This document shows, piece by piece, positions 1-64,000 of a stretch of DNA of 64,000 nt. The notes under the pieces are model-generated. The model saw nothing but the letters and a program-made list of their open reading frames with translations, was not told the DNA's origin and ran no database searches. Every line of letters begins with the position of its first letter. Within the stretch, counting starts at the first letter, position 1. A program made the position numbers and the translations under genes. Origin of the DNA: Mesorhizobium intechi (GTDB taxonomy: Bacteria > Pseudomonadota > Alphaproteobacteria > Rhizobiales > Rhizobiaceae); contig NZ_PNOT02000107.1 of NCBI RefSeq assembly GCF_002879535.1, positions 1-64,000 on the forward strand. The letters run 5' to 3'.

Positions 1-157
1 AAATAGGTGTGTGTGCCGGCAAGCAGGCGTGTCATGAACTCTCTTTGCCAGAGCGAAAAATCAAAAATCCAAAAATATTCTGAAACTCGCGCGTTTTTGT
101 TCCGTATCTCCTCACGTTCCCAAAAATGGGAAGAGAAACCCGAGGAGTTTGAACATA

Positions 158-715
158 ATGCGTAGATACGCCGCCCTTTTGCTTGCCGGTACGATCGCCG
201 TTTCCGCGCTTGCCACCGCCGCCTATGCCGAAAACCCGATGGTCGGCGGTGCCGCCATGTACGCCCAGAAGAACATCGTCGAGAACGCCGTGAACTCGAA
301 GGATCACACGACGCTGGTCGCCGCCGTCAAGGCCGCCGGCCTGGTCGAGACGCTGCAAGGCGCCGGTCCGTTCACCGTCTTCGCGCCGACCAACGAGGCC
401 TTCGCGGCACTGCCGGCCGGCACGGTCGACACGCTGCTCAAGCCCGAGAACAAGGACAAGCTGACCAAGGTCCTGACCTGCCATGTCATCGGCGCCAAGG
501 CGATGGCGGCGGATGTGGCATCGATGGCCAAGGCTGACGGCGGCACGCACAAGGTCAAGACCGTCGGCGGCTGCGAGCTGTCGCTGAAGGCCGAGGGCGG
601 CAAGGTCACCGTCACCGACGAGAACGGCAATGTCGCCAATGTGACGATCGCCGATGTCGAGCAGTCCAACGGCGTCATCCACGTTATCGACAAGGTTCTT
701 TTGCCGAAGATGTAA
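158..715 (+). CDS. Secreted fasciclin-domain (FAS1) protein, copy 1
   Basis: 185-residue exported protein with an N-terminal signal peptide (residues 1 to about 23, ending ATAAYA) followed by one FAS1 domain. The domain shows the H1-type segment TLVAAVKAAGLVETLQG, the core FTVFAPTNEAFAALP and the terminal H2 box SNGVIHVIDKVLLP. FAS1 proteins are cell-surface or periplasmic adhesion-type proteins; no enzymatic role is known. I chose the ATG at 158 because GAGGAG lies 10 bases upstream; an in-frame TTG at 149 is too close to that site. It is a close paralogue of the gene at 10558-11118. Unlike that copy it carries two cysteines (in LTCHVIG and GGCELS) that could form a disulfide. Confidence 0.9.
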   Translation: MRRYAALLLAGTIAVSALATAAYAENPMVGGAAMYAQKNIVENAVNSKDHTTLVAAVKAAGLVETLQGAGPFTVFAPTNEAFAALPAGTVDTLLKPENKDKLTKVLTCHVIGAKAMAADVASMAKADGGTHKVKTVGGCELSLKAEGGKVTVTDENGNVANVTIADVEQSNGVIHVIDKVLLPKM

Positions 716-923
716 CAATGGGCTGGCCGCGGACGAACCTGCGGCAAGAGCTCTCCGCCGATTGAGTCGTCCCGCTCCCGGGTCCGCAATCGACACGCAC
801 GCTCCGCGCCGCCCACAGCCAGCTGTGGAACGGCGCGGAGCGACGTTTTGGGGCAACCGTCACCGGCTTTTGATTTTGGCGTGGCGGTATAGTTTGGCAA
901 AAGGACAACCGGAGGAACTGGTC

Positions 924-1427
<504 letters not shown>

Positions 1428-1446
1428 CGAGATTCGACCAGAAACG

Positions 1447-1480
1447 AAAAACTCCGGGTCTTGCGGCCCGGAGTTTTTTG
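1447..1480 (+). terminator. Rho-independent terminator after msrB
   Basis: Perfect 8-bp stem ACTCCGGG (1451-1458) / CCCGGAGT (1467-1474), extended by A/T pairs, with an 8-base loop and a following T-run. It lies about 20 bases after the msrB stop. Flanking A and T runs could make it work in both directions, also serving the convergent MFS gene ending at 1550. Confidence 0.85.
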
Positions 1481-1549
1481 CGCGGTCAGAGCTTTTCGGG
1501 CGTGGACTGGAGGAGCTTCCCGAAACCGCTGCCCACGTCTGTGTTTGTC

Positions 1550-3145
1550 TTAATGCCCGCCGCCTCCACCACCACCGGGCGCGGCCGGTTTGTTGATCAG
1601 CATCGTGAACAGGCCGAGCGTGGCGAACAGCACCGTCAGCATGTAGAACACGTCCATGAAGGACAGCAGCGCCGCCTGCTGCTGGACCATGCCGGACAGC
1701 TTGGAGATCGCCGCACTGGCCGCATCCAGGCCGGTCGTCTGCTCGAAGTTCAGCGTCATGTTCTGCAGCTTGGTCTGCGCGGCGGCACTGCCCCACTGCA
1801 CATGCTCGGCGAGCCTCGCATAGTGGAAGGCGTTGCGGTCGATCAGCACGGTGTTGATGAGGGCTAGGCCGACGGCGCCACCGAGGTTGCGGGTCAGGTT
1901 GAACAGGCCGGACGCGTTCTTCAGCCGGTCGGGCGGCAACGTGCCGAGCGCGATGTTGTTGATCGGCACCATGCACAGCATCATCGAGCAGCCGCGCAGG
2001 ATCTGCGGGATGAGCAGCTCGTAAAAATCCCAGTCGGCGGTGAGATGCGTCATCCACCAGGTACCGGTAGCGAAGCCGAAGAAGCCGATCATCATCATCA
2101 GCCGCAAATCCATTTTGCTCGACAGGATGCCGGAGATCGGCGCGGTGACGAACATCGCCAGGCCGCTGACGAACAGCGCCTCGCCGATCATCATCGAATC
2201 ATAGCCGCGGATACGGCCGAGGAAGACCGGATAGAGATAGGTCAGGCCGTAGAGGCCGATGCCGATAACGAAGGAAAACAGCGAGCCGAAGGCAAAGTTG
2301 ACGTTGCTGAAAGCCCTGAGGTCGACGATCGGCTCCTCGGCGGTGAAGACGCGCCAGAAGAAGATCACGGCGCCGACGCTCATGACGATGGCGCAGATGA
2401 ACACACCCTGGTCCTGCAGCCAGTCATTGTTCGGACCCTCCTCCAGCACATATTCCATGCAGCCGAGGAACGCCGCCATGCCGGCGAGGCCCCACCAGTC
2501 GAACTTGTTGAACAGCTTGAGATTGGGCTTGTCGAAATCGATCAACGACCAGGCGGCGGTCGCCACCAGGATGCCGGGCACGACATTGACCAGGAACAGC
2601 CAGTGCCATGAAAAGGCGTGACTGATATAGCCGCCGACGGTCGGGCCGATGGTCGGCGCCAGCGTCGCCACCAAACCGATCATCGGCGAGACGACAGCGC
2701 GCTTGGAGGGCGGGAAGATGGTGAAGGCCGCTGCAAAGACGCTCGGGATCATGCCGCCGCCGATAAAGCCCTGCACGGCGCGGTAGACGATCATCTGGTC
2801 GATGTTTGTGGCGGTCGCGGCAAGCGCGCTGGCCGCGGTGAAGCCGGCGGCGGCGATGGTGAACAGCACGCGCGTCGACAGCATCCGGCTGAGGAAGCCC
2901 GACAGCGGGATCATGACCACCTCGGCGATCAGATAGGCCGTCTGCACCCACGGAATTTCGTCGGAGCTGGCGCTGAGGCCCGCCTGGATTTCGGCGAGCG
3001 AAGCCGAGACGATCTGGATGTCCAGGATCGCCATGAACATACCGAACACCATCGCGAGGAAGGCGATGACGCGGCGTGTGGAGATAGTGTCAGGGACCGC
3101 GGGCCTTGCCGGCGGCGCTCCTGCGGTGATGGTAGCGGTTGCCAT
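1550..3145 (-). CDS. DHA2-family multidrug MFS transporter (EmrB type)
   Basis: 531-residue drug:proton antiporter of the 14-helix DHA2 family. Inner-membrane partner of the membrane fusion protein encoded just upstream (3218-4408). The first helix carries AILDIQIVSASLAEIQAGL, the family pattern with the helix-1 aspartate, and helix 5 carries GPTVGGYISHAFSWHW, motif C of exporters. The C-terminus is an unusual glycine-rich tail ending in histidine. The start at 3145 is supported by AAGGAGG eight bases upstream. It is separated from the fusion-protein gene by about 70 bases, and both are probably controlled by the divergent TetR gene at 4537. The exported compound is unknown. Confidence 0.9.
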   Translation of the reverse strand: MATATITAGAPPARPAVPDTISTRRVIAFLAMVFGMFMAILDIQIVSASLAEIQAGLSASSDEIPWVQTAYLIAEVVMIPLSGFLSRMLSTRVLFTIAAAGFTAASALAATATNIDQMIVYRAVQGFIGGGMIPSVFAAAFTIFPPSKRAVVSPMIGLVATLAPTIGPTVGGYISHAFSWHWLFLVNVVPGILVATAAWSLIDFDKPNLKLFNKFDWWGLAGMAAFLGCMEYVLEEGPNNDWLQDQGVFICAIVMSVGAVIFFWRVFTAEEPIVDLRAFSNVNFAFGSLFSFVIGIGLYGLTYLYPVFLGRIRGYDSMMIGEALFVSGLAMFVTAPISGILSSKMDLRLMMMIGFFGFATGTWWMTHLTADWDFYELLIPQILRGCSMMLCMVPINNIALGTLPPDRLKNASGLFNLTRNLGGAVGLALINTVLIDRNAFHYARLAEHVQWGSAAAQTKLQNMTLNFEQTTGLDAASAAISKLSGMVQQQAALLSFMDVFYMLTVLFATLGLFTMLINKPAAPGGGGGGGH

Positions 3146-3217
3146 TTCATGGGCCTCCTTGAGGCCGGCCGGGCGGCCCAGCGCTTCATCAGCCGCCGAA
3201 CCGCCCTCCGAAAGTGC

Positions 3218-4408
3218 CTAGTTGGTCGTCGCGGCGGGTGCGGTGCGGCTGTCAACGTTGACGACAACGCTGAGGCCAGCACGCAGCTTGCCGGTCTTCA
3301 GGGCATCGGCCGGCACGTCGATGCGGACCGGGACGCGCTGCACAACCTTGGTGAAGTTGCCGGTGGCGTTTTCCGGCGGCAGCAGCGAGAAGACCGCGCC
3401 CGAGGCCGGAGCGAGCGACGAGACGGTTCCCTGGATGGGATGGCCGTCGATGGCGTCGACCGAGATGTTGACCTTTTCGCCGGGAACGAGCCGGGCGAGT
3501 TGCGTCTCCTTGAAGTTGGCGACGATGTAAAGCTTGTCCAACGGCACGACGACGGCGAGCTTCTGGCCGGGGCTGACGAGATCGCCCTGCTCGACGGAAC
3601 GGTTGCCGACGACGCCGTCATAAGGCGCCTTGAGCACGGTGAAGGACAGGTCGCGCGCCGCCTTGTCGCGGCTGAGCTGCAGCGAAGCGAGCGTGCTCGC
3701 GGACTCGGCGCGCTGTGCCTCGAACACGCCGATATTGGCCTGTGCGGCGGCGATCTGCGCATCCGCGCCAACCAGCGCGGCATTGGCCTGGTCAAGCGCG
3801 GTCTGCGCGTCGTCCAGTTGCGCCTGCGTGCCGACATGGGTCTTGACCAGCTGCGCGGCGCGCTGCTGGGCACGGGCGGCATTGTCGGCCGCGGCCTGGT
3901 CGGCGACCTTCTGCGCCTGGGCCTGCTGCAGGGACGCCTGTGCCGCCTTGGTCTGCGCGTCGATGCGGTCGAGCGTCTTCGCCAGCGTGGCGATCTGCGC
4001 CTCGGTCTGGGCGACGGCTATCTTGTAGTCGCCATCGTCGATCGTCAGCAGCGGGTCGCCGGCCTTGACCAGCTGGTTCTCGCTGACCTTGACCTGGTCG
4101 ACATAGCCGGAGATCTTGGGCGAAACGAACGCCATGTCGGCCTGGACATAGGCATCGTCGGTCGAGATCATGAAACGGCCCGTGGTCCAATAGTCATAGC
4201 CGTACCAGGCGCCGCCGCCCAGGAGGGCAAGGCCGATGATCGGCAGCAGGAAGGAACGCACCGAGCGCTTCTTCTTGGCCGGAGCTTCGGCCGCCGGCCG
4301 CGGGGCGGCGACTGGCTGGACGGGGATTTCCGGCGCTTCGGTCGCCGGTGCGACCTTGGCGTTGGGGAAAGGGCGGACTTCGGCGGTGTTGGGCGCGTTC
4401 GAGGACAT
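3218..4408 (-). CDS. HlyD/EmrA-family membrane fusion protein
   Basis: 396-residue periplasmic adaptor of an EmrAB-type efflux pump. A proline/alanine-rich cytoplasmic N-terminus is followed by one membrane helix (about residues 49-70), the first biotinyl-lipoyl half around DDAYVQADMAFVSPKISGYV, a long alanine/glutamine-rich coiled-coil hairpin (about 130-255) and the second lipoyl/beta-barrel half with FTVLKAPYDGVVGNR. It should link the MFS pump encoded next to it with an outer-membrane channel not found in this window. The promoter region contains a palindrome 26 bases before the ATG, matching a second one before the divergent TetR gene. Confidence 0.9.
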   Translation of the reverse strand: MSSNAPNTAEVRPFPNAKVAPATEAPEIPVQPVAAPRPAAEAPAKKKRSVRSFLLPIIGLALLGGGAWYGYDYWTTGRFMISTDDAYVQADMAFVSPKISGYVDQVKVSENQLVKAGDPLLTIDDGDYKIAVAQTEAQIATLAKTLDRIDAQTKAAQASLQQAQAQKVADQAAADNAARAQQRAAQLVKTHVGTQAQLDDAQTALDQANAALVGADAQIAAAQANIGVFEAQRAESASTLASLQLSRDKAARDLSFTVLKAPYDGVVGNRSVEQGDLVSPGQKLAVVVPLDKLYIVANFKETQLARLVPGEKVNISVDAIDGHPIQGTVSSLAPASGAVFSLLPPENATGNFTKVVQRVPVRIDVPADALKTGKLRAGLSVVVNVDSRTAPAATTN

Positions 4409-4433
4409 GACATCTCTCTAAAGTAATAATACT

Positions 4434-4447
4434 GAACCGTTCGGTTC
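4434..4447. promoter_or_regulatory. TetR operator candidate O1
   Basis: Perfect inverted repeat GAACCG-TT-CGGTTC, 26 bases upstream of the fusion-protein start on the minus strand. It shares the GAACC/GGTTC half-sites with the palindrome at 4496-4513. The TetR gene is divergent, so autoregulation and repression of the efflux pair is the likely use. No binding data. Confidence 0.6.
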
Positions 4448-4495
4448 GATCCGGCCGTTGACATAGCGCGGAAAGAGGACCATATCAAGGGGCAA

Positions 4496-4513
4496 TCGAA
4501 CCGGCTGGTTCGA
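4496..4513. promoter_or_regulatory. TetR operator candidate O2
   Basis: Inverted repeat TCGAACC-GGCT-GGTTCGA with seven-base perfect arms, 23 bases before the TetR ATG. The centres of O1 and O2 are 64 bases apart, about six helical turns, so both would lie on the same face of the DNA. Confidence 0.6.
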
Positions 4514-4536
4514 ATTATTTTCGAGGTGTGACTTTG

Positions 4537-5271
4537 ATGGCCGAGACAACGCCTGACGTCGAAACCGACAAATGCAATGAACTGCTGGAGAGCCTGCGGC
4601 GTGGCAGGCCGGCGGCCGGGCAGGATCCGGTCAAGCGCAGCCAGATCATCGACGGCGCCCGGCGTGTCTTCATCGACAAAGGCTTCGAGGCCGCCTCGAT
4701 GAACGACATCACGCGGGAAGCCGGCGTGTCGAAAGGCACCATCTATGTCTATTTCGCCAACAAGGAAGAGCTGTTCGAGGCGCTGATCGAGGAAGAGCGC
4801 GGCACCATCTTCAAGAACATGTACGACGTGCTGGACCGGGCTGATGACCTGCGCGAGACGCTGGTGAAGTTCGGCAAGGTGCTGTCCATGAAGATCACCT
4901 CGGCCAAGGTGATCCAGGCACAGCGCACCGTGATCGGCGCGTCGGACAGGATACCCGAGCTTGGCGCGCGCTTCTACGAGCGCGGCCCGAAACGCGGCCA
5001 TGACAAGTTCGTGGTCTTTCTCAACGCTGCCATAGAGCGCGGCCTGCTCAAGATCGACGATGTCGACCTTGCGGCCTACCAGTTCACCGATCTATGCCTG
5101 GCCGGCCTGTTCCGGCAGTGCATCTTCGCCTATCGGGCCAAGGCGCCGACCCAGGATGAAATCGACCATGTCGTGAGGTCGGGCGTGCGCATGTTCCTGA
5201 TGGCCTACGGCACCGAAAGCCTCGCCGAGGAAGAAGGCCACCAGATGATTGCCCTGGAGGCTAAGGCTTAG
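4537..5271 (+). CDS. TetR/AcrR-family repressor, divergent to the efflux pair
   Basis: 244-residue TetR regulator. The helix-turn-helix spans about residues 37-83, with ARRVFIDKGFEAASMNDI and the recognition region VSKGTIYVYFANKEELFEAL. The rest is a ligand/dimer domain (AefR-like C-terminal type is possible). The N-terminal extension of about 33 residues is longer than usual. I chose the ATG at 4537 because GAGG lies ten bases before it; an in-frame GTG at 4528 is too close to that site. It most likely represses itself and the HlyD/MFS pair at 4408-1550 through the two palindromes in the shared intergenic region. The inducer is unknown. Confidence 0.9.
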   Translation: MAETTPDVETDKCNELLESLRRGRPAAGQDPVKRSQIIDGARRVFIDKGFEAASMNDITREAGVSKGTIYVYFANKEELFEALIEEERGTIFKNMYDVLDRADDLRETLVKFGKVLSMKITSAKVIQAQRTVIGASDRIPELGARFYERGPKRGHDKFVVFLNAAIERGLLKIDDVDLAAYQFTDLCLAGLFRQCIFAYRAKAPTQDEIDHVVRSGVRMFLMAYGTESLAEEEGHQMIALEAKA

Positions 5272-5316
5272 AGCAATTCCAGGAAAAGCGTGGACGGTTT
5301 TCCGTCCGGAATTGCG
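5272..5316. repeat. Nested intergenic palindrome
   Basis: Outer arms GCAATTCC (5273-5280) and GGAATTGC (5308-5315), with inner complementary pieces GGAAAA/TTTTCC and GGAC/GTCC. It starts right after the TetR stop codon. From memory this is a recurring intergenic element in Mesorhizobium-type genomes. It may also act as a bidirectional terminator between the convergent tetR and engB genes. Confidence 0.6.
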
Positions 5317-5330
5317 TCAACCCAAAGGGT

Positions 5331-5990
5331 CTAGCCGCCATTGCCGGCAAGCACGATCGCGGCGCGCAATTCCTCGAGGCCCTCGCTTTTTTCCGACGAC
5401 GTCGCCAGGACGAATGGGAACGCCGCCGGCCGCTTCTTGATCTTGGCAAGCGTCTCCTCGATCAGCCGCGGTACCCCGGCGGCCTTGATCTTGTCGGTCT
5501 TGGTCAGCACGATCTGGTAGGACACCGCCGCCTTGTCGAGCAGAGACAGCACCTCGTCGTCCTTGGCCTTGATGCCGTGGCGGGCGTCGATCAGCACATA
5601 CACCCGCTTCAGCGTCACCCGGCCCTTGAGATAGTCGAAGACCAGTTTCGTCCACTCGTCGACCTTCTCCTTGGGCGCGGTGGCATAGCCGTAGCCGGGC
5701 ATGTCGATCAGCGCCATCGGCGGCAGGTCGGCGCCCTCGCCCGAAAATCCGTCCGGCACGAAATAGTTGAGTTCCTGCGTGCGCCCCGGCGTGTTGGAGG
5801 TGCGCGCCAGCCCCTTCTGGTTGACCAGCGCGTTGATCAGCGACGATTTGCCGACATTGGAGCGGCCGGCAAAGGCGATTTCCGGCGGCCCTTCCGGCGG
5901 CAGGAACTTCATGGCCGGCACGCCGCGGATGAAAATCCAACCGCGCGTGAACAGGTCGGTGGTGATCACAGTGCTGTTCAGAGCGTTCAA
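5331..5990 (-). CDS. engB: Ribosome biogenesis GTPase EngB (YsxC/YihA)
   Basis: 219-residue TRAFAC-class GTPase needed for large-subunit ribosome assembly. G1 is GRSNVGKSS (residues 42-50), G3 DMPGYGYA, G4 TKTDK and G5 [13 protein letters not shown] start at 5990 is favoured: GGAGG lies seven bases upstream, and TTGA overlaps the stop codon of the acetyltransferase gene before it. Starting further upstream would add residues unlike the family. In relatives engB normally follows yidC directly, but here about 5.3 kb of other genes separate them. Confidence 0.93.
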
Positions 5991-6625
5991 GCTGCTGCCT
6001 CCAGAAGAGAGATGTCGGCGCCCCTGATGGCATCGAGGTTGCGGCCGATCTTGTCCACCGGCCAATGCCACCATGCCAGTGCCATCAACCGCCTGATCGT
6101 CCCATCGTCGAAACGCATCTTCACCACCTTGGCGGCGTTGCCGGCGACAATGGCATAGGGCGGCACATCGTGCGTCACCACCGACTTGGCGGCAATGATG
6201 GCGCCATGGCCGATTTCCACGCCGGGCAGGATAACCGCCTCCATGCCGATCCAGACGTCGCTGCCGACCACCGTGTCGCCGCGCACCTCCTTCGACCATG
6301 TCGCCGGGTCAAACCCCTTTTCCCAGCCATGGCCGAAAATGTTGAACGGATAGGTGGAAAAGCCGGACATCGCGTGGTTGGCGCCGTTCATGATGAAGCG
6401 CGCGCCTTCGGCGATGGCGCAGAACTTGCCGATGATGAGCTTGTCGCCGATGAAGGGATAGTGGTGCAGCACGCATTTCTGCGCGAATTTGTCCGGTCCG
6501 TCCGGGTCGTCATAATAGGTGAAGTCGCCAATCTCGATGTTCGGCTCCGTCACCAGCGGCTTCAGGAAGCCGACGCGGGTGTGCATCGGGATCGGGTGCT
6601 TGATGTCGGGGTTGGGTCCGTCCAT
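5987..6625 (-). CDS. CatB/Vat-type hexapeptide acetyltransferase
   Basis: 212-residue left-handed beta-helix acetyltransferase of the xenobiotic acetyltransferase group (chloramphenicol CatB, streptogramin Vat). The conserved catalytic-histidine segment [15 protein letters not shown] and the substrate-loop region FTYYDDPDG are visible. Hexapeptide repeats follow ([20 protein letters not shown], then [12 protein letters not shown]). These enzymes form trimers and acetylate small hydroxylated compounds with acetyl-CoA; the natural substrate in this organism is unknown and resistance should not be assumed. Its stop overlaps the engB TTG start, so the two are probably co-transcribed. Confidence 0.9.
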
Positions 6626-6746
6626 GTCGGTTCTTCCGGGAATTGGCAGGCAGGCGCGTCCGCCACTGGGGGCGTCTGGTCAAAATAACGTGATCCGCCC
6701 TATAGCACCAATCGGACGAGGAGCGAGTCTTCCGTGCGTGCCAGGC

Positions 6747-7061
6747 TCATTTGTTGCCGCGGCAGATCACGATCGGATTGGACAGCGCGCTGTCGAAACC
6801 GCCACCCTGGTAGACGGCGATGTTGGCCGCACCTGGCGGTAGCAGGAACGTGCCTTCGACGACCTTCTGATCGCCCGCCATCGTGTGGAGAGCCCAGCTG
6901 AACGCGCACAATTGCGGCGGCGCCGCGGGTTCGACGTGGCTGCAGTTCAGCTGCGCGCCACCCAGCATGGCGGCGCCGCCGCAGCTGACCGCGTCCTTTG
7001 CAACCGCGATGCCGGGACACCCGACGAGAGCCGTCACGGCTGCGATCCTGATCCAGTTCAT
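6747..7061 (-). CDS. Small secreted cysteine-containing protein, unknown function
   Basis: 104 residues. Clear signal peptide MNWIRIAAVTALVGCPGIAVA, then a mature part with four cysteines (SCGGAAMLG, LNCSHVE, QLCAFSW, VICRGNK), suggesting two periplasmic disulfides. I do not recognise a domain. AAGGA lies upstream of the ATG with suitable spacing. An overlapping reading frame on the same strand (6700-7122) has no signal peptide or domain and was discarded. The gene sits between the acetyltransferase and the MarR remnant with no clear operon partner. Confidence 0.6.
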   Translation of the reverse strand: MNWIRIAAVTALVGCPGIAVAKDAVSCGGAAMLGGAQLNCSHVEPAAPPQLCAFSWALHTMAGDQKVVEGTFLLPPGAANIAVYQGGGFDSALSNPIVICRGNK

Positions 7062-7178
7062 CTTCGAGATCCTTGCCGGAAAATCCGCGCCGCCGGGGCG
7101 CCGCTTCCGTGTCGTGGCCCATGCGTTTTTTGGTCCGCGCGGCTTAGTCCGTCTTGCACGCGCCGTCCAGCGGGATTA

Positions 7179-7205
7179 TGTGCATGATGATAATAAGCAT
7201 GCTCA
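7179..7205. promoter_or_regulatory. Possible MarR-type operator upstream of the emrAB pair
   Basis: AT-rich imperfect inverted repeat with outer arms TGTGCATG and CATGCTCA around a GATGATAATAAG centre. It lies about 35 bases before the MarR remnant and is the only AT-rich patch in the 180-base intergenic region. MarR proteins typically bind such sites in front of their own operon. Confidence 0.35.
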
Positions 7206-7238
7206 CGAAAATGTGTCTGTAGGTCCTGATCTCTTCCC

Positions 7239-7544
7239 ATGTCCTCCTCCCCTCATATCGGCTTCGTGCCGCGCAACGTCGCGCGCCTGCTTCGAACGCG
7301 CTTCGGGAAGCGTTCGCGGGTCCGCCTGGACGACCGCCGGCCGTGCCTGCCTTACCCGATCCCGCATGCCGGCCCGCTGCTCGAGATCATGCGCGGCAAC
7401 GGCAGGAAAACACGGGACGAGGCCTTGGCCGGTCATTCGTCTGAAACACGGCGGCTTCGGCCGCAAACCCCAAGCTTCATCAAATCCAATCTGCTCGCGG
7501 CTCGCACCCGGCCAGCCGACGACCGGGAGAAAGTCCATGGCTGA
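7239..7544 (+). pseudogene. MarR-family regulator lacking its winged helix-turn-helix
   Basis: An uninterrupted frame of 101 codons. Residues 1-25 match the dimerisation N-terminus of MarR/EmrR-like repressors (IGFVPRNVARLLRTRFGKRS). From about residue 30 the protein resumes with what looks like the end of the wing and the C-terminal dimer helices (GPLLEIMRGNGRKTRDEALA, then FIKSNLLAARTR). The roughly 55-60 residues that would form the DNA-binding domain are absent. The reading frame overlaps the start of the HlyD gene by eight bases, as an intact marR-emrA-emrB operon would. Either an in-frame deletion pseudogene or a mini-protein that can only dimerise. The alignment is by eye. Confidence 0.65.
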
Positions 7545-8832
7545 ATCCACATCCCCCAAGAAGCCCGCCGAAAACGACCCGGCCACGGGTCGCACCGGCG
7601 ACCAGGTCATCCGGTTGGACAGCGAGCGCGAGCAGAGGCGCGCCAATGCCGTCATCGACAATGGCGAGCTGGAAGCGCCGGTCGGGCTGCAGCCGGCGGC
7701 ACTCGAGGCGCCGGCCAAGGAGCCGCAGCCGGCTCCTGTCGCCGTTGCCCCTCCCGCTCCTGTTCCGGCCAAGCCGAAGCGCAGCCTGAAGCGCCCGGTG
7801 CTGTTTGCCCTGCTTCCCATCGGGCTCGCCGTCGGCGGCTATTACTACGTGACCGGCGGCCAGGTGATGACGACCGACAATGCCTACATCCAGGCGCAGT
7901 CGCTCGGCGTGTCCACCGACGTCTCCGGCACCGTGCAGGAGATCGACGTGCACGAGAACCAGTCGGTGAAGAAGGGCGACGTGCTGTTCCGCCTGCGGCC
8001 GGCCTCCTTCGAAACCGCTCTTGCCGCCGCCCAGGCACAACTCGGGACGGTGCGCAACCAGGTGCTGACCCTGCAGGCGAGCTACCAGCAGTCGCTGTCG
8101 CAGATCGAACAGGCGCAAGCCGACATTCCCTATTACGAGGCCGCGTTCCAGCGGCAGCAGGACCTGCTCAAGACCTCCACCGCCTCCAAGGCGTCTTTCG
8201 ACAGTGCCCAGCACGACCTCGTCGCGGCGCGCCAGAAAGTGTCCGTCGCCAAGGCGCAGGCGCAGGCCACGCTTGCCCAGCTGGGCGGCGACGCCAACCA
8301 GCCGGTGGAGAAGAACCCGTTCTACCTGCAGGCCCAGTCGGGCGTCGACGATGCCCAGCGCAACCTCGCCGATTCCGTGGTCAAGGCGCCGTTCGACGGT
8401 GTGGTCACCAATGTCGACGCGCTTCAGGTCGGCAAATATCTGCCGGCCTCGCAGCCGGCCTTCAGCCTGGTGTCGTCGACCGATCTGTGGATCGAGGCGG
8501 AGCCGAAGGAAACCGAACTGACCTATGTGCGGCCGGGACAGACGGCGACGATCAGCGTCGACACCTATCCGGGCGCCGTCTGGCACGGCACGGTTGCCTC
8601 GATCAGCCCGGCCTCGTCGTCCAGCTTCTCGCTGCTGCCGGCGCAGAACACCACCGGCAACTGGGTCAAGGTCGTGCAGCGCATTCCGATGCGCGTGACG
8701 GTCGATGATAGCAAGGGCAAGCCACCGCTGCGCGGCGGCATGAGCGTCGTCGTCGACGTCGAGACCGGCCATGCGCGCGGCCTGCCGGACTTCGTCGCCA
8801 ACCTCATCGACCGGTTCGGGCACAAGTCATGA
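7537..8832 (+). CDS. emrA: EmrA/HlyD-family membrane fusion protein
   Basis: 431-residue adaptor of a second EmrAB-type pump. A charged N-terminal tail with proline/alanine repeats precedes one membrane helix (about residues 88-105). The lipoyl half DNAYIQAQSLGVSTDVSGTV follows, then a coiled-coil hairpin rich in A and Q (about 160-265), and the second lipoyl/beta-barrel half with VVKAPFDGVVTNVDAL. The start ATG at 7537 has GGGAGAAAG upstream and lies inside the end of the MarR remnant. The frame stays open further upstream to about 6883, but that extension lacks sense. The MFS gene begins in the stop codon (ATGA), so the two are translationally coupled. Confidence 0.9.
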   Translation: MAESTSPKKPAENDPATGRTGDQVIRLDSEREQRRANAVIDNGELEAPVGLQPAALEAPAKEPQPAPVAVAPPAPVPAKPKRSLKRPVLFALLPIGLAVGGYYYVTGGQVMTTDNAYIQAQSLGVSTDVSGTVQEIDVHENQSVKKGDVLFRLRPASFETALAAAQAQLGTVRNQVLTLQASYQQSLSQIEQAQADIPYYEAAFQRQQDLLKTSTASKASFDSAQHDLVAARQKVSVAKAQAQATLAQLGGDANQPVEKNPFYLQAQSGVDDAQRNLADSVVKAPFDGVVTNVDALQVGKYLPASQPAFSLVSSTDLWIEAEPKETELTYVRPGQTATISVDTYPGAVWHGTVASISPASSSSFSLLPAQNTTGNWVKVVQRIPMRVTVDDSKGKPPLRGGMSVVVDVETGHARGLPDFVANLIDRFGHKS

Positions 8833-10376
8833 CCAGCGCGACCGCGGCAGGTGCCACACCGGTGGTCGCCAATCGCGGCGCCATCACGGCTTGCGTGATC
8901 CTGGCGGTCATCATGCAGGCGCTGGACACGACCATCGCCAATGTCGCGCTGCCCTACATACAGGGCAGCGTTTCGGCCAGCGCCGACCAGATCAATTGGG
9001 TGCTGACCTCCTATATCGTCGCGGCAGCGGTGATGACGCCGCCTTCGGGCTACCTCGCCAACCGGTTCGGCCGCAAGCGCATCCTGCTGACCTCGATCAC
9101 CGGCTTCGTCGTCGCTTCGGTGCTGTGCGGCTTCGCGCAGTCGCTGCCGCAGATCGTCGGCTTCCGCCTGCTGCAGGGCCTGTTCGGCGCGGCGCTGGTG
9201 CCGCTGTCGCAGAGCATCCTGCTCGACATCTACAGTGTGGAAGAGCGGGGCTCGGCGATGGCGCTGTTCGGCGTGTCGGTGATGGTCGGGCCGGTGCTCG
9301 GCCCGGTCATCGGCGGCTGGCTGACCGAGAACGTCTCCTGGCGCTGGGTGTTCTACATCAACGTGCCGATCGGGGCGCTGGCTTTCGCCGGCGTGTCCCT
9401 GTTCGTGCTGGAAACCAAGCTGGACAGCAAGGCAAGGCTCGACTGGCTGGGTTTCGGCATGCTCAGCATCACCATCGCGGCGCTGCAGATGTTTCTCGAC
9501 CGCGGCGAGCAGCTCAACTGGTTCTCCTCGTCCGAGATCATCGTCGAGGCGCTGATCTGCGCGTCGGCTTTTTACATCTTCCTCGTCCACACCTTCACCG
9601 CCAGGAACACGTTCGTTAATCCGCGGCTGTTCCTGGACCGGAATTTCGCCGTCGGCATGATCTTCATCTTCATCGTCGGCATCACCTATCTCGCCTCGCT
9701 GGCGCTGATGACACCCTATCTGCAGACGCTGATGGGCTATCCGGTGGTGACGGCCGGTATCGTCATGGGCCCGCGCGGCCTCGGCACCATGGCCTGCATG
9801 TTCTTGGTCGGCAGACTGGTCGGCAAGGTGGACACACGTTGGCTGCTGTTCATCGGCCTCGCGATCACCGCCTGGGCGATGTACGACATGACCGGCTGGA
9901 CGCCCGACGTCTCGCAATGGACGATCATCAGCACCGGCTTCATCCAGGGCGCGGGGCTCGGCTTCCTCTTCGTGCCGCTGACCACCATAACCTTCGCCAC
10001 GCTGGCGCCGGAACGGCGGGCGGAAGGCACCGGGCTCTACAATCTGTCGCGAAACATCGGCTCCAGCGTCGGCATCTCGGTGGTCACCGCGCTCCTGACG
10101 CAGAACGTGCAGATCAACCATGCCAACATCGCCGCCTATGTGACGCCCTTCAACCAGGCATTCGGCAATCCGGCGATCGCGCAGGCGATGAACCCCTACA
10201 CCGCCGCCGGTCGCGCAGCACTGGACGGCGTGGTGACGCTGCAGGCGACTGTCATCAGCTACATGGATGACTTCAAGCTGATGATGGTGCTGTCGCTGGC
10301 CGCCATCCCGCTGGTGCTCTTGCTGCGCAAGCCAGGCACGCCGGCCAAGGTCGACCATAGTGCCGTGATGGAGTGA
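8829..10376 (+). CDS. emrB: DHA2-family MFS efflux transporter (EmrB type)
   Basis: 515-residue, 14-helix drug:proton antiporter. Helix 1 carries MQALDTTIANVALPYIQGSV with the conserved aspartate. The motif-A loop is GYLANRFGRKR. Motif C is VLGPVIGGWLTENVSWRW. It begins in the stop codon of the fusion-protein gene, so the pump subunits are made together. An outer-membrane channel is not encoded nearby. The normal MarR repressor of such an operon is broken here, so expression may be constitutive or under another regulator. Confidence 0.92.
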   Translation: MTSATAAGATPVVANRGAITACVILAVIMQALDTTIANVALPYIQGSVSASADQINWVLTSYIVAAAVMTPPSGYLANRFGRKRILLTSITGFVVASVLCGFAQSLPQIVGFRLLQGLFGAALVPLSQSILLDIYSVEERGSAMALFGVSVMVGPVLGPVIGGWLTENVSWRWVFYINVPIGALAFAGVSLFVLETKLDSKARLDWLGFGMLSITIAALQMFLDRGEQLNWFSSSEIIVEALICASAFYIFLVHTFTARNTFVNPRLFLDRNFAVGMIFIFIVGITYLASLALMTPYLQTLMGYPVVTAGIVMGPRGLGTMACMFLVGRLVGKVDTRWLLFIGLAITAWAMYDMTGWTPDVSQWTIISTGFIQGAGLGFLFVPLTTITFATLAPERRAEGTGLYNLSRNIGSSVGISVVTALLTQNVQINHANIAAYVTPFNQAFGNPAIAQAMNPYTAAGRAALDGVVTLQATVISYMDDFKLMMVLSLAAIPLVLLLRKPGTPAKVDHSAVME

Positions 10377-10404
10377 TGCTGACGTCCGGCCGTGTTCACG
10401 GCAC

Positions 10405-10449
10405 ACAAAAAGAAACCGGGGCCCTGCGAGGGACTGCAGGACCCCGGCC
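10405..10449 (-). terminator. Terminator downstream of fasciclin copy 2
   Basis: Read on the minus strand: stem CCGGGGTCCT / AGGGCCCCGG (one wobble) with a 12-base loop, followed by TTTCTTTTTG. It lies about 110 bases after the fasciclin stop and 30 bases after the emrB stop on the opposite strand, so it may separate the two convergent units. Confidence 0.7.
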
Positions 10450-10557
10450 TCGCCGATAACGACTTCCCAAGAAACGTGGCACCTCGTTCCGAGGCGGGGG
10501 ATGGCAGGCCAAGAAAGCCCCAACGACCTGCCACTGCCCCCTTTTGGCCGGAAGCCG

Positions 10558-11118
10558 CTACTTCGGCAACAGCACCTTGTTGACGACATGGATGACGCCG
10601 TTCGACTGGTTGACGTCGGCGATGGTCACCTTCGCCTCGCCGCCGGACTCATCCATGATGTAAAGCTTGTTCTTCTTGACCTCGGCGGTGAGCGTGTCGC
10701 CGGAGACGGTCTTCATCTCGTATTTGCCGCCCATCGCCTTGGCCTTCTTCATCATCTCGGCGCCTGAAATCTTGCCGGCCACGACATGCGCGGTCAGCAC
10801 CTTGGTGAGCTTGTCCTTGTTCTCAGGCTTGAGCAGCGTGTCGACCGTGCCGGACGGGAGTGCCGCGAAGGCCTCGTTGGTCGGTGCGAAGACGGTGAAC
10901 GGGCCGGCGCCCTGCAGCGTGTCGACCAGGCCGGCGGCCTTGACGGCGGCGACCAGCGTGGTGTGGTCCTTCGAATTGACGGCGTTCTGGACGATGTTCT
11001 TGGTGGTGTACATCGGCGCCCCGCCGACATTCGGGTTCTTGGCGTAGGCGGGGGCGGCAATCGCCACGCCGGCGACGAGGGCGGAAATGGCGATGATCCT
11101 GAATGACGGCAAGCGCAT
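10558..11118 (-). CDS. Secreted fasciclin-domain (FAS1) protein, copy 2
   Basis: 186 residues: signal peptide (about 1-26, ending APAYA) and one FAS1 domain with VFAPTNEAFAALPSGTVDTL and the terminal SNGVIHVVNKVLLPK. The first 95 mature residues are nearly identical to the protein at 158-715; the second half diverges and lacks both cysteines found there. The start at 11118 follows CGGAGGAAG. A longer in-frame start at 11208 would hide the signal peptide and is unlikely. Probably a monocistronic envelope protein. Confidence 0.9.
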   Translation of the reverse strand: MRLPSFRIIAISALVAGVAIAAPAYAKNPNVGGAPMYTTKNIVQNAVNSKDHTTLVAAVKAAGLVDTLQGAGPFTVFAPTNEAFAALPSGTVDTLLKPENKDKLTKVLTAHVVAGKISGAEMMKKAKAMGGKYEMKTVSGDTLTAEVKKNKLYIMDESGGEAKVTIADVNQSNGVIHVVNKVLLPK

Positions 11119-11239
11119 GTGGTCTTCCTCCGGGTGAGGGCTGATCGGAATTGATAAGCCTTTGGAATTGCACACGCAGTCACGCTCCGCGACCGCTCGC
11201 GGTTTCACCGATCACGGAAACGTGAACGAATGCCCGCCC

Positions 11240-11268
11240 AAAGAAAAAGCCCGGACGAACCGGGCTTT
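11240..11268 (-). terminator. Terminator downstream of yidC
   Basis: Nine-base perfect stem AAAGCCCGG (11246-11254) / CCGGGCTTT (11260-11268) with a five-base loop. On the minus strand it is followed by TTTTTCTTT. It lies 12 bases after the yidC stop and ends the rpmH-rnpA-yidC unit. Confidence 0.85.
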
Positions 11269-11279
11269 CTCGAGAATTT

Positions 11280-13091
11280 CTATTCCGCCGGTGACGGTTT
11301 CTTTTTGAACAGGGCCATCAGATTGTCCCACAGCTCGATCTTGGCGCCCTGGCGCTTCATGATCACGCCCTGCTGGAGGATCGACAGCGTGTTGTTCCAG
11401 GCCCAGTAGATGACGAGGCCGGCCGGGAAGCCCGCCATCATGAAGGTGAAGATGACGGGCATCCAGGTGAAGATCGCGGCCTGCGTCGGATCCGGCGGCG
11501 TCGGGTTCATGCGCATCTGCAGGAACATGGTGACGCCCATGATCAGCGGCCAGACACCGATCATCAGCATGTGCGGCAGCGTGATCGGAACCAGGCCGAA
11601 CAGGTTGAAGATCGAGGTCGGATCGGGCGCCGCCAGATCCTGGATCCAGCCGAAGAACGGCGCGTGGCGCATCTCGATGGTGATGTAGAGCACCTTGTAG
11701 AGCGAGAAGAAGACCGGGATCTGCAACGCCACCGGCCAGCAGCCGGCAAGCGGATTGATCTTCTCGGTCTTGTACAGCTCCATCATCGCCTGCTGCTGCT
11801 TCATCTTGTCGTCCGCGTATTTCTCGCGGATCTCCAGCATCTTGGGCTGCACCTTCTTCATGTTCGCCATCGACGCGTACGACTTGTTGGCGAGCGGGAA
11901 GAAGATGGCCTTGACGATGACGGTGGTGGCGAGGATCGCCAGGCCGAAATTGCCGAAGAACTTGTAGAGCGTGTCGATCAGCCAGAACATCGGCTTGGTG
12001 ATGAAATAGAACCAGCCCCAGTCGATCACCAGATTGAACTGACGAATATGACGGTCCGCCTCGTAGGCGTTGATCTTGGCGACTTCCTTGGCGCCGGCGA
12101 AGATCTCGGTCTCCACCGTCGCCGACTGGCCGGCATCGACATTGATCGCATCGGTGAGGAAGTCGGACTGATAGCGGTGGCGGCCATCCTCGAAAAAGGC
12201 ATAGCGCGGCTGGAAAGGCTGCTTTTCGGTCGGCACCAGCGTGACGGCCCAGTATTTGTCGGTGATGCCGAGCCAGCCATCGGTCGACTTGCCCGGCGTG
12301 ACCTGCTTTTCCGATTCGATCTTGGCGTATTTGTATTCGGCCAAGCCCTCGGTGCCGGTAACGCCGATCAGGCCCTCATGCAGCACATAGGTGCTGGCGA
12401 CGGCCGGCTTGTCGTAGCGCGTGACGCGGCCATAGTTGAACAGCGAAACCGCGCTGGAGCCGGAATTCTGCACCGTGTCGGTGACCGTGAACATGTAGTT
12501 GGCATCGACCGAGAAGACGCGCTTGAAGGTCAGGCCCTTGTCGTTGGTGTAGGTGAGCGTGACCGGCGTCGATGGCGTCAGCGTCGGATTGCCATCGACA
12601 GTCCAGACCGTTTCGGCACCCGGCACCGTGCCCGTCTTGTCGTTGCCGACGAAGCCGATCTCGGCGAAATAACCGGTAGGCAGCGCCTGCGGGTTCAGCA
12701 GTTCGATCTCGGGCGAATTCTTGTCGACGGTCTCTGTGTAGTGCTTGAGCTTGAGGTCGTCGAGGCGAGCGCCGGTCAGGTTGATCGAGCCCTCGAGGCT
12801 CGGCGTGTCGATCTTGACGCGCTTGGAAACGGCCAGCGCCTGGTCGCGGCCGGCCGCGGTGACGGTGTCACCGCCGGGCGCGCTGGGAATGGTGCCCGGC
12901 GCCGGCGCCGGTGTGCCAGCACCCGGATTGGCGGCCTCGGCCGCCTTCTTCTGCTCTTCCACCCGCTGCTGCTCGATCTTGGCGGCCTGGCGCTGCTGCT
13001 CGACGCGCGGGTTCATGTAGAAAACCTGCCACAAAGTCAGGATCAGCACCGACAGCGCGATGGTGATGAAGAAGTTCCGGTTGTTTTCCAT
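11280..13091 (-). CDS. yidC: Membrane protein insertase YidC
   Basis: 603-residue YidC/Oxa1 insertase. It inserts inner-membrane proteins alone or with SecYEG. One N-terminal helix (residues 6-25, FFITIALSVLILTLWQVFYM), a linker rich in A, P and Q, a large periplasmic beta-sandwich (about 75-370), then the conserved five-helix core with FGLAILATTVIVKAIFFPLA and the C1 cytoplasmic hairpin containing KKVQPKMLEIREKYADDK. Helix segments PLAGCWPVALQIPVFFSLYK and MPVIFTFMMAGFPAGLVIYW follow. The length fits the Gram-negative family. It is third in the rpmH-rnpA-yidC unit and is followed by a strong terminator rather than by engB. Confidence 0.97.
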   Translation of the reverse strand: MENNRNFFITIALSVLILTLWQVFYMNPRVEQQRQAAKIEQQRVEEQKKAAEAANPGAGTPAPAPGTIPSAPGGDTVTAAGRDQALAVSKRVKIDTPSLEGSINLTGARLDDLKLKHYTETVDKNSPEIELLNPQALPTGYFAEIGFVGNDKTGTVPGAETVWTVDGNPTLTPSTPVTLTYTNDKGLTFKRVFSVDANYMFTVTDTVQNSGSSAVSLFNYGRVTRYDKPAVASTYVLHEGLIGVTGTEGLAEYKYAKIESEKQVTPGKSTDGWLGITDKYWAVTLVPTEKQPFQPRYAFFEDGRHRYQSDFLTDAINVDAGQSATVETEIFAGAKEVAKINAYEADRHIRQFNLVIDWGWFYFITKPMFWLIDTLYKFFGNFGLAILATTVIVKAIFFPLANKSYASMANMKKVQPKMLEIREKYADDKMKQQQAMMELYKTEKINPLAGCWPVALQIPVFFSLYKVLYITIEMRHAPFFGWIQDLAAPDPTSIFNLFGLVPITLPHMLMIGVWPLIMGVTMFLQMRMNPTPPDPTQAAIFTWMPVIFTFMMAGFPAGLVIYWAWNNTLSILQQGVIMKRQGAKIELWDNLMALFKKKPSPAE

Positions 13092-13105
13092 CGAGAGCCC
13101 TTGGC

Positions 13106-13459
13106 CTATCGTGTTCCGCGAAGTCGGCGGGAGAGTTCGGCCTTCAACTGGCCGAAGGGGGCGCGCAGCGCATCGTCGCGCCCGACGATGACATAATCAT
13201 TGCCGGGCACCATGTCATCTGCGGCATGGACGCGGACGGCCTCTTTAAGCCGCCGCCTGACGCGGTTGCGCACAACAGCGTTGCCGACCTTCTTGGTGAC
13301 GGTGTAGCCGACGCGCGGCACCCCGCCATCGCCGCGGTCGAGGACCTCGACGAGGAAAAACCGTCCGCGTCGCTTTTCACCACGACGGACGGCCAGGAAT
13401 TCCGCGCGTTTCAGAAGCCGCTTGGGATTTTGCCCCATTGGCTTGCCGGTTGCGGGCAA
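13106..13459 (-). CDS. rnpA: Ribonuclease P protein component
   Basis: Protein subunit of RNase P, which binds the catalytic RNA and matures tRNA 5' ends. The family signature [16 protein letters not shown] (RNR motif) and the N-terminal [14 protein letters not shown] are present. The given start is a TTG 14 bases after the rpmH stop; an in-frame ATG at 13438 (110 residues) is an equally possible start, and neither has a strong ribosome site. The gene lies between rpmH and yidC, the standard order. Confidence 0.93.
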
Positions 13460-13473
13460 CGATATCGTCTCGC

Positions 13474-13608
13474 TTAGGCGCTAAGCCGCTTGCGGCCGCG
13501 GTTGCGGCGAGCTGCGACGACGCCACGACCACCCTTGGTGGCCATGCGGGCACGGAAACCGTGCCGGCGTTTGCGGACGAGTTTGGACGGTTGGTAGGTA
13601 CGCTTCAT
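13474..13608 (-). CDS. rpmH: 50S ribosomal protein L34
   Basis: 44-residue L34 read from the minus strand: it begins [18 protein letters not shown], continues [17 protein letters not shown] and ends RKRLSA. Basic and strongly conserved, full length. First gene of the rpmH-rnpA-yidC unit; a good sigma-70-type promoter lies about 120 bases upstream at 13730-13758. Confidence 0.97.
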
Positions 13609-13729
13609 TTGTTTTAATACCGCGGGGTGCGGCCCTTCTTGATTCTGTCACTCTGTAACAGGAGCTTTGCCGGGCCGGCTTTGGCGCGATCGAAACCGCG
13701 CCGGGACGAGTGGCCCGAGCGTGAGCGGG

Positions 13730-13758
13730 CTTATAGAAAGAAGGGTTTTGGAAGTCAA
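13730..13758 (-). promoter_or_regulatory. Predicted promoter of rpmH-rnpA-yidC
   Basis: On the minus strand TTGACT (13758-13753), a 17-base spacer and TATAAG (13735-13730): near-consensus spacing and boxes. The leader to the rpmH ATG would be about 115 bases. Confidence 0.65.
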
Positions 13759-13888
13759 TCCGGCGTCGGGACGGCATGGACGCAGGCTTTATGACGGTAA
13801 TTTAATGTTCCGGCCGAAGGATGAAATTGGCAAAAATGCCGTAATCGCCTAATCTTGGCCGATCAAGTGATTGTGAAGACAGAGTCGC

Positions 13889-15376
13889 ATGAGCGAAACC
13901 AGCCAAGCGGGGGAAGGGAACGGAACGGCGCCCGCCGCCGTCCGCACGGTCCCGCTGTCGCGCGGTTTGTCGACGAAACTGCTGCTGCTGACCATCGTTT
14001 TCGTGCTTCTGGCCGAAGTTCTCATCTTCCTGCCCTGGATCGCCAGCTACCGGCTGAGCTGGCTCAAGGAACGGCTGAGCACGGCGGCGGCCGTGTCGAT
14101 CGTGCTGGTGCAGGGCGAGTCGACCTCGCTATCGCGCACTGCCCAGAATGACGTGCTGATGGCGATCGGCGCCAAGGCGATCGCGGTGCGCGATGGCGGC
14201 GTCTCGCGGCTGCTGGTGGTGGCGGACATGCCGCCGCAGGTCGACGAGCATATCGACCTCGCCAGCGTCGGCATGATCAAGGGCATGACCGGCGCGCTCG
14301 ACACGCTGTTCTTCGGCGGCGGCCGGATGCTGCGCGTTTTCGGTCCGGTTGGCGACAGCGACAAGGAATTCGAGCTGATCATGCCGGATTACTCGCTGCG
14401 CAAGGCCATGCTCATCTATTCGCGCAACGTCGCCTTCGTCTCGCTGCTGATCTCGCTGTTCACCGCCATGCTGGTCTACGCCGCGATCGACCTGATCATG
14501 ATCGGGCCGATCCGCACCATGACGCGCTCGATGCTGTCCTTCTCCGAAGCGCCTGACGATCCCGGGCGCATCATCCGTCCCGCCGCCCGCTCCGATGAGA
14601 TCGGCGTTGCCGAACGCGAGCTGTCGCAGATGCAGGAGCGGCTGCAAAAGATGCTTTCGGAGCAGAAACACCTTGCCGATCTCGGCCTGGCGGTCTCGAA
14701 GATCAACCACGACATGCGCAACATCCTGGCCTCGGCCCAGCTGATGTCGGACCGCCTGCGCCAGGTGAGGGATCCGACCGTGCAGGCCTTCGCGCCGAAG
14801 CTTTTGCGCGCGCTCGACCGGGCCGTCTCCTATTCGGAAGGCGTGCTTCACTACGGCCGCACGCAGGAACCGCCGCCTTCGCGCCGCCGGGTGCGGCTGC
14901 GCCAGCTGGTCGAGGACGTGCACGGCCTGCTCGACATCGAGGAAGGCATCGAGTTCATCAACGCCGTCGAGGCGGCTTTCGAGGTGGACGCCGATTCCGA
15001 CCAGCTGTTTAGGGTGCTCACCAATCTGTGCCGCAATTCGGTGCAGGCGATGGCGGCCGACACAGAGAGCGCCGTGGTGCGGCGGCTCGCCGTATCGGCC
15101 GAGCGCATGGGCAGCGTCAGCCGCATCGCCGTCACCGATACCGGCCCCGGCCTGCCGCCGAAGGCGCGCGAAAACCTGTTCGCGGCGTTCCGCGGTTCGG
15201 CGCGCAGCGGCGGCACCGGCCTTGGCCTGGCGATCGCCCACGAACTGATCCGGGCGCATGGCGGCACGGTGGAACTGATCGAATCGATTGGCGGGCGCAC
15301 GACTTTCGCCGTCACCATCCCCGACCAGCCGGTGCGGCTCGACCAGGCCCGCGGCAGCCTGCGCCGCCCGGCGTGA
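13889..15376 (+). CDS. Orphan membrane sensor histidine kinase
   Basis: 495-residue kinase. Helix 1 at about residues 29-50, a periplasmic sensor of about 130 residues with no recognised domain, helix 2 at about 179-205, then HAMP (to about 258). The H-box is KINHDMRNILASAQ with phospho-accepting His274. The ATP-binding part has an N-box (LTNLCRNSVQAMA), G1 (DTGPGLP) and G2 (GGTGLGLAIAHEL). No response regulator is adjacent, so its partner is elsewhere. The start at 13889 lacks a strong ribosome site but precedes an N-terminus typical of the class. Confidence 0.9.
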   Translation: MSETSQAGEGNGTAPAAVRTVPLSRGLSTKLLLLTIVFVLLAEVLIFLPWIASYRLSWLKERLSTAAAVSIVLVQGESTSLSRTAQNDVLMAIGAKAIAVRDGGVSRLLVVADMPPQVDEHIDLASVGMIKGMTGALDTLFFGGGRMLRVFGPVGDSDKEFELIMPDYSLRKAMLIYSRNVAFVSLLISLFTAMLVYAAIDLIMIGPIRTMTRSMLSFSEAPDDPGRIIRPAARSDEIGVAERELSQMQERLQKMLSEQKHLADLGLAVSKINHDMRNILASAQLMSDRLRQVRDPTVQAFAPKLLRALDRAVSYSEGVLHYGRTQEPPPSRRRVRLRQLVEDVHGLLDIEEGIEFINAVEAAFEVDADSDQLFRVLTNLCRNSVQAMAADTESAVVRRLAVSAERMGSVSRIAVTDTGPGLPPKARENLFAAFRGSARSGGTGLGLAIAHELIRAHGGTVELIESIGGRTTFAVTIPDQPVRLDQARGSLRRPA

Positions 15377-15646
15377 CGAGGTCGGCGCCGTTTTCCAGGG
15401 CTTCTGCCCTTCAAGCCTTGCGCTTTCCATGACCTTCGCCGAGACTTTTCCTCCGTCGGCCTGAACAGACCGGCTTCGCGGCTCCAAAGCCCTGGGATTG
15501 GGGCCGTCGTCACCGGATGACGCCCTCGCGACAAAACTTTTGCCGGATCGGCTTGCTTTTCCCAAATTCAGTCGTTAGGGAACTGCACACATTCGCGGCC
15601 GGTCCCCGGGATCGGATCGCGGGGCCGTTGAAAACATGGCCGATGC

Positions 15647-15723
15647 GCGCCCGTAGCTCAGCTGGATAGAGCACCAGACTACGAATCTGGGGGTCAGGAG
15701 TTCGAATCTCTTCGGGCGCGCCA
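15647..15723 (+). tRNA. tRNA-Arg (anticodon ACG)
   Basis: 77 bases including encoded CCA. Acceptor stem GCGCCCG / CGGGCGC, D-arm TAGCTCAGCTGGATAGAGCA, anticodon stem CCAGA/TCTGG with loop CTACGAA (ACG at 15681-15683), and T-arm with TTCGAAT. A34 is expected to be edited to inosine to read CGN codons. Tandem or adjacent tRNA genes are not present. Confidence 0.97.
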
Positions 15724-16049
15724 TTCACTCATCCATACCGTTGGATATTCGGATCGAGTACCCCGTCGGAAGCCGTGCGAGGGTCGATCTGTCGCACAGG
15801 TGTCGCACCGGGGCGGATGACAAATCGTGGCAATGATCCGGAAACGATGTCGAGGCCCTCTCTGCTGGCGGCATGGAGAGCGCGCGCGGGTCGCAGCGGT
15901 GGCTGTCAGGAAAGCCAAAAAGGGTCGCGGCGAGCGAATCGCGGGGCAATTCCCCGGACAGACGCGCTTAAATTGGACCTTGCGCGGCAACCATCATTCC
16001 GCCGGTCACCGCGCTCATGCCGGCGAGTACCAGACCAGCTGGCACCTGG
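15724..16049. other. Non-coding stretch after tRNA-Arg
   Basis: About 325 bases with no reading frame I can support on either strand. I looked for an integrase end or a repeat of the tRNA 3' end that would mark an island attachment site and found neither inside this window. Confidence 0.4.
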
Positions 16050-16574
16050 CTATATCCGCCTGTACATGTAGGTCGTCGCGTGCAGCGCCTTGCCGTCCGG
16101 GTCCCAGGCGAAATCAGGGATCACGCCGGCCACCGCGAAGCCAACGGAAGCGTATAGCGGCTCCGCGGCGTCCCCGGTCCGCGTGTCGAGGGTTACGAGG
16201 GTCTTCCCCAGTTCACGCGCGCGGTTCAGCGCTTCGTTCATCAGGGCTCGCCCGATGCCGAGCCTGCGTGCGCGCGGATGGACCACCATTTTTGCGATCT
16301 CGCAACGATGCGGCTGGTTGGGCGGCATGGTGGTGAGAAGCTGGACGGTTCCGACGATCTCGCCGCCCCGCTCCGCGCCGAAAAGCACTCTACGTCCTGC
16401 AGCGACCTCACGTTGAACATCGCCCGACCAGAACCGAGCCGCGTCCTCGTAGGGCATGGGCGCCATGAAGCTGATAGCCGCCCCCTCGGCTACGCTGTCT
16501 GCGAGAACCCTGGAAAGCTCCCCTAGCCTTTTCCCGATGGCGAGGCCGTCGAGTTCAATGATCAGCGTTTCCAT
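16050..16574 (-). CDS. GNAT-family N-acetyltransferase
   Basis: 174-residue acetyl-CoA-dependent acetyltransferase. Acetyl-CoA-binding motif A is MVVHPRARRLGIGRALMNEA, and the C-terminal beta-strand region EPLYASVGFAVAGVIPDFA is typical. The substrate is not evident. The start at 16574 has GAGGA upstream and lies 13 bases after the stop of the XRE-cupin regulator, so both are likely one transcript. Confidence 0.88.
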   Translation of the reverse strand: METLIIELDGLAIGKRLGELSRVLADSVAEGAAISFMAPMPYEDAARFWSGDVQREVAAGRRVLFGAERGGEIVGTVQLLTTMPPNQPHRCEIAKMVVHPRARRLGIGRALMNEALNRARELGKTLVTLDTRTGDAAEPLYASVGFAVAGVIPDFAWDPDGKALHATTYMYRRI

Positions 16575-16587
16575 GTATGGCGGTTCC

Positions 16588-17145
16588 TCAAGCCATGGCG
16601 ATAATGTAACGAGCCGGTTGTTCGCCGGTCTCAAAGGAAGAGGCGCCGCGCAGCCGATAGCGCAGGCAGTCGCCGGGACGCAGGTCGTGCCGAATGCCAT
16701 CGGCGATCAAAACAAGGGCACCCGCCAGAAGCACCAAATGGTGTTCGTGCCCCGGAAGAGCGGGCCGCTCGTAGACGATGCGCTGGTTGGGCGCGATCTC
16801 GCACTCGATCATTTCGAGCTTCAGTTGTCCGCTGGGCGGCGAAAGAGCACGACGAGTGAAGCCCTTCTCCTGATCCGACCATATGCTTTGGTCAGCGCGG
16901 CGGACAAGCGGGGGAAAGTCCGGCTCGAGCGGGGCCAGAAGCTGGGAAAGCGGCAACGCGAAAGCCGACGCCAGACGACCAAGCGTTTGCGCTGTGGGGC
17001 TGACTTCGCCATTCTCGATCCGCGACAGCGTCGCCCGACTGACGCCGCTGTTTGCCGCCAGATCCTGAAGGGTAAGCCCACGATCCGCTCGAAGCAGGCG
17101 AAGATGGTCGGCCAAGGCTTTCACGTGGGGTGACGCTGTGTCCAT
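16588..17145 (-). CDS. XRE-cupin transcriptional regulator
   Basis: 185 residues. N-terminal XRE helix-turn-helix (about 9-64, LTLQDLAANSGVSRATLSRI), C-terminal cupin (about 105-183) with HEHHLVLLAGALVLIADG and DLRPGDCLRYRL. This architecture usually senses a small ligand and regulates its own operon, here with the downstream GNAT gene. Two direct repeats at its 5' end (17146-17174) are candidate operators. Confidence 0.88.
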   Translation of the reverse strand: MDTASPHVKALADHLRLLRADRGLTLQDLAANSGVSRATLSRIENGEVSPTAQTLGRLASAFALPLSQLLAPLEPDFPPLVRRADQSIWSDQEKGFTRRALSPPSGQLKLEMIECEIAPNQRIVYERPALPGHEHHLVLLAGALVLIADGIRHDLRPGDCLRYRLRGASSFETGEQPARYIIAMA

Positions 17146-17174
17146 ATGTGGGAAAATAGCTCAAATATGGGAAA
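17146..17174. promoter_or_regulatory. Direct repeats before the XRE-cupin gene
   Basis: ATGTGGGAAA (17146-17155) and ATATGGGAAA (17165-17174), 19 bases apart start to start, immediately upstream of the regulator's ATG. Their position over the expected promoter/leader suggests autoregulation; not tested. Confidence 0.35.
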
Positions 17175-17305
17175 TTGCAAGCGCGGGGCCGTTGACAAGG
17201 AACCCCTGCGCCATCTGCAAAAAAAGAAGACCCGCAGGGCGGACGGCGTAGCCAAGCCATGTTCGGTGAGGGGCACCCACGCGGAGAATCGGGGGCACTT
17301 CCAGA

Positions 17306-19159
17306 CTAGCCGATCCGTTCAGGGAGAAAGCCACCTGTCTGGCGCTTCCAAAGCCGTGCAAACAGGCCGTCCCGCTTGACCAGTTCGTCCGGCTTTCCTT
17401 CTTCGACGATACGACCCTGCTCGAGCACGACTATCCGGTCCATCATGGCGATCGTCGAGAGGCGATGGGCGATGGCGATAACAGTCTTTCCGTCCATCAC
17501 GAGGTTAAGCCTCCCCTGGATGGCAGCCTCGGACTCGCTGTCGAGGGCGGAGGTTGCCTCGTCGAGCACCAGGATCGGCGCGTTCTTCAACAACACGCGG
17601 GCGATGGCGACACGCTGGCGCTGGCCGCCTGACAGCTTGATGCCGCGGTCGCCGACGAAGGCTTCATAGCCCTTGCGGCCTTCGGCGTCCGAAAGATCGG
17701 CGATGAAGGCATCGGCGGCGGCCATCTTCGCCACCTCTTCGATCTCCTGTTCGCTCGCCTCCGGCCGGCCATAGCGGATATTGTCGCCGACCGACCGATG
17801 CAGCAGTGCGACATCCTGCGCGATGACGCCGATGGCGCGCCGAAGGCTTGCCTGGCTGACGGCACGGATATCCTGCCCGTCGATCAGGATCGCGCCCTCC
17901 CTGACATCGTAGAAGCGCATGAGCAGGTTCGCGAGCGTGGTCTTGCCCGCGCCCGAAAGGCCGATGAGGCCAATCTTCTCGCCGGGACGGACCCTCAGCG
18001 ACAGATCCTCGATGACAGGCTTTCCGGCCTTGTAGGCGAAGCGAACGTTCTCGAAACGGATCTCGCCGGCCTCGACCTTGAGATCAGCCGCATCCGGCCG
18101 GTCGGTGATGGCGGGCGGAGTCGTCATGACCGGCATGGCGTCCTTGATCGTGCCGATCGCCTGGAAGATCTGCTGGCCCATCTGCAGGAATGTGAAGATC
18201 TGTGTCGACAGGCGCTGGAGGATGTAGACGGCGCCGACAAACTGGCCGATCGAGAGAAACCCGTTGACCAGACCCGAAAATCCGATCGAAAGCACGGTCA
18301 GCCACAGCCCCATATTGAGGACGACGACAGTCAGTTCCGCGGTACGATAGATGCGTTGTTCGCTGTGTTGGGTGTGCACGGACTGCCCGATGATGCGACG
18401 GATAGCGCCTGCCTCGCTGTCCTCGGCGGCGAACTGCTTGATCATCTGCATGTTGGTGTAGAGATCGGTGATGGCGCCGGCCACCATGCTGCGCTGCTTG
18501 GCGGTGCGGCGCGAGCGCTCGGCAAAGGTGGGAACGACCCTGACGGTGAATGCCACGTTCAGCGCGATCCAGACGACGACCGGCAAGGCAAGCTGCCAGG
18601 ACAGCGCGCTGAGCAGGACCACCGAACCGACCAACTGCAGCAGGAAGCGTGGAATGGACTGGAAGGCGGCAATGATCTGCTGCTGGACAGCGGATGCCAC
18701 CTGCTGCAGGCGCGAGGCGACCTGACCGGCATAGAGGTCATGGAAGAAGGCGAGATCCTGTCGTTCCACCGCCTTGTGGCCCTGCCACTGGATGGCGGCC
18801 GGCATGCCCACGCCGAGCGTGTGCGAGGTCAACGTGTTGAGCAGGAACGAGACCACCGGCATCGCCGGAAAGATCAGCAGCCCGAGGAACGTCAAAAGCG
18901 GCCATTCATTGTGCAGGAAGGCGGAAGCGCCCTGTCGCGTCACGCCATCAACGATGACCGAAAGCCCCCAGACGATCGTCAGATTGATAGCTTCCATCGC
19001 CATGGAGCAAAGCGCCAGCGCAACCAGCACGCCACGAAACATCGAAATAAAGTGCAGGAGGACGGCTACAGGCCCCTTGGGGGGCAGCGGCCGGTAGGGA
19101 ATATCCAGCGGCCGGATCAGGTTTTCGAACGGACGGTAGATCGCGTCTGAAATCGACAT
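17306..19159 (-). CDS. ABC exporter, fused membrane and ATPase domains
   Basis: 617-residue half-transporter of the MsbA/multidrug type. Six-helix membrane domain (about residues 45-340), then a nucleotide-binding domain with Walker A GLSGAGKTT, signature [13 protein letters not shown] and Walker B ILVLDEATSALD with H-loop IAHRLS. It should work as a homodimer in the inner membrane; the substrate is unknown. I prefer the ATG at 19159; a longer in-frame start at 19219 exists. A decayed second copy of its last about 30 codons lies at 20160-20255. Confidence 0.9.
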   Translation of the reverse strand: MSISDAIYRPFENLIRPLDIPYRPLPPKGPVAVLLHFISMFRGVLVALALCSMAMEAINLTIVWGLSVIVDGVTRQGASAFLHNEWPLLTFLGLLIFPAMPVVSFLLNTLTSHTLGVGMPAAIQWQGHKAVERQDLAFFHDLYAGQVASRLQQVASAVQQQIIAAFQSIPRFLLQLVGSVVLLSALSWQLALPVVVWIALNVAFTVRVVPTFAERSRRTAKQRSMVAGAITDLYTNMQMIKQFAAEDSEAGAIRRIIGQSVHTQHSEQRIYRTAELTVVVLNMGLWLTVLSIGFSGLVNGFLSIGQFVGAVYILQRLSTQIFTFLQMGQQIFQAIGTIKDAMPVMTTPPAITDRPDAADLKVEAGEIRFENVRFAYKAGKPVIEDLSLRVRPGEKIGLIGLSGAGKTTLANLLMRFYDVREGAILIDGQDIRAVSQASLRRAIGVIAQDVALLHRSVGDNIRYGRPEASEQEIEEVAKMAAADAFIADLSDAEGRKGYEAFVGDRGIKLSGGQRQRVAIARVLLKNAPILVLDEATSALDSESEAAIQGRLNLVMDGKTVIAIAHRLSTIAMMDRIVVLEQGRIVEEGKPDELVKRDGLFARLWKRQTGGFLPERIG

Positions 19160-19388
19160 GGTGCGCTTGAGCTCTGAGTGGAACCGAGGGCGAGGACTCA
19201 ACTGCCGCAATAGGATCACCTGCCGGCCGCAACCTCAACTAGAACATCTCCGGCAAATGTCATGAAGGGGTAGCCGCTTTTTCAAGATAGGCTATGTCCC
19301 AGGCGGTGCGCGGCTGACGTAGTTTCTTTCATGTTCAGGCTTGCACCATTTTCAAACCAACGCCCAGCGAGCGGAGCCTGATCCCACC

Positions 19389-20141
19389 ATGACCCTCATC
19401 AAGCGTGCGCTGATCACGGGGGCCGGAGCCGCCGACGGCATCGGCTTCGCCATCGCCCGCCAACTCGGCCGCACCGGCACTGCGGTGTTCCTCACCGGCG
19501 CCAGTGGGCGCGTGCTTGACCGCGCCGCCGAGCTATGCGCCGAAGGCATCGCTGCCGTGGGCGTGGTCGCCGATCTCACAAAGGCCGCCGAGGTCGGCCG
19601 GCTGCGGGCTGATGTCGGCGCCGTCGACATACTGGTCAACAATGCCGGCATGGGCTCGCTGGCGTCGCCCTCGGTCGACAAGGCGTTTGTCGCCATGACC
19701 GAAGCCGATTGGGACCAAGGCATCGAGGTCAGCCTGAAGACGGCGTTTCTGGTCACCCATGCGTTCCTGCCGGCGATGGTCGAGGCAGGCTATGGTCGCA
19801 TCGTCAATGTGGCGTCGGTCACCGGGCCGGTGGTGTCTTTCGGCGGCACGTCGGCCTATTCCGCCGCCAAGGCCGGGATGGTCGGCCTGACGCGCACGCT
19901 GGCGCTCGAAGTGGCCAGGAGCGGCATCACTGCCAATGCCGTGGCGCCCGGCTGGATCAAAACGGGCTCGTCGAGCGCGACGGAGCTGACGGCAGCCCTG
20001 CACACGCCGCCGGGGCGAGCAGGCCGGCCCGATGAGGTGGCCGCAGTGGTGGTGTTTCTCGCATCGGAAGGCGCCAGCTATGTCAATGGCGCCCTTTTGG
20101 TGGTCGACGGCGGCAACAGCCTTCAGGAACTCAAGGGCTGA
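19389..20141 (+). CDS. Short-chain dehydrogenase/reductase
   Basis: 250-residue classical SDR. Cofactor motif TGAGAADGIGFAIA, NNAG motif, catalytic serine before the YxxxK motif SAYSAAK, and the terminal VNGALLVVDGGNS. NAD(P)-dependent oxidoreductase acting on an unknown alcohol or carbonyl. The start at 19389 gives the standard N-terminus; an upstream in-frame start at 19341 adds an unlikely tail. It stands alone before a run of decayed genes. Confidence 0.88.
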   Translation: MTLIKRALITGAGAADGIGFAIARQLGRTGTAVFLTGASGRVLDRAAELCAEGIAAVGVVADLTKAAEVGRLRADVGAVDILVNNAGMGSLASPSVDKAFVAMTEADWDQGIEVSLKTAFLVTHAFLPAMVEAGYGRIVNVASVTGPVVSFGGTSAYSAAKAGMVGLTRTLALEVARSGITANAVAPGWIKTGSSSATELTAALHTPPGRAGRPDEVAAVVVFLASEGASYVNGALLVVDGGNSLQELKG

Positions 20142-20159
20142 GGGTCGGTCGAACTGGTG

Positions 20160-20255
20160 CCCCCACCTCGGTGCGCTCCCGCAGCCGCGCAAACAGACCG
20201 CCCCGCCTCAGTTCGTCCGGCTTTTCGACGATACGGCGCTCGCCATCAGAGCGCA
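20160..20255 (-). pseudogene. Fossil of an ABC exporter C-terminus
   Basis: The minus strand encodes ERRIVEKPDELRRGGLFARL, closely similar to the end of the ABC exporter at 17306-19159 (GRIVEEGKPDELVKRDGLFARL region). DNA similarity is visible too (GCAAACAG..CCG.CCCGC and CAGTTCGTCCGGCTTT are shared). No ATPase motifs precede it. A leftover of a duplication or of a lost paralogue. Confidence 0.6.
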
Positions 20256-20324
20256 GCGTCGCCGCCGCCTTGTCCAACCCAAGACCGGACTTCAGCGGCG
20301 ATGTCCATTCGGCGGGCCGCGAGA

Positions 20325-20855
20325 TCATGCGGGAACGTAGGTCAACCTGATCACATCCTCGCCGATCCGATCATGCGTCATAAGGCGCAGCCGCGGCCGG
20401 GGCCCGGCGAAATAGGGCTTGCCGTGCCCAAGCACGACGGGGTGCAGGTAGATGCGGTACTCATCGATCAGGCCAAGTTCGGTGAGGCTTTGCGCCAGCT
20501 TCGGGCCGGCGACTTCGATCTCCCCGTCGCGCTCGGCCTTCAACTCGCGGATCGCGCCCCCAAAGATCGTCCCCGACGAGCCTGGCGTTGGGACCAACCG
20601 ACTTCAACGAGCGCGAGACGACCCATTTCGGCTGGTTCCGCCACGCTGCGGCGAAGGCGCGTTCGTCTGCGTTCCATTCAGGATGATCGTCGTCCCAGTA
20701 CCGCATGATTTCATACATCTGGCGACCATAGACACTGCCCGCCTGCGCCCGAGCCTCCTCGATGAAGTGGCGGAAAAGCGTGGCGCCCGGCGCAAATGCC
20801 ATGTGGTCGACATAGCCGTCCAGGGACTGGTTCATTCCGAACACGAGCTTTGCAT
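20325..20855 (-). pseudogene. Dihydrofolate-reductase-like (RibD C-terminal family) gene with two frame breaks
   Basis: The N-terminal part (FGMNQSLDGYVDHMAFAPGA, later GRQMYEIMRYWDDDHPEW) and the C-terminal part (ELKAERDGEIEVAGPKLAQS, then YRIYLHPVVLGHGKPYFAG) are both well conserved but in different frames. The switch falls at a run of five C (20557-20561); removing one restores the frame. At the 5' end a well-placed ATG (20855, after GAGGAAAGGAACGGGG) is also one base out of frame with the body, as if a base was lost near ATGCAAAG. Two breaks argue for decay, though homopolymer error could explain the first. Function of the parent family: YyaP/RibD-like NADPH reductase. Confidence 0.75.
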
Positions 20856-21031
20856 CCCCGTTCCTTTCCTCACCGGGCCCGTCCGCGCGGTTCCGATTGT
20901 GTTATGCAATCGGTTATAGGCTAGATCGACTGATTTCGGATCGCAATTGGTTTTTGGGTCACCGCTTGCAACACAGATCGGTCCGCCGATAAATGACCGC
21001 TGGTCCGTTGCGATCAGTTGCAGGTGCATGC

Positions 21032-21250
21032 ATGCTCACGGTCTTCGGGGAAGGCAGAGGCTTTCGGGTCGCCTGGCTACAGGAGGAAATGGGACTCGCT
21101 TGCCGTTCGAGGCCCGTGGACCTGGCGGCCGGGACGACAAGGAGTTCCTGGCCATCAACCCTGGCGGGTTCATCCGGGCTATTCGGGACGGCGACGTCGT
21201 CATGGAGTCGATTGCGATCATGGAGTACTTGGTGGCGCGTTCGCCGCCAT
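21032..21250 (+). pseudogene. Glutathione S-transferase N-terminal fragment, frameshifted
   Basis: Starts [20 protein letters not shown], a GST thioredoxin-fold N-terminus. The continuation LPFEAR and [20 protein letters not shown], then [12 protein letters not shown], is in another frame, with PVDLAAG between them in the first frame. At least two or three shifts are needed, and the C-terminal helical domain is missing. Clearly non-functional. Confidence 0.7.
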
Positions 21251-21299
21251 CTCGATCTGCCTGATCGTTCTGCCGATCGTCCTGTTGTCGGTCGCGCGG

Positions 21300-21401
21300 C
21301 ATCCGCTTGGCGGCGGGCAGGCGGTGCTGATCGACTGGGAGAAAGGCACGCTCACCGGCGCCTCCGATCCGCGCAAGGACGGGATGGCGCTGGGCTATTG
21401 A
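21300..21401 (+). pseudogene. Gamma-glutamyltranspeptidase C-terminal remnant
   Basis: About 33 codons ending at a [23 protein letters not shown] followed by [13 protein letters not shown]. This matches the extreme C-terminus of gamma-glutamyltransferases (GASDPRKDG end). Nothing of the rest of the enzyme is present; it adjoins the GST fragment, so a deletion joined two broken glutathione-related genes. Confidence 0.6.
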
Positions 21402-21599
21402 GGCAGTCGGGGGAGCCGCTTGGTGGACGTTGGCGCCGCCCCTCAGCCGCCCTTCGGGCGTTCGTCGTTCGAAAAGCCAAGCAGTTGCCTTTCCTCGGCC
21501 GCGCGGGCCACTCCTCGACTTCCCCGTGAACGGGGAGAGGAAGCGGTGCTTATCCCCAGGGCTTTCTAGAAGCAGTCGTTTGAAACATAGTCGGTGACC

Positions 21600-23120
21600 A
21601 TGAGCACGAATTCAAAAGACCTTTCCCGCCGTCTCGCCGCCGGCGCCGACGAAGCGCCGGCGATCCTGGCGCCCGACAGGGCGACGCTGACCCATGGTGC
21701 ACTGCGCCGCCTGATCGCAATCACGGCCGAGCGGCTGCATGCGCTCGGCATCGGCCGGGGCGACCGGGTGGCGATCGTGCTGCCGAACGGGCCGGAGATG
21801 GCCACCGCCTTCGTCGCGGTGGCGGCCGCCGCGTCGACGGCGCCGCTCAATCCCGCCTATCGCGCCGACGAGCTCGATTTCTACCTCACCGACATCGGCG
21901 CCAAGGCGATCCTGGTCGCGGCGAACGAGAGCGGTCCGGCGGTGGCGGTGGCCGAACGTCTCGGCATCGGCGTGCTGCGGCTTATCGTTTCGCCGGGCGT
22001 GCCTGCCGGCAGTTTCACCATCGAGGGCGCGGCGATCGGTCCGCAGGCGGCGCCCGACATGGCAGGAGATGACGACATCGCGCTGCTGTTGCACACGTCG
22101 GGCACGACATCGCGTCCCAAATTGGTGCCGCTCAGCCATGCCAACATCGCGGCCTCGTCAGCCCATATCGGCGCGACACTCGGCCTGACCGCCGGCGACC
22201 GCTGCCTCAATATCATGCCGCTGTTCCATATCCATGGCCTGATCGCGGCGGTGCTGTCGTCGCTGGCGGCGGGCGGCAGCATCTACTGCACGCCGGGCTT
22301 CAACGCGCTGCGCTTCTTCCACTGGCTGAGCGACGCCAAGCCAAGCTGGTACACGGCGGTGCCGACCATGCACCAGGCGATCCTGGCGCGGGCGGCGCGC
22401 AATGAAGAGGTGCTGGCGACGGCACGCCTGCGCTTCATCCGTTCGTCCTCGGCGTCGCTGCCGGCGCAAGTGATGGCGGAACTGGAAGCGACTTTCGGCT
22501 GCCCGGTAATCGAATCCTACGGGATGACCGAGGCCGCCCACCAGATGGCGTCGAACCGGCTGCCGCCGGGCCTGCGCAAGCCGGGCAGCGTCGGCGCCGG
22601 CGCCGGACCGGAGGTCGCGGTGATGGCGGCGGACGGGCGGCTGATGGAAGCCGGCGAGACCGGCGAGATCGTCATTCGCGGGCCTAATGTCACCGCGGGC
22701 TATGAAAAGAACCCGGATGCCAATGCCACGGCCTTCGCGCATGGCTGGTTCCATACCGGCGACCAGGGCGTGCTCGACGAGGACGGCTATCTCCGCGTCA
22801 CCGGCCGGCTGAAGGAGATCATCAACCGCGGCGGCGAAAAGATCTCGCCGCTCGAGGTCGACGATGTGCTGATGGACCATCCCGCGGTGGCGCAGGTCGT
22901 CACCTTCGCCATGCCGCACGACAAGCTCGGCGAGGAGGTGGCGGCGGCCGTGGTGCTGCGCGAAGGCATGAGCGCCACCGAGAGCGACATCCGCAGCCAT
23001 GCCGCGACGCGGCTCGCGGACTTCAAGGTGCCGCGCAAGATCCTGATCCTGGACGATATCCCCAAAGGCGCGACCGGCAAGCTGCAGCGCATCGGGCTCG
23101 CCGCCAAACTCGGGCTTTGA
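21600..23120 (+). CDS. Acyl-CoA synthetase, oxalate-CoA ligase-like
   Basis: 506-residue AMP-forming ligase. P-loop LLLHTSGTTSRPKLVPLSH, A5 motif YGMTEAAHQMASN, A7 GWFHTGDQG, A8 hinge GRLKEIINRGGEKISP and the C-terminal catalytic lysine in PKGATGKLQR. PLFHIHGLIAAVLSSL and MTEAAHQMASN resemble the oxalyl-CoA synthetase (Pcs60/AAE3) branch, which activates oxalate; this assignment is by pattern recall. ATG 21600 chosen; an in-frame GTG at 21594 is possible and the ribosome site is weak. A ketopantoate-reductase-like gene starts three bases after its stop codon. Confidence 0.85.
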   Translation: MSTNSKDLSRRLAAGADEAPAILAPDRATLTHGALRRLIAITAERLHALGIGRGDRVAIVLPNGPEMATAFVAVAAAASTAPLNPAYRADELDFYLTDIGAKAILVAANESGPAVAVAERLGIGVLRLIVSPGVPAGSFTIEGAAIGPQAAPDMAGDDDIALLLHTSGTTSRPKLVPLSHANIAASSAHIGATLGLTAGDRCLNIMPLFHIHGLIAAVLSSLAAGGSIYCTPGFNALRFFHWLSDAKPSWYTAVPTMHQAILARAARNEEVLATARLRFIRSSSASLPAQVMAELEATFGCPVIESYGMTEAAHQMASNRLPPGLRKPGSVGAGAGPEVAVMAADGRLMEAGETGEIVIRGPNVTAGYEKNPDANATAFAHGWFHTGDQGVLDEDGYLRVTGRLKEIINRGGEKISPLEVDDVLMDHPAVAQVVTFAMPHDKLGEEVAAAVVLREGMSATESDIRSHAATRLADFKVPRKILILDDIPKGATGKLQRIGLAAKLGL

Positions 23121-23122
23121 CG

Positions 23123-24103
23123 ATGAAGATCACCATTTTCGGTGCCGGTGCGATCGGCGGCTATCTCGCCGCCAGGCTGGCGATCGCCGGCCGCACCGAC
23201 CTGTCGATCGTCGCGCGCGGCGCGCATCTGGAAGCGATCCGGGCGAACGGCCTGCGCCTGATCGAGGACGGCGAGGAATCGGTGGCGCCGGTAAGAGCCG
23301 CCGCCAAGGCCGAGGAGCTCGGAGTGCAGGACACCGTCGTTCTGGCGCTGAAGGCCCATTCGCTGACGCCGGCGCTGGACCAGATCGCGCCGCTGCTCGG
23401 GGACCACACATCCGTCGTCACCATGCAGAACGGCGTGCCATGGTGGTATTTCCATCAACTGGGCGGGCCGCTCGAAGGCACAAGGCTGAGCGCGGTCGAT
23501 CCCGGAGAGGCGATCTGGCAGCGGATCGGGCCGCAGCGCGTCATCGGCTCGGTCGTCTATCCCGCCGTCGAGGTCGACGCGCCCGGCCTCATCCGCCATG
23601 TCGAGGGCAAGCGGTTCTCGCTCGGCGAACCCTCGGGCGAACGCAGCGAACGGGTGACGCGACTGGCCGAGGAAATGGTCAAGGCCGGCCTGCAGGCGCC
23701 GGTGCGCGAGGATATCCGCAGCGAAATCTGGGTAAAGCTGTGGGGCAACCTCTCCTTCAACCCGATCTCGGCGCTGACCGGCTCCACGCTGGCGGGAATC
23801 GTCGCCGACGAAGGCACCCGCGCGCTTGCCCGCACCATGATGCTGGAAGCCCAGGCGATCGGCGAAAGCCTTGGCGTCCGCTTTCCGATCGGGGTCGACC
23901 GCCGGATCAAGGGCGCCGGCGATGTCGGCGAGCACAAAACCTCGATGCTGCAGGACCTGGAGCGCGGCCGACCGATGGAAATCGACGCGCTGGTGGGCGC
24001 GGTGCAGGAGCTTGGCCGGCTTACGGACAAGCCGACGCCGACCATCGATGCGGTCTCGGCGCTGTTGCGGCGGCTGGCGGTGGAGCGCGGGTGTTACGGG
24101 TGA
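23123..24103 (+). CDS. 2-dehydropantoate 2-reductase family protein
   Basis: 326-residue NADPH-dependent ketopantoate reductase family member (ApbA/PanE). N-terminal Rossmann GAGAIGGYLAARLA, then VTMQNGVPWWYF, and C-terminal helical domain with KLWGNLSFNPISALTGSTL and the end-piece EIDALVGAVQELGRL. The ATG at 23123 lies three bases after the ligase stop (TGACG ATG). Genuine pantothenate enzymes are often elsewhere with panB; its pairing with an acyl-CoA ligase suggests a catabolic 2-keto-acid reductase instead. Role unproven. Confidence 0.85.
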   Translation: MKITIFGAGAIGGYLAARLAIAGRTDLSIVARGAHLEAIRANGLRLIEDGEESVAPVRAAAKAEELGVQDTVVLALKAHSLTPALDQIAPLLGDHTSVVTMQNGVPWWYFHQLGGPLEGTRLSAVDPGEAIWQRIGPQRVIGSVVYPAVEVDAPGLIRHVEGKRFSLGEPSGERSERVTRLAEEMVKAGLQAPVREDIRSEIWVKLWGNLSFNPISALTGSTLAGIVADEGTRALARTMMLEAQAIGESLGVRFPIGVDRRIKGAGDVGEHKTSMLQDLERGRPMEIDALVGAVQELGRLTDKPTPTIDAVSALLRRLAVERGCYG

Positions 24104-24246
24104 TGGGCGCGCGGCGGGCCACACCTTGACGCGTTGGCGGCCTGCCCAACATATCGTTGGCGCCCTTGTTGCCGATGCCGGCCGGGCGTGCCGAAACAGA
24201 TATGCCCTGACCCGCATTCAGCCTTTGGTTTCAAGGAACCGCCTCC

Positions 24247-24639
24247 ATGCTCCGATATGCCTGCCTCTTCGGAATTTTGGCCATGACGACGGCTCATCCC
24301 GCGATGGCACAGAGCGATGATGAAATGAAAGCGTGCGTCGGCCAGTCCGGCGGCTACACGTCGAAAATGCTGGATTGCGGGAAGACGGAGATCGACAAGT
24401 TCGATACCAGGCTGAACGCGGCTTACAACACGCTGATGCATCGCGAACATGGCCCTCAACGTGCCCGGTTGCAGCGCGAGCAGCGCGCCTGGCTGAAACA
24501 TCATCTGCGGGAAACGCACCGTCTTGCCGCCGATCCCGACAACGGAGAAGCGGCCTTCCTTACGTCCCAGGCGTTTGAACTGGACGATTTGAGCGCGCGC
24601 ACGGCCGAACTCGAGAAACGAGTCCGGCAAAACCCGTAG
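24247..24639 (+). CDS. Secreted LprI-like (DUF1311) protein
   Basis: 130 residues: signal peptide (about 1-22, ending AMAQ) and a lysozyme-inhibitor LprI N-terminal type domain, with two cysteines (MKACVGQ, MLDCGKTEID) and the pattern RLNAAYNTLM followed by LQREQRAWLKHHLRE. Such proteins are periplasmic; some inhibit lysozyme. AAGGAA lies before the ATG. Monocistronic. Confidence 0.85.
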   Translation: MLRYACLFGILAMTTAHPAMAQSDDEMKACVGQSGGYTSKMLDCGKTEIDKFDTRLNAAYNTLMHREHGPQRARLQREQRAWLKHHLRETHRLAADPDNGEAAFLTSQAFELDDLSARTAELEKRVRQNP

Positions 24640-24713
24640 CCACTCAACCGGGTCATCGTTGGCCGGCGCCCTGGCGCGGCCCGATCAATCGCGCCCGCTC
24701 GATCTGGAACGGA

Positions 24714-25706
24714 TCAGTGCCTGCCCTGTCGCTTGAGAAGCCGCGCGTAGAGTTCGCCGACAATGCCGCGCCGGAAGACCAGCACGCACACCATGAAGAT
24801 CAGCCCGGTGGCGATGGTCACCGGGAACCCGGAGGTGGCAAGCGTGTTCTCCAGCCCGACGACGAGGCTGGCACCGACGATCGGCCCGACCATGGTGCCG
24901 ATGCCGCCCAGAAGCGTCATCAGGATCACCTCGCCCGACATCTGCCAGGTGACGTCAGTGAGCGTGGCGAACTGGAAGACGATCGCCTTGAGGGAGCCTG
25001 CCAGCCCGGCCAGCGCCGCCGACATGACGAAGGCGCCGAGCTTGTAGTTGGCGACGGAATAGCCCAGCGAAATGGCGCGGCTCTCGTTTTCCCGGATCGA
25101 ACGCAGGATCATGCCGAAGGGTGAATTGACGATGCGCCAGATGGCGAAAACGCCGATCAGGAATACCGCAAGCACGAAGTAATACATGTTCAGCGAGACG
25201 TTCAGGTCGAGGACGCCGAACAGCATGCCGCGCGGCACGCCCTGAATGCCGTCCTCACCCTCCGTGAAAGGCGCCTGCACGCAGAAGAAGAAGAACATCT
25301 GCGACAGCGCCAGGGTGATCATGGCGAAATAGATGCCTTGCCGGCGAATGGCGAAGAAGCCCATGACCAGGCCGAGCAGCGCGGCGCCTGCCATGCCGAG
25401 CAGGATGCCGGCTTCCGGCGGCCAGCCCCACACCTTGACGGCATGCGCGGTGAAATAGGCGGCGCCGCCAAAGAAGGTGGCGTGGCCGAACGACAGAAGG
25501 CCGGTGTAGCCGAGCAGGAGATTGAACGCGCAGGCAAGCAGCGCGAAACACAGCATCTTCATCAGGAAGATCGGATAGACCAGGAAGGGCGCAACCAGCA
25601 GCGCCGCTATGGCGAGCCCGACCAGCGTCCATTCGGGCCATGCCGGGGTTCCGGCCGATATCTCGCGACGCGACAGCCCGGCCATGTCAGATGTCCCTTC
25701 CGACAT
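24714..25706 (-). CDS. livM: Branched-chain amino-acid ABC transporter permease LivM
   Basis: Second inner-membrane permease of the LIV importer. Many helices, with the family segment YTGLLSFGHATFFGGAAYFT and the coupling helix region IRENESRAISLGYSVANYKL. About 330 residues. Three possible starts (25715, 25706, 25685); the one given lies one base after the livH stop and has GAAGGG upstream. Last gene of the livK-G-F-H-M row. Confidence 0.9.
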   Translation of the reverse strand: MSEGTSDMAGLSRREISAGTPAWPEWTLVGLAIAALLVAPFLVYPIFLMKMLCFALLACAFNLLLGYTGLLSFGHATFFGGAAYFTAHAVKVWGWPPEAGILLGMAGAALLGLVMGFFAIRRQGIYFAMITLALSQMFFFFCVQAPFTEGEDGIQGVPRGMLFGVLDLNVSLNMYYFVLAVFLIGVFAIWRIVNSPFGMILRSIRENESRAISLGYSVANYKLGAFVMSAALAGLAGSLKAIVFQFATLTDVTWQMSGEVILMTLLGGIGTMVGPIVGASLVVGLENTLATSGFPVTIATGLIFMVCVLVFRRGIVGELYARLLKRQGRH

Positions 25707-25707
25707 G

Positions 25708-26595
25708 TCAGGCATCCCTTCCGAACAGGCCGGCCGGCCGGACCAGAAGCACGATCGCCATGATGACGAAGACCACGAGGTTGGAGGCCTCGGGATAGAA
25801 GACCTTGGTCAGGCCCTCGGCGAGGCCGAGCATGTAGCCGGTGACGATCGCGCCAAGAATCGACCCCATTCCGCCGATCACGACGACCGCAAAGACGACG
25901 ATGATGAGATCCGATCCCATCAGCGGGCTTACCTGATAGACGGGGGCGGCCAGAATGCCGGCAAGCCCGGCAAGGGCGGAGCCGAGACCGTAGGTCAGTG
26001 TCAGCAGCAACGGTACGTTGACGCCGAAGGCCTGGACGAGACGGGGATTCTCGGTTGCCGCGCGCAGATAGGAGCCGAGCCTGGTCTTCTCGATCAGCGC
26101 CCAGGTTCCGAAGCAGATGATCAGCGAGGCGACCACCACCCAGCCGCGATAGTTGGGCAGGAACATGAAGCCGAGATTGGTGCCGCCCGCAAGCAGCGAC
26201 GGCACGGCGTAAGGGTTGCCCGACACGCCGTAGTAATAGCGGAATATGCCTTCGAGCACGAGCGCGAGACCGAAGGTGAAAAGCAGGCCGTAGAGCGGAT
26301 CGGTGTCATAAAGCCGCGACAGCGCCAGGCGCTCGACCACGATGCCGAAGAGGCCGACGGTCAGCGGCGCGAGGATCAGCGCCGGCCAATAACCGATGCC
26401 GAGATGGGTGAGCAGCAGGTAGCCGACGAAGGCGCCGAGCATATACTGGGCTCCATGGGCGAAATTGATGACGCGCAGCAAGCCGAAAATGACGGCCAGC
26501 CCCAGGCTCAGCATGGCGTAGAAGGAGCCGTTGATCAGCCCCACAAGCAATTGGCCAAGCAGTGCCTGGACGGGGATTCCGAAGATCATCGTCAT
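25708..26595 (-). CDS. livH: Branched-chain amino-acid ABC transporter permease LivH
   Basis: 295-residue permease with about eight helices. The family motif LRVINFAHGAQYMLGAFVGY follows the first helices, and the coupling helix AATENPRLVQAFGVNV is present. ATG at 26595 chosen for GAGGA five bases upstream; an earlier in-frame ATG at 26610 exists. It overlaps or abuts livF and livM, so the five genes are one operon. Confidence 0.9.
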   Translation of the reverse strand: MTMIFGIPVQALLGQLLVGLINGSFYAMLSLGLAVIFGLLRVINFAHGAQYMLGAFVGYLLLTHLGIGYWPALILAPLTVGLFGIVVERLALSRLYDTDPLYGLLFTFGLALVLEGIFRYYYGVSGNPYAVPSLLAGGTNLGFMFLPNYRGWVVVASLIICFGTWALIEKTRLGSYLRAATENPRLVQAFGVNVPLLLTLTYGLGSALAGLAGILAAPVYQVSPLMGSDLIIVVFAVVVIGGMGSILGAIVTGYMLGLAEGLTKVFYPEASNLVVFVIMAIVLLVRPAGLFGRDA

Positions 26596-26602
26596 GGCGT
26601 CC

Positions 26603-27313
26603 TCATACACCCAGAACCTCGTGGAGCTGCCCCATGCGGTTCGTCAGTTCGCCAACCGGGAACCCGGCGACGACCTTGCCGTGCTCCATCAGGTAGAAGC
26701 GATCGGCGACACGGCTGGCGAAGCGGAAATTCTGCTCGACCAGCAGGATGGTCATGCCGCGCTTCTTCAACGTCACCAGCAACTCGCCGATGCGCTGCAC
26801 GATGACGGGAGCCAGGCCCTCGGTCGGCTCGTCTAGAAGCAGCATCTTGACGCCGGTTCGCAGCATGCGGGCGATCGCCAGCATCTGCTGTTCGCCGCCC
26901 GACAGCCTGGTGCCGGGACTGTTGCGGCGCTCCTTCAGATTGGGGAAGAGGTCGAATATCTCGGCGACGCTCATGCCGCCCTCGGCGACGACCGGCGGCA
27001 GCACCAGATTCTCATCGACCGTCAGCGTCGCGAAGATGCCGCGCTCTTCCGGCACGAAGCCGATGCCTTGATGCGCGGTGCGGTGCAGCGGCAGGCGCAT
27101 TAGATCCGCGCCGTCGAAAACGACCTCGCCGGTCCGCGTGCGGATCAGCCCCATGATGGCGCGCAGCGTCGTCGTCTTGCCGACGCCGTTGCGGCCGAGC
27201 AGCGTGACCGTCTCGCCGGCAAACACCTCCAGATCGACGCCGTGCAGCGCATGGCCCTCGCCATACCAGGCGTTGAGGCCTCGGACCGCAAGCAGCGGGG
27301 CGGTGCTAGTCAT
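26603..27313 (-). CDS. livF: Branched-chain amino-acid ABC transporter ATPase LivF
   Basis: 236-residue ATPase: Walker A GRNGVGKTT, signature LSGGEQQMLAIAR, Walker B MLLLDEPTEGLAP, and the LivF-typical GIGFVPEERGIFATLTVDEN. It starts eight bases inside the end of livG. Pairs with LivG to power the permeases LivH and LivM. Confidence 0.93.
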   Translation of the reverse strand: MTSTAPLLAVRGLNAWYGEGHALHGVDLEVFAGETVTLLGRNGVGKTTTLRAIMGLIRTRTGEVVFDGADLMRLPLHRTAHQGIGFVPEERGIFATLTVDENLVLPPVVAEGGMSVAEIFDLFPNLKERRNSPGTRLSGGEQQMLAIARMLRTGVKMLLLDEPTEGLAPVIVQRIGELLVTLKKRGMTILLVEQNFRFASRVADRFYLMEHGKVVAGFPVGELTNRMGQLHEVLGV

Positions 27314-28085
27314 CGGCGGTGCCCATGTAAGCGACCTTCACCCGCTCGTCGCGGCTGACCGTCGCGTAGTCGCCGGCCGCGAGCACCTCGCCGCGCTGCA
27401 TGACGGTTATCCAGTCGCAGAGATCGGCGACAACCGTCAGATTGTGCTCGACCATCAGCACCGCGCGTTCGCTCGCCACCGAACGGATGAGGTCGGAAAC
27501 CATGGCCACGTCCTCATGCCCCATGCCGGCCATCGGCTCGTCCAACAGCAGCACCTTCGGGTCGAGAGCCAGGGTCGTGGCGATCTCCAGCGCGCGCTTC
27601 CTTCCATAGGAAAGATCGCCCGCCAGCCTGTTCCTGGCGTCGTCGAGACCGACGGAGCGCAACAGTTCGACGGCTCGCGGCGTCAACCGATCGAGCGCTG
27701 CCAGGGAACGCCAGAACTGGACGCCGAGCCCGCCCGGCCGCTGCAATGCGACGCGTACATTGTCGAGCACGCTCAGATGCGGAAAGATCGCCGATATCTG
27801 GAACGAGCGCACCAGCCCCATGCGCGCCACCTTTGCCGGTGGCGTGCGGGTGATGTCGTGGCCGAGCAGTTCGATCCTGCCGCTGGTCGGCGCCAGGAAC
27901 TTGGTGAGCAGGTTGAAAACGGTCGTCTTGCCGGCGCCGTTAGGCCCGATCAGCGCATGGATGTTGCGATGGCGGACATCGAGATCGACATTCCTGACGG
28001 CGACGAAGCCGGCAAAATCGCGCCGCAGCCCGCGGGCGGAGAGCACCACCGGCGGTTCGTTGGCGTTGAGATCAGACGGCGCCAC
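27306..28085 (-). CDS. livG: Branched-chain amino-acid ABC transporter ATPase LivG
   Basis: 259-residue ATPase: Walker A GPNGAGKTT, signature DLSYGRKRALEIATTLAL (the LivG variant of the ABC signature), Walker B VLLLDEPMAGMG and MVEHNLTVV switch region. It starts 13 bases after the binding-protein gene ends and overlaps livF. Confidence 0.93.
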   Translation of the reverse strand: MAPSDLNANEPPVVLSARGLRRDFAGFVAVRNVDLDVRHRNIHALIGPNGAGKTTVFNLLTKFLAPTSGRIELLGHDITRTPPAKVARMGLVRSFQISAIFPHLSVLDNVRVALQRPGGLGVQFWRSLAALDRLTPRAVELLRSVGLDDARNRLAGDLSYGRKRALEIATTLALDPKVLLLDEPMAGMGHEDVAMVSDLIRSVASERAVLMVEHNLTVVADLCDWITVMQRGEVLAAGDYATVSRDERVKVAYMGTADD

Positions 28086-28098
28086 GGGCCCGCGCCGA

Positions 28099-29307
28099 TC
28101 ACTGGGCCGCGGTTGGACAGCCGCTTTCCTTCTCGCTCAGGAAGGCCTCTTTGCCGGGGATGGTTGCCAGATATTTGTAATAATCCCAGTCCTTGGTGCT
28201 CTCGCTGGGCGCCTTCACCTGGTAGAGATACATGTCGTGGACCATGTTACCGTCCGCCTGCACCTTGCCGTTGGTCGTCACGGCGTCGTCAACCGGCATC
28301 GAATGCAATTGCTTGGCGACGGCCTCGGTCTCGTCGGTGCCGGCCTTGTCGATCGCCTTCAGATACTGCGTCACCGCCGAATAGGTCGCGGCCTGGATCA
28401 TGTTCGGCATGCGGTTGGTGCGCTTGAAAAAGCGCTGTCCGAATTCGCGGCTCTTGTCGTCGCGATCCCAATAATAGCCCTCGGTCAGCACGACGCCTTG
28501 CGCGGCCTGAAGGCCCAGCCCATGCACCTCGGCCAGCGTGAACAGAAGAGCCGCAAGGCGCTGGCCGCCCTGGACTATGCCGAATTCGGCCGCCTGCTTG
28601 ATGGAGTTGGACGTGTCGAGGCCGGCATTGGCCAGCCCGATGACCTTGGCGCCCGACGCCTGCGCCTGCAGGAGGAAGGATGAATAATCGGTCGACCCCA
28701 GGGGATAGCGCACTTCGCCCAGCACCTTGCCGCCGTGGCTCTCGACGAATTTGGCGGTCTGCTCCTTGAGCGAATAGCCGAACGCATAGTCGACGGTGAC
28801 GAAGAACCAGCTGTCGCCGCCCTGCTGCACGAGGGAGCCGCCGGTTCCCACCGCCTGCGAATGGGTGTCATAGGCCCAGTGGAAGCCGTAGGGCGAGCAT
28901 TGCTTTCCTGTGAGATCGGTCGTTGCCGCGCCGGTAACGATGTCGATCTTCTTCTTTTCCTTGGAAATCCCCTGGACGGCGAGCGCGACCGATGAAGTCG
29001 TCAGTTCCATGATGGCATCGACCTGTTCGGTGTCGTACCATTGCCGCGCGACGTTGGAGGCGATGTCAGGCTTGTTCTGGTGGTCGGCGCTGATGATCTC
29101 GATCGGCGCGCCCTGTACCTTGCCGCCGAAATCCTCGACCGCCATCTTGGCCGCCTCGACCGACCATTTGCCGCCGAAATCGGCATAGACGCCGGATTGA
29201 TCATTGAGGATGCCGATCTTGACTTTTCCATCGGAAATTTCGGCGGCAGAGGCGGGGATAGCGGCCGCGGCAAGAAGCGCGGCGGAAACGAAACAGCATA
29301 CCTTCAT
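28099..29307 (-). CDS. livK: Periplasmic binding protein of the LIV-type transporter
   Basis: 402 residues with signal peptide (about 1-21, ASAAE) and a type-I periplasmic binding fold (Peripla_BP_6): GKVKIGILNDQSGVYADFGG, TGAATTDLTGK, and the second lobe from FFVTVDYAFGYSLKEQTAKF. It is first in the livKGFHM operon. Related proteins bind leucine, amides, urea or aromatic acids; the ligand cannot be told from sequence, and the gene symbol is by position. Confidence 0.85.
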   Translation of the reverse strand: MKVCCFVSAALLAAAAIPASAAEISDGKVKIGILNDQSGVYADFGGKWSVEAAKMAVEDFGGKVQGAPIEIISADHQNKPDIASNVARQWYDTEQVDAIMELTTSSVALAVQGISKEKKKIDIVTGAATTDLTGKQCSPYGFHWAYDTHSQAVGTGGSLVQQGGDSWFFVTVDYAFGYSLKEQTAKFVESHGGKVLGEVRYPLGSTDYSSFLLQAQASGAKVIGLANAGLDTSNSIKQAAEFGIVQGGQRLAALLFTLAEVHGLGLQAAQGVVLTEGYYWDRDDKSREFGQRFFKRTNRMPNMIQAATYSAVTQYLKAIDKAGTDETEAVAKQLHSMPVDDAVTTNGKVQADGNMVHDMYLYQVKAPSESTKDWDYYKYLATIPGKEAFLSEKESGCPTAAQ

Positions 29308-29664
29308 TATCGACTTCCTCCCATAATGAATCCGATCGTTCCCCCCGGACGATCACCAGCAAGCGGTATTGAACATGAGCAAGGTAGGGATGAACGGCAA
29401 GGGGCCGTTGCGGATTTCTGGTTCGAAGCAGCCTTCCTCGCCGGGAGTTTACCGCCCCGAGGGCAGCCAGGGCGACTGGCCATCACGCCAGCCGGAAACC
29501 CCAGAGGCAGCAAGACCATGTGAACCGTGACCGGCGGCTTGGCGAGACCGCGCGTCCATGCCCACGAACTTAGTCGGGAGTATTGACTCGACCACCCGAG
29601 TCACAGCGCTTAGATTGCACGGATTACTAGCCTTTCCACGGGGGAAGCCAACTGAGGTATCAGG
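29308..29664. other. Intergenic region between livK and the glycosyltransferase genes
   Basis: About 355 bases separating two divergent units. It must hold both promoters, but I see no clear box pair, palindrome or supported small gene. The last 20 bases contain GAGG, the ribosome site of the glycosyltransferase at 29665. Confidence 0.4.
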
Positions 29665-30552
29665 ATGGCTTTGGCAATGAACTGGTCGATAACCGCCATT
29701 ACAGTGACGCATAACAGCGCGCATACCGTGCGGGGGGCGCTCGCCCGTCTGCCTCCAGGGGTAGAAATCGTCTGCGTCGACAATGCAAGTACCGACGATC
29801 TTTCCGCCGCGCTGTCCGGCCTTGCCGTTCATCGTATCGACAATCCTGTAAACCTCGGCTTCGGACGCGCCTGCAACATCGGGGCAGCGGCGGCGAAAGG
29901 TGAGTATCTGCTGTTCGTCAACCCCGACGTACGTCTTGGGACCGACGCCGTCGATGCGCTCATGCAGGCGGCTGAACGCTATCCAAATTGCGGTGTCTTC
30001 GTGCCGCGCACCAATACGGTGGATGGCCGGCTGTGGTTTCGCGAGGAGAGCGAGATCGATCGCCTTTGCGGCGTGTCGCTGCCCACACGCATCCGGCAGG
30101 TCTGGGGAGATTGTTGCGTCCGCTTCGTCAATGGCGGCGTGTTCATGATCAAAAGAACGCTCTTCCTCGATACGGGCGGGTTTGACGAGGATATTTTCCT
30201 GTATTTCGAAGATGACGACCTTTCATATCGTCTGCTGCAGCGTGACGAGCCCATGATCCTTGTCAGTGGCGCGCATGCTGTCCACGACATTGGCACGTCG
30301 GTTGCACAATCAACCCGGTCGCGGATTTTCCGGTATCGCTCGAAGATGCGATCGGAGATCCACTTGCGCAAGAAATACGGCATCGCCTATAGCCCATTCG
30401 TGGACATACTCCGTTACTCGACGAAAATCGGCTTCTATTGCCTGACGCTTAATCGAAACAGATTGATCAATTCCCTGGGCCGACTGATTGGCATATTCGA
30501 CAGCATCCTTGACCGATCGCGCGCGAATCGGAACGGCGGCTATGTCGCCTGA
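29665..30552 (+). CDS. Family 2 glycosyltransferase (rhamnosyltransferase-like)
   Basis: 295 residues, GT-A fold. Nucleotide-binding start ITAITVTHNSAHTVRGAL, CVDNAST, metal-binding region LLFVNPDVRL, acceptor-site DTGGFDEDIFLYFEDDDLSY. Cytosolic or membrane-associated enzyme adding a sugar, often rhamnose, to a surface polysaccharide. GAGG lies eight bases before the ATG. Its last codons overlap the next gene by 11 bases: start of a three-gene polysaccharide unit. Confidence 0.9.
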   Translation: MALAMNWSITAITVTHNSAHTVRGALARLPPGVEIVCVDNASTDDLSAALSGLAVHRIDNPVNLGFGRACNIGAAAAKGEYLLFVNPDVRLGTDAVDALMQAAERYPNCGVFVPRTNTVDGRLWFREESEIDRLCGVSLPTRIRQVWGDCCVRFVNGGVFMIKRTLFLDTGGFDEDIFLYFEDDDLSYRLLQRDEPMILVSGAHAVHDIGTSVAQSTRSRIFRYRSKMRSEIHLRKKYGIAYSPFVDILRYSTKIGFYCLTLNRNRLINSLGRLIGIFDSILDRSRANRNGGYVA

Positions 30553-31861
30553 CGCTGCCGACACCAGGGCTGCCTTGCCTGGTGTCCTGTCCCGCGAACC
30601 CCGACAAGGCGACGGCGTCGATCCAAGCAGTGCCGCGGGCGAAATCCACATCGACGCGCCGGGACGCTATATCATCGAGCTTTGGCCGACAGAGAGGTCG
30701 ATGCCGTTTGTGCGGCTCGATGTGCGCCGCGCCGGACATGCGGACAGGATCGTCTATGTGCCGGTCACCACGCGCACGTCCTATCTGCTCAAAAGCAGCG
30801 AAGGCGGCCTGGTGCTGCAATTTGACAGAGGCGACGTCGTTGCCGCGAGCGTTCGGCCCTTGGCCATCGGGGATATCGGCGCGCTGCTGCGTCGGCGCCG
30901 TCGCCACAAGCGATTTCAGCTGCCGCTCGGCGAAGGCCTCGTCTTGCAGCCTCTTTTGCACATCTCGGGACCGCAAGGGCGTGAGTTGGCCCGCGCCCTC
31001 GGCAGTCTCGCCGGTTGGGGCTTCGGCACGGCAAGCGACAATCTGCAGAAGACCCTGTCGCGGCACTTCGATGGCCCGCCAGCCGAGGCTCCCGAATGCC
31101 GGCCCACCGTCGAGCCGAAGATTGCCGTGGCGCTTCACCTGCATTACCCCGACCTCTGGTCCGAGTTCGAGGCGTTGCTGGAGGCGACCGATCGTCAATT
31201 CCAGCTCTTCCTCACGCTGACCCGGCCTGACGCGGCACTCGCGCAACGCGTTAAGGCAAGATTTCCGGGTGCCGAGATCACGGTTTACGAAAATCGTGGC
31301 CGCGACGTCGGCCCCTTCATCCAATTGCTTCGCGAAGGAAAGTTCGATCCCTTCGATCTTATCTGCAAGCTGCATGGCAAGAAGTCGGGCCAGAGCGGGC
31401 CGCGCATGGTTCTGGGCGAGATCTGGCGCCAGGTGAGCGCGTTCGACCTGATCGGATCGCGCGGCGTGGTCGACCGCATCATCGCCAACTTCGAGCGTTC
31501 TCCCGACACCCAGATGATCGGATCCAGACGCTTTCGGCTGCCCAATGAATGGAAGGGGGAGAAGGCCGCGTGGGGCGAGAACAGGGCGATGGCCCTCAAT
31601 CTGCTGGAGACAATGGGAATGCCCTCCAGTTCCCGCCTCGACTTCTTTGCCGGGACGATGTTCTGGGTCCGCCGCGGCGCGCTGGAACCACTCCTACGGC
31701 TCGATCTGCCCTTGGCAGCCTTTCCCGAGGAGGCAGGCCAACAAGACGGCACATTGCAGCATGCCCTCGAGCGTGTTCTTGGAATGATCTGCACCAAGAT
31801 CGGCATTGCCTCGGATGGCGACATGACGACGGATTCCCGCGAGGCAGACCCGATTGGATAG
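30542..31861 (+). CDS. RgpF-type rhamnan synthesis protein
   Basis: 439 residues. The second half matches the rhamnan synthesis F family: IAVALHLHYPDLWSEFEALL, ENRGRDVGPFIQLLREG, ICKLHGKKSG, and the C-terminal FFAGTMFWVRRGALEPLL. The first about 185 residues are not recognised. Such proteins build rhamnose-rich polysaccharides. The chosen ATG overlaps the previous gene; the frame stays open upstream to 30488. Its end overlaps the next gene by eight bases. Confidence 0.85.
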   Translation: MSPDAADTRAALPGVLSREPRQGDGVDPSSAAGEIHIDAPGRYIIELWPTERSMPFVRLDVRRAGHADRIVYVPVTTRTSYLLKSSEGGLVLQFDRGDVVAASVRPLAIGDIGALLRRRRRHKRFQLPLGEGLVLQPLLHISGPQGRELARALGSLAGWGFGTASDNLQKTLSRHFDGPPAEAPECRPTVEPKIAVALHLHYPDLWSEFEALLEATDRQFQLFLTLTRPDAALAQRVKARFPGAEITVYENRGRDVGPFIQLLREGKFDPFDLICKLHGKKSGQSGPRMVLGEIWRQVSAFDLIGSRGVVDRIIANFERSPDTQMIGSRRFRLPNEWKGEKAAWGENRAMALNLLETMGMPSSSRLDFFAGTMFWVRRGALEPLLRLDLPLAAFPEEAGQQDGTLQHALERVLGMICTKIGIASDGDMTTDSREADPIG

Positions 31862-34511
31862 ATCTGAATTCTTGATCTTTGTAAGATCGCTCACCAGCAG
31901 AAGCAGATGGAAGAGGTTTCGCCTCTGGCAACGAATTCGAGCCAGCGGGCTGTTCGATGTGTCGTGGTATCTCGTTCAAAATCCGGACATAGCCCGGAGT
32001 GGGAAAGATCCAATCCTGCATTACATCCGGTACGGTGTCTCGGAGTCCCGAAACCCCAGTCCGGACTTCGACAACGAATACTATCTGGCGAAGAATCCCG
32101 ACGTGGCCGCCGCGTCGATGAATCCGCTGGATCACTACATTCGTTACGGCAAGATCGAAGGGCGCAGCCCCCGACGTGCCTCGGGCACAGATGCCGGCGC
32201 CATCCAGAGACCCGACACGTACGTGCCGCGATCCAGCGAGAGGCGGCCCGCCGCATTGAAGGCGCGCCTCATTGCCTTCTACCTACCGCAGTTTCATCCG
32301 ATTCCTGAAAACGACGCCTTTTGGGGAAAGGGTTTCACGGAATGGACGAATGTGACACGCGCGACGCCGCAGTTCGATGATCATTATCAGCCGAGGCGGC
32401 CGGCGGACCTCGGCTTCTACGACCTGAGGGTGAAGGACATCCAGAAGGAACAGATCGAGATTGCCCTTCAGTACGGTGTCTCGGGGTTCTGTTTTCACTT
32501 CTACTGGTTCAACGGCAAGCGCGTCCTCGAGATGCCGATCACGCAATTTGTCGAGAATGACGCGCACGAACTGGGCTTCTGCATCAATTGGGCAAATGAA
32601 CCCTGGAGCCGCCGTTGGGATGGGCGCGAACAGGAGGTGCTGATCGCGCAATCGCATTCGCCCGAAGACGACCTGGCCTTCATCGAACATGTATCCCGCT
32701 ATTTTCGCGACCGGCGATACATCCGCATCGGCGGCAAGCCTCTGCTGATGATTTACCGACCCGGATTGTTTCCCTCGGCCGCTGAAACAGCACAACGCTG
32801 GAGAGCCTATTGCCGGGAAGCCGGCATCGGCGAGATTTTTCTTGCCTATCCGCAGTCGTTCGACAAGGACGATCCCGCCGCATTCGGGTTCGACGCCGCT
32901 GTCGAATTCCCACCGAATCTTGGGAAATTTCGCGAGATCAGCGGCAGAATTCCAACCCTCAAGAGCGGCTTCAGGGGAAAGATCTTCGACTGGACGGAGC
33001 TCCTTAATCGCAGCCGCGCCTACCCACAGGTTCCCTACACGCTGTTTCGCGGACTTTGCCCTTCCTGGGACAACACCGCACGCAGGATGGAGGCAGCCCA
33101 CATTCTGATGAACGCATCGCCGTCGCGCTACGCAGAATGGCTCGGCAACGCGGTCGCCGATACATCCGATCGTTTCGCCGATTTCGACAGCCGCCTGATC
33201 TTCGTCAATGCCTGGAACGAGTGGGCGGAGGGAGCCTATCTCGAGCCTGACGCCCGCTATGGCTATGCCTATCTGCAAGCGACGCGGAACGTCCTGTCGG
33301 CTCCGTCCGCAGCCGGCAGATTTCCCCGGGAAGCGTCCTGGCGCGTCCTGTTCGTTTCGCACGATGCGGCCCTCGGCGGGGCGCAGGCTTCGTTGATCGA
33401 CATCGTCCAATGGCTGCAGTCGCACACGGAGCTGGAGATCAAGGTCCTGTGCCTGGCAGGCGGTGAACGGCTCGAACAGTTTCGACGCATCGTCGATACC
33501 GTCCTTCTGGACGATCTGGTTTCGCCAACCGAGACGACCGCGACGAAGCTGGCCCGCATCGCCGATTGGTACGGTGGCAGGCCGGACCTCATCTATTGCA
33601 ACAGCCTGGCCACCGGCCGCGTGCATGCGCTGCTTGGTGAACTGGACATTCCTATTCTGACGCATGCCAGGGAATTGGCAACCAGCGTCGCCCGATACGC
33701 CAGGGACGACATGGAGGATGTCGTTTCCCACACGCGAAGATTCGTTGCGTGTTCGCCAAGCGTCCGGGACTACCTGGTGGCCGAGCACAAGGTCGAAACG
33801 AACGCCATCGACGTCATTCCAAGCGCGGTTCCGCAGCCCGGCGCCGATGCCGGTCAGACGGAAATCCAGCGTCTTGAACGTCGCCGGCTGGCCGGCTGGC
33901 CCGTGGACAAGACGATCGTCCTGGGATCGGGCCTCGCAATGCCATTCCGCAAGGGCGCCGACCTGTTTATCGAGGTGGCCCGAATCCTTCGGGCCCGTGG
34001 GGTCGAGGACTATCATTTCTACTGGCTCGGCTCGTTTCCGGAGCGGGAACGCGATGAGGTTCTCGGCACCTGGTCGCAGCACCTCGACAGGATGCGGGCG
34101 GACGGGTTGGACGAAAAGGTTACATTTCTGGGCGATGTCGACGATGTGCGCGGCTATCTCCGGGCTGCCGATCTGTTTCTTCTGACATCCCGCGAAGAGC
34201 CGTTCGGCCGCGTCATGCTGGAGGCGGCCTTCGCCGAGTTGCCGGTGATCTGCTTCGCAGGCAGCGGCGGGGCGCCGGATTTCGTCGAGGACGATGCCGG
34301 CATCATCGTCGAACGGGCCGATCCGGCTGCCATGGCCGATGCCACACTGAAACTGATCCGGAACCAGTCGCTGCGGATGCAGCTCGGCCGGCAGGCGGGC
34401 GCCAAGGCACGGCGGCATTTTTCCACCGACCGGGTCTTTCCGCACCTGCTGTCGACCATGCGCAAGGTTGCAGGCCAGCCGCCCGCGGACCCGATCATCG
34501 TGCCGAACTAA
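31854..34511 (+). CDS. Two-domain glycosyltransferase: WbsX-like plus family 4
   Basis: 885 residues starting at TTG within the end of the rhamnan gene. Residues about 30-110 hold two tandem copies of a motif of about 45 residues (FD..WYL..NPDIA..GKDPILHYIRYG then FD.EYYLAKNPDVA...NPLDHYIRYG). Residues about 130-480 are a WbsX-type domain (IAFYLPQFHPIPENDAFWGK, FTEWTNV, NAWNEWAEGAYLEPD). The rest is a GT-B family 4 domain with EPFGRVMLEAAFAELP (EX7E). It ends one base before the convergent transporter gene. Likely assembles the same polysaccharide as its two neighbours. Confidence 0.87.
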   Translation: MDRSEFLIFVRSLTSRSRWKRFRLWQRIRASGLFDVSWYLVQNPDIARSGKDPILHYIRYGVSESRNPSPDFDNEYYLAKNPDVAAASMNPLDHYIRYGKIEGRSPRRASGTDAGAIQRPDTYVPRSSERRPAALKARLIAFYLPQFHPIPENDAFWGKGFTEWTNVTRATPQFDDHYQPRRPADLGFYDLRVKDIQKEQIEIALQYGVSGFCFHFYWFNGKRVLEMPITQFVENDAHELGFCINWANEPWSRRWDGREQEVLIAQSHSPEDDLAFIEHVSRYFRDRRYIRIGGKPLLMIYRPGLFPSAAETAQRWRAYCREAGIGEIFLAYPQSFDKDDPAAFGFDAAVEFPPNLGKFREISGRIPTLKSGFRGKIFDWTELLNRSRAYPQVPYTLFRGLCPSWDNTARRMEAAHILMNASPSRYAEWLGNAVADTSDRFADFDSRLIFVNAWNEWAEGAYLEPDARYGYAYLQATRNVLSAPSAAGRFPREASWRVLFVSHDAALGGAQASLIDIVQWLQSHTELEIKVLCLAGGERLEQFRRIVDTVLLDDLVSPTETTATKLARIADWYGGRPDLIYCNSLATGRVHALLGELDIPILTHARELATSVARYARDDMEDVVSHTRRFVACSPSVRDYLVAEHKVETNAIDVIPSAVPQPGADAGQTEIQRLERRRLAGWPVDKTIVLGSGLAMPFRKGADLFIEVARILRARGVEDYHFYWLGSFPERERDEVLGTWSQHLDRMRADGLDEKVTFLGDVDDVRGYLRAADLFLLTSREEPFGRVMLEAAFAELPVICFAGSGGAPDFVEDDAGIIVERADPAAMADATLKLIRNQSLRMQLGRQAGAKARRHFSTDRVFPHLLSTMRKVAGQPPADPIIVPN

Positions 34512-34512
34512 A

Positions 34513-36324
34513 TTACACCGGCGAGCTGTCCGCGGCGACGAGGTGGCCGTTGCCGACATCCTGCAACGCCAGTTTCAGCGGCGCCTCGCCGATCCTGCGG
34601 GTGGCGCTCGGGATTTCCTGGTCGAGGCGGGCAAAGCGGCTTCTGCGCCGCGCCGGATCGGGCACAGGCACGGCTTCGATCAGCCGCCTGGTGTAGGGAT
34701 GGCGCGGGTTGGAAAAGACCTGATCGCGCGTGCCCATTTCGACGATCTGGCCGAGATACATGACGGCGACGCGATCGGAGATGTTCTCGACCACCGCCAT
34801 GTCATGCGAGATGAAGAGATAGGCGACGCCGAATTCGCGCTGCAATTCCTTCAACAAATCGAGCACGCGCGCCTGCACTGAGACATCGAGTGCCGAAACG
34901 CTTTCGTCGGCGATGATAAGCTTCGGGCGCAAGGCGAGAGCGCGGGCAATGCAGACGCGCTGGCGCTGGCCGCCGGAGAATTCGTGCGGATAGAGATCCA
35001 TCTGATCGGCCGACAGGCCGACGCGTTCGAACAGTGCCGCGACGCGCTGGCTGCGCTCGTCCCTGGAGGCGATGCCGTGGATCACCAGCGGCTCGGCGAC
35101 GAGGTCGCCGACGCGCATGCGCGGGTCGAGCGAGGCGAAGGGGTCCTGGAAAATCATCTGCACGTCGCGGCGCACCGCCTTGCGTTCGTCACGGCCGAGG
35201 CCCGACAGGTTGCGTCCGCCAACGATGATGTCGCCGCTGTAAGGTACCAGCCCGGCCAGCGCCTTGGCGGTGGTCGACTTGCCGCAGCCGGATTCACCGA
35301 CCAGCGCCAGCGTCTCGTTGGGCGCGATCGAGAAGCTGACCCCCTCGACCGCATGAACCCGGCGGGTGACCCGGCCGAAGACGCCGCCGCGCAGGTCGAA
35401 GCGGACATGCAGGTCTTCGACCGAGGCGACGCTGGCTGGCGTTGCCGTCTCCATATGCCTCGATTTCTGCCGGCCCACGCCGCTGCCGATGCGCGGCACC
35501 GCGGCCAGCAGTTCGCGCGTATAATCCGCGCGCGGCCGGGCGAAGATGTCCGATGTCTTGCCCTCCTCGACCATGCGGCCATGCCGCATGATGATGACGC
35601 GATCGGCCATTTCGGCGACCACGCCCATGTCGTGGGTGATGAGGATGATGCTGGTGCCGTGCTGGCGCTGCAGGTCGCGCAGCAGTTCCAGCACCTCCCC
35701 CTGCACGGTGACGTCGAGTGCGGTCGTCGGCTCGTCGGCGATCAGCACGTTGGGCTCGAGCGCCAGGGCCATGGCGATCATCACCCGCTGGCGCATGCCG
35801 CCGGAGAGTTCATGCGGAAACTGCCTTAGCCGGCTTTCGGCTTCCGAAATGCGCACCGCCTTCAGCGCCTCGATGGCGCGCTGGCGGGCCTCGGCTGGCG
35901 AGAGGCTGGTATGCGCCTCGATGGATTCGGTGAGCTGCTGACCGATCGACAGCACTGGATTGAGCGAGGTCATCGGCTCCTGGAAGATCATGGCGATGCG
36001 GTCGCCGCGAACGCGGCGCATCCGGCGCTCGTCGAGAACCGTCAGATCGGTATCGCCAAGCCGGATCTTTCCAGATGAAATGCGGGCGGCAGGCTGCGGC
36101 AGGAGCTGCATGATTGCCAGCGCCGTCATCGACTTTCCGGAGCCGGATTCTCCGGCGATGCAAAGCGTCTCGCCGCGCGCCAGCGTCAGCGACAGGTTGG
36201 ACACGACCTCGCGCTCGCCGTCCTCGCCGCGCACGCTGACGGAGAGGTTGGCGATGTCGAGCACCGATCCGGCCGTTGCCGGGGTGATTGCCCCGATCCG
36301 GTTTTTGCCAGCGCCTGCGTTCAT
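34513..36324 (-). CDS. Peptide/amide ABC transporter ATPase, fused DppD-DppF
   Basis: 603 residues with two complete ATPase domains: Walker [11 protein letters not shown] and [10 protein letters not shown]; signatures [15 protein letters not shown] and [15 protein letters not shown]; Walker [12 protein letters not shown] and [11 protein letters not shown]. Normally two genes, here one, as in GsiA-type systems. Last gene of the amiC-led operon, overlapping the formamidase gene by four bases. Energises the permeases at 38933-40758. Confidence 0.92.
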
Positions 36325-37265
36325 TCAAACACGCAGCGCGGGAAGTAGAACGACACCACCCAGTTCGGCATGTCGACGATCTCGCTGATCCTGAGATCGC
36401 CGCACACCGAGGCGAGCATATAGGCCTCGACCGGGTCGATCTTGTAGCGCCCGGCAACCAGGTCGACCATCTGGGCAACCGCTTCCCTGGCGCCCGCCAT
36501 CAGGTCGGGGCCGATACCCGTCGTCACTTCATAGCCCTTGGCATCGAGGTGACGCGTCACCGGGCCAGGGGTGGTGAAGCGCGGCGTCTTCAGCCTGGCA
36601 TCCTTGACCAGGTCGAGCTTCAGCACGACATCCATCGGGCTTTCGATCGCCGTGCCGCAGACCTCGCCGTCGCCTTGCGCGGCGTGCGTATCGCCGACCG
36701 AGAACAGCGCACCGGCCACCTCCACCGGCAGGTACAGCGTGGTGCCGGCGGCGAGATCGCGGATGTCGAGATTGCCGCCGACGCGCCGCGGCGGCACCAC
36801 CGAGTGAAGGCCCATCTCGGCCGGCGCGTTGCCGATGGTGCCGGCAAAAGGTTTCAGCGGCACACGCGCATTTTTGCCGAACAGCGCCGGCTCGAGAGAG
36901 GCCGCGTCGTATTTCCAGATGTTCAGCGCCGGCTCCTTGAAGTCGTCGGCGAGCAGGCCAAATCCTGGAATATTCCCCGTCCAGCCGAAGCCGGACGGTT
37001 TGAACAACTCGATCGTCACCTTCAGCGCGTCGCCCGGTTCGGCGCCATCGACGAAGATCGGTCCGGTCACCGGGTTGATCCCGGCGAAGTCCAGCTTGGC
37101 GATGTCGGCGACCGTGCTGTCGGCCTTCAGCTGGCCGCCGGAGGAATCCAGGCACTGGAACTCGATGGTCGATCCGGGCGCCACCCGCTCGGCCGGGACA
37201 AAGGAATTGTCCCAGCCGAAATGGTGATGGCGCCCATGGATGGTGTAGTCGCAACTATTGCACAT
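36321..37265 (-). CDS. Acetamidase/formamidase family hydrolase
   Basis: 314-residue FmdA/AmdA family amidase, hydrolysing formamide or short amides to ammonia and the acid; cytoplasmic. Family patterns: HHHFGWDNSFVPAERVAPG near the N-terminus, GPIFVDGAEPGDALKVTI and the central VGDTHAAQGDGEVCGTAIES. It overlaps the binding-protein gene upstream by 11 bases and the ATPase gene downstream by four. The position between transporter genes says the imported compound is an amide broken down at once. Confidence 0.9.
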   Translation of the reverse strand: MCNSCDYTIHGRHHHFGWDNSFVPAERVAPGSTIEFQCLDSSGGQLKADSTVADIAKLDFAGINPVTGPIFVDGAEPGDALKVTIELFKPSGFGWTGNIPGFGLLADDFKEPALNIWKYDAASLEPALFGKNARVPLKPFAGTIGNAPAEMGLHSVVPPRRVGGNLDIRDLAAGTTLYLPVEVAGALFSVGDTHAAQGDGEVCGTAIESPMDVVLKLDLVKDARLKTPRFTTPGPVTRHLDAKGYEVTTGIGPDLMAGAREAVAQMVDLVAGRYKIDPVEAYMLASVCGDLRISEIVDMPNWVVSFYFPRCVFE

Positions 37266-38898
37266 CTTTTACGTACACATTGTCATAGTTGATCGGGATA
37301 TGGACCGGGTCGACATAGAGGTTGTCGGCACCGCCCATGCGGGCCGATTTCATGGTAAAGCGCTGCTCGTTGAACACCGGCGCCCAGGGCGCGTCCTCCA
37401 TGATCTTGTCGTAGATGGCGCTCCACATCTTGTCGCGCTCGACGGCCTTGGCCGGGTCAACCACGGAGTCGGCCTCGGCCGCCTTGGCGTCGAGATCCTT
37501 GTTGCAATACCACGACCAGTTCCAGCCGCCCGGTACCGCACCGGCGCAGCCGAGGATCGGGCCGTAGAAGTTGGACGGATCGGGGAAATCGGCAATCCAG
37601 GCCATGCCACCCGACCAGATCATCGGCGCGCCGGCCTTGTCGCCGCCGGCGGCGATGACGTTGGCCTGCGCCAGCGACTGGATGCTGGCCTTGATGCCGA
37701 TCGCCGCCAGATCCTGCTGGATCGCCTGGGCGATGCGCGGGTTCGGGTCGGTGTTCATGGCGAACAATTGCGTGTCGAAGCCATCGGGATGGCCGGCCTC
37801 GGCCAGCAGCGCCTTGGCCTTGGCGACGTCATAGGGGTAACCCTTGTACTCCTTGTCGTAACCTGGCATCGACGGCGGCAGCGGCTGGTTGGCCGGCACG
37901 GCGCGGCCGTTGATGATCTGGATGACGCGCGCCTTGTTGATCGCCATGTTGACGGCCTGGCGCACCTTCACATTGTCGAACGGCGCCATGGTGGTGTTCA
38001 TGGTGACATAGCCGGTGTGCAGCTGGCCGCCTTCGACGACGCGCGCCTTCTGTTCGGGATCGGCCATCACCTCCTGGAATTTTGCCGGCGGAATGCCGTC
38101 GCCGGGCACGTCGATCTCGCCCTTCTGCAAGCGCAGCAGCGCCACGATCGGCTCCTGGCCGATCTCGAAGGTGATCTTGTCGAGATGCGGCAGGCCCTTG
38201 TGCCAGTAGTCCGCATTGCGCTCGAAGACGATGCGCTGGCCGAGCGTCCACTCCGCGAGCTTGAAGGCACCGGTGCCGACCGGATGCTTGCCGAAATCCG
38301 CGCCGTATTTCTCGACCTCCTCCTTCGGCACGACATGCGAGAAGTTGATGGCCATCACATGCAGGAAGGTGGCGTCGGGGCGGGTCAGCTCGAACTTGAC
38401 CGTATAGGGATCGACGACGGTGACGCCAGACAGGCTTTCGGCCTTGCCGGCGGCGACATCGTCATAGCCTTTGATCGAGCCGAAGAAGCCGGCGCCCGGG
38501 CTCTGCGTCTTCGGGTTGGTGACGCGGTCGAGCGAATATTTCACATCGTCGGCGGTCATTTCGCGGCCATTGTGGAATTTCACGCCGTGCCGCAGCTTGA
38601 AGGTGAAGGTCTTGCCGTCCGGCGAAATCTCGTAGCTTTCGGCAAGGTCGGGCTTGAGGTTGGTGGTGCCCGGTTCGTAGTCCATCAGACCGTCGAACAG
38701 GCTCTTGATCATCGACCAGTTCTGCCAGTCGTAGCCGATCGCCGGGTCAAGGGTGGCGACATCGTCCTTGTAGGTGATGGTGATGGCGCCGCCCTGCTTG
38801 GCGTTGGGATCGATGGTATCCTCGGCGCGGGCGCTTGCCATGCCGAGCATCAGCGCCAACGCCGATGCCGCCACGGTGGTGGCCAGAAATCTTCTCAT
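37255..38898 (-). CDS. Periplasmic binding protein, peptide/nickel (SBP_bac_5) family
   Basis: 547 residues with signal peptide (about 1-25, ASARA). Family 5 binding protein: GGAITITYKDDVATLDPAIG, the canonical ISPDGKTFTFKLRHGVKFHN, and KVRQAVNMAINKARVIQIIN. Captures the substrate for the adjoining permeases. The genetic context (formamidase, AmiC/AmiR) suggests an amide or amide-containing compound rather than a peptide. Confidence 0.92.
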   Translation of the reverse strand: MRRFLATTVAASALALMLGMASARAEDTIDPNAKQGGAITITYKDDVATLDPAIGYDWQNWSMIKSLFDGLMDYEPGTTNLKPDLAESYEISPDGKTFTFKLRHGVKFHNGREMTADDVKYSLDRVTNPKTQSPGAGFFGSIKGYDDVAAGKAESLSGVTVVDPYTVKFELTRPDATFLHVMAINFSHVVPKEEVEKYGADFGKHPVGTGAFKLAEWTLGQRIVFERNADYWHKGLPHLDKITFEIGQEPIVALLRLQKGEIDVPGDGIPPAKFQEVMADPEQKARVVEGGQLHTGYVTMNTTMAPFDNVKVRQAVNMAINKARVIQIINGRAVPANQPLPPSMPGYDKEYKGYPYDVAKAKALLAEAGHPDGFDTQLFAMNTDPNPRIAQAIQQDLAAIGIKASIQSLAQANVIAAGGDKAGAPMIWSGGMAWIADFPDPSNFYGPILGCAGAVPGGWNWSWYCNKDLDAKAAEADSVVDPAKAVERDKMWSAIYDKIMEDAPWAPVFNEQRFTMKSARMGGADNLYVDPVHIPINYDNVYVKDVQ

Positions 38899-38932
38899 TT
38901 GGTGTTCCCTTTCTCTGATCGTTTTCTTGGTT

Positions 38933-39853
38933 TCATCTGAGTTTGATGCGGGGGTCGATGAAGGGGGCGATGATGTCGGCCAAGAGGTTGCCGAGCACGA
39001 TGGCGAAGGCCGAGACCAGCGTGACGCCCATGATGATGGGGATGTCGACGCGCTGGATTGCCTGCCAGGCGAGTTGACCGATACCGGGCCAACCGAACAC
39101 GCTTTCGACGACGACGATGCCGCCCATGAAGATGCCGATATCGATGCCGATCATGGCGATGACCGGCAGGATGGCGTTGGGCAGCGCATGGCGGAAAACG
39201 ATGGCGCCGCGCGCCAGGCCTTTCGCGCGCGCGGTGCGCACATAATCCTGGCGCAACACGTCGATCATCGACGAGCGCATCATGCGCGCGTACCAGCCTG
39301 CGCCGAGGATGCCCATGGTCAGCGACGGCAGCACCAGATGGCGCCAGGTGCCGTAGCCGCCTATCGGAAACCAGCTGAGCCTGACGGCAAAGACGTAGAG
39401 CAGCAGAAGGCCGACGACGAATTGCGGCGCCGAGACGCCGACGAAGGAGGCGACCATCAAGGTCTGGTCGGTCGCCGTGCCGCGCTTGACGGCGGCGATG
39501 AGGCCCATGCTCAGCCCGATGAGCAATTCGCACAGGATGGCGCCGACCATCAAGAGCAGGCTGGCCGGCAGCCGCGACACGATGAGCTCGGTGACTTCGG
39601 AGCGCTGGATGTAGGAGCGGCCGAGATCGCCGCTGACGAGCCTGGTCAGATAGTGCCAGTACTGGACGACAAAGGGCTGGTCGAGACCGAGTTGCTGGCG
39701 GATGTTCTCGACGGTCTGCGGCGTGGCGCTGCGGCCGGCGATCTGGCGCACCGGATCGGCCGGCAAGAGATAGAGCAGCGCGAAGGTGATCAGCGAGACA
39801 CCGAGCAGGATGAGCAGCGACTGGATGACGCGGCGACCGAGATAGGCGATCAT
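38933..39853 (-). CDS. DppB-type ABC transporter permease
   Basis: 306-residue inner-membrane permease. N-terminal RRVIQSLLILLGVSLITFAL, the family block LPADPVRQIAG, and the coupling loop VLRQDYVRTARAKGLARGAI. Its ATG overlaps the stop of the dppC gene (ATGA), and it precedes the binding-protein gene by 34 bases. Confidence 0.92.
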   Translation of the reverse strand: MIAYLGRRVIQSLLILLGVSLITFALLYLLPADPVRQIAGRSATPQTVENIRQQLGLDQPFVVQYWHYLTRLVSGDLGRSYIQRSEVTELIVSRLPASLLLMVGAILCELLIGLSMGLIAAVKRGTATDQTLMVASFVGVSAPQFVVGLLLLYVFAVRLSWFPIGGYGTWRHLVLPSLTMGILGAGWYARMMRSSMIDVLRQDYVRTARAKGLARGAIVFRHALPNAILPVIAMIGIDIGIFMGGIVVVESVFGWPGIGQLAWQAIQRVDIPIIMGVTLVSAFAIVLGNLLADIIAPFIDPRIKLR

Positions 39854-40758
39854 GCCCGGCCTCTTTGCGTCGGATCGAGGATGTCGCGGAGCGCGTCGCC
39901 GATCAGGTTGAAGGCCAGCGCAAGCGCCAGGATCGCCGCTCCCGGGAAGAACACCAGCCAGGGGGCGGCCTGGAAATAGGTCTGGTTCTCGAAGATGATG
40001 TTGCCCCAGGATGCCGTCGGCGGCTGCACGCCGATGCCGAGAAAGGAGAGCGTCGCCTCGAGCAGCACCGTCGTCGAAATACCGAGCGTGCCCCAGACGA
40101 TGATGGTCGGCAGGAGATGCGGCAGGATGTGGCGGAACAGGATGCGTGGCGCGCCGGCGCCGATGGTGCGCTCGGCGTCGATGAATTCGCGCTCGGCAAG
40201 CGAGGAGGTTTCGGTGTAGATGACGCGCGCGGTCTGCACCCAGTTGACCAGCGCGATGACCATGGCGACGATCCACAGGCTCGGCTGGAAAACCGCCGCC
40301 AGGCAGATGGCGAGCAGCAGCGCCGGAAACGCCATCATCAGATCGGTGAAACGCATCAGCGCGCTGCCGATCCAGCCGCGGAAATAGCCGGCGGTGACGC
40401 CGACGAGTGTGCCGATGAACAGCGCCACCCCATTGGCGACGATGCCGATGATCAGCGAGGTGCGGGCGCCATAGAGGATGCGGGTCAGAAGATCTCGGCC
40501 GAGCAGGTCGGTGCCGAGCCAGAACTTGGCATCCGGCGGCAGTGGCGAGCCCTCTATGGTCAGGCCGTCGAACATCTGCTCGTTGGGATCATAGCCGGTC
40601 AGCCACGGCGCCAGTACGGCGGCGGCGACGACAATGGCGACGATGACAAGGCCGAGCAACGCCAGGCGGCGTTTGACCAGCCGGCGCCAGACGCCGGCGC
40701 GCGGCTTGGCCGGCATGCGCGCGGGCGCCGTGAGGTCAGGCGCGATGGGACTGGTCAT
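39850..40758 (-). CDS. DppC-type ABC transporter permease
   Basis: 302-residue permease with the N-terminal OppC/DppC helix and LGTDLLGRDLLTRILYGART, plus the coupling loop LAEREFIDAERTIGAGAPRI. The ATG lies 23 bases inside the end of amiR, an unusually long overlap that makes co-translation with the regulator likely. Confidence 0.92.
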   Translation of the reverse strand: MTSPIAPDLTAPARMPAKPRAGVWRRLVKRRLALLGLVIVAIVVAAAVLAPWLTGYDPNEQMFDGLTIEGSPLPPDAKFWLGTDLLGRDLLTRILYGARTSLIIGIVANGVALFIGTLVGVTAGYFRGWIGSALMRFTDLMMAFPALLLAICLAAVFQPSLWIVAMVIALVNWVQTARVIYTETSSLAEREFIDAERTIGAGAPRILFRHILPHLLPTIIVWGTLGISTTVLLEATLSFLGIGVQPPTASWGNIIFENQTYFQAAPWLVFFPGAAILALALAFNLIGDALRDILDPTQRGRA

Positions 40759-41353
40759 CGCCGCCTTCCCCGCTCGTTGCTTCCTCGTCGGTCATCGCCA
40801 CGATCCGGCGCGCGGCATCCTCGACGCTGATCTGCCAGCTCATCGCCAGCGAGCGCAGCTGCGCATAGGCGCGCTCGTCGTCCGAGCCTTTCGACAACGC
40901 CGCCACCGCGCGCACGATGGTCTGCCGCTCGGCGACGCGCTGGCGCAGCGATGCGATTTCGCCGGCCAGGTGTTTGCGCGCCTCGAAACTCTGCCTTGCG
41001 ATCAATAGCGCGCTGTAGACGCCGGCAGTGCCGACCGGCTTAAGCAGTTGCGCGTCGGCCTTGTGCGACAGCGCCCATTCGATGCGGCCGGGCGCCTCCG
41101 AACCGATCAGCGCCACCAGCGGCATCGGCGCTTCACCGGCTTTCCAGGGGAATTGCTCGTCGAAACCGAGATCTGCGTCGAAGAAGACGAAATCGGCCGC
41201 CAGCGCCCCCGGCGGCAGTTCCGGCCAGCAATCCAGCGCGATCAGGCCGATGGCCGACAATTGCCTGGTGATGGCCTGCACCGTGGGATGCGGGCGATGC
41301 AGGATGAAGGCCCTGGCACCGCCGAGATTGGGAATGCGCGGCGTTCTGGTCAC
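40736..41353 (-). CDS. amiR: AmiR/NasT-type antitermination regulator with ANTAR domain
   Basis: 205 residues. N-terminal pseudo-receiver (about 1-115) and a C-terminal coiled coil plus ANTAR three-helix RNA-binding domain (about 125-190; AVAALSKGSDDERAYAQLRS, ISVEDAARRIVAM). AmiR binds leader RNA and prevents terminator formation when released by its ligand sensor AmiC. It overlaps amiC by four bases and dppC by 23. A candidate target is the leader at 42462-42518. Confidence 0.87.
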   Translation of the reverse strand: MTRTPRIPNLGGARAFILHRPHPTVQAITRQLSAIGLIALDCWPELPPGALAADFVFFDADLGFDEQFPWKAGEAPMPLVALIGSEAPGRIEWALSHKADAQLLKPVGTAGVYSALLIARQSFEARKHLAGEIASLRQRVAERQTIVRAVAALSKGSDDERAYAQLRSLAMSWQISVEDAARRIVAMTDEEATSGEGGDDQSHRA

Positions 41354-42444
41354 GACACCACCCGCAGGCGCGGACGCCCGAACGTCCTGGCAGGATCGTA
41401 GCGCGACAGATAGGGATCCGGCGCGACCTCATCCTCACGACTGACGACCTCGAAGAACCCATCGGCGATCCGGCCGATGATGACAGGCAGCGTCGCGTGC
41501 TGGGTGTTGGCGTCGATGACGATCGGTCCGAGCCGGGTGGAGAAGCGCCGTTCGGCGAAGGCCTTGGAGAATTCCCCGGGTCCGGCTTCAGGGTTGCGCG
41601 AGAGCACGTCGGCCATGACCTGCACCGAGGCATAGGCCGAGGCCTCGAAGGACGAGGCGAAGGCCGCCGGCCGCGGCGCGAAATACGGGCCGACGGACAG
41701 ATGCCCTCTCCCTGTCTCGCCGATCGCCGGCAGTTCGCCCTCGGTGAGGTTGCAGGAGATGACGGGGCAATTTTCCGGACGGAAGGCCGCATCCTCGTCG
41801 CCCAGCCGGCGATAGTCGGCGAGGAAGGCGTAGGACGAGGTGCCTATCAGATTGTTGAGGATGAAGCTCGGCCGCGTCGCCCGGATTTCCCCGATCAGGC
41901 GCGACACGTCGGTCTCGCCGATGCGCAGATAGCGTTCGCCCAGCACCTTGCCGCCGGCGTCGGCGATCAGGTCGCGCGCCACGCGGTTCATCTCCCAGCC
42001 CCAGATATAGTTCGAGCCGAGCAGGAAGCCGTTGGCGCCGAAGCGCGGCACGACATGGGCCATCAGCGGCACCAGATGCTGGTTGGGACAAGCGTGCATA
42101 TAGACGACATGCTCGTTGGCCTCAAAGCCTTCATAGGGGCATGCATACCAGAGCATGCCGCCGGCCTTCTCCAGCACCGGAATGGTCTCTTTGCGGCTCC
42201 AGGAGGTCACGCAGCCGACGACATGACGCGCGCTGCTGGTCTTGAAGATGTCTTCGCAAAGCGTCGCGTAGCGGTCGGCATTGCTTTGCGGATCGCGCTC
42301 GACCGGCACCAGCTCGATGCCTGAGCCGCGGTCGGCATTGATGTCGGCGATCGCCCGCATGGCACCCATGCGGCAAGCATCGGAGACGAGCTGATAGCTC
42401 CCCGAACGGGAATAGAGGATGCCGATCTCGATGCGCCGTTTCAA
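41350..42444 (-). CDS. amiC: AmiC-type amide sensor, cytoplasmic binding-protein fold
   Basis: About 364 residues, type-I binding fold without a signal peptide: IEIGILYSRSGSYQLVSDAC, CVTSWSRKETIPVLEKAGGM, FLLGSNYIWGWEMNRVARDL. AmiC holds AmiR inactive until an amide binds. The start is probably the TTG at 42444, which places the protein's first strand correctly; the open frame reaches 42507 but would run through the leader hairpin. First gene of the seven-gene operon. Confidence 0.87.
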   Translation of the reverse strand: MKRRIEIGILYSRSGSYQLVSDACRMGAMRAIADINADRGSGIELVPVERDPQSNADRYATLCEDIFKTSSARHVVGCVTSWSRKETIPVLEKAGGMLWYACPYEGFEANEHVVYMHACPNQHLVPLMAHVVPRFGANGFLLGSNYIWGWEMNRVARDLIADAGGKVLGERYLRIGETDVSRLIGEIRATRPSFILNNLIGTSSYAFLADYRRLGDEDAAFRPENCPVISCNLTEGELPAIGETGRGHLSVGPYFAPRPAAFASSFEASAYASVQVMADVLSRNPEAGPGEFSKAFAERRFSTRLGPIVIDANTQHATLPVIIGRIADGFFEVVSREDEVAPDPYLSRYDPARTFGRPRLRVVS

Positions 42445-42461
42445 ACAGGACCCCAGAAATG

Positions 42462-42518
42462 AAAAAGCCCCGCAGCCAGCGCCGCAAGGGCGAGGCATAC
42501 GAGGCATTCTTGCCGCCC
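42462..42518 (-). promoter_or_regulatory. Leader with competing terminator and antiterminator hairpins before amiC
   Basis: Read on the minus strand. Antiterminator: GGGCG (42518-42514) can pair with CGCCC (42492-42488) around a loop that itself can form GGC-AAGAAT-GCC. Terminator: GCCCTTGC (42491-42484) pairs with GCGGGGC (42473-42467), with a C-TTTTT tract after it (42466-42462). The CGCCC strand is shared, so the two structures exclude each other. It lies 18 bases before the amiC TTG. This is the expected kind of target for AmiR; the hexaloop does not fully match the A1/G4 consensus known for ANTAR sites. Confidence 0.5.
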
Positions 42519-42542
42519 GGCGATCAGAGCCGGTATTTGGCC

Positions 42543-43090
42543 TTAGGGTATTCGGTCCGGCCGGTCAGTCAAGCGGGAAAGTGCGCGGGGCTCGCCTCCG
42601 CCCTGCGGCAACTGCTTCCGACGCCAGGCGGCAGGCGCTTCGCCTGTCCATTCTCGGAAGAACCTCGAGAAAGAGGCCGGCTGGTCGAAGCCGATCTGGC
42701 AAGCGATGTCCTCGACCGTGCGCACGGTGAACAGCAGGAGCCGCTTGGCTTGCGGAAGCCATCGCTCGCCGACGACGCGCTTGACGCCGCTGCCCAGCAC
42801 CGCATGGGCGGCCCTGTCGAGATGACGCGGTGTCGTGGCCAGCGTCTCGACGTAACGGTCGACCGGCGAGTTGTCGCGGAAATGCGCATCGACAGGCCGG
42901 CGCAGGCCCATGGCCAGCAATGCATCGGACGATCGGGCGGCGGCGGCAGTCGCCGGCGCGAGACGCGCGATGCGGGAGAGCGCGACGGCAACCAGCGACG
43001 GCGGATGGTGTCGTTGCCGGCCTGCGCCTGGGCGGCGGCTCGGCACTGCCCTATGTCGATCGCAACCACGCACAGCCGACACGGCTCTGC
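42543..43090 (-). pseudogene. AraC-family (PobR-like) regulator remnant
   Basis: The C-terminal double helix-turn-helix is intact in one frame: VDRYVETLATTPRHLDRAAH, then QAKRLLLFTVRTVEDIACQI and FDQPASFSRFFREWTGEAPA. Upstream the likely continuation switches frame (AIDIGQCRAAAQAQAGND then LSRIARLAPATAAA), and the N-terminal cupin sensing domain is absent: the MarR gene begins to occupy the strand at 43108. Truncated and frameshifted. Confidence 0.65.
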
Positions 43091-43107
43091 AGCTTTGGCG
43101 GATGAGC

Positions 43108-43536
43108 TCAGCTCTCGCCGTCGATCAGCGCGTCCAGCAGGTCGAGCAACTGCTCCAGCCGTTCATGTCCGAAGCGGCGCTCGATGTCGTCATAGATGAC
43201 GCGGCGTTCGGGGGACAGGGCGACGATCAGGGCAGAGCCGGCCGGGGCGATGGCCAGGACGACACGGCGACCGTCGCCTTCCGCCTTGTTGCGGGTGATA
43301 TATCTCCGGCCCTCGAGCGCCTTGATGATGCGCGTCAGGCTGGGCGGCAACACAGAGGCGCGATCGGCAAGCTCGGTCGCGTCGACCGGGCCGGCCTCGC
43401 TCAGCACCCGCAACACGCGCCACTGCTGTTCGGTCACGTCATGCGCGGCGAGCATCGGGCGAAACCGGGCCATCACCACTTCGCGGGCATGAAGAAGCGC
43501 CATTGGCAGGGAGCGGCGGATGTTCTCGGGCAGCAC
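43108..43536 (-). CDS. MarR-family regulator (HpaR-like)
   Basis: 142 residues with an intact winged helix: VTEQQWRVLRVLSEAGPVDA, then LADRASVLPPSLTRIIKALE and the wing GDGRRVVLAIAPAG. Resembles regulators of aromatic-acid (homoprotocatechuate) operons. GTG at 43536 chosen for GGAGAG upstream; the frame is open to 43599. No aromatic pathway genes are in the window, so the target is unknown. Confidence 0.85.
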   Translation of the reverse strand: MLPENIRRSLPMALLHAREVVMARFRPMLAAHDVTEQQWRVLRVLSEAGPVDATELADRASVLPPSLTRIIKALEGRRYITRNKAEGDGRRVVLAIAPAGSALIVALSPERRVIYDDIERRFGHERLEQLLDLLDALIDGES

Positions 43537-43660
43537 GTGAAATTCTCTCCGAGCTTGCAATCGGCGACAAGGCTTTGCCGAGCACAGCCTGGCCGTCAAG
43601 GCCCGTCATCCCGTATCGTCGCATCGGGCCGGGTGCAAGGCTTGACTTGAGGGCTTCGCG

Positions 43661-43832
43661 GTGACCTCGGTGACGCTTGTCGGCGCCTCGGCCGTGGCCG
43701 GCCAGCGGCACCGGCGGTCTCGGCGACCTCGCCATCCGGTGTGGCTACCAGCGGTTCGAGACCTCGGCGATGGTCGCGGTGGTGATCGTGCTGATCATCC
43801 TGGTGTGCGGGATCCAGTGGGAGGGGGATTGA
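43661..43832 (+). pseudogene. Remnant of a MetI-type methionine ABC permease
   Basis: SVTLVGASAVAG in one frame continues as TGGLGDLAIRCGYQRFETSA and VVIVLIILVCGIQWEGD in another; one extra C near 43700-43705 explains the shift. This equals the last about 55 residues of MetI (E. coli MetI has GGLGDLAIRYGYQRF). The rest of the gene, and the metN/metQ partners, are absent. Confidence 0.7.
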
Positions 43833-43867
43833 TTGGCGGCACGGCTGAACCGGCGGGGGTGAGCCGG

Positions 43868-44995
43868 CTAAGCCCGCAACCTAACCCCTTCCGGATCAAG
43901 GAACGGCATCGGCGCAACCACCGCGCGGGTCGGCTTGCCGCCTATGTCGATGCCGAGCTCGGTGCCGACGCTCGTAAACGGCAAGCGCAAATGCGCGGTC
44001 GCCAGCACCTTGCCGAGGGAATAGCCGTGGTCGCTGTAGGTGACGACGCCGGCATCCTCGCCATCAGCCAAAACCCTGGCGTCCGTCGCCGCCGGTCTGT
44101 CGCCGTCGAGGATCAGGCCGGTCCAGCGCTCGTCGAGGCCCCTGTCGCGGATTTTGAGCAGCGCTTCGCGGCCGATGAAGTCGCCCTTGTCGAACTTGAT
44201 CCAGCGGTCGAGGCCGACATGGAACGGCGTGCGGGTCTCGTCCATGTCGATGCCATGCGCCGGATAGGCCTTCTCCAGGCCGAGCGTGAACATCGCCAGC
44301 ACGCCATAAGGTTTCAGGCCGAAGTCCTTGCCGGCTCGCATCAGCGTAGCCCAGAGCGAGGCCGCCTCGTCGGCCGGCACGAAGAGTTCGAAGCCGAGTT
44401 CGCCGGTCACGCCGGTGCGCGAGATCAGGACGCGTGTGCCGTTGACATGGCCCGCGGTGAATGACCAGCGCTTCAGTCCGTCGAGGTCGGCATCGCCGAT
44501 CATCGCCTTCAGCAATTCGCGCGAGCGCGGGCCCTGGATGGTCGGGAAGGCGACGGCGGCGGTGATGTCGGTGACATAGGCCTTGCGGCCCTGGGCATGG
44601 TGCTGCAGCCAGGGCAGCATCTTCAGCCGATTGACCGAGCCGGTGACCAGCATGAAATGCTCCTGTCCCAGCCGGAACACGGTGAGGTCGTCGATGATGC
44701 CGCCATCCTCGCGGCAGACCGTGGAATAGCGGACGTGGCCCGGTTTCATCGCCGCGGCATCGTTGACGATGACATGGTTGACCAGCGCCTCGGCCTCTGG
44801 CCCCTTGATGTCCATCTTGCCCATGGTGCTGAGATCCTGCACGCCGACATTGGCGCGCGTGTTCAGGTGCTCGTCGGCGATGCCGGAGTAATATTTGGCC
44901 GAGATGAAATCGCCGCCGACCCGACCCATGGTCGCGCCCAATCCGACGATGCTGCTGTAGAAGGGGGAACGCCGCTCAGCCAAGAAGGTCTCCAT
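43868..44995 (-). CDS. GcvT-like aminomethyltransferase
   Basis: 375-residue folate-dependent aminomethyltransferase/demethylase family protein. GcvT patterns include GVQDLSTMGKMDIKGPEAEA, CREDGGIIDDLTVFRL, SRTGVTGELGFELFVPADEA and the C-terminal barrel with SDHGYSLGKVLATAHLRLPF. It is not the glycine-cleavage T protein of a gcvTHP operon; the context (hydantoinase, binding protein) suggests demethylation of a methylated amine or N-methyl amino acid, releasing methylene-tetrahydrofolate. Downstream member of the row that begins with hyuA. Confidence 0.87.
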   Translation of the reverse strand: METFLAERRSPFYSSIVGLGATMGRVGGDFISAKYYSGIADEHLNTRANVGVQDLSTMGKMDIKGPEAEALVNHVIVNDAAAMKPGHVRYSTVCREDGGIIDDLTVFRLGQEHFMLVTGSVNRLKMLPWLQHHAQGRKAYVTDITAAVAFPTIQGPRSRELLKAMIGDADLDGLKRWSFTAGHVNGTRVLISRTGVTGELGFELFVPADEAASLWATLMRAGKDFGLKPYGVLAMFTLGLEKAYPAHGIDMDETRTPFHVGLDRWIKFDKGDFIGREALLKIRDRGLDERWTGLILDGDRPAATDARVLADGEDAGVVTYSDHGYSLGKVLATAHLRLPFTSVGTELGIDIGGKPTRAVVAPMPFLDPEGVRLRA

Positions 44996-45153
44996 AATGT
45001 ATCTGTGGTCTAGAGACCGTTTCGAGATTCGCTCTGGCGAGACATAGGGTGGTGGTTTCGAGAACCGGAGGGCAGCGGACGTTCAGGTCCGTGAGCACCG
45101 GAAGCGCAGGAAACACCTTCAGATGGCCGCCAGAGTAGAATTTCCAAACGGTC

Positions 45154-45921
45154 TCAGCTGCCGTAGACGTCGAACGAGAAGTATTTGTCGTTGATTTCCT
45201 TGTACTTTCCATTGGCGCGCAGGGCGTCGATCGCCGCATTGAACTTGTCGGCGAGTTCCTTGTTGCCCTTCTGCAGGGCGATACCGACGCCGGGGCCGTG
45301 AATGGCCGGATCGGCCGTCAGCGTGCCGAGCAGCTTGCAGCAGGCGCCATCGGGCTTCTTCAGCCATTCGGTCAGGATGATCGAGCCGTCCATCATCGCA
45401 TCGAGGCGGCCATTGGCCATGTCGGTACGGGCGTCGTCGCCGGTCGGGTAGGCCTTGACGGTGGAGCCCGCATATTTCTGCTCGGCGAATTTCTGGTGGA
45501 TGGTGGCGGTCTGCACGCCGAGCGCCTTGCCTTTCAGATCATCGGGAGAGGTGCCCGCGATGGTCGAGTCCTTCGGCACGGCGATGGCCGGCGGCGTCTG
45601 GTAATATTTGTGGGTGAACTCGACCTTCTGCGCCCGCTCCGGCGTGATTGTGATGTTGATGATGGCATCGAACTTGCCGGCTTGCAGCGCGGGAATAGAG
45701 CCGTCGAAGTCCTGAACGGTGAATTCGCACTCGGCCTTCATCTGCGCGCACAGCGCCTTGCCGAAGTCGATGTCGAAGCCGCCCAGCGTGCCGTCGGCAT
45801 TGGCATAGTTGAAGGGCGGATAGGCGCCCTCGGTGCCGATCCTGAGCTTGTCCTGGGCGCTGGCGGCACCGGCGGCAAGGGCGACGGAAGCGGCAAGCAC
45901 GAAACGACCGAAAAGACGCAT
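45154..45921 (-). CDS. Amino-acid-type periplasmic binding protein (SBP_bac_3)
   Basis: 255 residues: signal peptide (about 1-22, AASAQ) and family 3 fold with LRIGTEGAYPPFNYANADG, GFDIDFGKALCAQMKAECEF and AIINITITPERAQKVEFTHK. ATG at 45921 chosen, with GGAGATCTGGAAC before it. No permease or ATPase is nearby, so it must use a transporter encoded elsewhere or act as a sensor partner. Its place between hyuB and gcvT suggests the same substrate. Confidence 0.88.
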   Translation of the reverse strand: MRLFGRFVLAASVALAAGAASAQDKLRIGTEGAYPPFNYANADGTLGGFDIDFGKALCAQMKAECEFTVQDFDGSIPALQAGKFDAIINITITPERAQKVEFTHKYYQTPPAIAVPKDSTIAGTSPDDLKGKALGVQTATIHQKFAEQKYAGSTVKAYPTGDDARTDMANGRLDAMMDGSIILTEWLKKPDGACCKLLGTLTADPAIHGPGVGIALQKGNKELADKFNAAIDALRANGKYKEINDKYFSFDVYGS

Positions 45922-46043
45922 GTTCCAGATCTCCGTTGACCGGAGAAGTCTAGGGGCTTTCATGCGCGCGGCGGAGACGGAAGCGACATGCGCTGCGGCG
46001 ATCACGGCGCGATGCGCGATCCACGCCGTGGCGGATGCGGTGT

Positions 46044-47801
46044 TTAGCCGGCGCGCTGCCTGTCCGTCGCCTCGCGGTCAATCGTGAGGTCACCCGCCGA
46101 CAGGACCACGCCAAACTTCTCGCTGGCTTGCGCTGAGGTGTAGTACCCCAGCGCCACATCGCGAAGGACAAGACCGGCGTCACGCTCGCGCGGGTCGCCA
46201 TAGCCGCCACCGCCCGGCGTGCCGACGCGCACGCGGTCGCCGGCCTTCAGCGGAATGTCCTGCTCCTTGGACAGATGCGGCGGCACATGCTCCACGCCGC
46301 CCCGGAAGACCGTCACGCTGTTGGGCTCGCCGTCCTTTCCGCCGAGCGCGCCTTGCGGGCCGAAACGGCCGTGATCCATGACGAAGGAGGCCCGCGCATC
46401 GCCGCGCAGGATCTCGACCTCATAGGCGAGGCCGAAGCCGCCGCGATGCTTGCCGGCGCCGCCCGAGCCTTCGCGCAGCGCGTAGTGGCGGTAGAGCACC
46501 GGAAAAGCCTGCTCCATGATCTCGACCGGCGGCGATTTGGAAATGCCGATGGTCGAGCAGCCATTGGTCAGCCCGTCATGGCCAGAATTGCCGCCATAGC
46601 CGCCGCCGGAGATCTGGTACATGACGTAGTCGCGGCCGCGCACCGGGTCGTTGCCGCCGAGCGCGAAATTGCCGCTGGAGCCGGCGGGTGCGGCCGTCAC
46701 CTTGTCGGGCAATGCCTGGACCATGGCCGCAAACACCGCCTCGGCGATGCGCTGCGAGACTTCCGCCGCGCAGCCCGACACGGGACGCGGATATTTGGCA
46801 TCGAGGAAGGTGCCTTCCGGCCGCTTGACGATCAGCGGCTCGAAGGCGCCGGCGCTGATCGGCACATCCGGGAAAATGTGGCGCATGGCGAGGTAGACCG
46901 AGGACAAGGTCGTCGCCAGCACGCTGTTCATCGGCCCGGCGCAAGGCTTGGACGAGCCCGAAAAATCGAAGGTCAGCGTGTCGCCCTGTTTCTCCACCGC
47001 AAGCGCAATGGTCAGCGGTTCGTTGACCACGCCGTCGGAATCGACAAAGGCCTTCGAATGATAAGTGCCGTCGGGAATGGCGGCTATGTTGGCGCGCATC
47101 TGCTCGGCGGCGCGGCGGCGCAGTTCGGCGATCGCCTCGACCACTGTTTCGCTCCCGTAACGATCCAGGATTTCGTTTAGCCGATCCTGACCGATCAGCA
47201 GCGCCGCGGCCTGCGCCCTGATGTCGCCGATGCGCTGGTCGGCGACACGGATGTTGGAGCAGATGATGGCGTAGATCTCGGGATCGAGCACACCCTTCTT
47301 GAACAGTTTGACCGGCGGCAGCCGCAGGCCTTCCTGCTCGACCGCGGTCGCGGAGGCCGAGAAGCCGCCGGGCACCGAACCGCCAATGTCGGGCCAGTGG
47401 CCGGTGTTGGACAGCCAGCAGAAGATCTTGCCGTCCCTGTAGACCGGCATGGCGAAGCGCACATCCATCAGATGGGTGCCGCCAAGATAGGGGTCGTTGA
47501 CAATGTAGATGTCGCCCGGCCCAGGGGCCAGGCAGCGGCCGTCCGCGATCATCTCGATCACCGTCCTCGTCGAATATTGCATGACGCCGACGAACACCGG
47601 CAGGCCCTGGCTTCCCTGCGCGATCAGCGAGCCGTCGACGGCCGAATAGATGCCGTCGGAGCGGTCGTTGGCTTCCGCAATGACCGGCGAGAACGCCGCA
47701 CGGGAGAATGTCAGATCCATCTCGTCGCAGACCTGCTGCAGCGCGGCCTGGAGGACCGAAAGCGTGATGGCGTCGAGCTTGGCCATATCAATGTGAGACA
47801 T
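46044..47801 (-). CDS. hyuB: Hydantoinase/oxoprolinase subunit B
   Basis: 585 residues, HyuB family. N-terminal ITLSVLQAALQQVCDEMDLT, RAAFSPVIAEANDRSDGIYS, then VGVMQYSTRTVIEMIADG and the glycine-rich PGGGGYGDPRERD near the C-terminus. With HyuA it forms an ATP-dependent ring-opening amidohydrolase of hydantoins, N-methylhydantoin or 5-oxoproline. Start 47801 lies one base after the hyuA stop with GAGG before it. Confidence 0.9.
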   Translation of the reverse strand: MSHIDMAKLDAITLSVLQAALQQVCDEMDLTFSRAAFSPVIAEANDRSDGIYSAVDGSLIAQGSQGLPVFVGVMQYSTRTVIEMIADGRCLAPGPGDIYIVNDPYLGGTHLMDVRFAMPVYRDGKIFCWLSNTGHWPDIGGSVPGGFSASATAVEQEGLRLPPVKLFKKGVLDPEIYAIICSNIRVADQRIGDIRAQAAALLIGQDRLNEILDRYGSETVVEAIAELRRRAAEQMRANIAAIPDGTYHSKAFVDSDGVVNEPLTIALAVEKQGDTLTFDFSGSSKPCAGPMNSVLATTLSSVYLAMRHIFPDVPISAGAFEPLIVKRPEGTFLDAKYPRPVSGCAAEVSQRIAEAVFAAMVQALPDKVTAAPAGSSGNFALGGNDPVRGRDYVMYQISGGGYGGNSGHDGLTNGCSTIGISKSPPVEIMEQAFPVLYRHYALREGSGGAGKHRGGFGLAYEVEILRGDARASFVMDHGRFGPQGALGGKDGEPNSVTVFRGGVEHVPPHLSKEQDIPLKAGDRVRVGTPGGGGYGDPRERDAGLVLRDVALGYYTSAQASEKFGVVLSAGDLTIDREATDRQRAG

Positions 47802-47802
47802 C

Positions 47803-49887
47803 TCAGGCCTCGCCAATGTCGATGATGATGTTGCCGTCGGCATCGCAGCGGGCGCGGTCGCCGGGCTCGAGCACGGTGGTGGCGTCCATCTGTTCGAGGA
47901 TCGCCGGCCCTTCGATAACGGCATCGAGCGGCAGCTTTTCGCGCGCATACACCGGCGTGTCGTGCCATCGGCCCGCATACCAGACCGGCCGGATCTCGCG
48001 ACGCGCCTCGTCCAGCGTCCCGGCGCGCCCGGCCGGGTCGATCAGCCGCGACAGGTCGATCGCCGGGCGCACGCCGGTCACCGAAGTGTTGAGGTTGACC
48101 AGGTTGGCGCGGATTTCCGGCAGCTCGACCTTGAAGCGGGCGAAATATGCCTTTTCGAACAGGGCCTGCAGCTCCTGCCGGGTCACCGACGAGGACGGCA
48201 GCGGCACATTGATGATGTGGGTCTGGCCGACGAACTGCATGTCGGCGGAATGGCTGACGCGGATCGTCTCCGGCTTCACCGCCTCCTTGCCGATCAGTTC
48301 CCCGCCTTCGTTTCGGTGCCGTTCCAATACTTGGTGCAGCTGGGTTTCGTCGAGAACCGAGACCGGCTGGTTGATGGTGTTGACGAAGTCATGGCGCAGA
48401 TCGGCGACGACGCAGCCGAGCGCGTTGGTGATGCCGGGACGTGCCGGCACCAGCACGCGGGGCAGGCCGAGTTCGCGCGCCAACGCTGTCGCATGAAGCG
48501 GGCCGGCGCCGCCGAAGGCAAACAGCGCGAAATCGCGCGGATCATGGCCGCGCGACACAGAAACCATACGGATGGCGCCCGCCATCTTCATGTTGCCGAG
48601 CCGCAGCACCGCACCCGCCGCCTCGACGCCGGACAGTCCGGTCGCCTTGCCGATCTTGTCCTCGAAGACGCCGGTGACGCGCTCGACTGTGACCGGGTTT
48701 TCAACGGCCAGCAGCTTCTTCGGCGCCAGCCGGCCGAGCACCAGATTGGCGTCGGTGATCGTCGGCTCCAGGCCGCCGCGGCCATAGCAGATCGGGCCGG
48801 GATTGGCGCCGGCGCTTTCCGGGCCGATCTGGATCAGGCCGGCCGCGTCGACGCGGGCGATCGAACCGCCGCCGGCGCCGACCGTGTGCACCGCCACCAT
48901 CGGCACATGGATCGGCATGGCATATTCGATCTCGATCTCGTTGGAGACCGCCGGCTCGGCGTTGCGGATCAGCGCCACGTCGGTCGAGGTGCCGCCCATG
49001 TCGTAGGTGACGAGGTTGTCGAAGCCGGCGCGCTTGCCCGTATAGGCGGCAGCGATGACGCCCGAGGCCGGACCGGACATTACGGTCTTGGCCGATTCAC
49101 GTGTGACGAAGCGGGCCGAGATCATGCCGCCATTGCCGTTCATGATCAGGAAGTCGCGGGCATAGCCTTTGGCGGCCAATTCCTTGCGCAGCCGCTCGAC
49201 ATAGCGTTCGAGAATCGGCTGCACCGAGGCATTGACCGACGCGGTGACGCCGCGCTCGAATTCGCGCGCTTCCGACAGCAGCGCGTGGCCCGTGGTGATG
49301 TAGCCGTTCGGCCAGAGTTCGGCGGCGATCTCGGCGGCGCGCCGCTCATGCGAGGGGTTGGCGTAGGAATGTAGGAAATGGATCACCAGGGATTCGCAGC
49401 CGGCCGCGATCAGCGCCTTCACTGCCTCGCGCATTTCGGCCTCGTCGAGCGGCGTGTTTACCGCACCCGAGGCCTCGACGCGTTCCGACACTTCGAGCCT
49501 GAGATTGCGCGGGATGACGGGAACGAAAGTGCCGGTCATGCCATAGGGGTGCGGCCGCGTGCGCCGGCCAAGCTCGATCACGTCGCGAAAGCCGCGCGTG
49601 GTGATCATGCCGGTCTTGGCCAGCCGGCGCTCGAGCACGGCATTGGTGGTGGTGGTCGTGCCATGCACGATGAGGTCGATGCCGTCGATCGCAAACCCGG
49701 TGGCGCCAAGCGCCGAAACCACGCCGAAGGCCTGGTTGTCGACGGTCGTCGGGGTCTTGGCGATATGCACCTTGCCACCGTGCCGGCCGTCGACCAGAAG
49801 CAGGTCGGTGAAGGTGCCGCCGACATCGATGCCGGCCACGACGCTGCCCAGGGAATCCGGCGGCTGCACCGAAAAATTCTCTTCCAT
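47803..49887 (-). CDS. hyuA: Hydantoinase/oxoprolinase subunit A
   Basis: 694 residues, actin/HSP70-like ATPase fold: phosphate-1 motif GIDVGGTFTDLLLVDGR, HGTTTTTNAVLERRLAKTGM, FLIMNGNGGMISARF and YDMGGTSTDVALI. Pairs with HyuB. ATP-dependent opening of hydantoin, N-methylhydantoin (creatinine pathway) or 5-oxoproline; the precise substrate is open. First gene of the hyuA-hyuB-SBP-gcvT row, divergent from the NADP reductase gene with a 220-base intergenic region containing a GTATAC palindrome. Confidence 0.92.
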   Translation of the reverse strand: MEENFSVQPPDSLGSVVAGIDVGGTFTDLLLVDGRHGGKVHIAKTPTTVDNQAFGVVSALGATGFAIDGIDLIVHGTTTTTNAVLERRLAKTGMITTRGFRDVIELGRRTRPHPYGMTGTFVPVIPRNLRLEVSERVEASGAVNTPLDEAEMREAVKALIAAGCESLVIHFLHSYANPSHERRAAEIAAELWPNGYITTGHALLSEAREFERGVTASVNASVQPILERYVERLRKELAAKGYARDFLIMNGNGGMISARFVTRESAKTVMSGPASGVIAAAYTGKRAGFDNLVTYDMGGTSTDVALIRNAEPAVSNEIEIEYAMPIHVPMVAVHTVGAGGGSIARVDAAGLIQIGPESAGANPGPICYGRGGLEPTITDANLVLGRLAPKKLLAVENPVTVERVTGVFEDKIGKATGLSGVEAAGAVLRLGNMKMAGAIRMVSVSRGHDPRDFALFAFGGAGPLHATALARELGLPRVLVPARPGITNALGCVVADLRHDFVNTINQPVSVLDETQLHQVLERHRNEGGELIGKEAVKPETIRVSHSADMQFVGQTHIINVPLPSSSVTRQELQALFEKAYFARFKVELPEIRANLVNLNTSVTGVRPAIDLSRLIDPAGRAGTLDEARREIRPVWYAGRWHDTPVYAREKLPLDAVIEGPAILEQMDATTVLEPGDRARCDADGNIIIDIGEA

Positions 49888-49970
49888 TGTCGAAACCCGA
49901 AATGCTGGGACTACGGATATGGCGCAGTTTGGAAAGGTGTTTCGCGCCGGTATCTTGACGCAAATATCGT

Positions 49971-49980
49971 TTGTATACTA
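49971..49980. promoter_or_regulatory. GntR-type operator candidate between hyuA and fpr
   Basis: TTGTATACTA, a near-perfect palindrome around GTATAC in an AT-rich patch of the divergent intergenic region. The T.GTATAC.A shape is typical for GntR-family sites. No GntR gene is in the window. Confidence 0.4.
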
Positions 49981-50108
49981 ATAAATTCGGGACACAAGAG
50001 CTTACCGCTTTGGGAGTGTGCGAGCAGCACGCCGGGACCTGAACGGTCCGGACGTGCAGGAAAAGGTTTGGCGCCCGCGTCCCCGGTTGGGCCAGAAAGT
50101 TGGATTTG

Positions 50109-50936
50109 ATGAACACCACATCCGCCTTCAACACCGCCGGCGCCCGCCCGCTTCAGTTCCCGATTCCAGCCAATGTCTATGCCGAAACGGTCGTCTCGGT
50201 GAAGCACTACACCGACCGGCTGTTCTCGTTCCGCATCACCCGCCCGCAGTCGCTGCGCTTCCGCTCCGGCGAATTCGTCATGATCGGCCTGCCCAATGCC
50301 GAGAAGCCGGTGTTCCGCGCCTATTCGGTGGCAAGCCCGGCCTGGGACGAAGAGCTTGAATTCTTCTCGATCAAGGTGCCGGACGGCCCGCTGACCTCGG
50401 AACTGCAGAAGGTCCAGGTCGGCGACACCGTCATCATGCGCCAGAAGTCGACCGGCACGCTGGTGGTCGACGCGCTGACCCCGGCCAAGCGGCTGTTCAT
50501 GATCTCGACCGGCACCGGCATCGCGCCCTTCGCCAGCCTGCTGCGCGACCCCGACACCTATGAGAAATTCGACCAGCTGATCCTGACCCATACTTGCCGC
50601 GACAATGCCGAGCTGACCTACGGCCAGGAATTGGTGGCGGGCCTGGAAAGCGACCCGCTGATCGGCGAACTGACCACCGGGCGCGTGACGCTCTACAATT
50701 CGACGACCCGCGAAGAATCGGCCTGCATGGGCCGCATCACCGCGCTGATCGGTTCGGGCAAGTTCTACGCCGACCTCGGCATCGAGAAGCTCAATCCGGA
50801 AACGGACCGCATCATGATCTGCGGCTCGATGCATATGTTGAAGGACGTCAAGGAACTCGCCGAAAGCCTCGGCTTCCAGGAAGGCTCGCTCAGCCATCCC
50901 GCGACTTTCGTCGTCGAGCGCGCCTTCGTCGGCTGA
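50109..50936 (+). CDS. fpr: Ferredoxin/flavodoxin--NADP+ reductase
   Basis: 275 residues. FAD domain with RAYSVASPAWDEELEFFSIK and the RxYS motif; NADP domain with MISTGTGIAPFASLL and the terminal segment VVERAFVG ending in an aromatic-free tail as in bacterial Fpr. Shuttles electrons between NADPH and ferredoxin or flavodoxin. ATG 50109 chosen over an upstream TTG; no strong ribosome site. Whether it serves the hydantoinase/GcvT genes across the divergent promoter is not known. Confidence 0.9.
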   Translation: MNTTSAFNTAGARPLQFPIPANVYAETVVSVKHYTDRLFSFRITRPQSLRFRSGEFVMIGLPNAEKPVFRAYSVASPAWDEELEFFSIKVPDGPLTSELQKVQVGDTVIMRQKSTGTLVVDALTPAKRLFMISTGTGIAPFASLLRDPDTYEKFDQLILTHTCRDNAELTYGQELVAGLESDPLIGELTTGRVTLYNSTTREESACMGRITALIGSGKFYADLGIEKLNPETDRIMICGSMHMLKDVKELAESLGFQEGSLSHPATFVVERAFVG

Positions 50937-50962
50937 GCCGCACGCCGACCTCAAAACCTGCA

Positions 50963-50982
50963 TTTTGACCATGCGGTCAAAA
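50963..50982. promoter_or_regulatory. RutR/TetR-type palindrome upstream of deoC
   Basis: Perfect inverted repeat TTTTGACC-ATGC-GGTCAAAA. Its core TTGACCATGCGGTCAA fits the RutR consensus TTGACCA-NN-TGGTCAA with a single mismatch. It lies 133 bases before deoC and 27 after fpr. It could alternatively be a weak terminator for fpr. Confidence 0.5.
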
Positions 50983-51115
50983 ACTAGCTGCTTTCGCGGC
51001 CTTTTTCGGCTATCCCTCGCTTGAGGACTCGTGAAGCGTGGCTTCACGGGCTATCTTGTCGGGAAACGACGCGCACCAAGACATAAGCGCAAGTCGCTGA
51101 ATGAAAGGGCAGGAG

Positions 51116-52162
51116 ATGAGCAGCACAATCCGCGAAGCCGATCTTGGCACCAAGGTGACGCCGCTGCCGGCCCGCGCCGCCGCCAACACCCCGATACCGC
51201 CGGATCATCGCATTGCGCGCAATCCCGGCATGAAACTCGACCTCGGCTTCATGGAATCGGTGCGCAGCGTCAACCGCTCGGCGCTCGAACGGCGCGTCGC
51301 CAGCCTGACCAAGCGGCGCTCGATCAAGGCCGATAACCAGGCGGCCTGGCTGCTGCGCGCCGTCGCCTGCATGGATCTGACGACGCTCAACTCGAACGAC
51401 ACGGAGGAGCGCGTGCGCCGGCTCTGCGCCAAGGCGATCAATCCGTTTCGCCGTGACATCGTCGAAGGCCTCGGCATCGCAGGGGAACCCATCCGGCCGG
51501 CCGCCGTCTGCGTCTACCACCCCTTCGTCGCCACGGCCGTCGATGCCGTGCGCGGCACAGGCATCCACGTCGCCGCCGTTTCCACCGCCTTCCCGCATGG
51601 CTTGGCACCCCTGTCGACCCGGCTGCAGGAAATCGAGGCTTCGGTGCGCGACGGCGCCGACGAGATCGACGTCGTCATCCCGCGCGGGCTGGTGTTCGGC
51701 GCCAAGTGGCGGGAGCTCTACAACGAGATCGTGTCGATGCGCGCTGCCTGCGGAGACGCGCATCTGAAGGTCATTCTGGGCACCGGCGACCTCGCCACTT
51801 TGCGCAACGTCATGCTGGCCTCGATGGTGGCGATGATGGCGGGCGCCGATTTCATCAAGACCTCGACTGGCAAGGAAAGCGTCAACGCCACGCTGCCCGT
51901 TGGCCTCGCCATGGTGCGCGCCATCAGGGCCTATTTCGAGGAAACCGGCTATCTCATCGGCTTCAAGCCTGCCGGCGGCATTTCGACCGCCAAGGCGTCG
52001 CTCGACTGGCTGGTGCTGATGAAGGAGGAACTCGGCCGGCCATGGCTGGAACCGGAGCTGTTCCGCTTCGGCGCGTCCAGCCTTTTGACCGACATCGAGC
52101 GGCAGCTCGAGCACCATCTGACCGGTCACTATTCGGCCAATCACCGCCACGCAATGGCTTGA
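51116..52162 (+). CDS. deoC: Deoxyribose-phosphate aldolase
   Basis: 348-residue DeoC of the longer type with an N-terminal extension of about 70 residues. It cleaves 2-deoxyribose-5-phosphate to acetaldehyde and glyceraldehyde-3-phosphate. Catalytic Schiff-base lysine in GADFIKTSTGKES; other core pieces are VCVYHPFVATAVDAVRGTGI and GFKPAGGIST. The ATG at 51116 has AGGG six bases upstream; 51101 is an alternative. The next gene is an aldehyde dehydrogenase that can take the acetaldehyde. Confidence 0.93.
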   Translation: MSSTIREADLGTKVTPLPARAAANTPIPPDHRIARNPGMKLDLGFMESVRSVNRSALERRVASLTKRRSIKADNQAAWLLRAVACMDLTTLNSNDTEERVRRLCAKAINPFRRDIVEGLGIAGEPIRPAAVCVYHPFVATAVDAVRGTGIHVAAVSTAFPHGLAPLSTRLQEIEASVRDGADEIDVVIPRGLVFGAKWRELYNEIVSMRAACGDAHLKVILGTGDLATLRNVMLASMVAMMAGADFIKTSTGKESVNATLPVGLAMVRAIRAYFEETGYLIGFKPAGGISTAKASLDWLVLMKEELGRPWLEPELFRFGASSLLTDIERQLEHHLTGHYSANHRHAMA

Positions 52163-52229
52163 GCACCCACCCCGATCGGCTTGGCCGGTCGACCCTCCCC
52201 GCGAAGGGGAAGGGTGAAGGAGGCACCCC

Positions 52230-54602
52230 ATGAATATTCTCGACCGCTATCACGCCATGGAATACGGTCCGGCGCCTGAAACCCGCAACGAGGCCGATGC
52301 TTGGCTTGCCGCGCGCGACTTCGGCAAGGCGCTGTTCATCGACGGCAGCTGGAAAGCCGCTTCCGGCGGCAAGACCTTCGACACCAGCGAGCCGTCTTCC
52401 GGCAAGCTGCTGGCCAAGGTTTCCGACGCCAGTGCCGCCGATATCGACGCGGCGGTTGCGGCCGCCACCAAAGCGCTGCCGAAATGGAACGCCAGTTCAG
52501 GCTATCAGCGCGCCAAAGTGCTTTATGCCATCGGCCGCGCCATGCAGCGGCATCAGCGCCTGTTCGCGGTGCTTGAGTCCATCGACAACGGCAAGCCGAT
52601 CCGCGAAAGCCGCGACATCGACGTGCCCCTGGCGATCCGCCATTTCATCCACCACGCCGGCTGGGCGCAGGCGCTGGACAAGGATTTTCCCGGGCACAAG
52701 GGAGTCGGCGTCGTCGGCCAGATCATCCCATGGAATTTCCCACTGCTGATGCTGGCCTGGAAGATCGCGCCGGCGCTGGCCGCCGGCTGCACGGTGGTGC
52801 TGAAGCCCGCCGAATTCACGCCGCTCACCGCCATCCTGTTCGCCGAGATCTGCGAGCGCGCCGGCGTGCCGAAGGGCGTCGTCAACATCGTGCAGGGCGG
52901 ACCGGAAGCGGGCGCGGCCATCGTCAACCATCCCGGCATCCAGAAGATCGCCTTCACCGGCTCATCGGAAGTCGGCAAGATCATCAGGAAAGCCACCGCC
53001 GGGTCGGGCAAGAAACTGTCGCTGGAGCTCGGCGGCAAATCGGCCTTCATCGTCTTCGAGGATGCCGATCTCGACAGCGCCGTCGAAGGCCTGGTCGACG
53101 GCATCTGGTTCAACCAGGGGCAGGTCTGCTGCGCCGGATCGCGGCTCCTTGTGCAGGAAGGCATCGCCGAAGCCCTGATCGCCAAGGTCAAGACGCGGAT
53201 GAGCCGGCTGCGCGTCGGCGCTCCGCTCGACAAGAACACCGATATCGGTCCGCTGGTCGATCTGACGCAGCTCGACCGCGTCAAGGGTCTGGTCGCCGAA
53301 GGCGCGAAGCAGGGCGCCGTCTGCTGGCAGCCGGACGCGGCGCTGCCAGCCTCCGGCTATTATTATCTGCCGACGCTCGCCACCGGCGTTTCGCCGGCTA
53401 ATATCCTGGCGCAGGAAGAGGTATTTGGGCCAGTTCTGGCGACCATGACCTTCCGCAACACCGAGGAAGCGATCGAGCTTGCCAACAACACGCGCTATGG
53501 GCTCGCGGCGAGTGTGTGGAGTGAGAACGTCAACCTCGCGCTCCATGTCGCGCCGCAGCTGAAGGCCGGCGTCGTCTGGGTCAACGGCACCAACATGTTC
53601 GATGCCGCCTGCGGTTTTGGCGGCTACCGCGAAAGCGGCTTCGGCCGCGAGGGCGGGCGCGAGGGCATGTTCGAATATCTCGCGGCAAGACTGCCGCTCG
53701 GCCCGGTCATCAAGTCGGCAACGGTCTCCGCGCAGCCGGTCGAGCAGGCTGACGGCGCGGCCATCGACCGCACCGCGAAACTGTTCATCGGCGGCAAGCA
53801 GGTGCGGCCGGACGGCAATTATTCGCTGGCCGTCGCCACCGCCAAGGGCAAGCTGGCCGGTGAAGTCGGCTTTGGCAACCGCAAGGACATCCGTGACGCG
53901 GTTGCCGCCGCGCGCGCCTGCAAAGGCTGGCCGGAAGCCACCGCCTACAATCGCTCGCAAGTGCTTTATTATCTGGCCGAGAATCTTTCCGGCCGCGCTG
54001 GCGAGTTTGCCGCCCGTCTCAGCGAGCTGACCGGCGCCAATGCCAAGGCCGCGCGGGAAGAGGTGGAGCAATCGATCGAACGGCTGTTCCTCTATGCCGG
54101 CCTTGCCGACAAGTTCGAGGGGCGCGTGCACCAGCCGCCGGCCCGCGCGGTGACGCTGGCGCTGCATGAGCCGGTCGGCGTCGTCGGCATCGTCGCGCCG
54201 GACGCTTCGCCGCTGCTAGGCCTGATCTCGCTGGTGGCGCCGGCGCTGGCCATGGGCAACACGGTGGTCGCGGTGCCTTCGGAACGCTATCCGCTGCTCG
54301 CCACCGATCTCTACCAGGTGATCGAATATTCCGACGTTCCGGCCGGCGCTATCAACATCGTCACCGGCCGCAGCGCCGAACTTGCCGGCGTGCTGGCCAA
54401 GCATGACGATGTCGACGGGCTCTGGGTGTTCGCCGATGCCGAGACCTGCGCCAAGGCGGAAGCCGAGTCCATTGGCAACCTCAAACGCGTCTGGAGCGGC
54501 AATGGCCGCGGCCTCGACTGGGCATCCGACGAGGCGGCCGGCGATGCTTTCCTGCGCCGCGCCGTCGAGGTCAAGAATGTCTGGGTGCCTTACGGCGACT
54601 GA
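52230..54602 (+). CDS. ALDH16-like two-domain aldehyde dehydrogenase
   Basis: 790 residues. The N-terminal domain (about 35-500) is a complete NAD-dependent aldehyde dehydrogenase: FTGSSEVG, general-base Glu266 in LELGGK and nucleophile Cys300 in GQVCCAG. The C-terminal domain (about 515-790) repeats the fold (VGVVGIVAPDASPLLGLISL, GNTVVAVPSERYPL) but has no catalytic GQxC motif and looks structural. This double arrangement is that of ALDH16. It follows deoC by 67 bases and probably oxidises the acetaldehyde made by it. Confidence 0.9.
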   Translation: MNILDRYHAMEYGPAPETRNEADAWLAARDFGKALFIDGSWKAASGGKTFDTSEPSSGKLLAKVSDASAADIDAAVAAATKALPKWNASSGYQRAKVLYAIGRAMQRHQRLFAVLESIDNGKPIRESRDIDVPLAIRHFIHHAGWAQALDKDFPGHKGVGVVGQIIPWNFPLLMLAWKIAPALAAGCTVVLKPAEFTPLTAILFAEICERAGVPKGVVNIVQGGPEAGAAIVNHPGIQKIAFTGSSEVGKIIRKATAGSGKKLSLELGGKSAFIVFEDADLDSAVEGLVDGIWFNQGQVCCAGSRLLVQEGIAEALIAKVKTRMSRLRVGAPLDKNTDIGPLVDLTQLDRVKGLVAEGAKQGAVCWQPDAALPASGYYYLPTLATGVSPANILAQEEVFGPVLATMTFRNTEEAIELANNTRYGLAASVWSENVNLALHVAPQLKAGVVWVNGTNMFDAACGFGGYRESGFGREGGREGMFEYLAARLPLGPVIKSATVSAQPVEQADGAAIDRTAKLFIGGKQVRPDGNYSLAVATAKGKLAGEVGFGNRKDIRDAVAAARACKGWPEATAYNRSQVLYYLAENLSGRAGEFAARLSELTGANAKAAREEVEQSIERLFLYAGLADKFEGRVHQPPARAVTLALHEPVGVVGIVAPDASPLLGLISLVAPALAMGNTVVAVPSERYPLLATDLYQVIEYSDVPAGAINIVTGRSAELAGVLAKHDDVDGLWVFADAETCAKAEAESIGNLKRVWSGNGRGLDWASDEAAGDAFLRRAVEVKNVWVPYGD

Positions 54603-54790
54603 CATTCGCGGGCTGTCGCACTGTGATCGTGTTCGGGCTTGACGCCCGCACATATGTTCTTTAACGAGAAAAAACATCTTTATCAGTGAACTGGCTGCGA
54701 CACAGGCCGCACAATCGAGCCTGACTGGCACATGACGCCTCGGCCGGCCGCCGATAAAGGCAGTTGACCCAAGCAGGCGAGGAAAAAGGC

Positions 54791-55522
54791 ATGGCGGATC
54801 TGGCAGGCAAGGTCGTTGTCATCACGGCGGCGGCGCAAGGCATCGGCAAGGCGAGCGCGCTGGCCTTCGCCAAGACTGGAGCCACCGTCCACGCCACCGA
54901 CATCAACGAGACGCTTCTCGCCGAACTCGCCAAGACGCCTGGAATCAAGACCCGCAAGTTGGATGTGCTCAACGACGAGGCGGTCAACACCGCCTTCGCC
55001 GAGATCGGCCGCGTCGACGTGCTGTTCAACTGCGCCGGCTTCGTCCATTCCGGCTCGATCCTGGAGATGAAGGATGGCGATCTCGATTTCGCCTTCAACC
55101 TCAATGTCCGCGCCATGATCCGCACCATCAGGGCCGTGCTGCCCGGCATGCTGGAGCGCGGCGACGGATCGATCGTCAACATGTCTTCCGTTGCCGGCGC
55201 CGGCAAAGGCGTGCCGAACCGCTTTGCCTATGGCGTCACCAAGGCCGCTGTCATCGGCCTGACCAAGGCGATTGCCGCCGACTATGTCGGCAAGGGCATA
55301 CGCTGCAACGCCATCTGCCCAGGCACCGTCGAGAGCCCGTCGCTGCAGGACCGCATGCACGCGCAAGGCGATTATGAGGCGGCCCGCGCCGCCTTCATCG
55401 CGCGCCAGCCGATGGGCCGGCTCGGCACGCCGGAGGAAATCGCCGATCTCGCCGTCTACCTGGCCGGCGCGACCTATACGTCCGGGCAGGCCTATAATAT
55501 CGACGGCGGCTGGTCGATCTGA
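54791..55522 (+). CDS. SDR, probable 2-keto-3-deoxy-L-fuconate dehydrogenase
   Basis: 243-residue SDR: TAAAQGIGKASALAFA cofactor motif, NCAGFVHSGSILEM, catalytic SSVAGAGKGVPNRFAYGVTK with YxxxK, and NAICPGTVESPSLQDRM. The FNCAGFVH and CPGTVESPSL segments resemble dehydrogenases of the non-phosphorylative L-fucose pathway (and BDH2/DHRS6). It precedes a fumarylacetoacetase-family hydrolase, which fits the next step. Start at 54791 with GAGGAAAAAGGC before it. Confidence 0.82.
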   Translation: MADLAGKVVVITAAAQGIGKASALAFAKTGATVHATDINETLLAELAKTPGIKTRKLDVLNDEAVNTAFAEIGRVDVLFNCAGFVHSGSILEMKDGDLDFAFNLNVRAMIRTIRAVLPGMLERGDGSIVNMSSVAGAGKGVPNRFAYGVTKAAVIGLTKAIAADYVGKGIRCNAICPGTVESPSLQDRMHAQGDYEAARAAFIARQPMGRLGTPEEIADLAVYLAGATYTSGQAYNIDGGWSI

Positions 55523-55712
55523 GATCGGGCCGCGCGCTAACGTTTGCCGGATCGGGAAGTCTGAAAATCCAGGGTGCCGGAACGCCCAACAGCTGTCCGT
55601 GCTTGCCCGGGAAGAGGTCGATGGGTACGGTCCGCCCGGCTGCTCGGGGAGCCATCGCCTCGGGGAGAGATTTTGCAAAAGGCCGCGAGGCCGCAACCAG
55701 GAGAAGGATTAG

Positions 55713-56558
55713 ATGAAACTGCTGCGCTACGGCGAGGCGGGGAGCGAACGCCCCGGCCTGCTCGATGCGGATGGAACGATCCGCGATCTCTCCGCCCATG
55801 TCACCGACATTGCCGGCACCACGCTTCATCCGGCCTCGCTGGAGATGCTGGGCAAGCTTGACGCGAAGTCGCTGCCGGCGGTTTCCGGCAAGCCTCGCCT
55901 CGGCCCCTGCGTCGCCGGCACCGGGAAATTCATCTGCATCGGCCTCAACTACTCCGACCACGCCGCCGAAACCGGCGCCACCGTGCCGCCGGAGCCGATC
56001 ATCTTCATGAAGGCAAGCTCGGCGATCGTCGGTCCCGATGACGACGTGCTGATCCCGCGCGGCTCTCAAAAGACCGACTGGGAAGTCGAGCTCGCCGTGG
56101 TTATCGGCAAGACGGCGAAATATGTCAGCGAAGCCGATGCGCTCGACTATGTCGCCGGCTATGCCGTTGCGCATGACGTGTCCGAGCGCGCCTTCCAGGC
56201 CGAACGCCAGGGCCAGTGGACCAAGGGCAAGAGCTGCGACACGTTCGGCCCGACCGGCCCGTGGCTGGTGACTAAGGACGAAGTCGCCGATCCGCAGAAC
56301 CTGAAGATGTGGCTGACCGTCAACGGCAAGACCATGCAGAACGGCTCTACCAAGACCATGGTCTACGGCGTCAAATATCTGGTGTCCTATCTCAGCCAGT
56401 TCATGTCGCTGCACCCTGGCGACATCATCTCGACAGGTACCCCGCCCGGTGTTGGCCTCGGCATGAAGCCGCCGGTGTTCCTCAAGGCCGGCGACGTGGT
56501 GGAACTGGGCATCGAGGGCCTCGGCCAGCAGAAGCAGACGTTCAAGGCTGATTTGTAG
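55713..56558 (+). CDS. Fumarylacetoacetase-family hydrolase, probable 2,4-diketo-3-deoxy-L-fuconate hydrolase
   Basis: 281 residues. FAH fold with metal-binding acidic residues in DWEVELAVVIG and KSCDTFGPTGPWLVT, plus the N-terminal KFICIGLNYSDHAAETG and ISTGTPPGVGLGMKPP. Enzymes of this type split 2,4-diketo acids into pyruvate and a hydroxy acid; some are annotated as ureidoglycolate lyase. AGGAGAAGG precedes the ATG. It follows the SDR by 190 bases; upstream pathway enzymes are not in the window. Confidence 0.85.
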   Translation: MKLLRYGEAGSERPGLLDADGTIRDLSAHVTDIAGTTLHPASLEMLGKLDAKSLPAVSGKPRLGPCVAGTGKFICIGLNYSDHAAETGATVPPEPIIFMKASSAIVGPDDDVLIPRGSQKTDWEVELAVVIGKTAKYVSEADALDYVAGYAVAHDVSERAFQAERQGQWTKGKSCDTFGPTGPWLVTKDEVADPQNLKMWLTVNGKTMQNGSTKTMVYGVKYLVSYLSQFMSLHPGDIISTGTPPGVGLGMKPPVFLKAGDVVELGIEGLGQQKQTFKADL

Positions 56559-56567
56559 GCGGCGGCT

Positions 56568-56722
56568 CCTTACCTTGTCCCCTTGCGGGAGAAGGTGGCC
56601 TCGCGAAGCGAGGTCGGATGAGGGGTGCTCCAGGGAACGCCGACGTCTCACTTCGCTGAGCACCCCCCATCCGTCTCGGCGCTAACGCGCCGATCCACCT
56701 TCCCCCACAAGGGGGGAAGGGA
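56568..56722. repeat. Long imperfect intergenic palindrome
   Basis: 155-base element folding back on itself: AAGGTGG (56592-56598) with CCACCTT (56695-56701), and CGGATGAGGGGTGCTC (56615-56630) with GAGCACCCCCCATCCG (56658-56673), plus small side hairpins (CCTCGCGAAGCGAGG, TCGGCGCTAACGCGCCGA). It fills the space between two convergent genes. From memory such elements recur in Mesorhizobium genomes. Confidence 0.75.
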
Positions 56723-56737
56723 GAGCGCGGTCCCGCG

Positions 56738-57736
<999 letters not shown>

Positions 57737-57752
57737 AATATTGTTCCTAGCT

Positions 57753-58808
57753 TTAGAGTTTGACGGCTGCGCCGCTGCGCACGCTCTCGTCGGCGGCAAG
57801 GCAGACGGCGAGCGACTTCACCGCGTCGTCCATGTGGCGGGTGAGATCCAGATCCTCGCGGATCGCCTTCAGCACGAAGGCCTGTTCGAGGTCGCAGAGG
57901 TCCTGGTGGCCGGGTTCGCCCGCCATCGACAGCATTTCGTCTTGCTTGGCGAATTTTCCGTCGGGACCGGTCGCCGCACTGTGCAGGCGGATGGTCGAGG
58001 TCTTGGTGTGGGTATCGATGTCATCCGACTTCACACCTTCCTTCATGACGATCGACACGCAGCCATTCGGCGAGATGACGTCCTTCACGAAGAAGGCGGT
58101 TTCGGAAATCATCGGACCCCAGCCGGCCTCATACCAACCGACCGAACCGTCATCGAACAGCACCTGCAGGTGGCCGTAATTGTACATTGCCGGCGCCACC
58201 TCCTGCGTCAGCCGCAGTCCCATGCCGCGCACCTCCACCGGCTTCGCGTCGGTGATCTGCAGCATGACGTCGAGGTAGTGCACGCCGCAGTCGACGATCG
58301 GCGATGTCGTCCGCATCAATTGCTTGTGCGTCTCCCAGGTATCGCCTGATGATTGCTGGTTGAGGTTCATGCGGAAGACATAGGGACCGCCGAGCTTGCG
58401 CGCCTCGGCGATCAGCCTGATCCAGGACGGATGGTGGCGCAAGATATAGCCGATCACCAGCTTCCTGCCGTTGGCCTTGGCGGCCGCGACCACGCGTTCT
58501 GCATCAGCCACCGTCGTTGCCAGCGGCTTCTCGACGAAGACGTGGCAACCGGCCTCGAACGCCTTCACGGCGTAGTCGGCATGGCTGTCGGAATAGGTGG
58601 CGATGCAGGCGACATCGGGCTTTTCCTCGCGCAGCGCCTCGTCGAAGGAGCGCCTGATGCCATAGCCCGCCAGCCCGTCCGGCAGCGGCACGTCGGAGCG
58701 GTTGACGAGGGCCGCGATCTCGAAGCCCGGATTGGTATGATAGGCCAGCGCATGGCTGCGGCCCATATTGCCGAGCCCGGCGACGACGACGCGAAGGGAT
58801 TGGACCAT
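57753..58808 (-). CDS. Gfo/Idh/MocA-family oxidoreductase
   Basis: 351 residues. Rossmann [17 protein letters not shown], the family motif [17 protein letters not shown] with EKP lysine, and the substrate region [15 protein letters not shown] with DxGxH. NAD(P)-dependent oxidation of a sugar or sugar derivative; the substrate is unknown but should be what the surrounding transporter brings in. It follows a small hypothetical gene by six bases. Confidence 0.9.
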
Positions 58809-58814
58809 TTCAAT

Positions 58815-59276
58815 CTACTTTTCTTGCCTGCGGGCCGCGAGAGCCACCCTCACATTCGGCCCCTTTTCATCGGCGGTCTGCAGAGCAGCCTCTTCGCTTT
58901 CGCAACGCGCCAGAAGTCCGAAACCGTATGTTTCGATACCCTCTTTGATCAGCGAATATCTCCGGTCATCCGGGATCGAACGATCCAGATTGAGCGCCTC
59001 CTCGAATGCCTTGGATTGCTCGTCGCTCATCAGAGAGTCGAGCCGCCAGATGATGTGGCATTTGTATTCCTTCGGCCGGCGCTCCGGACCAAGCCGCCTG
59101 AACCAGACAGCGGCGTTGATATAGAATTGCGGCCCCCAGGAAGATTTCTGAAGGTTCAGCAAGCAGATCGTCTCCGGCCATTCCCTGTAGAAATTCGTGG
59201 CGCGAACGCCTCGAAATCCATAGCGGCTCGCTGTCTCGACAAGCGCCTGCACGATAATCTTTCGGCCGTCGCTCAC
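58815..59276 (-). CDS. DUF4304-like protein inside the sugar ABC operon
   Basis: 153 residues starting at a GTG that overlaps the stop codon of the upstream permease (GTGA). No signal peptide. FRGVRATNFYREWPETICLL, LQKSSWGPQFYINAAVWF and SIPDDRRYSLIKEGIETYGF resemble DUF4304 proteins of unknown function. Its tight coupling shows it is expressed with the transporter, but it does not look like a transport or sugar enzyme; low confidence in the family. Confidence 0.65.
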   Translation of the reverse strand: MSDGRKIIVQALVETASRYGFRGVRATNFYREWPETICLLNLQKSSWGPQFYINAAVWFRRLGPERRPKEYKCHIIWRLDSLMSDEQSKAFEEALNLDRSIPDDRRYSLIKEGIETYGFGLLARCESEEAALQTADEKGPNVRVALAARRQEK

Positions 59277-60112
59277 TTGACGGCTCCCGACGTGATGCCG
59301 CGGATCAGCTGGCGCGAGAAGATGACGTAGAGGATCAGCACAGGCATGATCGCCAGCGAGAGTGCTGCCAGGATGGCGTTCCAGTTGGTGACGAACTGAC
59401 CGAGGAAGAGCTGCGCGCCGAGCGTCACCGTCTTGGTCTCCTCCGACGGCGCCAGGATCAGCGGGAACCACAGATCATTCCAGATCGGGATCATGGTGAA
59501 GACGGCGACCGTCGCCATCGATGGCCGCACCAGCGGCAGCACCAGCCGGAAGAAGATGGTGTATTCCGACAGGCCGTCGATGCGGCCAGCATTCTTGAGA
59601 TCGTCGGATACCTGCTTCATGAATTCCGACAGGATGAAGACGGCCAGCGGCAGGCCTTGCGCGGTGTAGACCAGGATCAGCGCCGTCAGCGTGTTGACCA
59701 GCCCGCTCGCCACCATCAATTGCAGGATGGCGACGGTGCCCAGCCGGATCGGGATCATGATGCCGAGCGCGAGATAGAGCCCCATCAGCGAATTGCCGCG
59801 GAAGCGGTATTCCGACAGCGCGAAGGCCGCCATGGCGCCGAACAGCAGCACGAAGAACAGCGAGGCGACAGTGACGACAAGGCTGTTTTGGAAGTAGTGG
59901 ATGAAGTCGCCCTGGCCGATCACCGTGGTGTAGCCGATCAGGTCGAATGTCTTCGGCGTCGGCGGCGTCAGCGGCGCGCCGAAGATGCCGGCGCGGGACT
60001 TGAACGAGTTCATGATGACCAGGATCACCGGAAACAGCGCGATCGCGGTGTAGGTCAACAGGATCGCGTGGGCGCCGATGGTGCGGGGCAGCGAACGGGT
60101 GGCGGTGCTCAT
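59273..60112 (-). CDS. Sugar ABC transporter permease (MalG type)
   Basis: 279 residues, six helices. Family coupling motif EFMKQVSDDLKNAGRIDGLS (EAA loop). N-terminal ILLTYTAIALFPVILVIMNS. It overlaps the DUF4304-like gene and follows the MalF-type gene by nine bases. Forms the channel with that protein. Confidence 0.92.
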   Translation of the reverse strand: MSTATRSLPRTIGAHAILLTYTAIALFPVILVIMNSFKSRAGIFGAPLTPPTPKTFDLIGYTTVIGQGDFIHYFQNSLVVTVASLFFVLLFGAMAAFALSEYRFRGNSLMGLYLALGIMIPIRLGTVAILQLMVASGLVNTLTALILVYTAQGLPLAVFILSEFMKQVSDDLKNAGRIDGLSEYTIFFRLVLPLVRPSMATVAVFTMIPIWNDLWFPLILAPSEETKTVTLGAQLFLGQFVTNWNAILAALSLAIMPVLILYVIFSRQLIRGITSGAVK

Positions 60113-60121
60113 CTCTTGCCC

Positions 60122-61051
60122 TCAGAACTGGTAGCGACGCAGGCGCGTCTGGACGAGGAAGAGGTAGACGCAGACGCCGCCGAGGATGATCAGGAACATC
60201 ATCGTGGCGATGGCCGCGCCCATATTGGGATCGCCGACCTGCAGCTGGAAGCCGAAGAAGGCGCGATAAAGGAAGGTGCCGAGAATATCGGTCGAATAGT
60301 TCGGCCCGGCGAGCGCGCCCTGCGCGGTGTAGATCAGGTCGAAGGCGTTGAAATTGCCGACGAAGGTGAGGATGGAGATGATGCCGATCGACGGCAGGAT
60401 CAGCGGCAGTTTGATCTTCCAGAACTGCGACAGGCCGGTTATGCCGTCGCATTCGGCGGCCTCGATCACCTCGTCGGGGATCGACAGGAGTGCAGCGTAG
60501 ATCAGCATCATCGGGATACCGACGAACTGCCAGACCGAGATCAGGCTGAGCGCGGTAAGCGCGTATTCTTCCTTGCCGAGCCACGGCGTGAACAGGCTTT
60601 TCAGGCCAACCAGGTCCATCATGTGCGGCGCCACGCCCCAGAGGGGCGAGAGGATCAGCTTCCAGGCGAAGCCGACGATGACGAAGGACAGGATGGTCGG
60701 CACGAAGATCGCCGTGCGGTAGAAGGCCGCGAATCTAAGCCTCGGGCTGGACAGGAGGGCTGCCAGCATGACGCCGATCGGGTTCTGCACCAGCATATGG
60801 ATGATGAAGAACCAGACGTTGTTGCGCAGCGCGTTCCAGAAATTCACCGACCAGTTGGGGTCGCCGAACAGGGTGCGGAAATTGTCCAGTCCGACAAAGA
60901 CCTGGTGCTGCTCGATGTTGCGGAACAGCGACAGCTGCAGCGTACCGGCGAGCGGCAGGATCATGATTGCCGTATAGACGAGCACGGCCGGCGCCAGGAA
61001 GATGGCGATATGCCAGCGGAACGGTCTTTTCGGTCGGATATCTGCGGCCAT
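60122..61051 (-). CDS. Sugar ABC transporter permease (MalF type)
   Basis: 309 residues, six helices. EAA-loop sequence SIPDEVIEAAECDGITGLSQ and the family SLFRNIEQHQVFVGLDNFRT near the N-terminus. ATG 61051 chosen; the frame is open to 61225. A 235-base gap with a stem-loop separates it from the binding-protein gene. Confidence 0.92.
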   Translation of the reverse strand: MAADIRPKRPFRWHIAIFLAPAVLVYTAIMILPLAGTLQLSLFRNIEQHQVFVGLDNFRTLFGDPNWSVNFWNALRNNVWFFIIHMLVQNPIGVMLAALLSSPRLRFAAFYRTAIFVPTILSFVIVGFAWKLILSPLWGVAPHMMDLVGLKSLFTPWLGKEEYALTALSLISVWQFVGIPMMLIYAALLSIPDEVIEAAECDGITGLSQFWKIKLPLILPSIGIISILTFVGNFNAFDLIYTAQGALAGPNYSTDILGTFLYRAFFGFQLQVGDPNMGAAIATMMFLIILGGVCVYLFLVQTRLRRYQF

Positions 61052-61240
61052 GAGTTCGGTTCCCGCCGTCTCTCGGTTCCAGACGATGTTGTTGCTAGAT
61101 GATGCCTCGATGCTCGGCCCAGACATCCTTGCCGGTGCGGCAAGAACGGAGGCCTGCGACTGGTCAGCTAGCCTTCCCCAAGACGAGCAAGGGTAAGGCC
61201 ACGAGGCGGCGCCGACAATCGCCATCTGAACGGGGTATTC

Positions 61241-61272
61241 GGAACCGGCCAGGCATGCGCCCGGCCGGCTCC
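61241..61272. other. Stem-loop between binding-protein and permease genes
   Basis: GGAACCGGCC (61241-61250) can pair with GGCCGGCTCC (61263-61272) around a 12-base loop, one wobble pair. No T-run follows on the minus strand. Such hairpins after a binding-protein gene often stabilise its mRNA so it is made in excess over the permeases. Confidence 0.5.
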
Positions 61273-61285
61273 GTTGCCTGAGCTG

Positions 61286-62545
61286 TTACTTCGCCGGCTT
61301 ATACCAGCTGTCGAGACCGGTCTGCAGCTTCTTGGCCGCGGCTTCCGGCGTGTCGGTGCCGTTGATAACGTTGGCCGATTCAACCCAGGTCTCGTTTTCG
61401 AGGTTCGGCGTGCCGCGCGACAGGATCTGGTAGGTCGAGCGGATCGTCGACTTGCATTTGCCGCGCCAGGAGACGAATTCCTGCGCCAGCGGGTCCGCCA
61501 TCTTCACCGGCGAGGAGTTCAGGCTGAAGAAGCCCGGCAGCGCGTTGGCGTAGATGGTGGCGAAGTCAGGCGAGGCCACCCAGGACAGGAAGGTCTTGGC
61601 GGCGTCGGCATGCTTTGAGGCGGCATTCAGGCCCATGCCGATATCGGTATGGTCGGAGATGTAGCAGGTGTCGCCGGCCTTCTCGACCGGCGGCGGGAAG
61701 GCGCCCATCTTGAACTGGGCCTGGGTGTTGAACAGGCCGATTTCCCACGAGCCGGCCGGGTAGATGGCGGCGCGGCCGAGCGTGAACAGGTTCTGGCTGT
61801 CCGGATAGGTCTGCGCCTCGAAGCCGTCGCCGAGATATGGCTTCCACTTGGCCAGTTCCTCATAGGGAGCGACCCAGTCCTTGTCGGTGAGCTTCTGCGT
61901 GCCCTTGATCAGCGCAGCGCGGCCGTCCTCGCCCTTCCAGTAGTTGGGGCCGATGTTCTGGTAGCCCATGGTCGCGGCTTCCCAGAGGTCCTTGGTGCCC
62001 ATCGCCATCGGGATGTAGGTGCCGTCGGCCTTGATCTTGTCGAGCGCGGCGAAGAACTCGTCGCGGGTCGTCGGCACCTTGATGCCGAGCTTGTCGAAGG
62101 CATCCTTGTTGTAGATGAAGCCGTGGATGACGGACGCCATCGGCACGCAGAAGCTCGCCTTGCCGTCATCGGTCTGCCAGGCGGATTTGGCGACGGGCGA
62201 GAAGTTCTCCATGCCGGGCAGCGCCGAGAGATCGGCGAGGTTGCCCTTCTTGTAGAGTTCAAGCGACTTGTCGAAGGGGCGGCAGGTGATCAGGTCGCCA
62301 GCCGAGCCGGCGGCGAGCTTGGCGCCAAGGGCGGCGTCATATTCGGTCGGCGCCGATGGCGCGAACACCACCTTGATGCCGGGATTCTTGGCTTCGAAGG
62401 CCGGGATCAACTTGTCCTTCCAGATGGCAAGGTCGTCGCCGCGCCAGCTTTCGATGTTGAGCGTTACGTCCTCGGCGTGAGCCAACCCGGCCGAGCCGAG
62501 AATGCTGGTGCCCAGAAGCAGTGCCGTCAGTAATTTCGTTGTCAT
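61286..62545 (-). CDS. Sugar-binding protein of the ABC transporter (SBP_bac_1)
   Basis: 419 residues with signal peptide (about 1-24, LAHAE) and family 1 fold: VTLNIESWRGDDLAIWKDKL, PGIKVVFAPSAPTEYDAALG, ALDKIKADGTYIPMAMGTKD. Four cysteines could form disulfides (TCRPF, FCVPM, TCYIS, GKCKS). Context with murQ and an N-acetylglucosamine-type kinase suggests an amino sugar as ligand. GGGAGACTGAGC precedes the ATG. Confidence 0.92.
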   Translation of the reverse strand: MTTKLLTALLLGTSILGSAGLAHAEDVTLNIESWRGDDLAIWKDKLIPAFEAKNPGIKVVFAPSAPTEYDAALGAKLAAGSAGDLITCRPFDKSLELYKKGNLADLSALPGMENFSPVAKSAWQTDDGKASFCVPMASVIHGFIYNKDAFDKLGIKVPTTRDEFFAALDKIKADGTYIPMAMGTKDLWEAATMGYQNIGPNYWKGEDGRAALIKGTQKLTDKDWVAPYEELAKWKPYLGDGFEAQTYPDSQNLFTLGRAAIYPAGSWEIGLFNTQAQFKMGAFPPPVEKAGDTCYISDHTDIGMGLNAASKHADAAKTFLSWVASPDFATIYANALPGFFSLNSSPVKMADPLAQEFVSWRGKCKSTIRSTYQILSRGTPNLENETWVESANVINGTDTPEAAAKKLQTGLDSWYKPAK

Positions 62546-62662
62546 GCTCAGTCTCCCTGTTGACCTTTTTCAGGTTCGGTTTTGATGAGAACAGAGGCTT
62601 TTGACCCCTTGCTCCCCTCGCAAGCCCGTTTCGTCCCGATGGAAATCGGGATGAAATAGGCC

Positions 62663-63592
62663 CTACTTCCTTGTTCGAGCATGATCTTTTCCGGGATCAT
62701 GCTCGAGCCTGGAAAGGGCTGGCCGCAGCTTCTGGCCGGCCTCTTCCAGTATCTTGTGCGCCGCATCGGCGCTGTCGGCGCCGGCGGCGAGCAGAATGGC
62801 GGTCTTGACCGCGCCGCCGCTCTTTTCGAGCAGCCGGGCGGCTTCGTCCCTGTCGCGCCCGCTGATGGCGGCGACGATGCGCGCGGCGCGGTCGCGCAGC
62901 TTTATGTTGTCGGCCGTGAGATTGACCATGTAGCCATCATGGACATGGCCGAGATGGACGGCGGTCAGCGTCGACAGCATGTTGAGCGCGATCTTCTGCG
63001 CGGTGCCGGCGCCCATGCGCGTCGAGCCGGCGATCACTTCCGGCGGCGTTTCGAGCAGGATGGCGATTTCCGCCTGACGAAGCAGGGCCGAGTCCCGATT
63101 GTTGGCAATGCCGATGGTGGCCGCACCCCGGCTGGCAGCTTCCTCGATGGCGCGCACCGCATAGGGCGTGGTGCCACTGGCGGAAAGGGCGATCAGGCAA
63201 TCGCCCGCGCCGATGCCGGCCTTGGCGACCGCCACCGCGGCTTCCTCCGTATCGTCCTCTGGGCCGCCGGCCAGCGTCTTGAAGGCCTCGTCGCCGCCGG
63301 CGATCAGGATGGCAATACGGTCGCGCCGGATGCCGAACGTGCCGGGAAGTTCCAGGGCGTCGGCCAGCGCCATCAGGCCGGAACTGCCGGCCGCGGCATA
63401 GGCAAGCTTGCCGCCACCGCTCAGTCGCCCGGCGATGATCTCGGCTGCCTTGGCGATGGCGGGGATGGCGTTGCGGACCGCCTTTGCGGCTTCGATCTGC
63501 GCATCGGCCAGCGAAACAAGGATGGCTTCCGGGGCCTGGATATCCAGCCCCTCGGCATTTCTGTGAAGCGCTTCGGTGCGCGTTTCAGCCAT
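62663..63592 (-). CDS. murQ: N-acetylmuramic acid 6-phosphate etherase
   Basis: 309-residue MurQ. It cleaves the lactyl ether of MurNAc-6-phosphate to GlcNAc-6-phosphate and D-lactate in cell-wall recycling. SIS fold with GGKLAYAAAGSSGLMALADA, IALSASGTTPYAVRAIEEAA and the family block STRMGAGTAQKIALNMLSTL. CGGAGGAACG precedes the ATG at 63592. The last about 14 codons run through a palindromic repeat (62676-62705), so the C-terminus looks replaced. First gene of the murQ-SBP-permease-permease-DUF4304-Gfo-ugpC row. Confidence 0.93.
   Translation of the reverse strand: MAETRTEALHRNAEGLDIQAPEAILVSLADAQIEAAKAVRNAIPAIAKAAEIIAGRLSGGGKLAYAAAGSSGLMALADALELPGTFGIRRDRIAILIAGGDEAFKTLAGGPEDDTEEAAVAVAKAGIGAGDCLIALSASGTTPYAVRAIEEAASRGAATIGIANNRDSALLRQAEIAILLETPPEVIAGSTRMGAGTAQKIALNMLSTLTAVHLGHVHDGYMVNLTADNIKLRDRAARIVAAISGRDRDEAARLLEKSGGAVKTAILLAAGADSADAAHKILEEAGQKLRPALSRLEHDPGKDHARTRK
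62676..62705. repeat. Perfect palindrome inside the 3' end of murQ
   Basis: CGAGCATGATC (62676-62686), eight-base loop, GATCATGCTCG (62695-62705): eleven-base perfect arms. The GAGCATGATC..TTTTCC core is, from memory, a common intergenic repeat of this genus. Here it is translated as the end of murQ. Confidence 0.75.
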
Positions 63593-63615
63593 CAGCGTTC
63601 CTCCGATACCGGAAC

Positions 63616-63633
63616 AATACCAAAAAAATACCA
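63616..63633 (-). promoter_or_regulatory. TGGTATT box pair on the murQ side
   Basis: Two boxes TGGTATT on the minus strand (63633-63627 and 63622-63616), spaced 11 bases, 24-41 bases before the murQ ATG. Mirror image of the pair at 63751-63768. Typical half-site of GntR-type amino-sugar regulators. Confidence 0.55.
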
Positions 63634-63750
63634 CTTGTCCACACGCATTAACGAAATCGCGGACAGGAAATCGCTGAGCCGACGAAAAATGCAGGGCTTT
63701 CAGTAGAATACGGCTTAATCTTTTTGAAACGGAAATTAACCCTTGGCTAT

Positions 63751-63768
63751 TGGTATTTTATTGGTATT
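63751..63768 (+). promoter_or_regulatory. TGGTATT box pair on the kinase side
   Basis: TGGTATT at 63751-63757 and 63762-63768, again 11 bases apart, 22-40 bases before the kinase GTG. With the minus-strand pair it brackets the divergent promoters, suggesting one regulator controls both units. Confidence 0.55.
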
Positions 63769-63790
63769 ATCCGCCCGGAGGAGAAATCGC

Positions 63791-64000
63791 GTGAAATTCG
63801 TGCTCGGCATCGATGGCGGCGGCACCAGTTGCAGGGCCGCCCTGGCAACGGTTGAAGGTACGGTCATTGGCCGTGCCAAAAGCGGCGCCGCCAACATCCG
63901 CACCGACCTCACCGGCGCGCGCTCGAACATCGTCGATGCCGCGCGGCAGGCTTTCATCGCCGCCGGGCAGGATGCCGAACTCATCCCGCAAACGCCGGCC
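63791..64000 (+). CDS. N-acetylglucosamine-kinase-like protein (BadF/BadG ATPase family), partial
   Basis: First 70 codons only; the window ends inside the gene. Starts at GTG with GGAGGAG upstream. The phosphate-1 motif VLGIDGGGTSCRAALATVEG followed by GRAKSGAANIRTD is that of eukaryotic-type GlcNAc kinases in the BcrAD/BadFG family. It should phosphorylate an amino sugar, feeding MurQ-type steps. Divergent from murQ. Confidence 0.88.
   Translation, partial: MKFVLGIDGGGTSCRAALATVEGTVIGRAKSGAANIRTDLTGARSNIVDAARQAFIAAGQDAELIPQTPA

Follow-up and report, generated by a model that had tools for sequence, protein, structure and literature searches.

In-frame remnants of a MarR repressor gene ahead of the emrAB pump in Mesorhizobium: a probable translated leader beneath a conserved operator-like element

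What is left for a repressor gene to do once its DNA-binding domain has been deleted, and why is its reading frame still open? The question is raised by a 101-codon frame in the window, as the whole 64,000-nucleotide stretch of Mesorhizobium intechi DNA analysed here is called. An earlier note, made from the sequence alone, had described this frame as a MarR gene with an N- and a C-terminus, no winged helix and an eight-base overlap with emrA, the first gene of an intact efflux pair. Alignment to full-length relatives and Pfam searches agree with that description, and both pump genes match the corresponding Pfam families. The note had also proposed that the DNA-binding domain was lost by in-frame deletion, which is upheld here, and that either the pump is now unregulated or the small protein dimerizes with other MarR proteins and blocks them, neither of which is favoured by the results described below. 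Cis-acting translation of emrA is a third option beyond these two. The genes concerned are as follows.

7239..7544, + strand: residual frame of an emrR-type marR gene with the winged helix deleted; 101 codons, ATG to TGA
7319..7352, + strand: approximate deletion junction, from alignment with G135, HUAK, G019 and G118; the exact breakpoint is ambiguous
7537..8832, + strand: emrA, membrane-fusion protein (HlyD family); Pfam match
8829..10376, + strand: emrB, MFS transporter; Pfam match

The gene order marR-emrA-emrB is that of the EmrR (MprA)-emrAB type of operon, which, with SlyA-type MarR repressors, is among the nearest known counterparts. Intact relatives of the window gene have the MarR_2 winged helix, and the best PDB matches of the intact profile were SlyA proteins. 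In contrast to that type, most or all of the DNA-binding domain is deleted here in 21 of 73 Mesorhizobium loci and in one more, G069, so that the product cannot work as a MarR repressor. Common descent with MarR is evident from the N- and C-terminal codons of the window frame, which align with the intact marR that G135 has in this position, and the order marR-emrA is found at the same place in relatives. Aligned to the N- and C-terminal parts of the 154-aa MarR encoded there, the window frame has a net loss of 159 nt. This is probably, to judge from the alignment, the 144-nt loss common to M. huakuii, M. jarvisii and G118, extended by some 15 nt; one alignment placed it as two losses of 42 and 117 nt. 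The 101-aa product matched 61 of 146 genus genomes at E<=0.001. Homologues of about 101 residues without similarity to MarR, which the earlier note had named as evidence that would speak against its reading, were not found.

An intact relative of 154 residues has a Pfam MarR_2 match over residues 29-88 (E=8.1e-15). The 101-aa product matched no Pfam family at E<=1, and the winged helix-turn-helix that marks the MarR family (PF12802 / PF01047) was not found in it. The AlphaFold model of the intact relative L111 has a MarR-like fold (mean pLDDT 85.7) with helices at residues 7-29, 33-44, 50-57, 61-73, 95-115 and 121-143 and wing strands at 77-81 and 89-93. Because of these positions, the window form is predicted to be without helices 2-4 and most of the wing and to retain helices 1, 5 and 6. 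The product itself was modelled from a shallow alignment of 16 rows with a mean pLDDT of 54.9 and is predicted to be disordered, with the helix 1, 5 and 6 segments present. As judged from these alignments, the 101-codon frame is what an in-frame deletion of the winged helix has left of an emrR-type MarR gene. The local 101-aa protein can hardly repress any more.

The census of the genus was anchored on emrA rather than marR, so that a broken or absent marR would show up. An emrA orthologue (E<=1e-100) was found in 72 of 146 genus genomes, the upstream stretch was taken for all 72, and M. huakuii was added to give 73 loci. Among these, 47 have an intact 154-aa marR, one has a marR of 152 aa (G035), 21 are shortened in frame and four are frameshifted. 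A locus was defined as shortened if its remnant was in frame with the overlapping TGA; this definition demands an open frame, and the fair count is therefore 21 of 22 when every locus with a large loss is included, the remaining one being G069. The shortened frames have 43 (six loci), 62 (three), 63, 72, 79, 82, 84, 101 (two), 106, 107 (three) and 109 codons. At least eight primary deletion types were distinguished by breakpoint.

132-nt deletion: G123
141-nt deletion: G007 and G024
144-nt deletion: M. huakuii and M. jarvisii; probably G118 too, which has lost another 9 and 6 nt in frame, and the window, which has lost about 15 nt more
207-nt deletion: G068 and G069
216-nt deletion: G017 and G115
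276-nt deletion: G016 and G136, perhaps G034
333-nt deletion: six species with 43 codons
Complex deletion: G107 and G108

The types were counted by eye, with G034 merged with G016/G136, G017 merged with G115, and G107/G108 taken as one. Several large deletions were broken by the aligner into non-multiples of three (e.g. 271+62 nt); net changes were counted. A repetitive Gly-His-rich stretch takes the place of the middle of the residual frame in L052 (G107) and L056 (G108); it is in frame in both, and the two differ in it by 30 nt.

A single ancestral deletion was rejected because the breakpoints differ between species, and the deletions look, from their sequences, like at least eight separate events. 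Shortened loci stand in many places of the emrA tree, in which support is low near the 43-codon group (29-49 in places). Recombination is likely, and deletions may therefore be common to some species through transfer. Assembly error as a general explanation was also rejected, since different species carry different deletions and these are also seen in contigs of at least 7 Mb; the window itself belongs to a 393-contig draft. The 20 other loci with an in-frame-shortened marR include G118, G024, G017 and G115, which lie in contigs of 7.1-7.9 Mb, making chance or a single assembly error unlikely. Outside the genus, a sample of 151 family genomes gave 10 non-Mesorhizobium matches at E<1e-55. All were of full or nearly full length, two having a stop in the last few codons of the matched stretch, and marR erosion beyond Mesorhizobium was not seen in this sample.

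The large losses (at least 100 nt) are in frame in net in all 22 loci, and the frame was retained in 21 of them; in G069 it was not, owing to an extra +1 just after the ATG. That insertion is the sole exception among the smaller changes in these loci, which are otherwise +3, -3, -6, -9, about -15 and 30 nt. The chance of eight primary events all being in frame is about (1/3)^8 = 1.5e-4. The noncoding spacer that separates the ATG from a 27-mer described below measures 36 nt in the window. Its length departs from the usual one in 27 of 69 loci, and in 24 of these (counted as loci, not events) the departure is not a multiple of three. Reading from the marR ATG is open beyond the emrA start in 72 of the 73 loci, the single exception being G113, which has a stop 177 nt ahead of emrA. 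In G069 the frame set by the ATG continues beyond the emrA start, and in G052 and G079 a frameshift places marR in the emrA frame. The latter two are sister genomes with different single-base losses near marR codon 130 (L067 and L064, respectively), each creating a potential MarR-EmrA fusion. Given the lost frames of G069 and G113, coupling would not be absolute, except if these two cases are errors or of very recent origin.

The open frame can also be read as a recent accident in a plain pseudogene, the repressor having been lost and the pump being constitutively on. The frameshifts in G113, G069, G052 and G079 and the largely vanished amino-acid constraint described next are in keeping with such decay. 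It is difficult to reconcile with at least eight deletion types that are each in frame in net, or with the eight pairs of loci that share a deletion. These pairs are about 10% diverged. None has gained a stop, and the number expected to do so is 2.4 of 8 (P=0.037).

Rates were analysed in 68 of the 73 loci, with G035 and the four frameshifted loci left out. A branch codon model of the 28 end codons gave an omega of 0.232 on intact branches and 0.85 on shortened branches (LRT for two classes, 53.3), and omega=1 was not rejected on the latter (LRT 1.16). The pooled value averages two unlike ends: on shortened branches, codons 2-17 alone had an omega of 0.61, significantly below 1 (LRT 7.2), and the 12 C-terminal codons one of 1.71 (LRT 4.1 against 1). 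As a guess, the low value may stem from the period preceding the deletion or from what initiation requires, and the high value from constraint on synonymous sites. IQ-TREE gave an omega of 0.635 for the shortened loci alone, with kappa held at 1 and pre-deletion branches included.

The eight deletion-sharing pairs, which cover post-deletion time only, gave a pooled NG86 omega of 0.71, within the range of a neutral simulation (0.58-1.24, P=0.21), and 14 intact pairs gave 0.19. By this measure the residual frame could not be distinguished from neutral. Both sets of pairs were hand-picked, and G000, G118, G017, G115, G123 and G034 are in no pair. In the post-deletion pairs, the residual frame differs at 142/1,428 sites (9.9%) and the spacer at 9.0%; emrA codons +8 to +100 differ at 8.3% in the same pairs, so that per-site divergence alone is no proof of neutrality. 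Taken by dN/dS, the residual codons appear near neutral overall, and constraint on the protein is probably largely gone.

These results bear on the second outcome proposed earlier, a dominant-negative or modulating mini-MarR whose helices 1, 5 and 6 would dimerize with intact MarR proteins and titrate them. The dimerization helices are largely kept in the window form and in six others of 101-109 aa, and the omega of 0.61 at codons 2-17 leaves room for this reading. Near-neutral evolution of the residual codons as a whole argues against it, as do the predicted disorder of the product (from the shallow alignment) and the forms of 43-63 aa without helix 5 that are held in the same frame, the 43-codon sisters also being without most of helix 6. 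Such a function is therefore considered very unlikely, and the remnant is best read, on present sequence comparisons, as a translational-coupling leader and not as a dominant-negative dimerizer.

The features expected of a leader are found where the residual frame meets emrA.

7537..7544, + strand: 8-nt stop/start overlap ATGGCTGA, the last 8 bases of the residual frame and the first 8 of emrA; ATGNNTGA in 73/73 loci
7525..7529, + strand: emrA Shine-Dalgarno GGGAG, inside the residual frame; GGGAG in 70/73 loci, CGGAG or AGGAG in the other three
7491..7526, + strand: possible RNA hairpin, from the RNAalifold consensus and its pairing probabilities, that would pair part of the emrA Shine-Dalgarno

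At these loci the stop overlaps the next start and the Shine-Dalgarno lies within the upstream frame. The frame is kept (21/22) while its protein is free to change, as the near-neutral pooled omega indicates, but codons 2-17 stay below 1 and G113, G052 and G079 are frameshifted. The stretch from the ribosome site to the TGA has 3/160 differences in the eight post-deletion pairs. The rate of the ribosome site itself, expressed like those of the other site classes in units of emrA branch length, is 0 on shortened branches, not significantly lower than the 0.25 on intact branches (LRT 2.7). No Shine-Dalgarno-like sequence was seen ahead of the marR start in the nine loci inspected. Huber et al. 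(2023; PMC10666635) measured that termination-reinitiation needs no more of the upstream gene than its final 15 nt and that coupling is nearly lost when the gap is about 20 nt. These measurements are consistent with equal performance of leaders between 43 and 109 codons long. Translation of emrA would, from this arrangement, need coupling to the leader. Two variants were observed near the emrA start. In L046 (G037) the stop/start overlap is tandemly duplicated (ATGGCTGAAAACACATGGCTGA), and in L036 (G017) an extra C in a C-run just after the overlap shifts the first emrA codons, the remaining emrA being open.

The leader might act as a sensor as well, if slowed or stalled ribosomes altered the exposure of the emrA Shine-Dalgarno, as in an attenuation-type regulatory uORF. 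In 11/11 loci examined, the unpaired probability was predicted to be below 0.25 for no fewer than two of the three G of GGGAG, and the left arm of the putative hairpin evolves more slowly than the loop in shortened lineages (0.59 vs 2.77). On the shortened branches, the two stem arms have rates of 0.59 and 1.1 and the coding stretches outside the putative stem rates of 1.5-2.8. However, shortened and intact branches show no significant difference in arm rate (LRT 2.4), no conserved stall peptide was seen, and leader lengths vary widely. The pairs of the hairpin are nearly invariant and do not covary, and little weight is therefore placed on it; its mean structure z is also weak, at about -0.8 (-0.76 in shortened and -0.89 in intact loci). 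The hairpin over the emrA Shine-Dalgarno was thus kept as a possibility, and a sensing leader is regarded as very unlikely.

The other outcome proposed in the earlier note, an unregulated pump, concerns the sequence ahead of the residual frame.

7154..7182, + strand: sigma-70-like promoter elements, TTGCAC (7154-7159), a 17-nt spacer and TATGTG (7177-7182); read from the sequence
7176..7202, + strand: 27-bp operator-like element TTATGTGCATGATGATAATAAGCATGC; cross-locus conservation

TTGCAC and TATGTG are the putative -35 and -10 elements, and TCTTG is present at the promoter position in 72/73 loci. The 27-mer is exact in 21/21 shortened and 43/47 intact loci. At up to 3 mismatches it was found in 69/146 genomes, once in each and always at this operon (reversed control, 0), and its single occurrence per genome led to the rejection of a regulon-wide motif. 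The eight post-deletion pairs show 0/216 site differences in it, and its rate is 0 on shortened branches vs 0.29 on intact branches (LRT 12.2). The operator-like element is thus conserved in loci without a working local regulator. If the pump were simply unregulated, the 27-mer should drift; no drift was seen, which argues against that outcome and also against a plain pseudogene, on balance an unlikely explanation of these loci. Something presumably still binds the putative operator in the shortened loci. In L061 (G133), L068 (G045) and L082 (G129), marR is intact and the operator has diverged; the core in G133 is TAAGCACGCTTA, as ahead of the paralogue described next.

Which protein might read this element? 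Its core is found at one other place in the genome.

7190..7205, + strand: 16-bp core ATAATAAGCATGCTCA, common to the operator-like site of the paralogue EmrR2; pattern search

A search of the 6.58-Mb genome to which the window belongs for the pattern ATARTAAGCAYGCTYA, allowing 1 mismatch, gave two places only: here and, on both strands, ahead of EmrR2 (reversed control, 0). EmrR2, a name used here, is a MarR paralogue 38% identical to the full-length protein. It is present in 130/146 genomes and in 20/20 shortened genomes, in 19 of which its site is found at up to 2 mismatches, the exception being G016. In the 8/8 relatives' stretches that reach its end, EmrR2 has 157-159 residues, with TAAGCACGCTTA 27 nt ahead of its start, and the overlapping gene after it has 372-393 codons or more, being HlyD-family and EmrA-like in the four of the eight checked by Pfam. 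In the window's own draft genome, the contig stops after 144 residues of EmrR2. In L173-L180, EmrR2 overlaps the EmrA-like gene behind it, which starts one base before the stop codon (ATGA), so that coupling of regulator and pump is likely there too.

Takeover of the emrAB operator by EmrR2 is the best candidate explanation for its conservation, as the common core suggests. The own genome has 64 PF12802 matches, not all of them MarR proteins. Similar sites stand ahead of full-length orthologues in some other genera, and the two operators may therefore have common descent; the core common to both regulators may reflect only the descent of the two. Other keepers of the operator were considered. 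No second intact copy of the emrAB MarR was found in the 20 shortened genomes among the matches listed, the best being the remnant or a match at E of about 1e-27 to 1e-30, the level of the paralogue. A TetR gene at 4528-5271 in the window was rejected in this role, since the core pattern does not occur in its intergenic region, whose palindrome seems unrelated.

The explanation that we hold to be likely is that the remnant of an emrAB-specific MarR is kept as a translated leader and that its operator is still used, most likely by EmrR2. Ribosomes that had initiated at the old marR start would terminate at the TGA, which lies within the start of emrA, and the GGGAG among the leader's final codons would let them reinitiate at emrA (termination-reinitiation). 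Deletions in the repressor core would be tolerated while the frame stays open into emrA. The operator would be read most likely by EmrR2, whose site has the same 16-bp core. This suggests that handing ribosomes on to the pump is all that the remnant is retained for, with another repressor reading the site. More tentatively, and with somewhat less than even confidence, the locus may record the repeated conversion, in at least eight events, of a repressor gene to a pure translation leader. Frame, emrA ribosome site and operator would have been kept because EmrR2 now regulates two pumps through a common operator, local control having become shared control with the promoter unchanged.

Overlapping genes with coupled translation, leader frames ahead of drug pumps and regulators in decay each belong to a known kind. 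In Bacillus subtilis, a short translated frame reportedly lies immediately ahead of the drug-pump gene of BmrC/BmrD. Unlike that leader uORF, the present one shows no stall sequence or evidence of an attenuator, and it derives from a former repressor gene. In Escherichia coli, the overlapping pairs hyfH-hyfI and menD-menH are translationally coupled by termination-reinitiation (PMC10666635). They likewise have a short stop/start overlap, and a short 3' piece of the upstream frame suffices (PMC10666635). The upstream genes of those pairs are ordinary native genes, whereas here constraint on the upstream protein is largely lost and the frame is kept; the overlap is 8 nt here, compared with the 4 or 1 nt named as common there. 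The apparently new element, for which the top-ranked matches in the open-access literature showed no counterpart, is a repressor gene decaying repeatedly in frame into a leader while its operator is frozen. Among these matches, no report was found of recurrent in-frame loss of a MarR DNA-binding domain.

These loci provide a natural replicated experiment, which separates the role of a first-in-operon regulator as a protein from its role as mRNA. It is predicted that some of the small MarR-like or hypothetical proteins annotated before efflux pumps are leaders, that a frame shift in such a leader silences the pump, and that an operator read by a paralogue can persist after its own repressor is gone.

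A rhizobial EmrAB pump with a TetR-type EmrR is known from Sinorhizobium meliloti (Rossbach 2014, cited in PMC4990936). The window also has a TetR-headed emrAB-like set, at 1550-5271. The regulator there belongs to a different family from that of the MarR-type operon, the intergenic palindrome looks unrelated by eye, and the S. meliloti pump does not correspond to the MarR-type operon of the present analysis. The set in the window consists of an EmrA-like gene (3218-4408, - strand) and an MFS gene (1550-3145, - strand), headed by the divergent AefR-like TetR gene (4528-5271, + strand) with its different-looking palindrome; some 2.8 kb separate it from the MarR-type operon. The stretch with both efflux operons is bracketed by two fasciclin-domain genes, at 149-715 (+ strand) and 10561-11208 (- strand), which are similar to each other and oppositely oriented.
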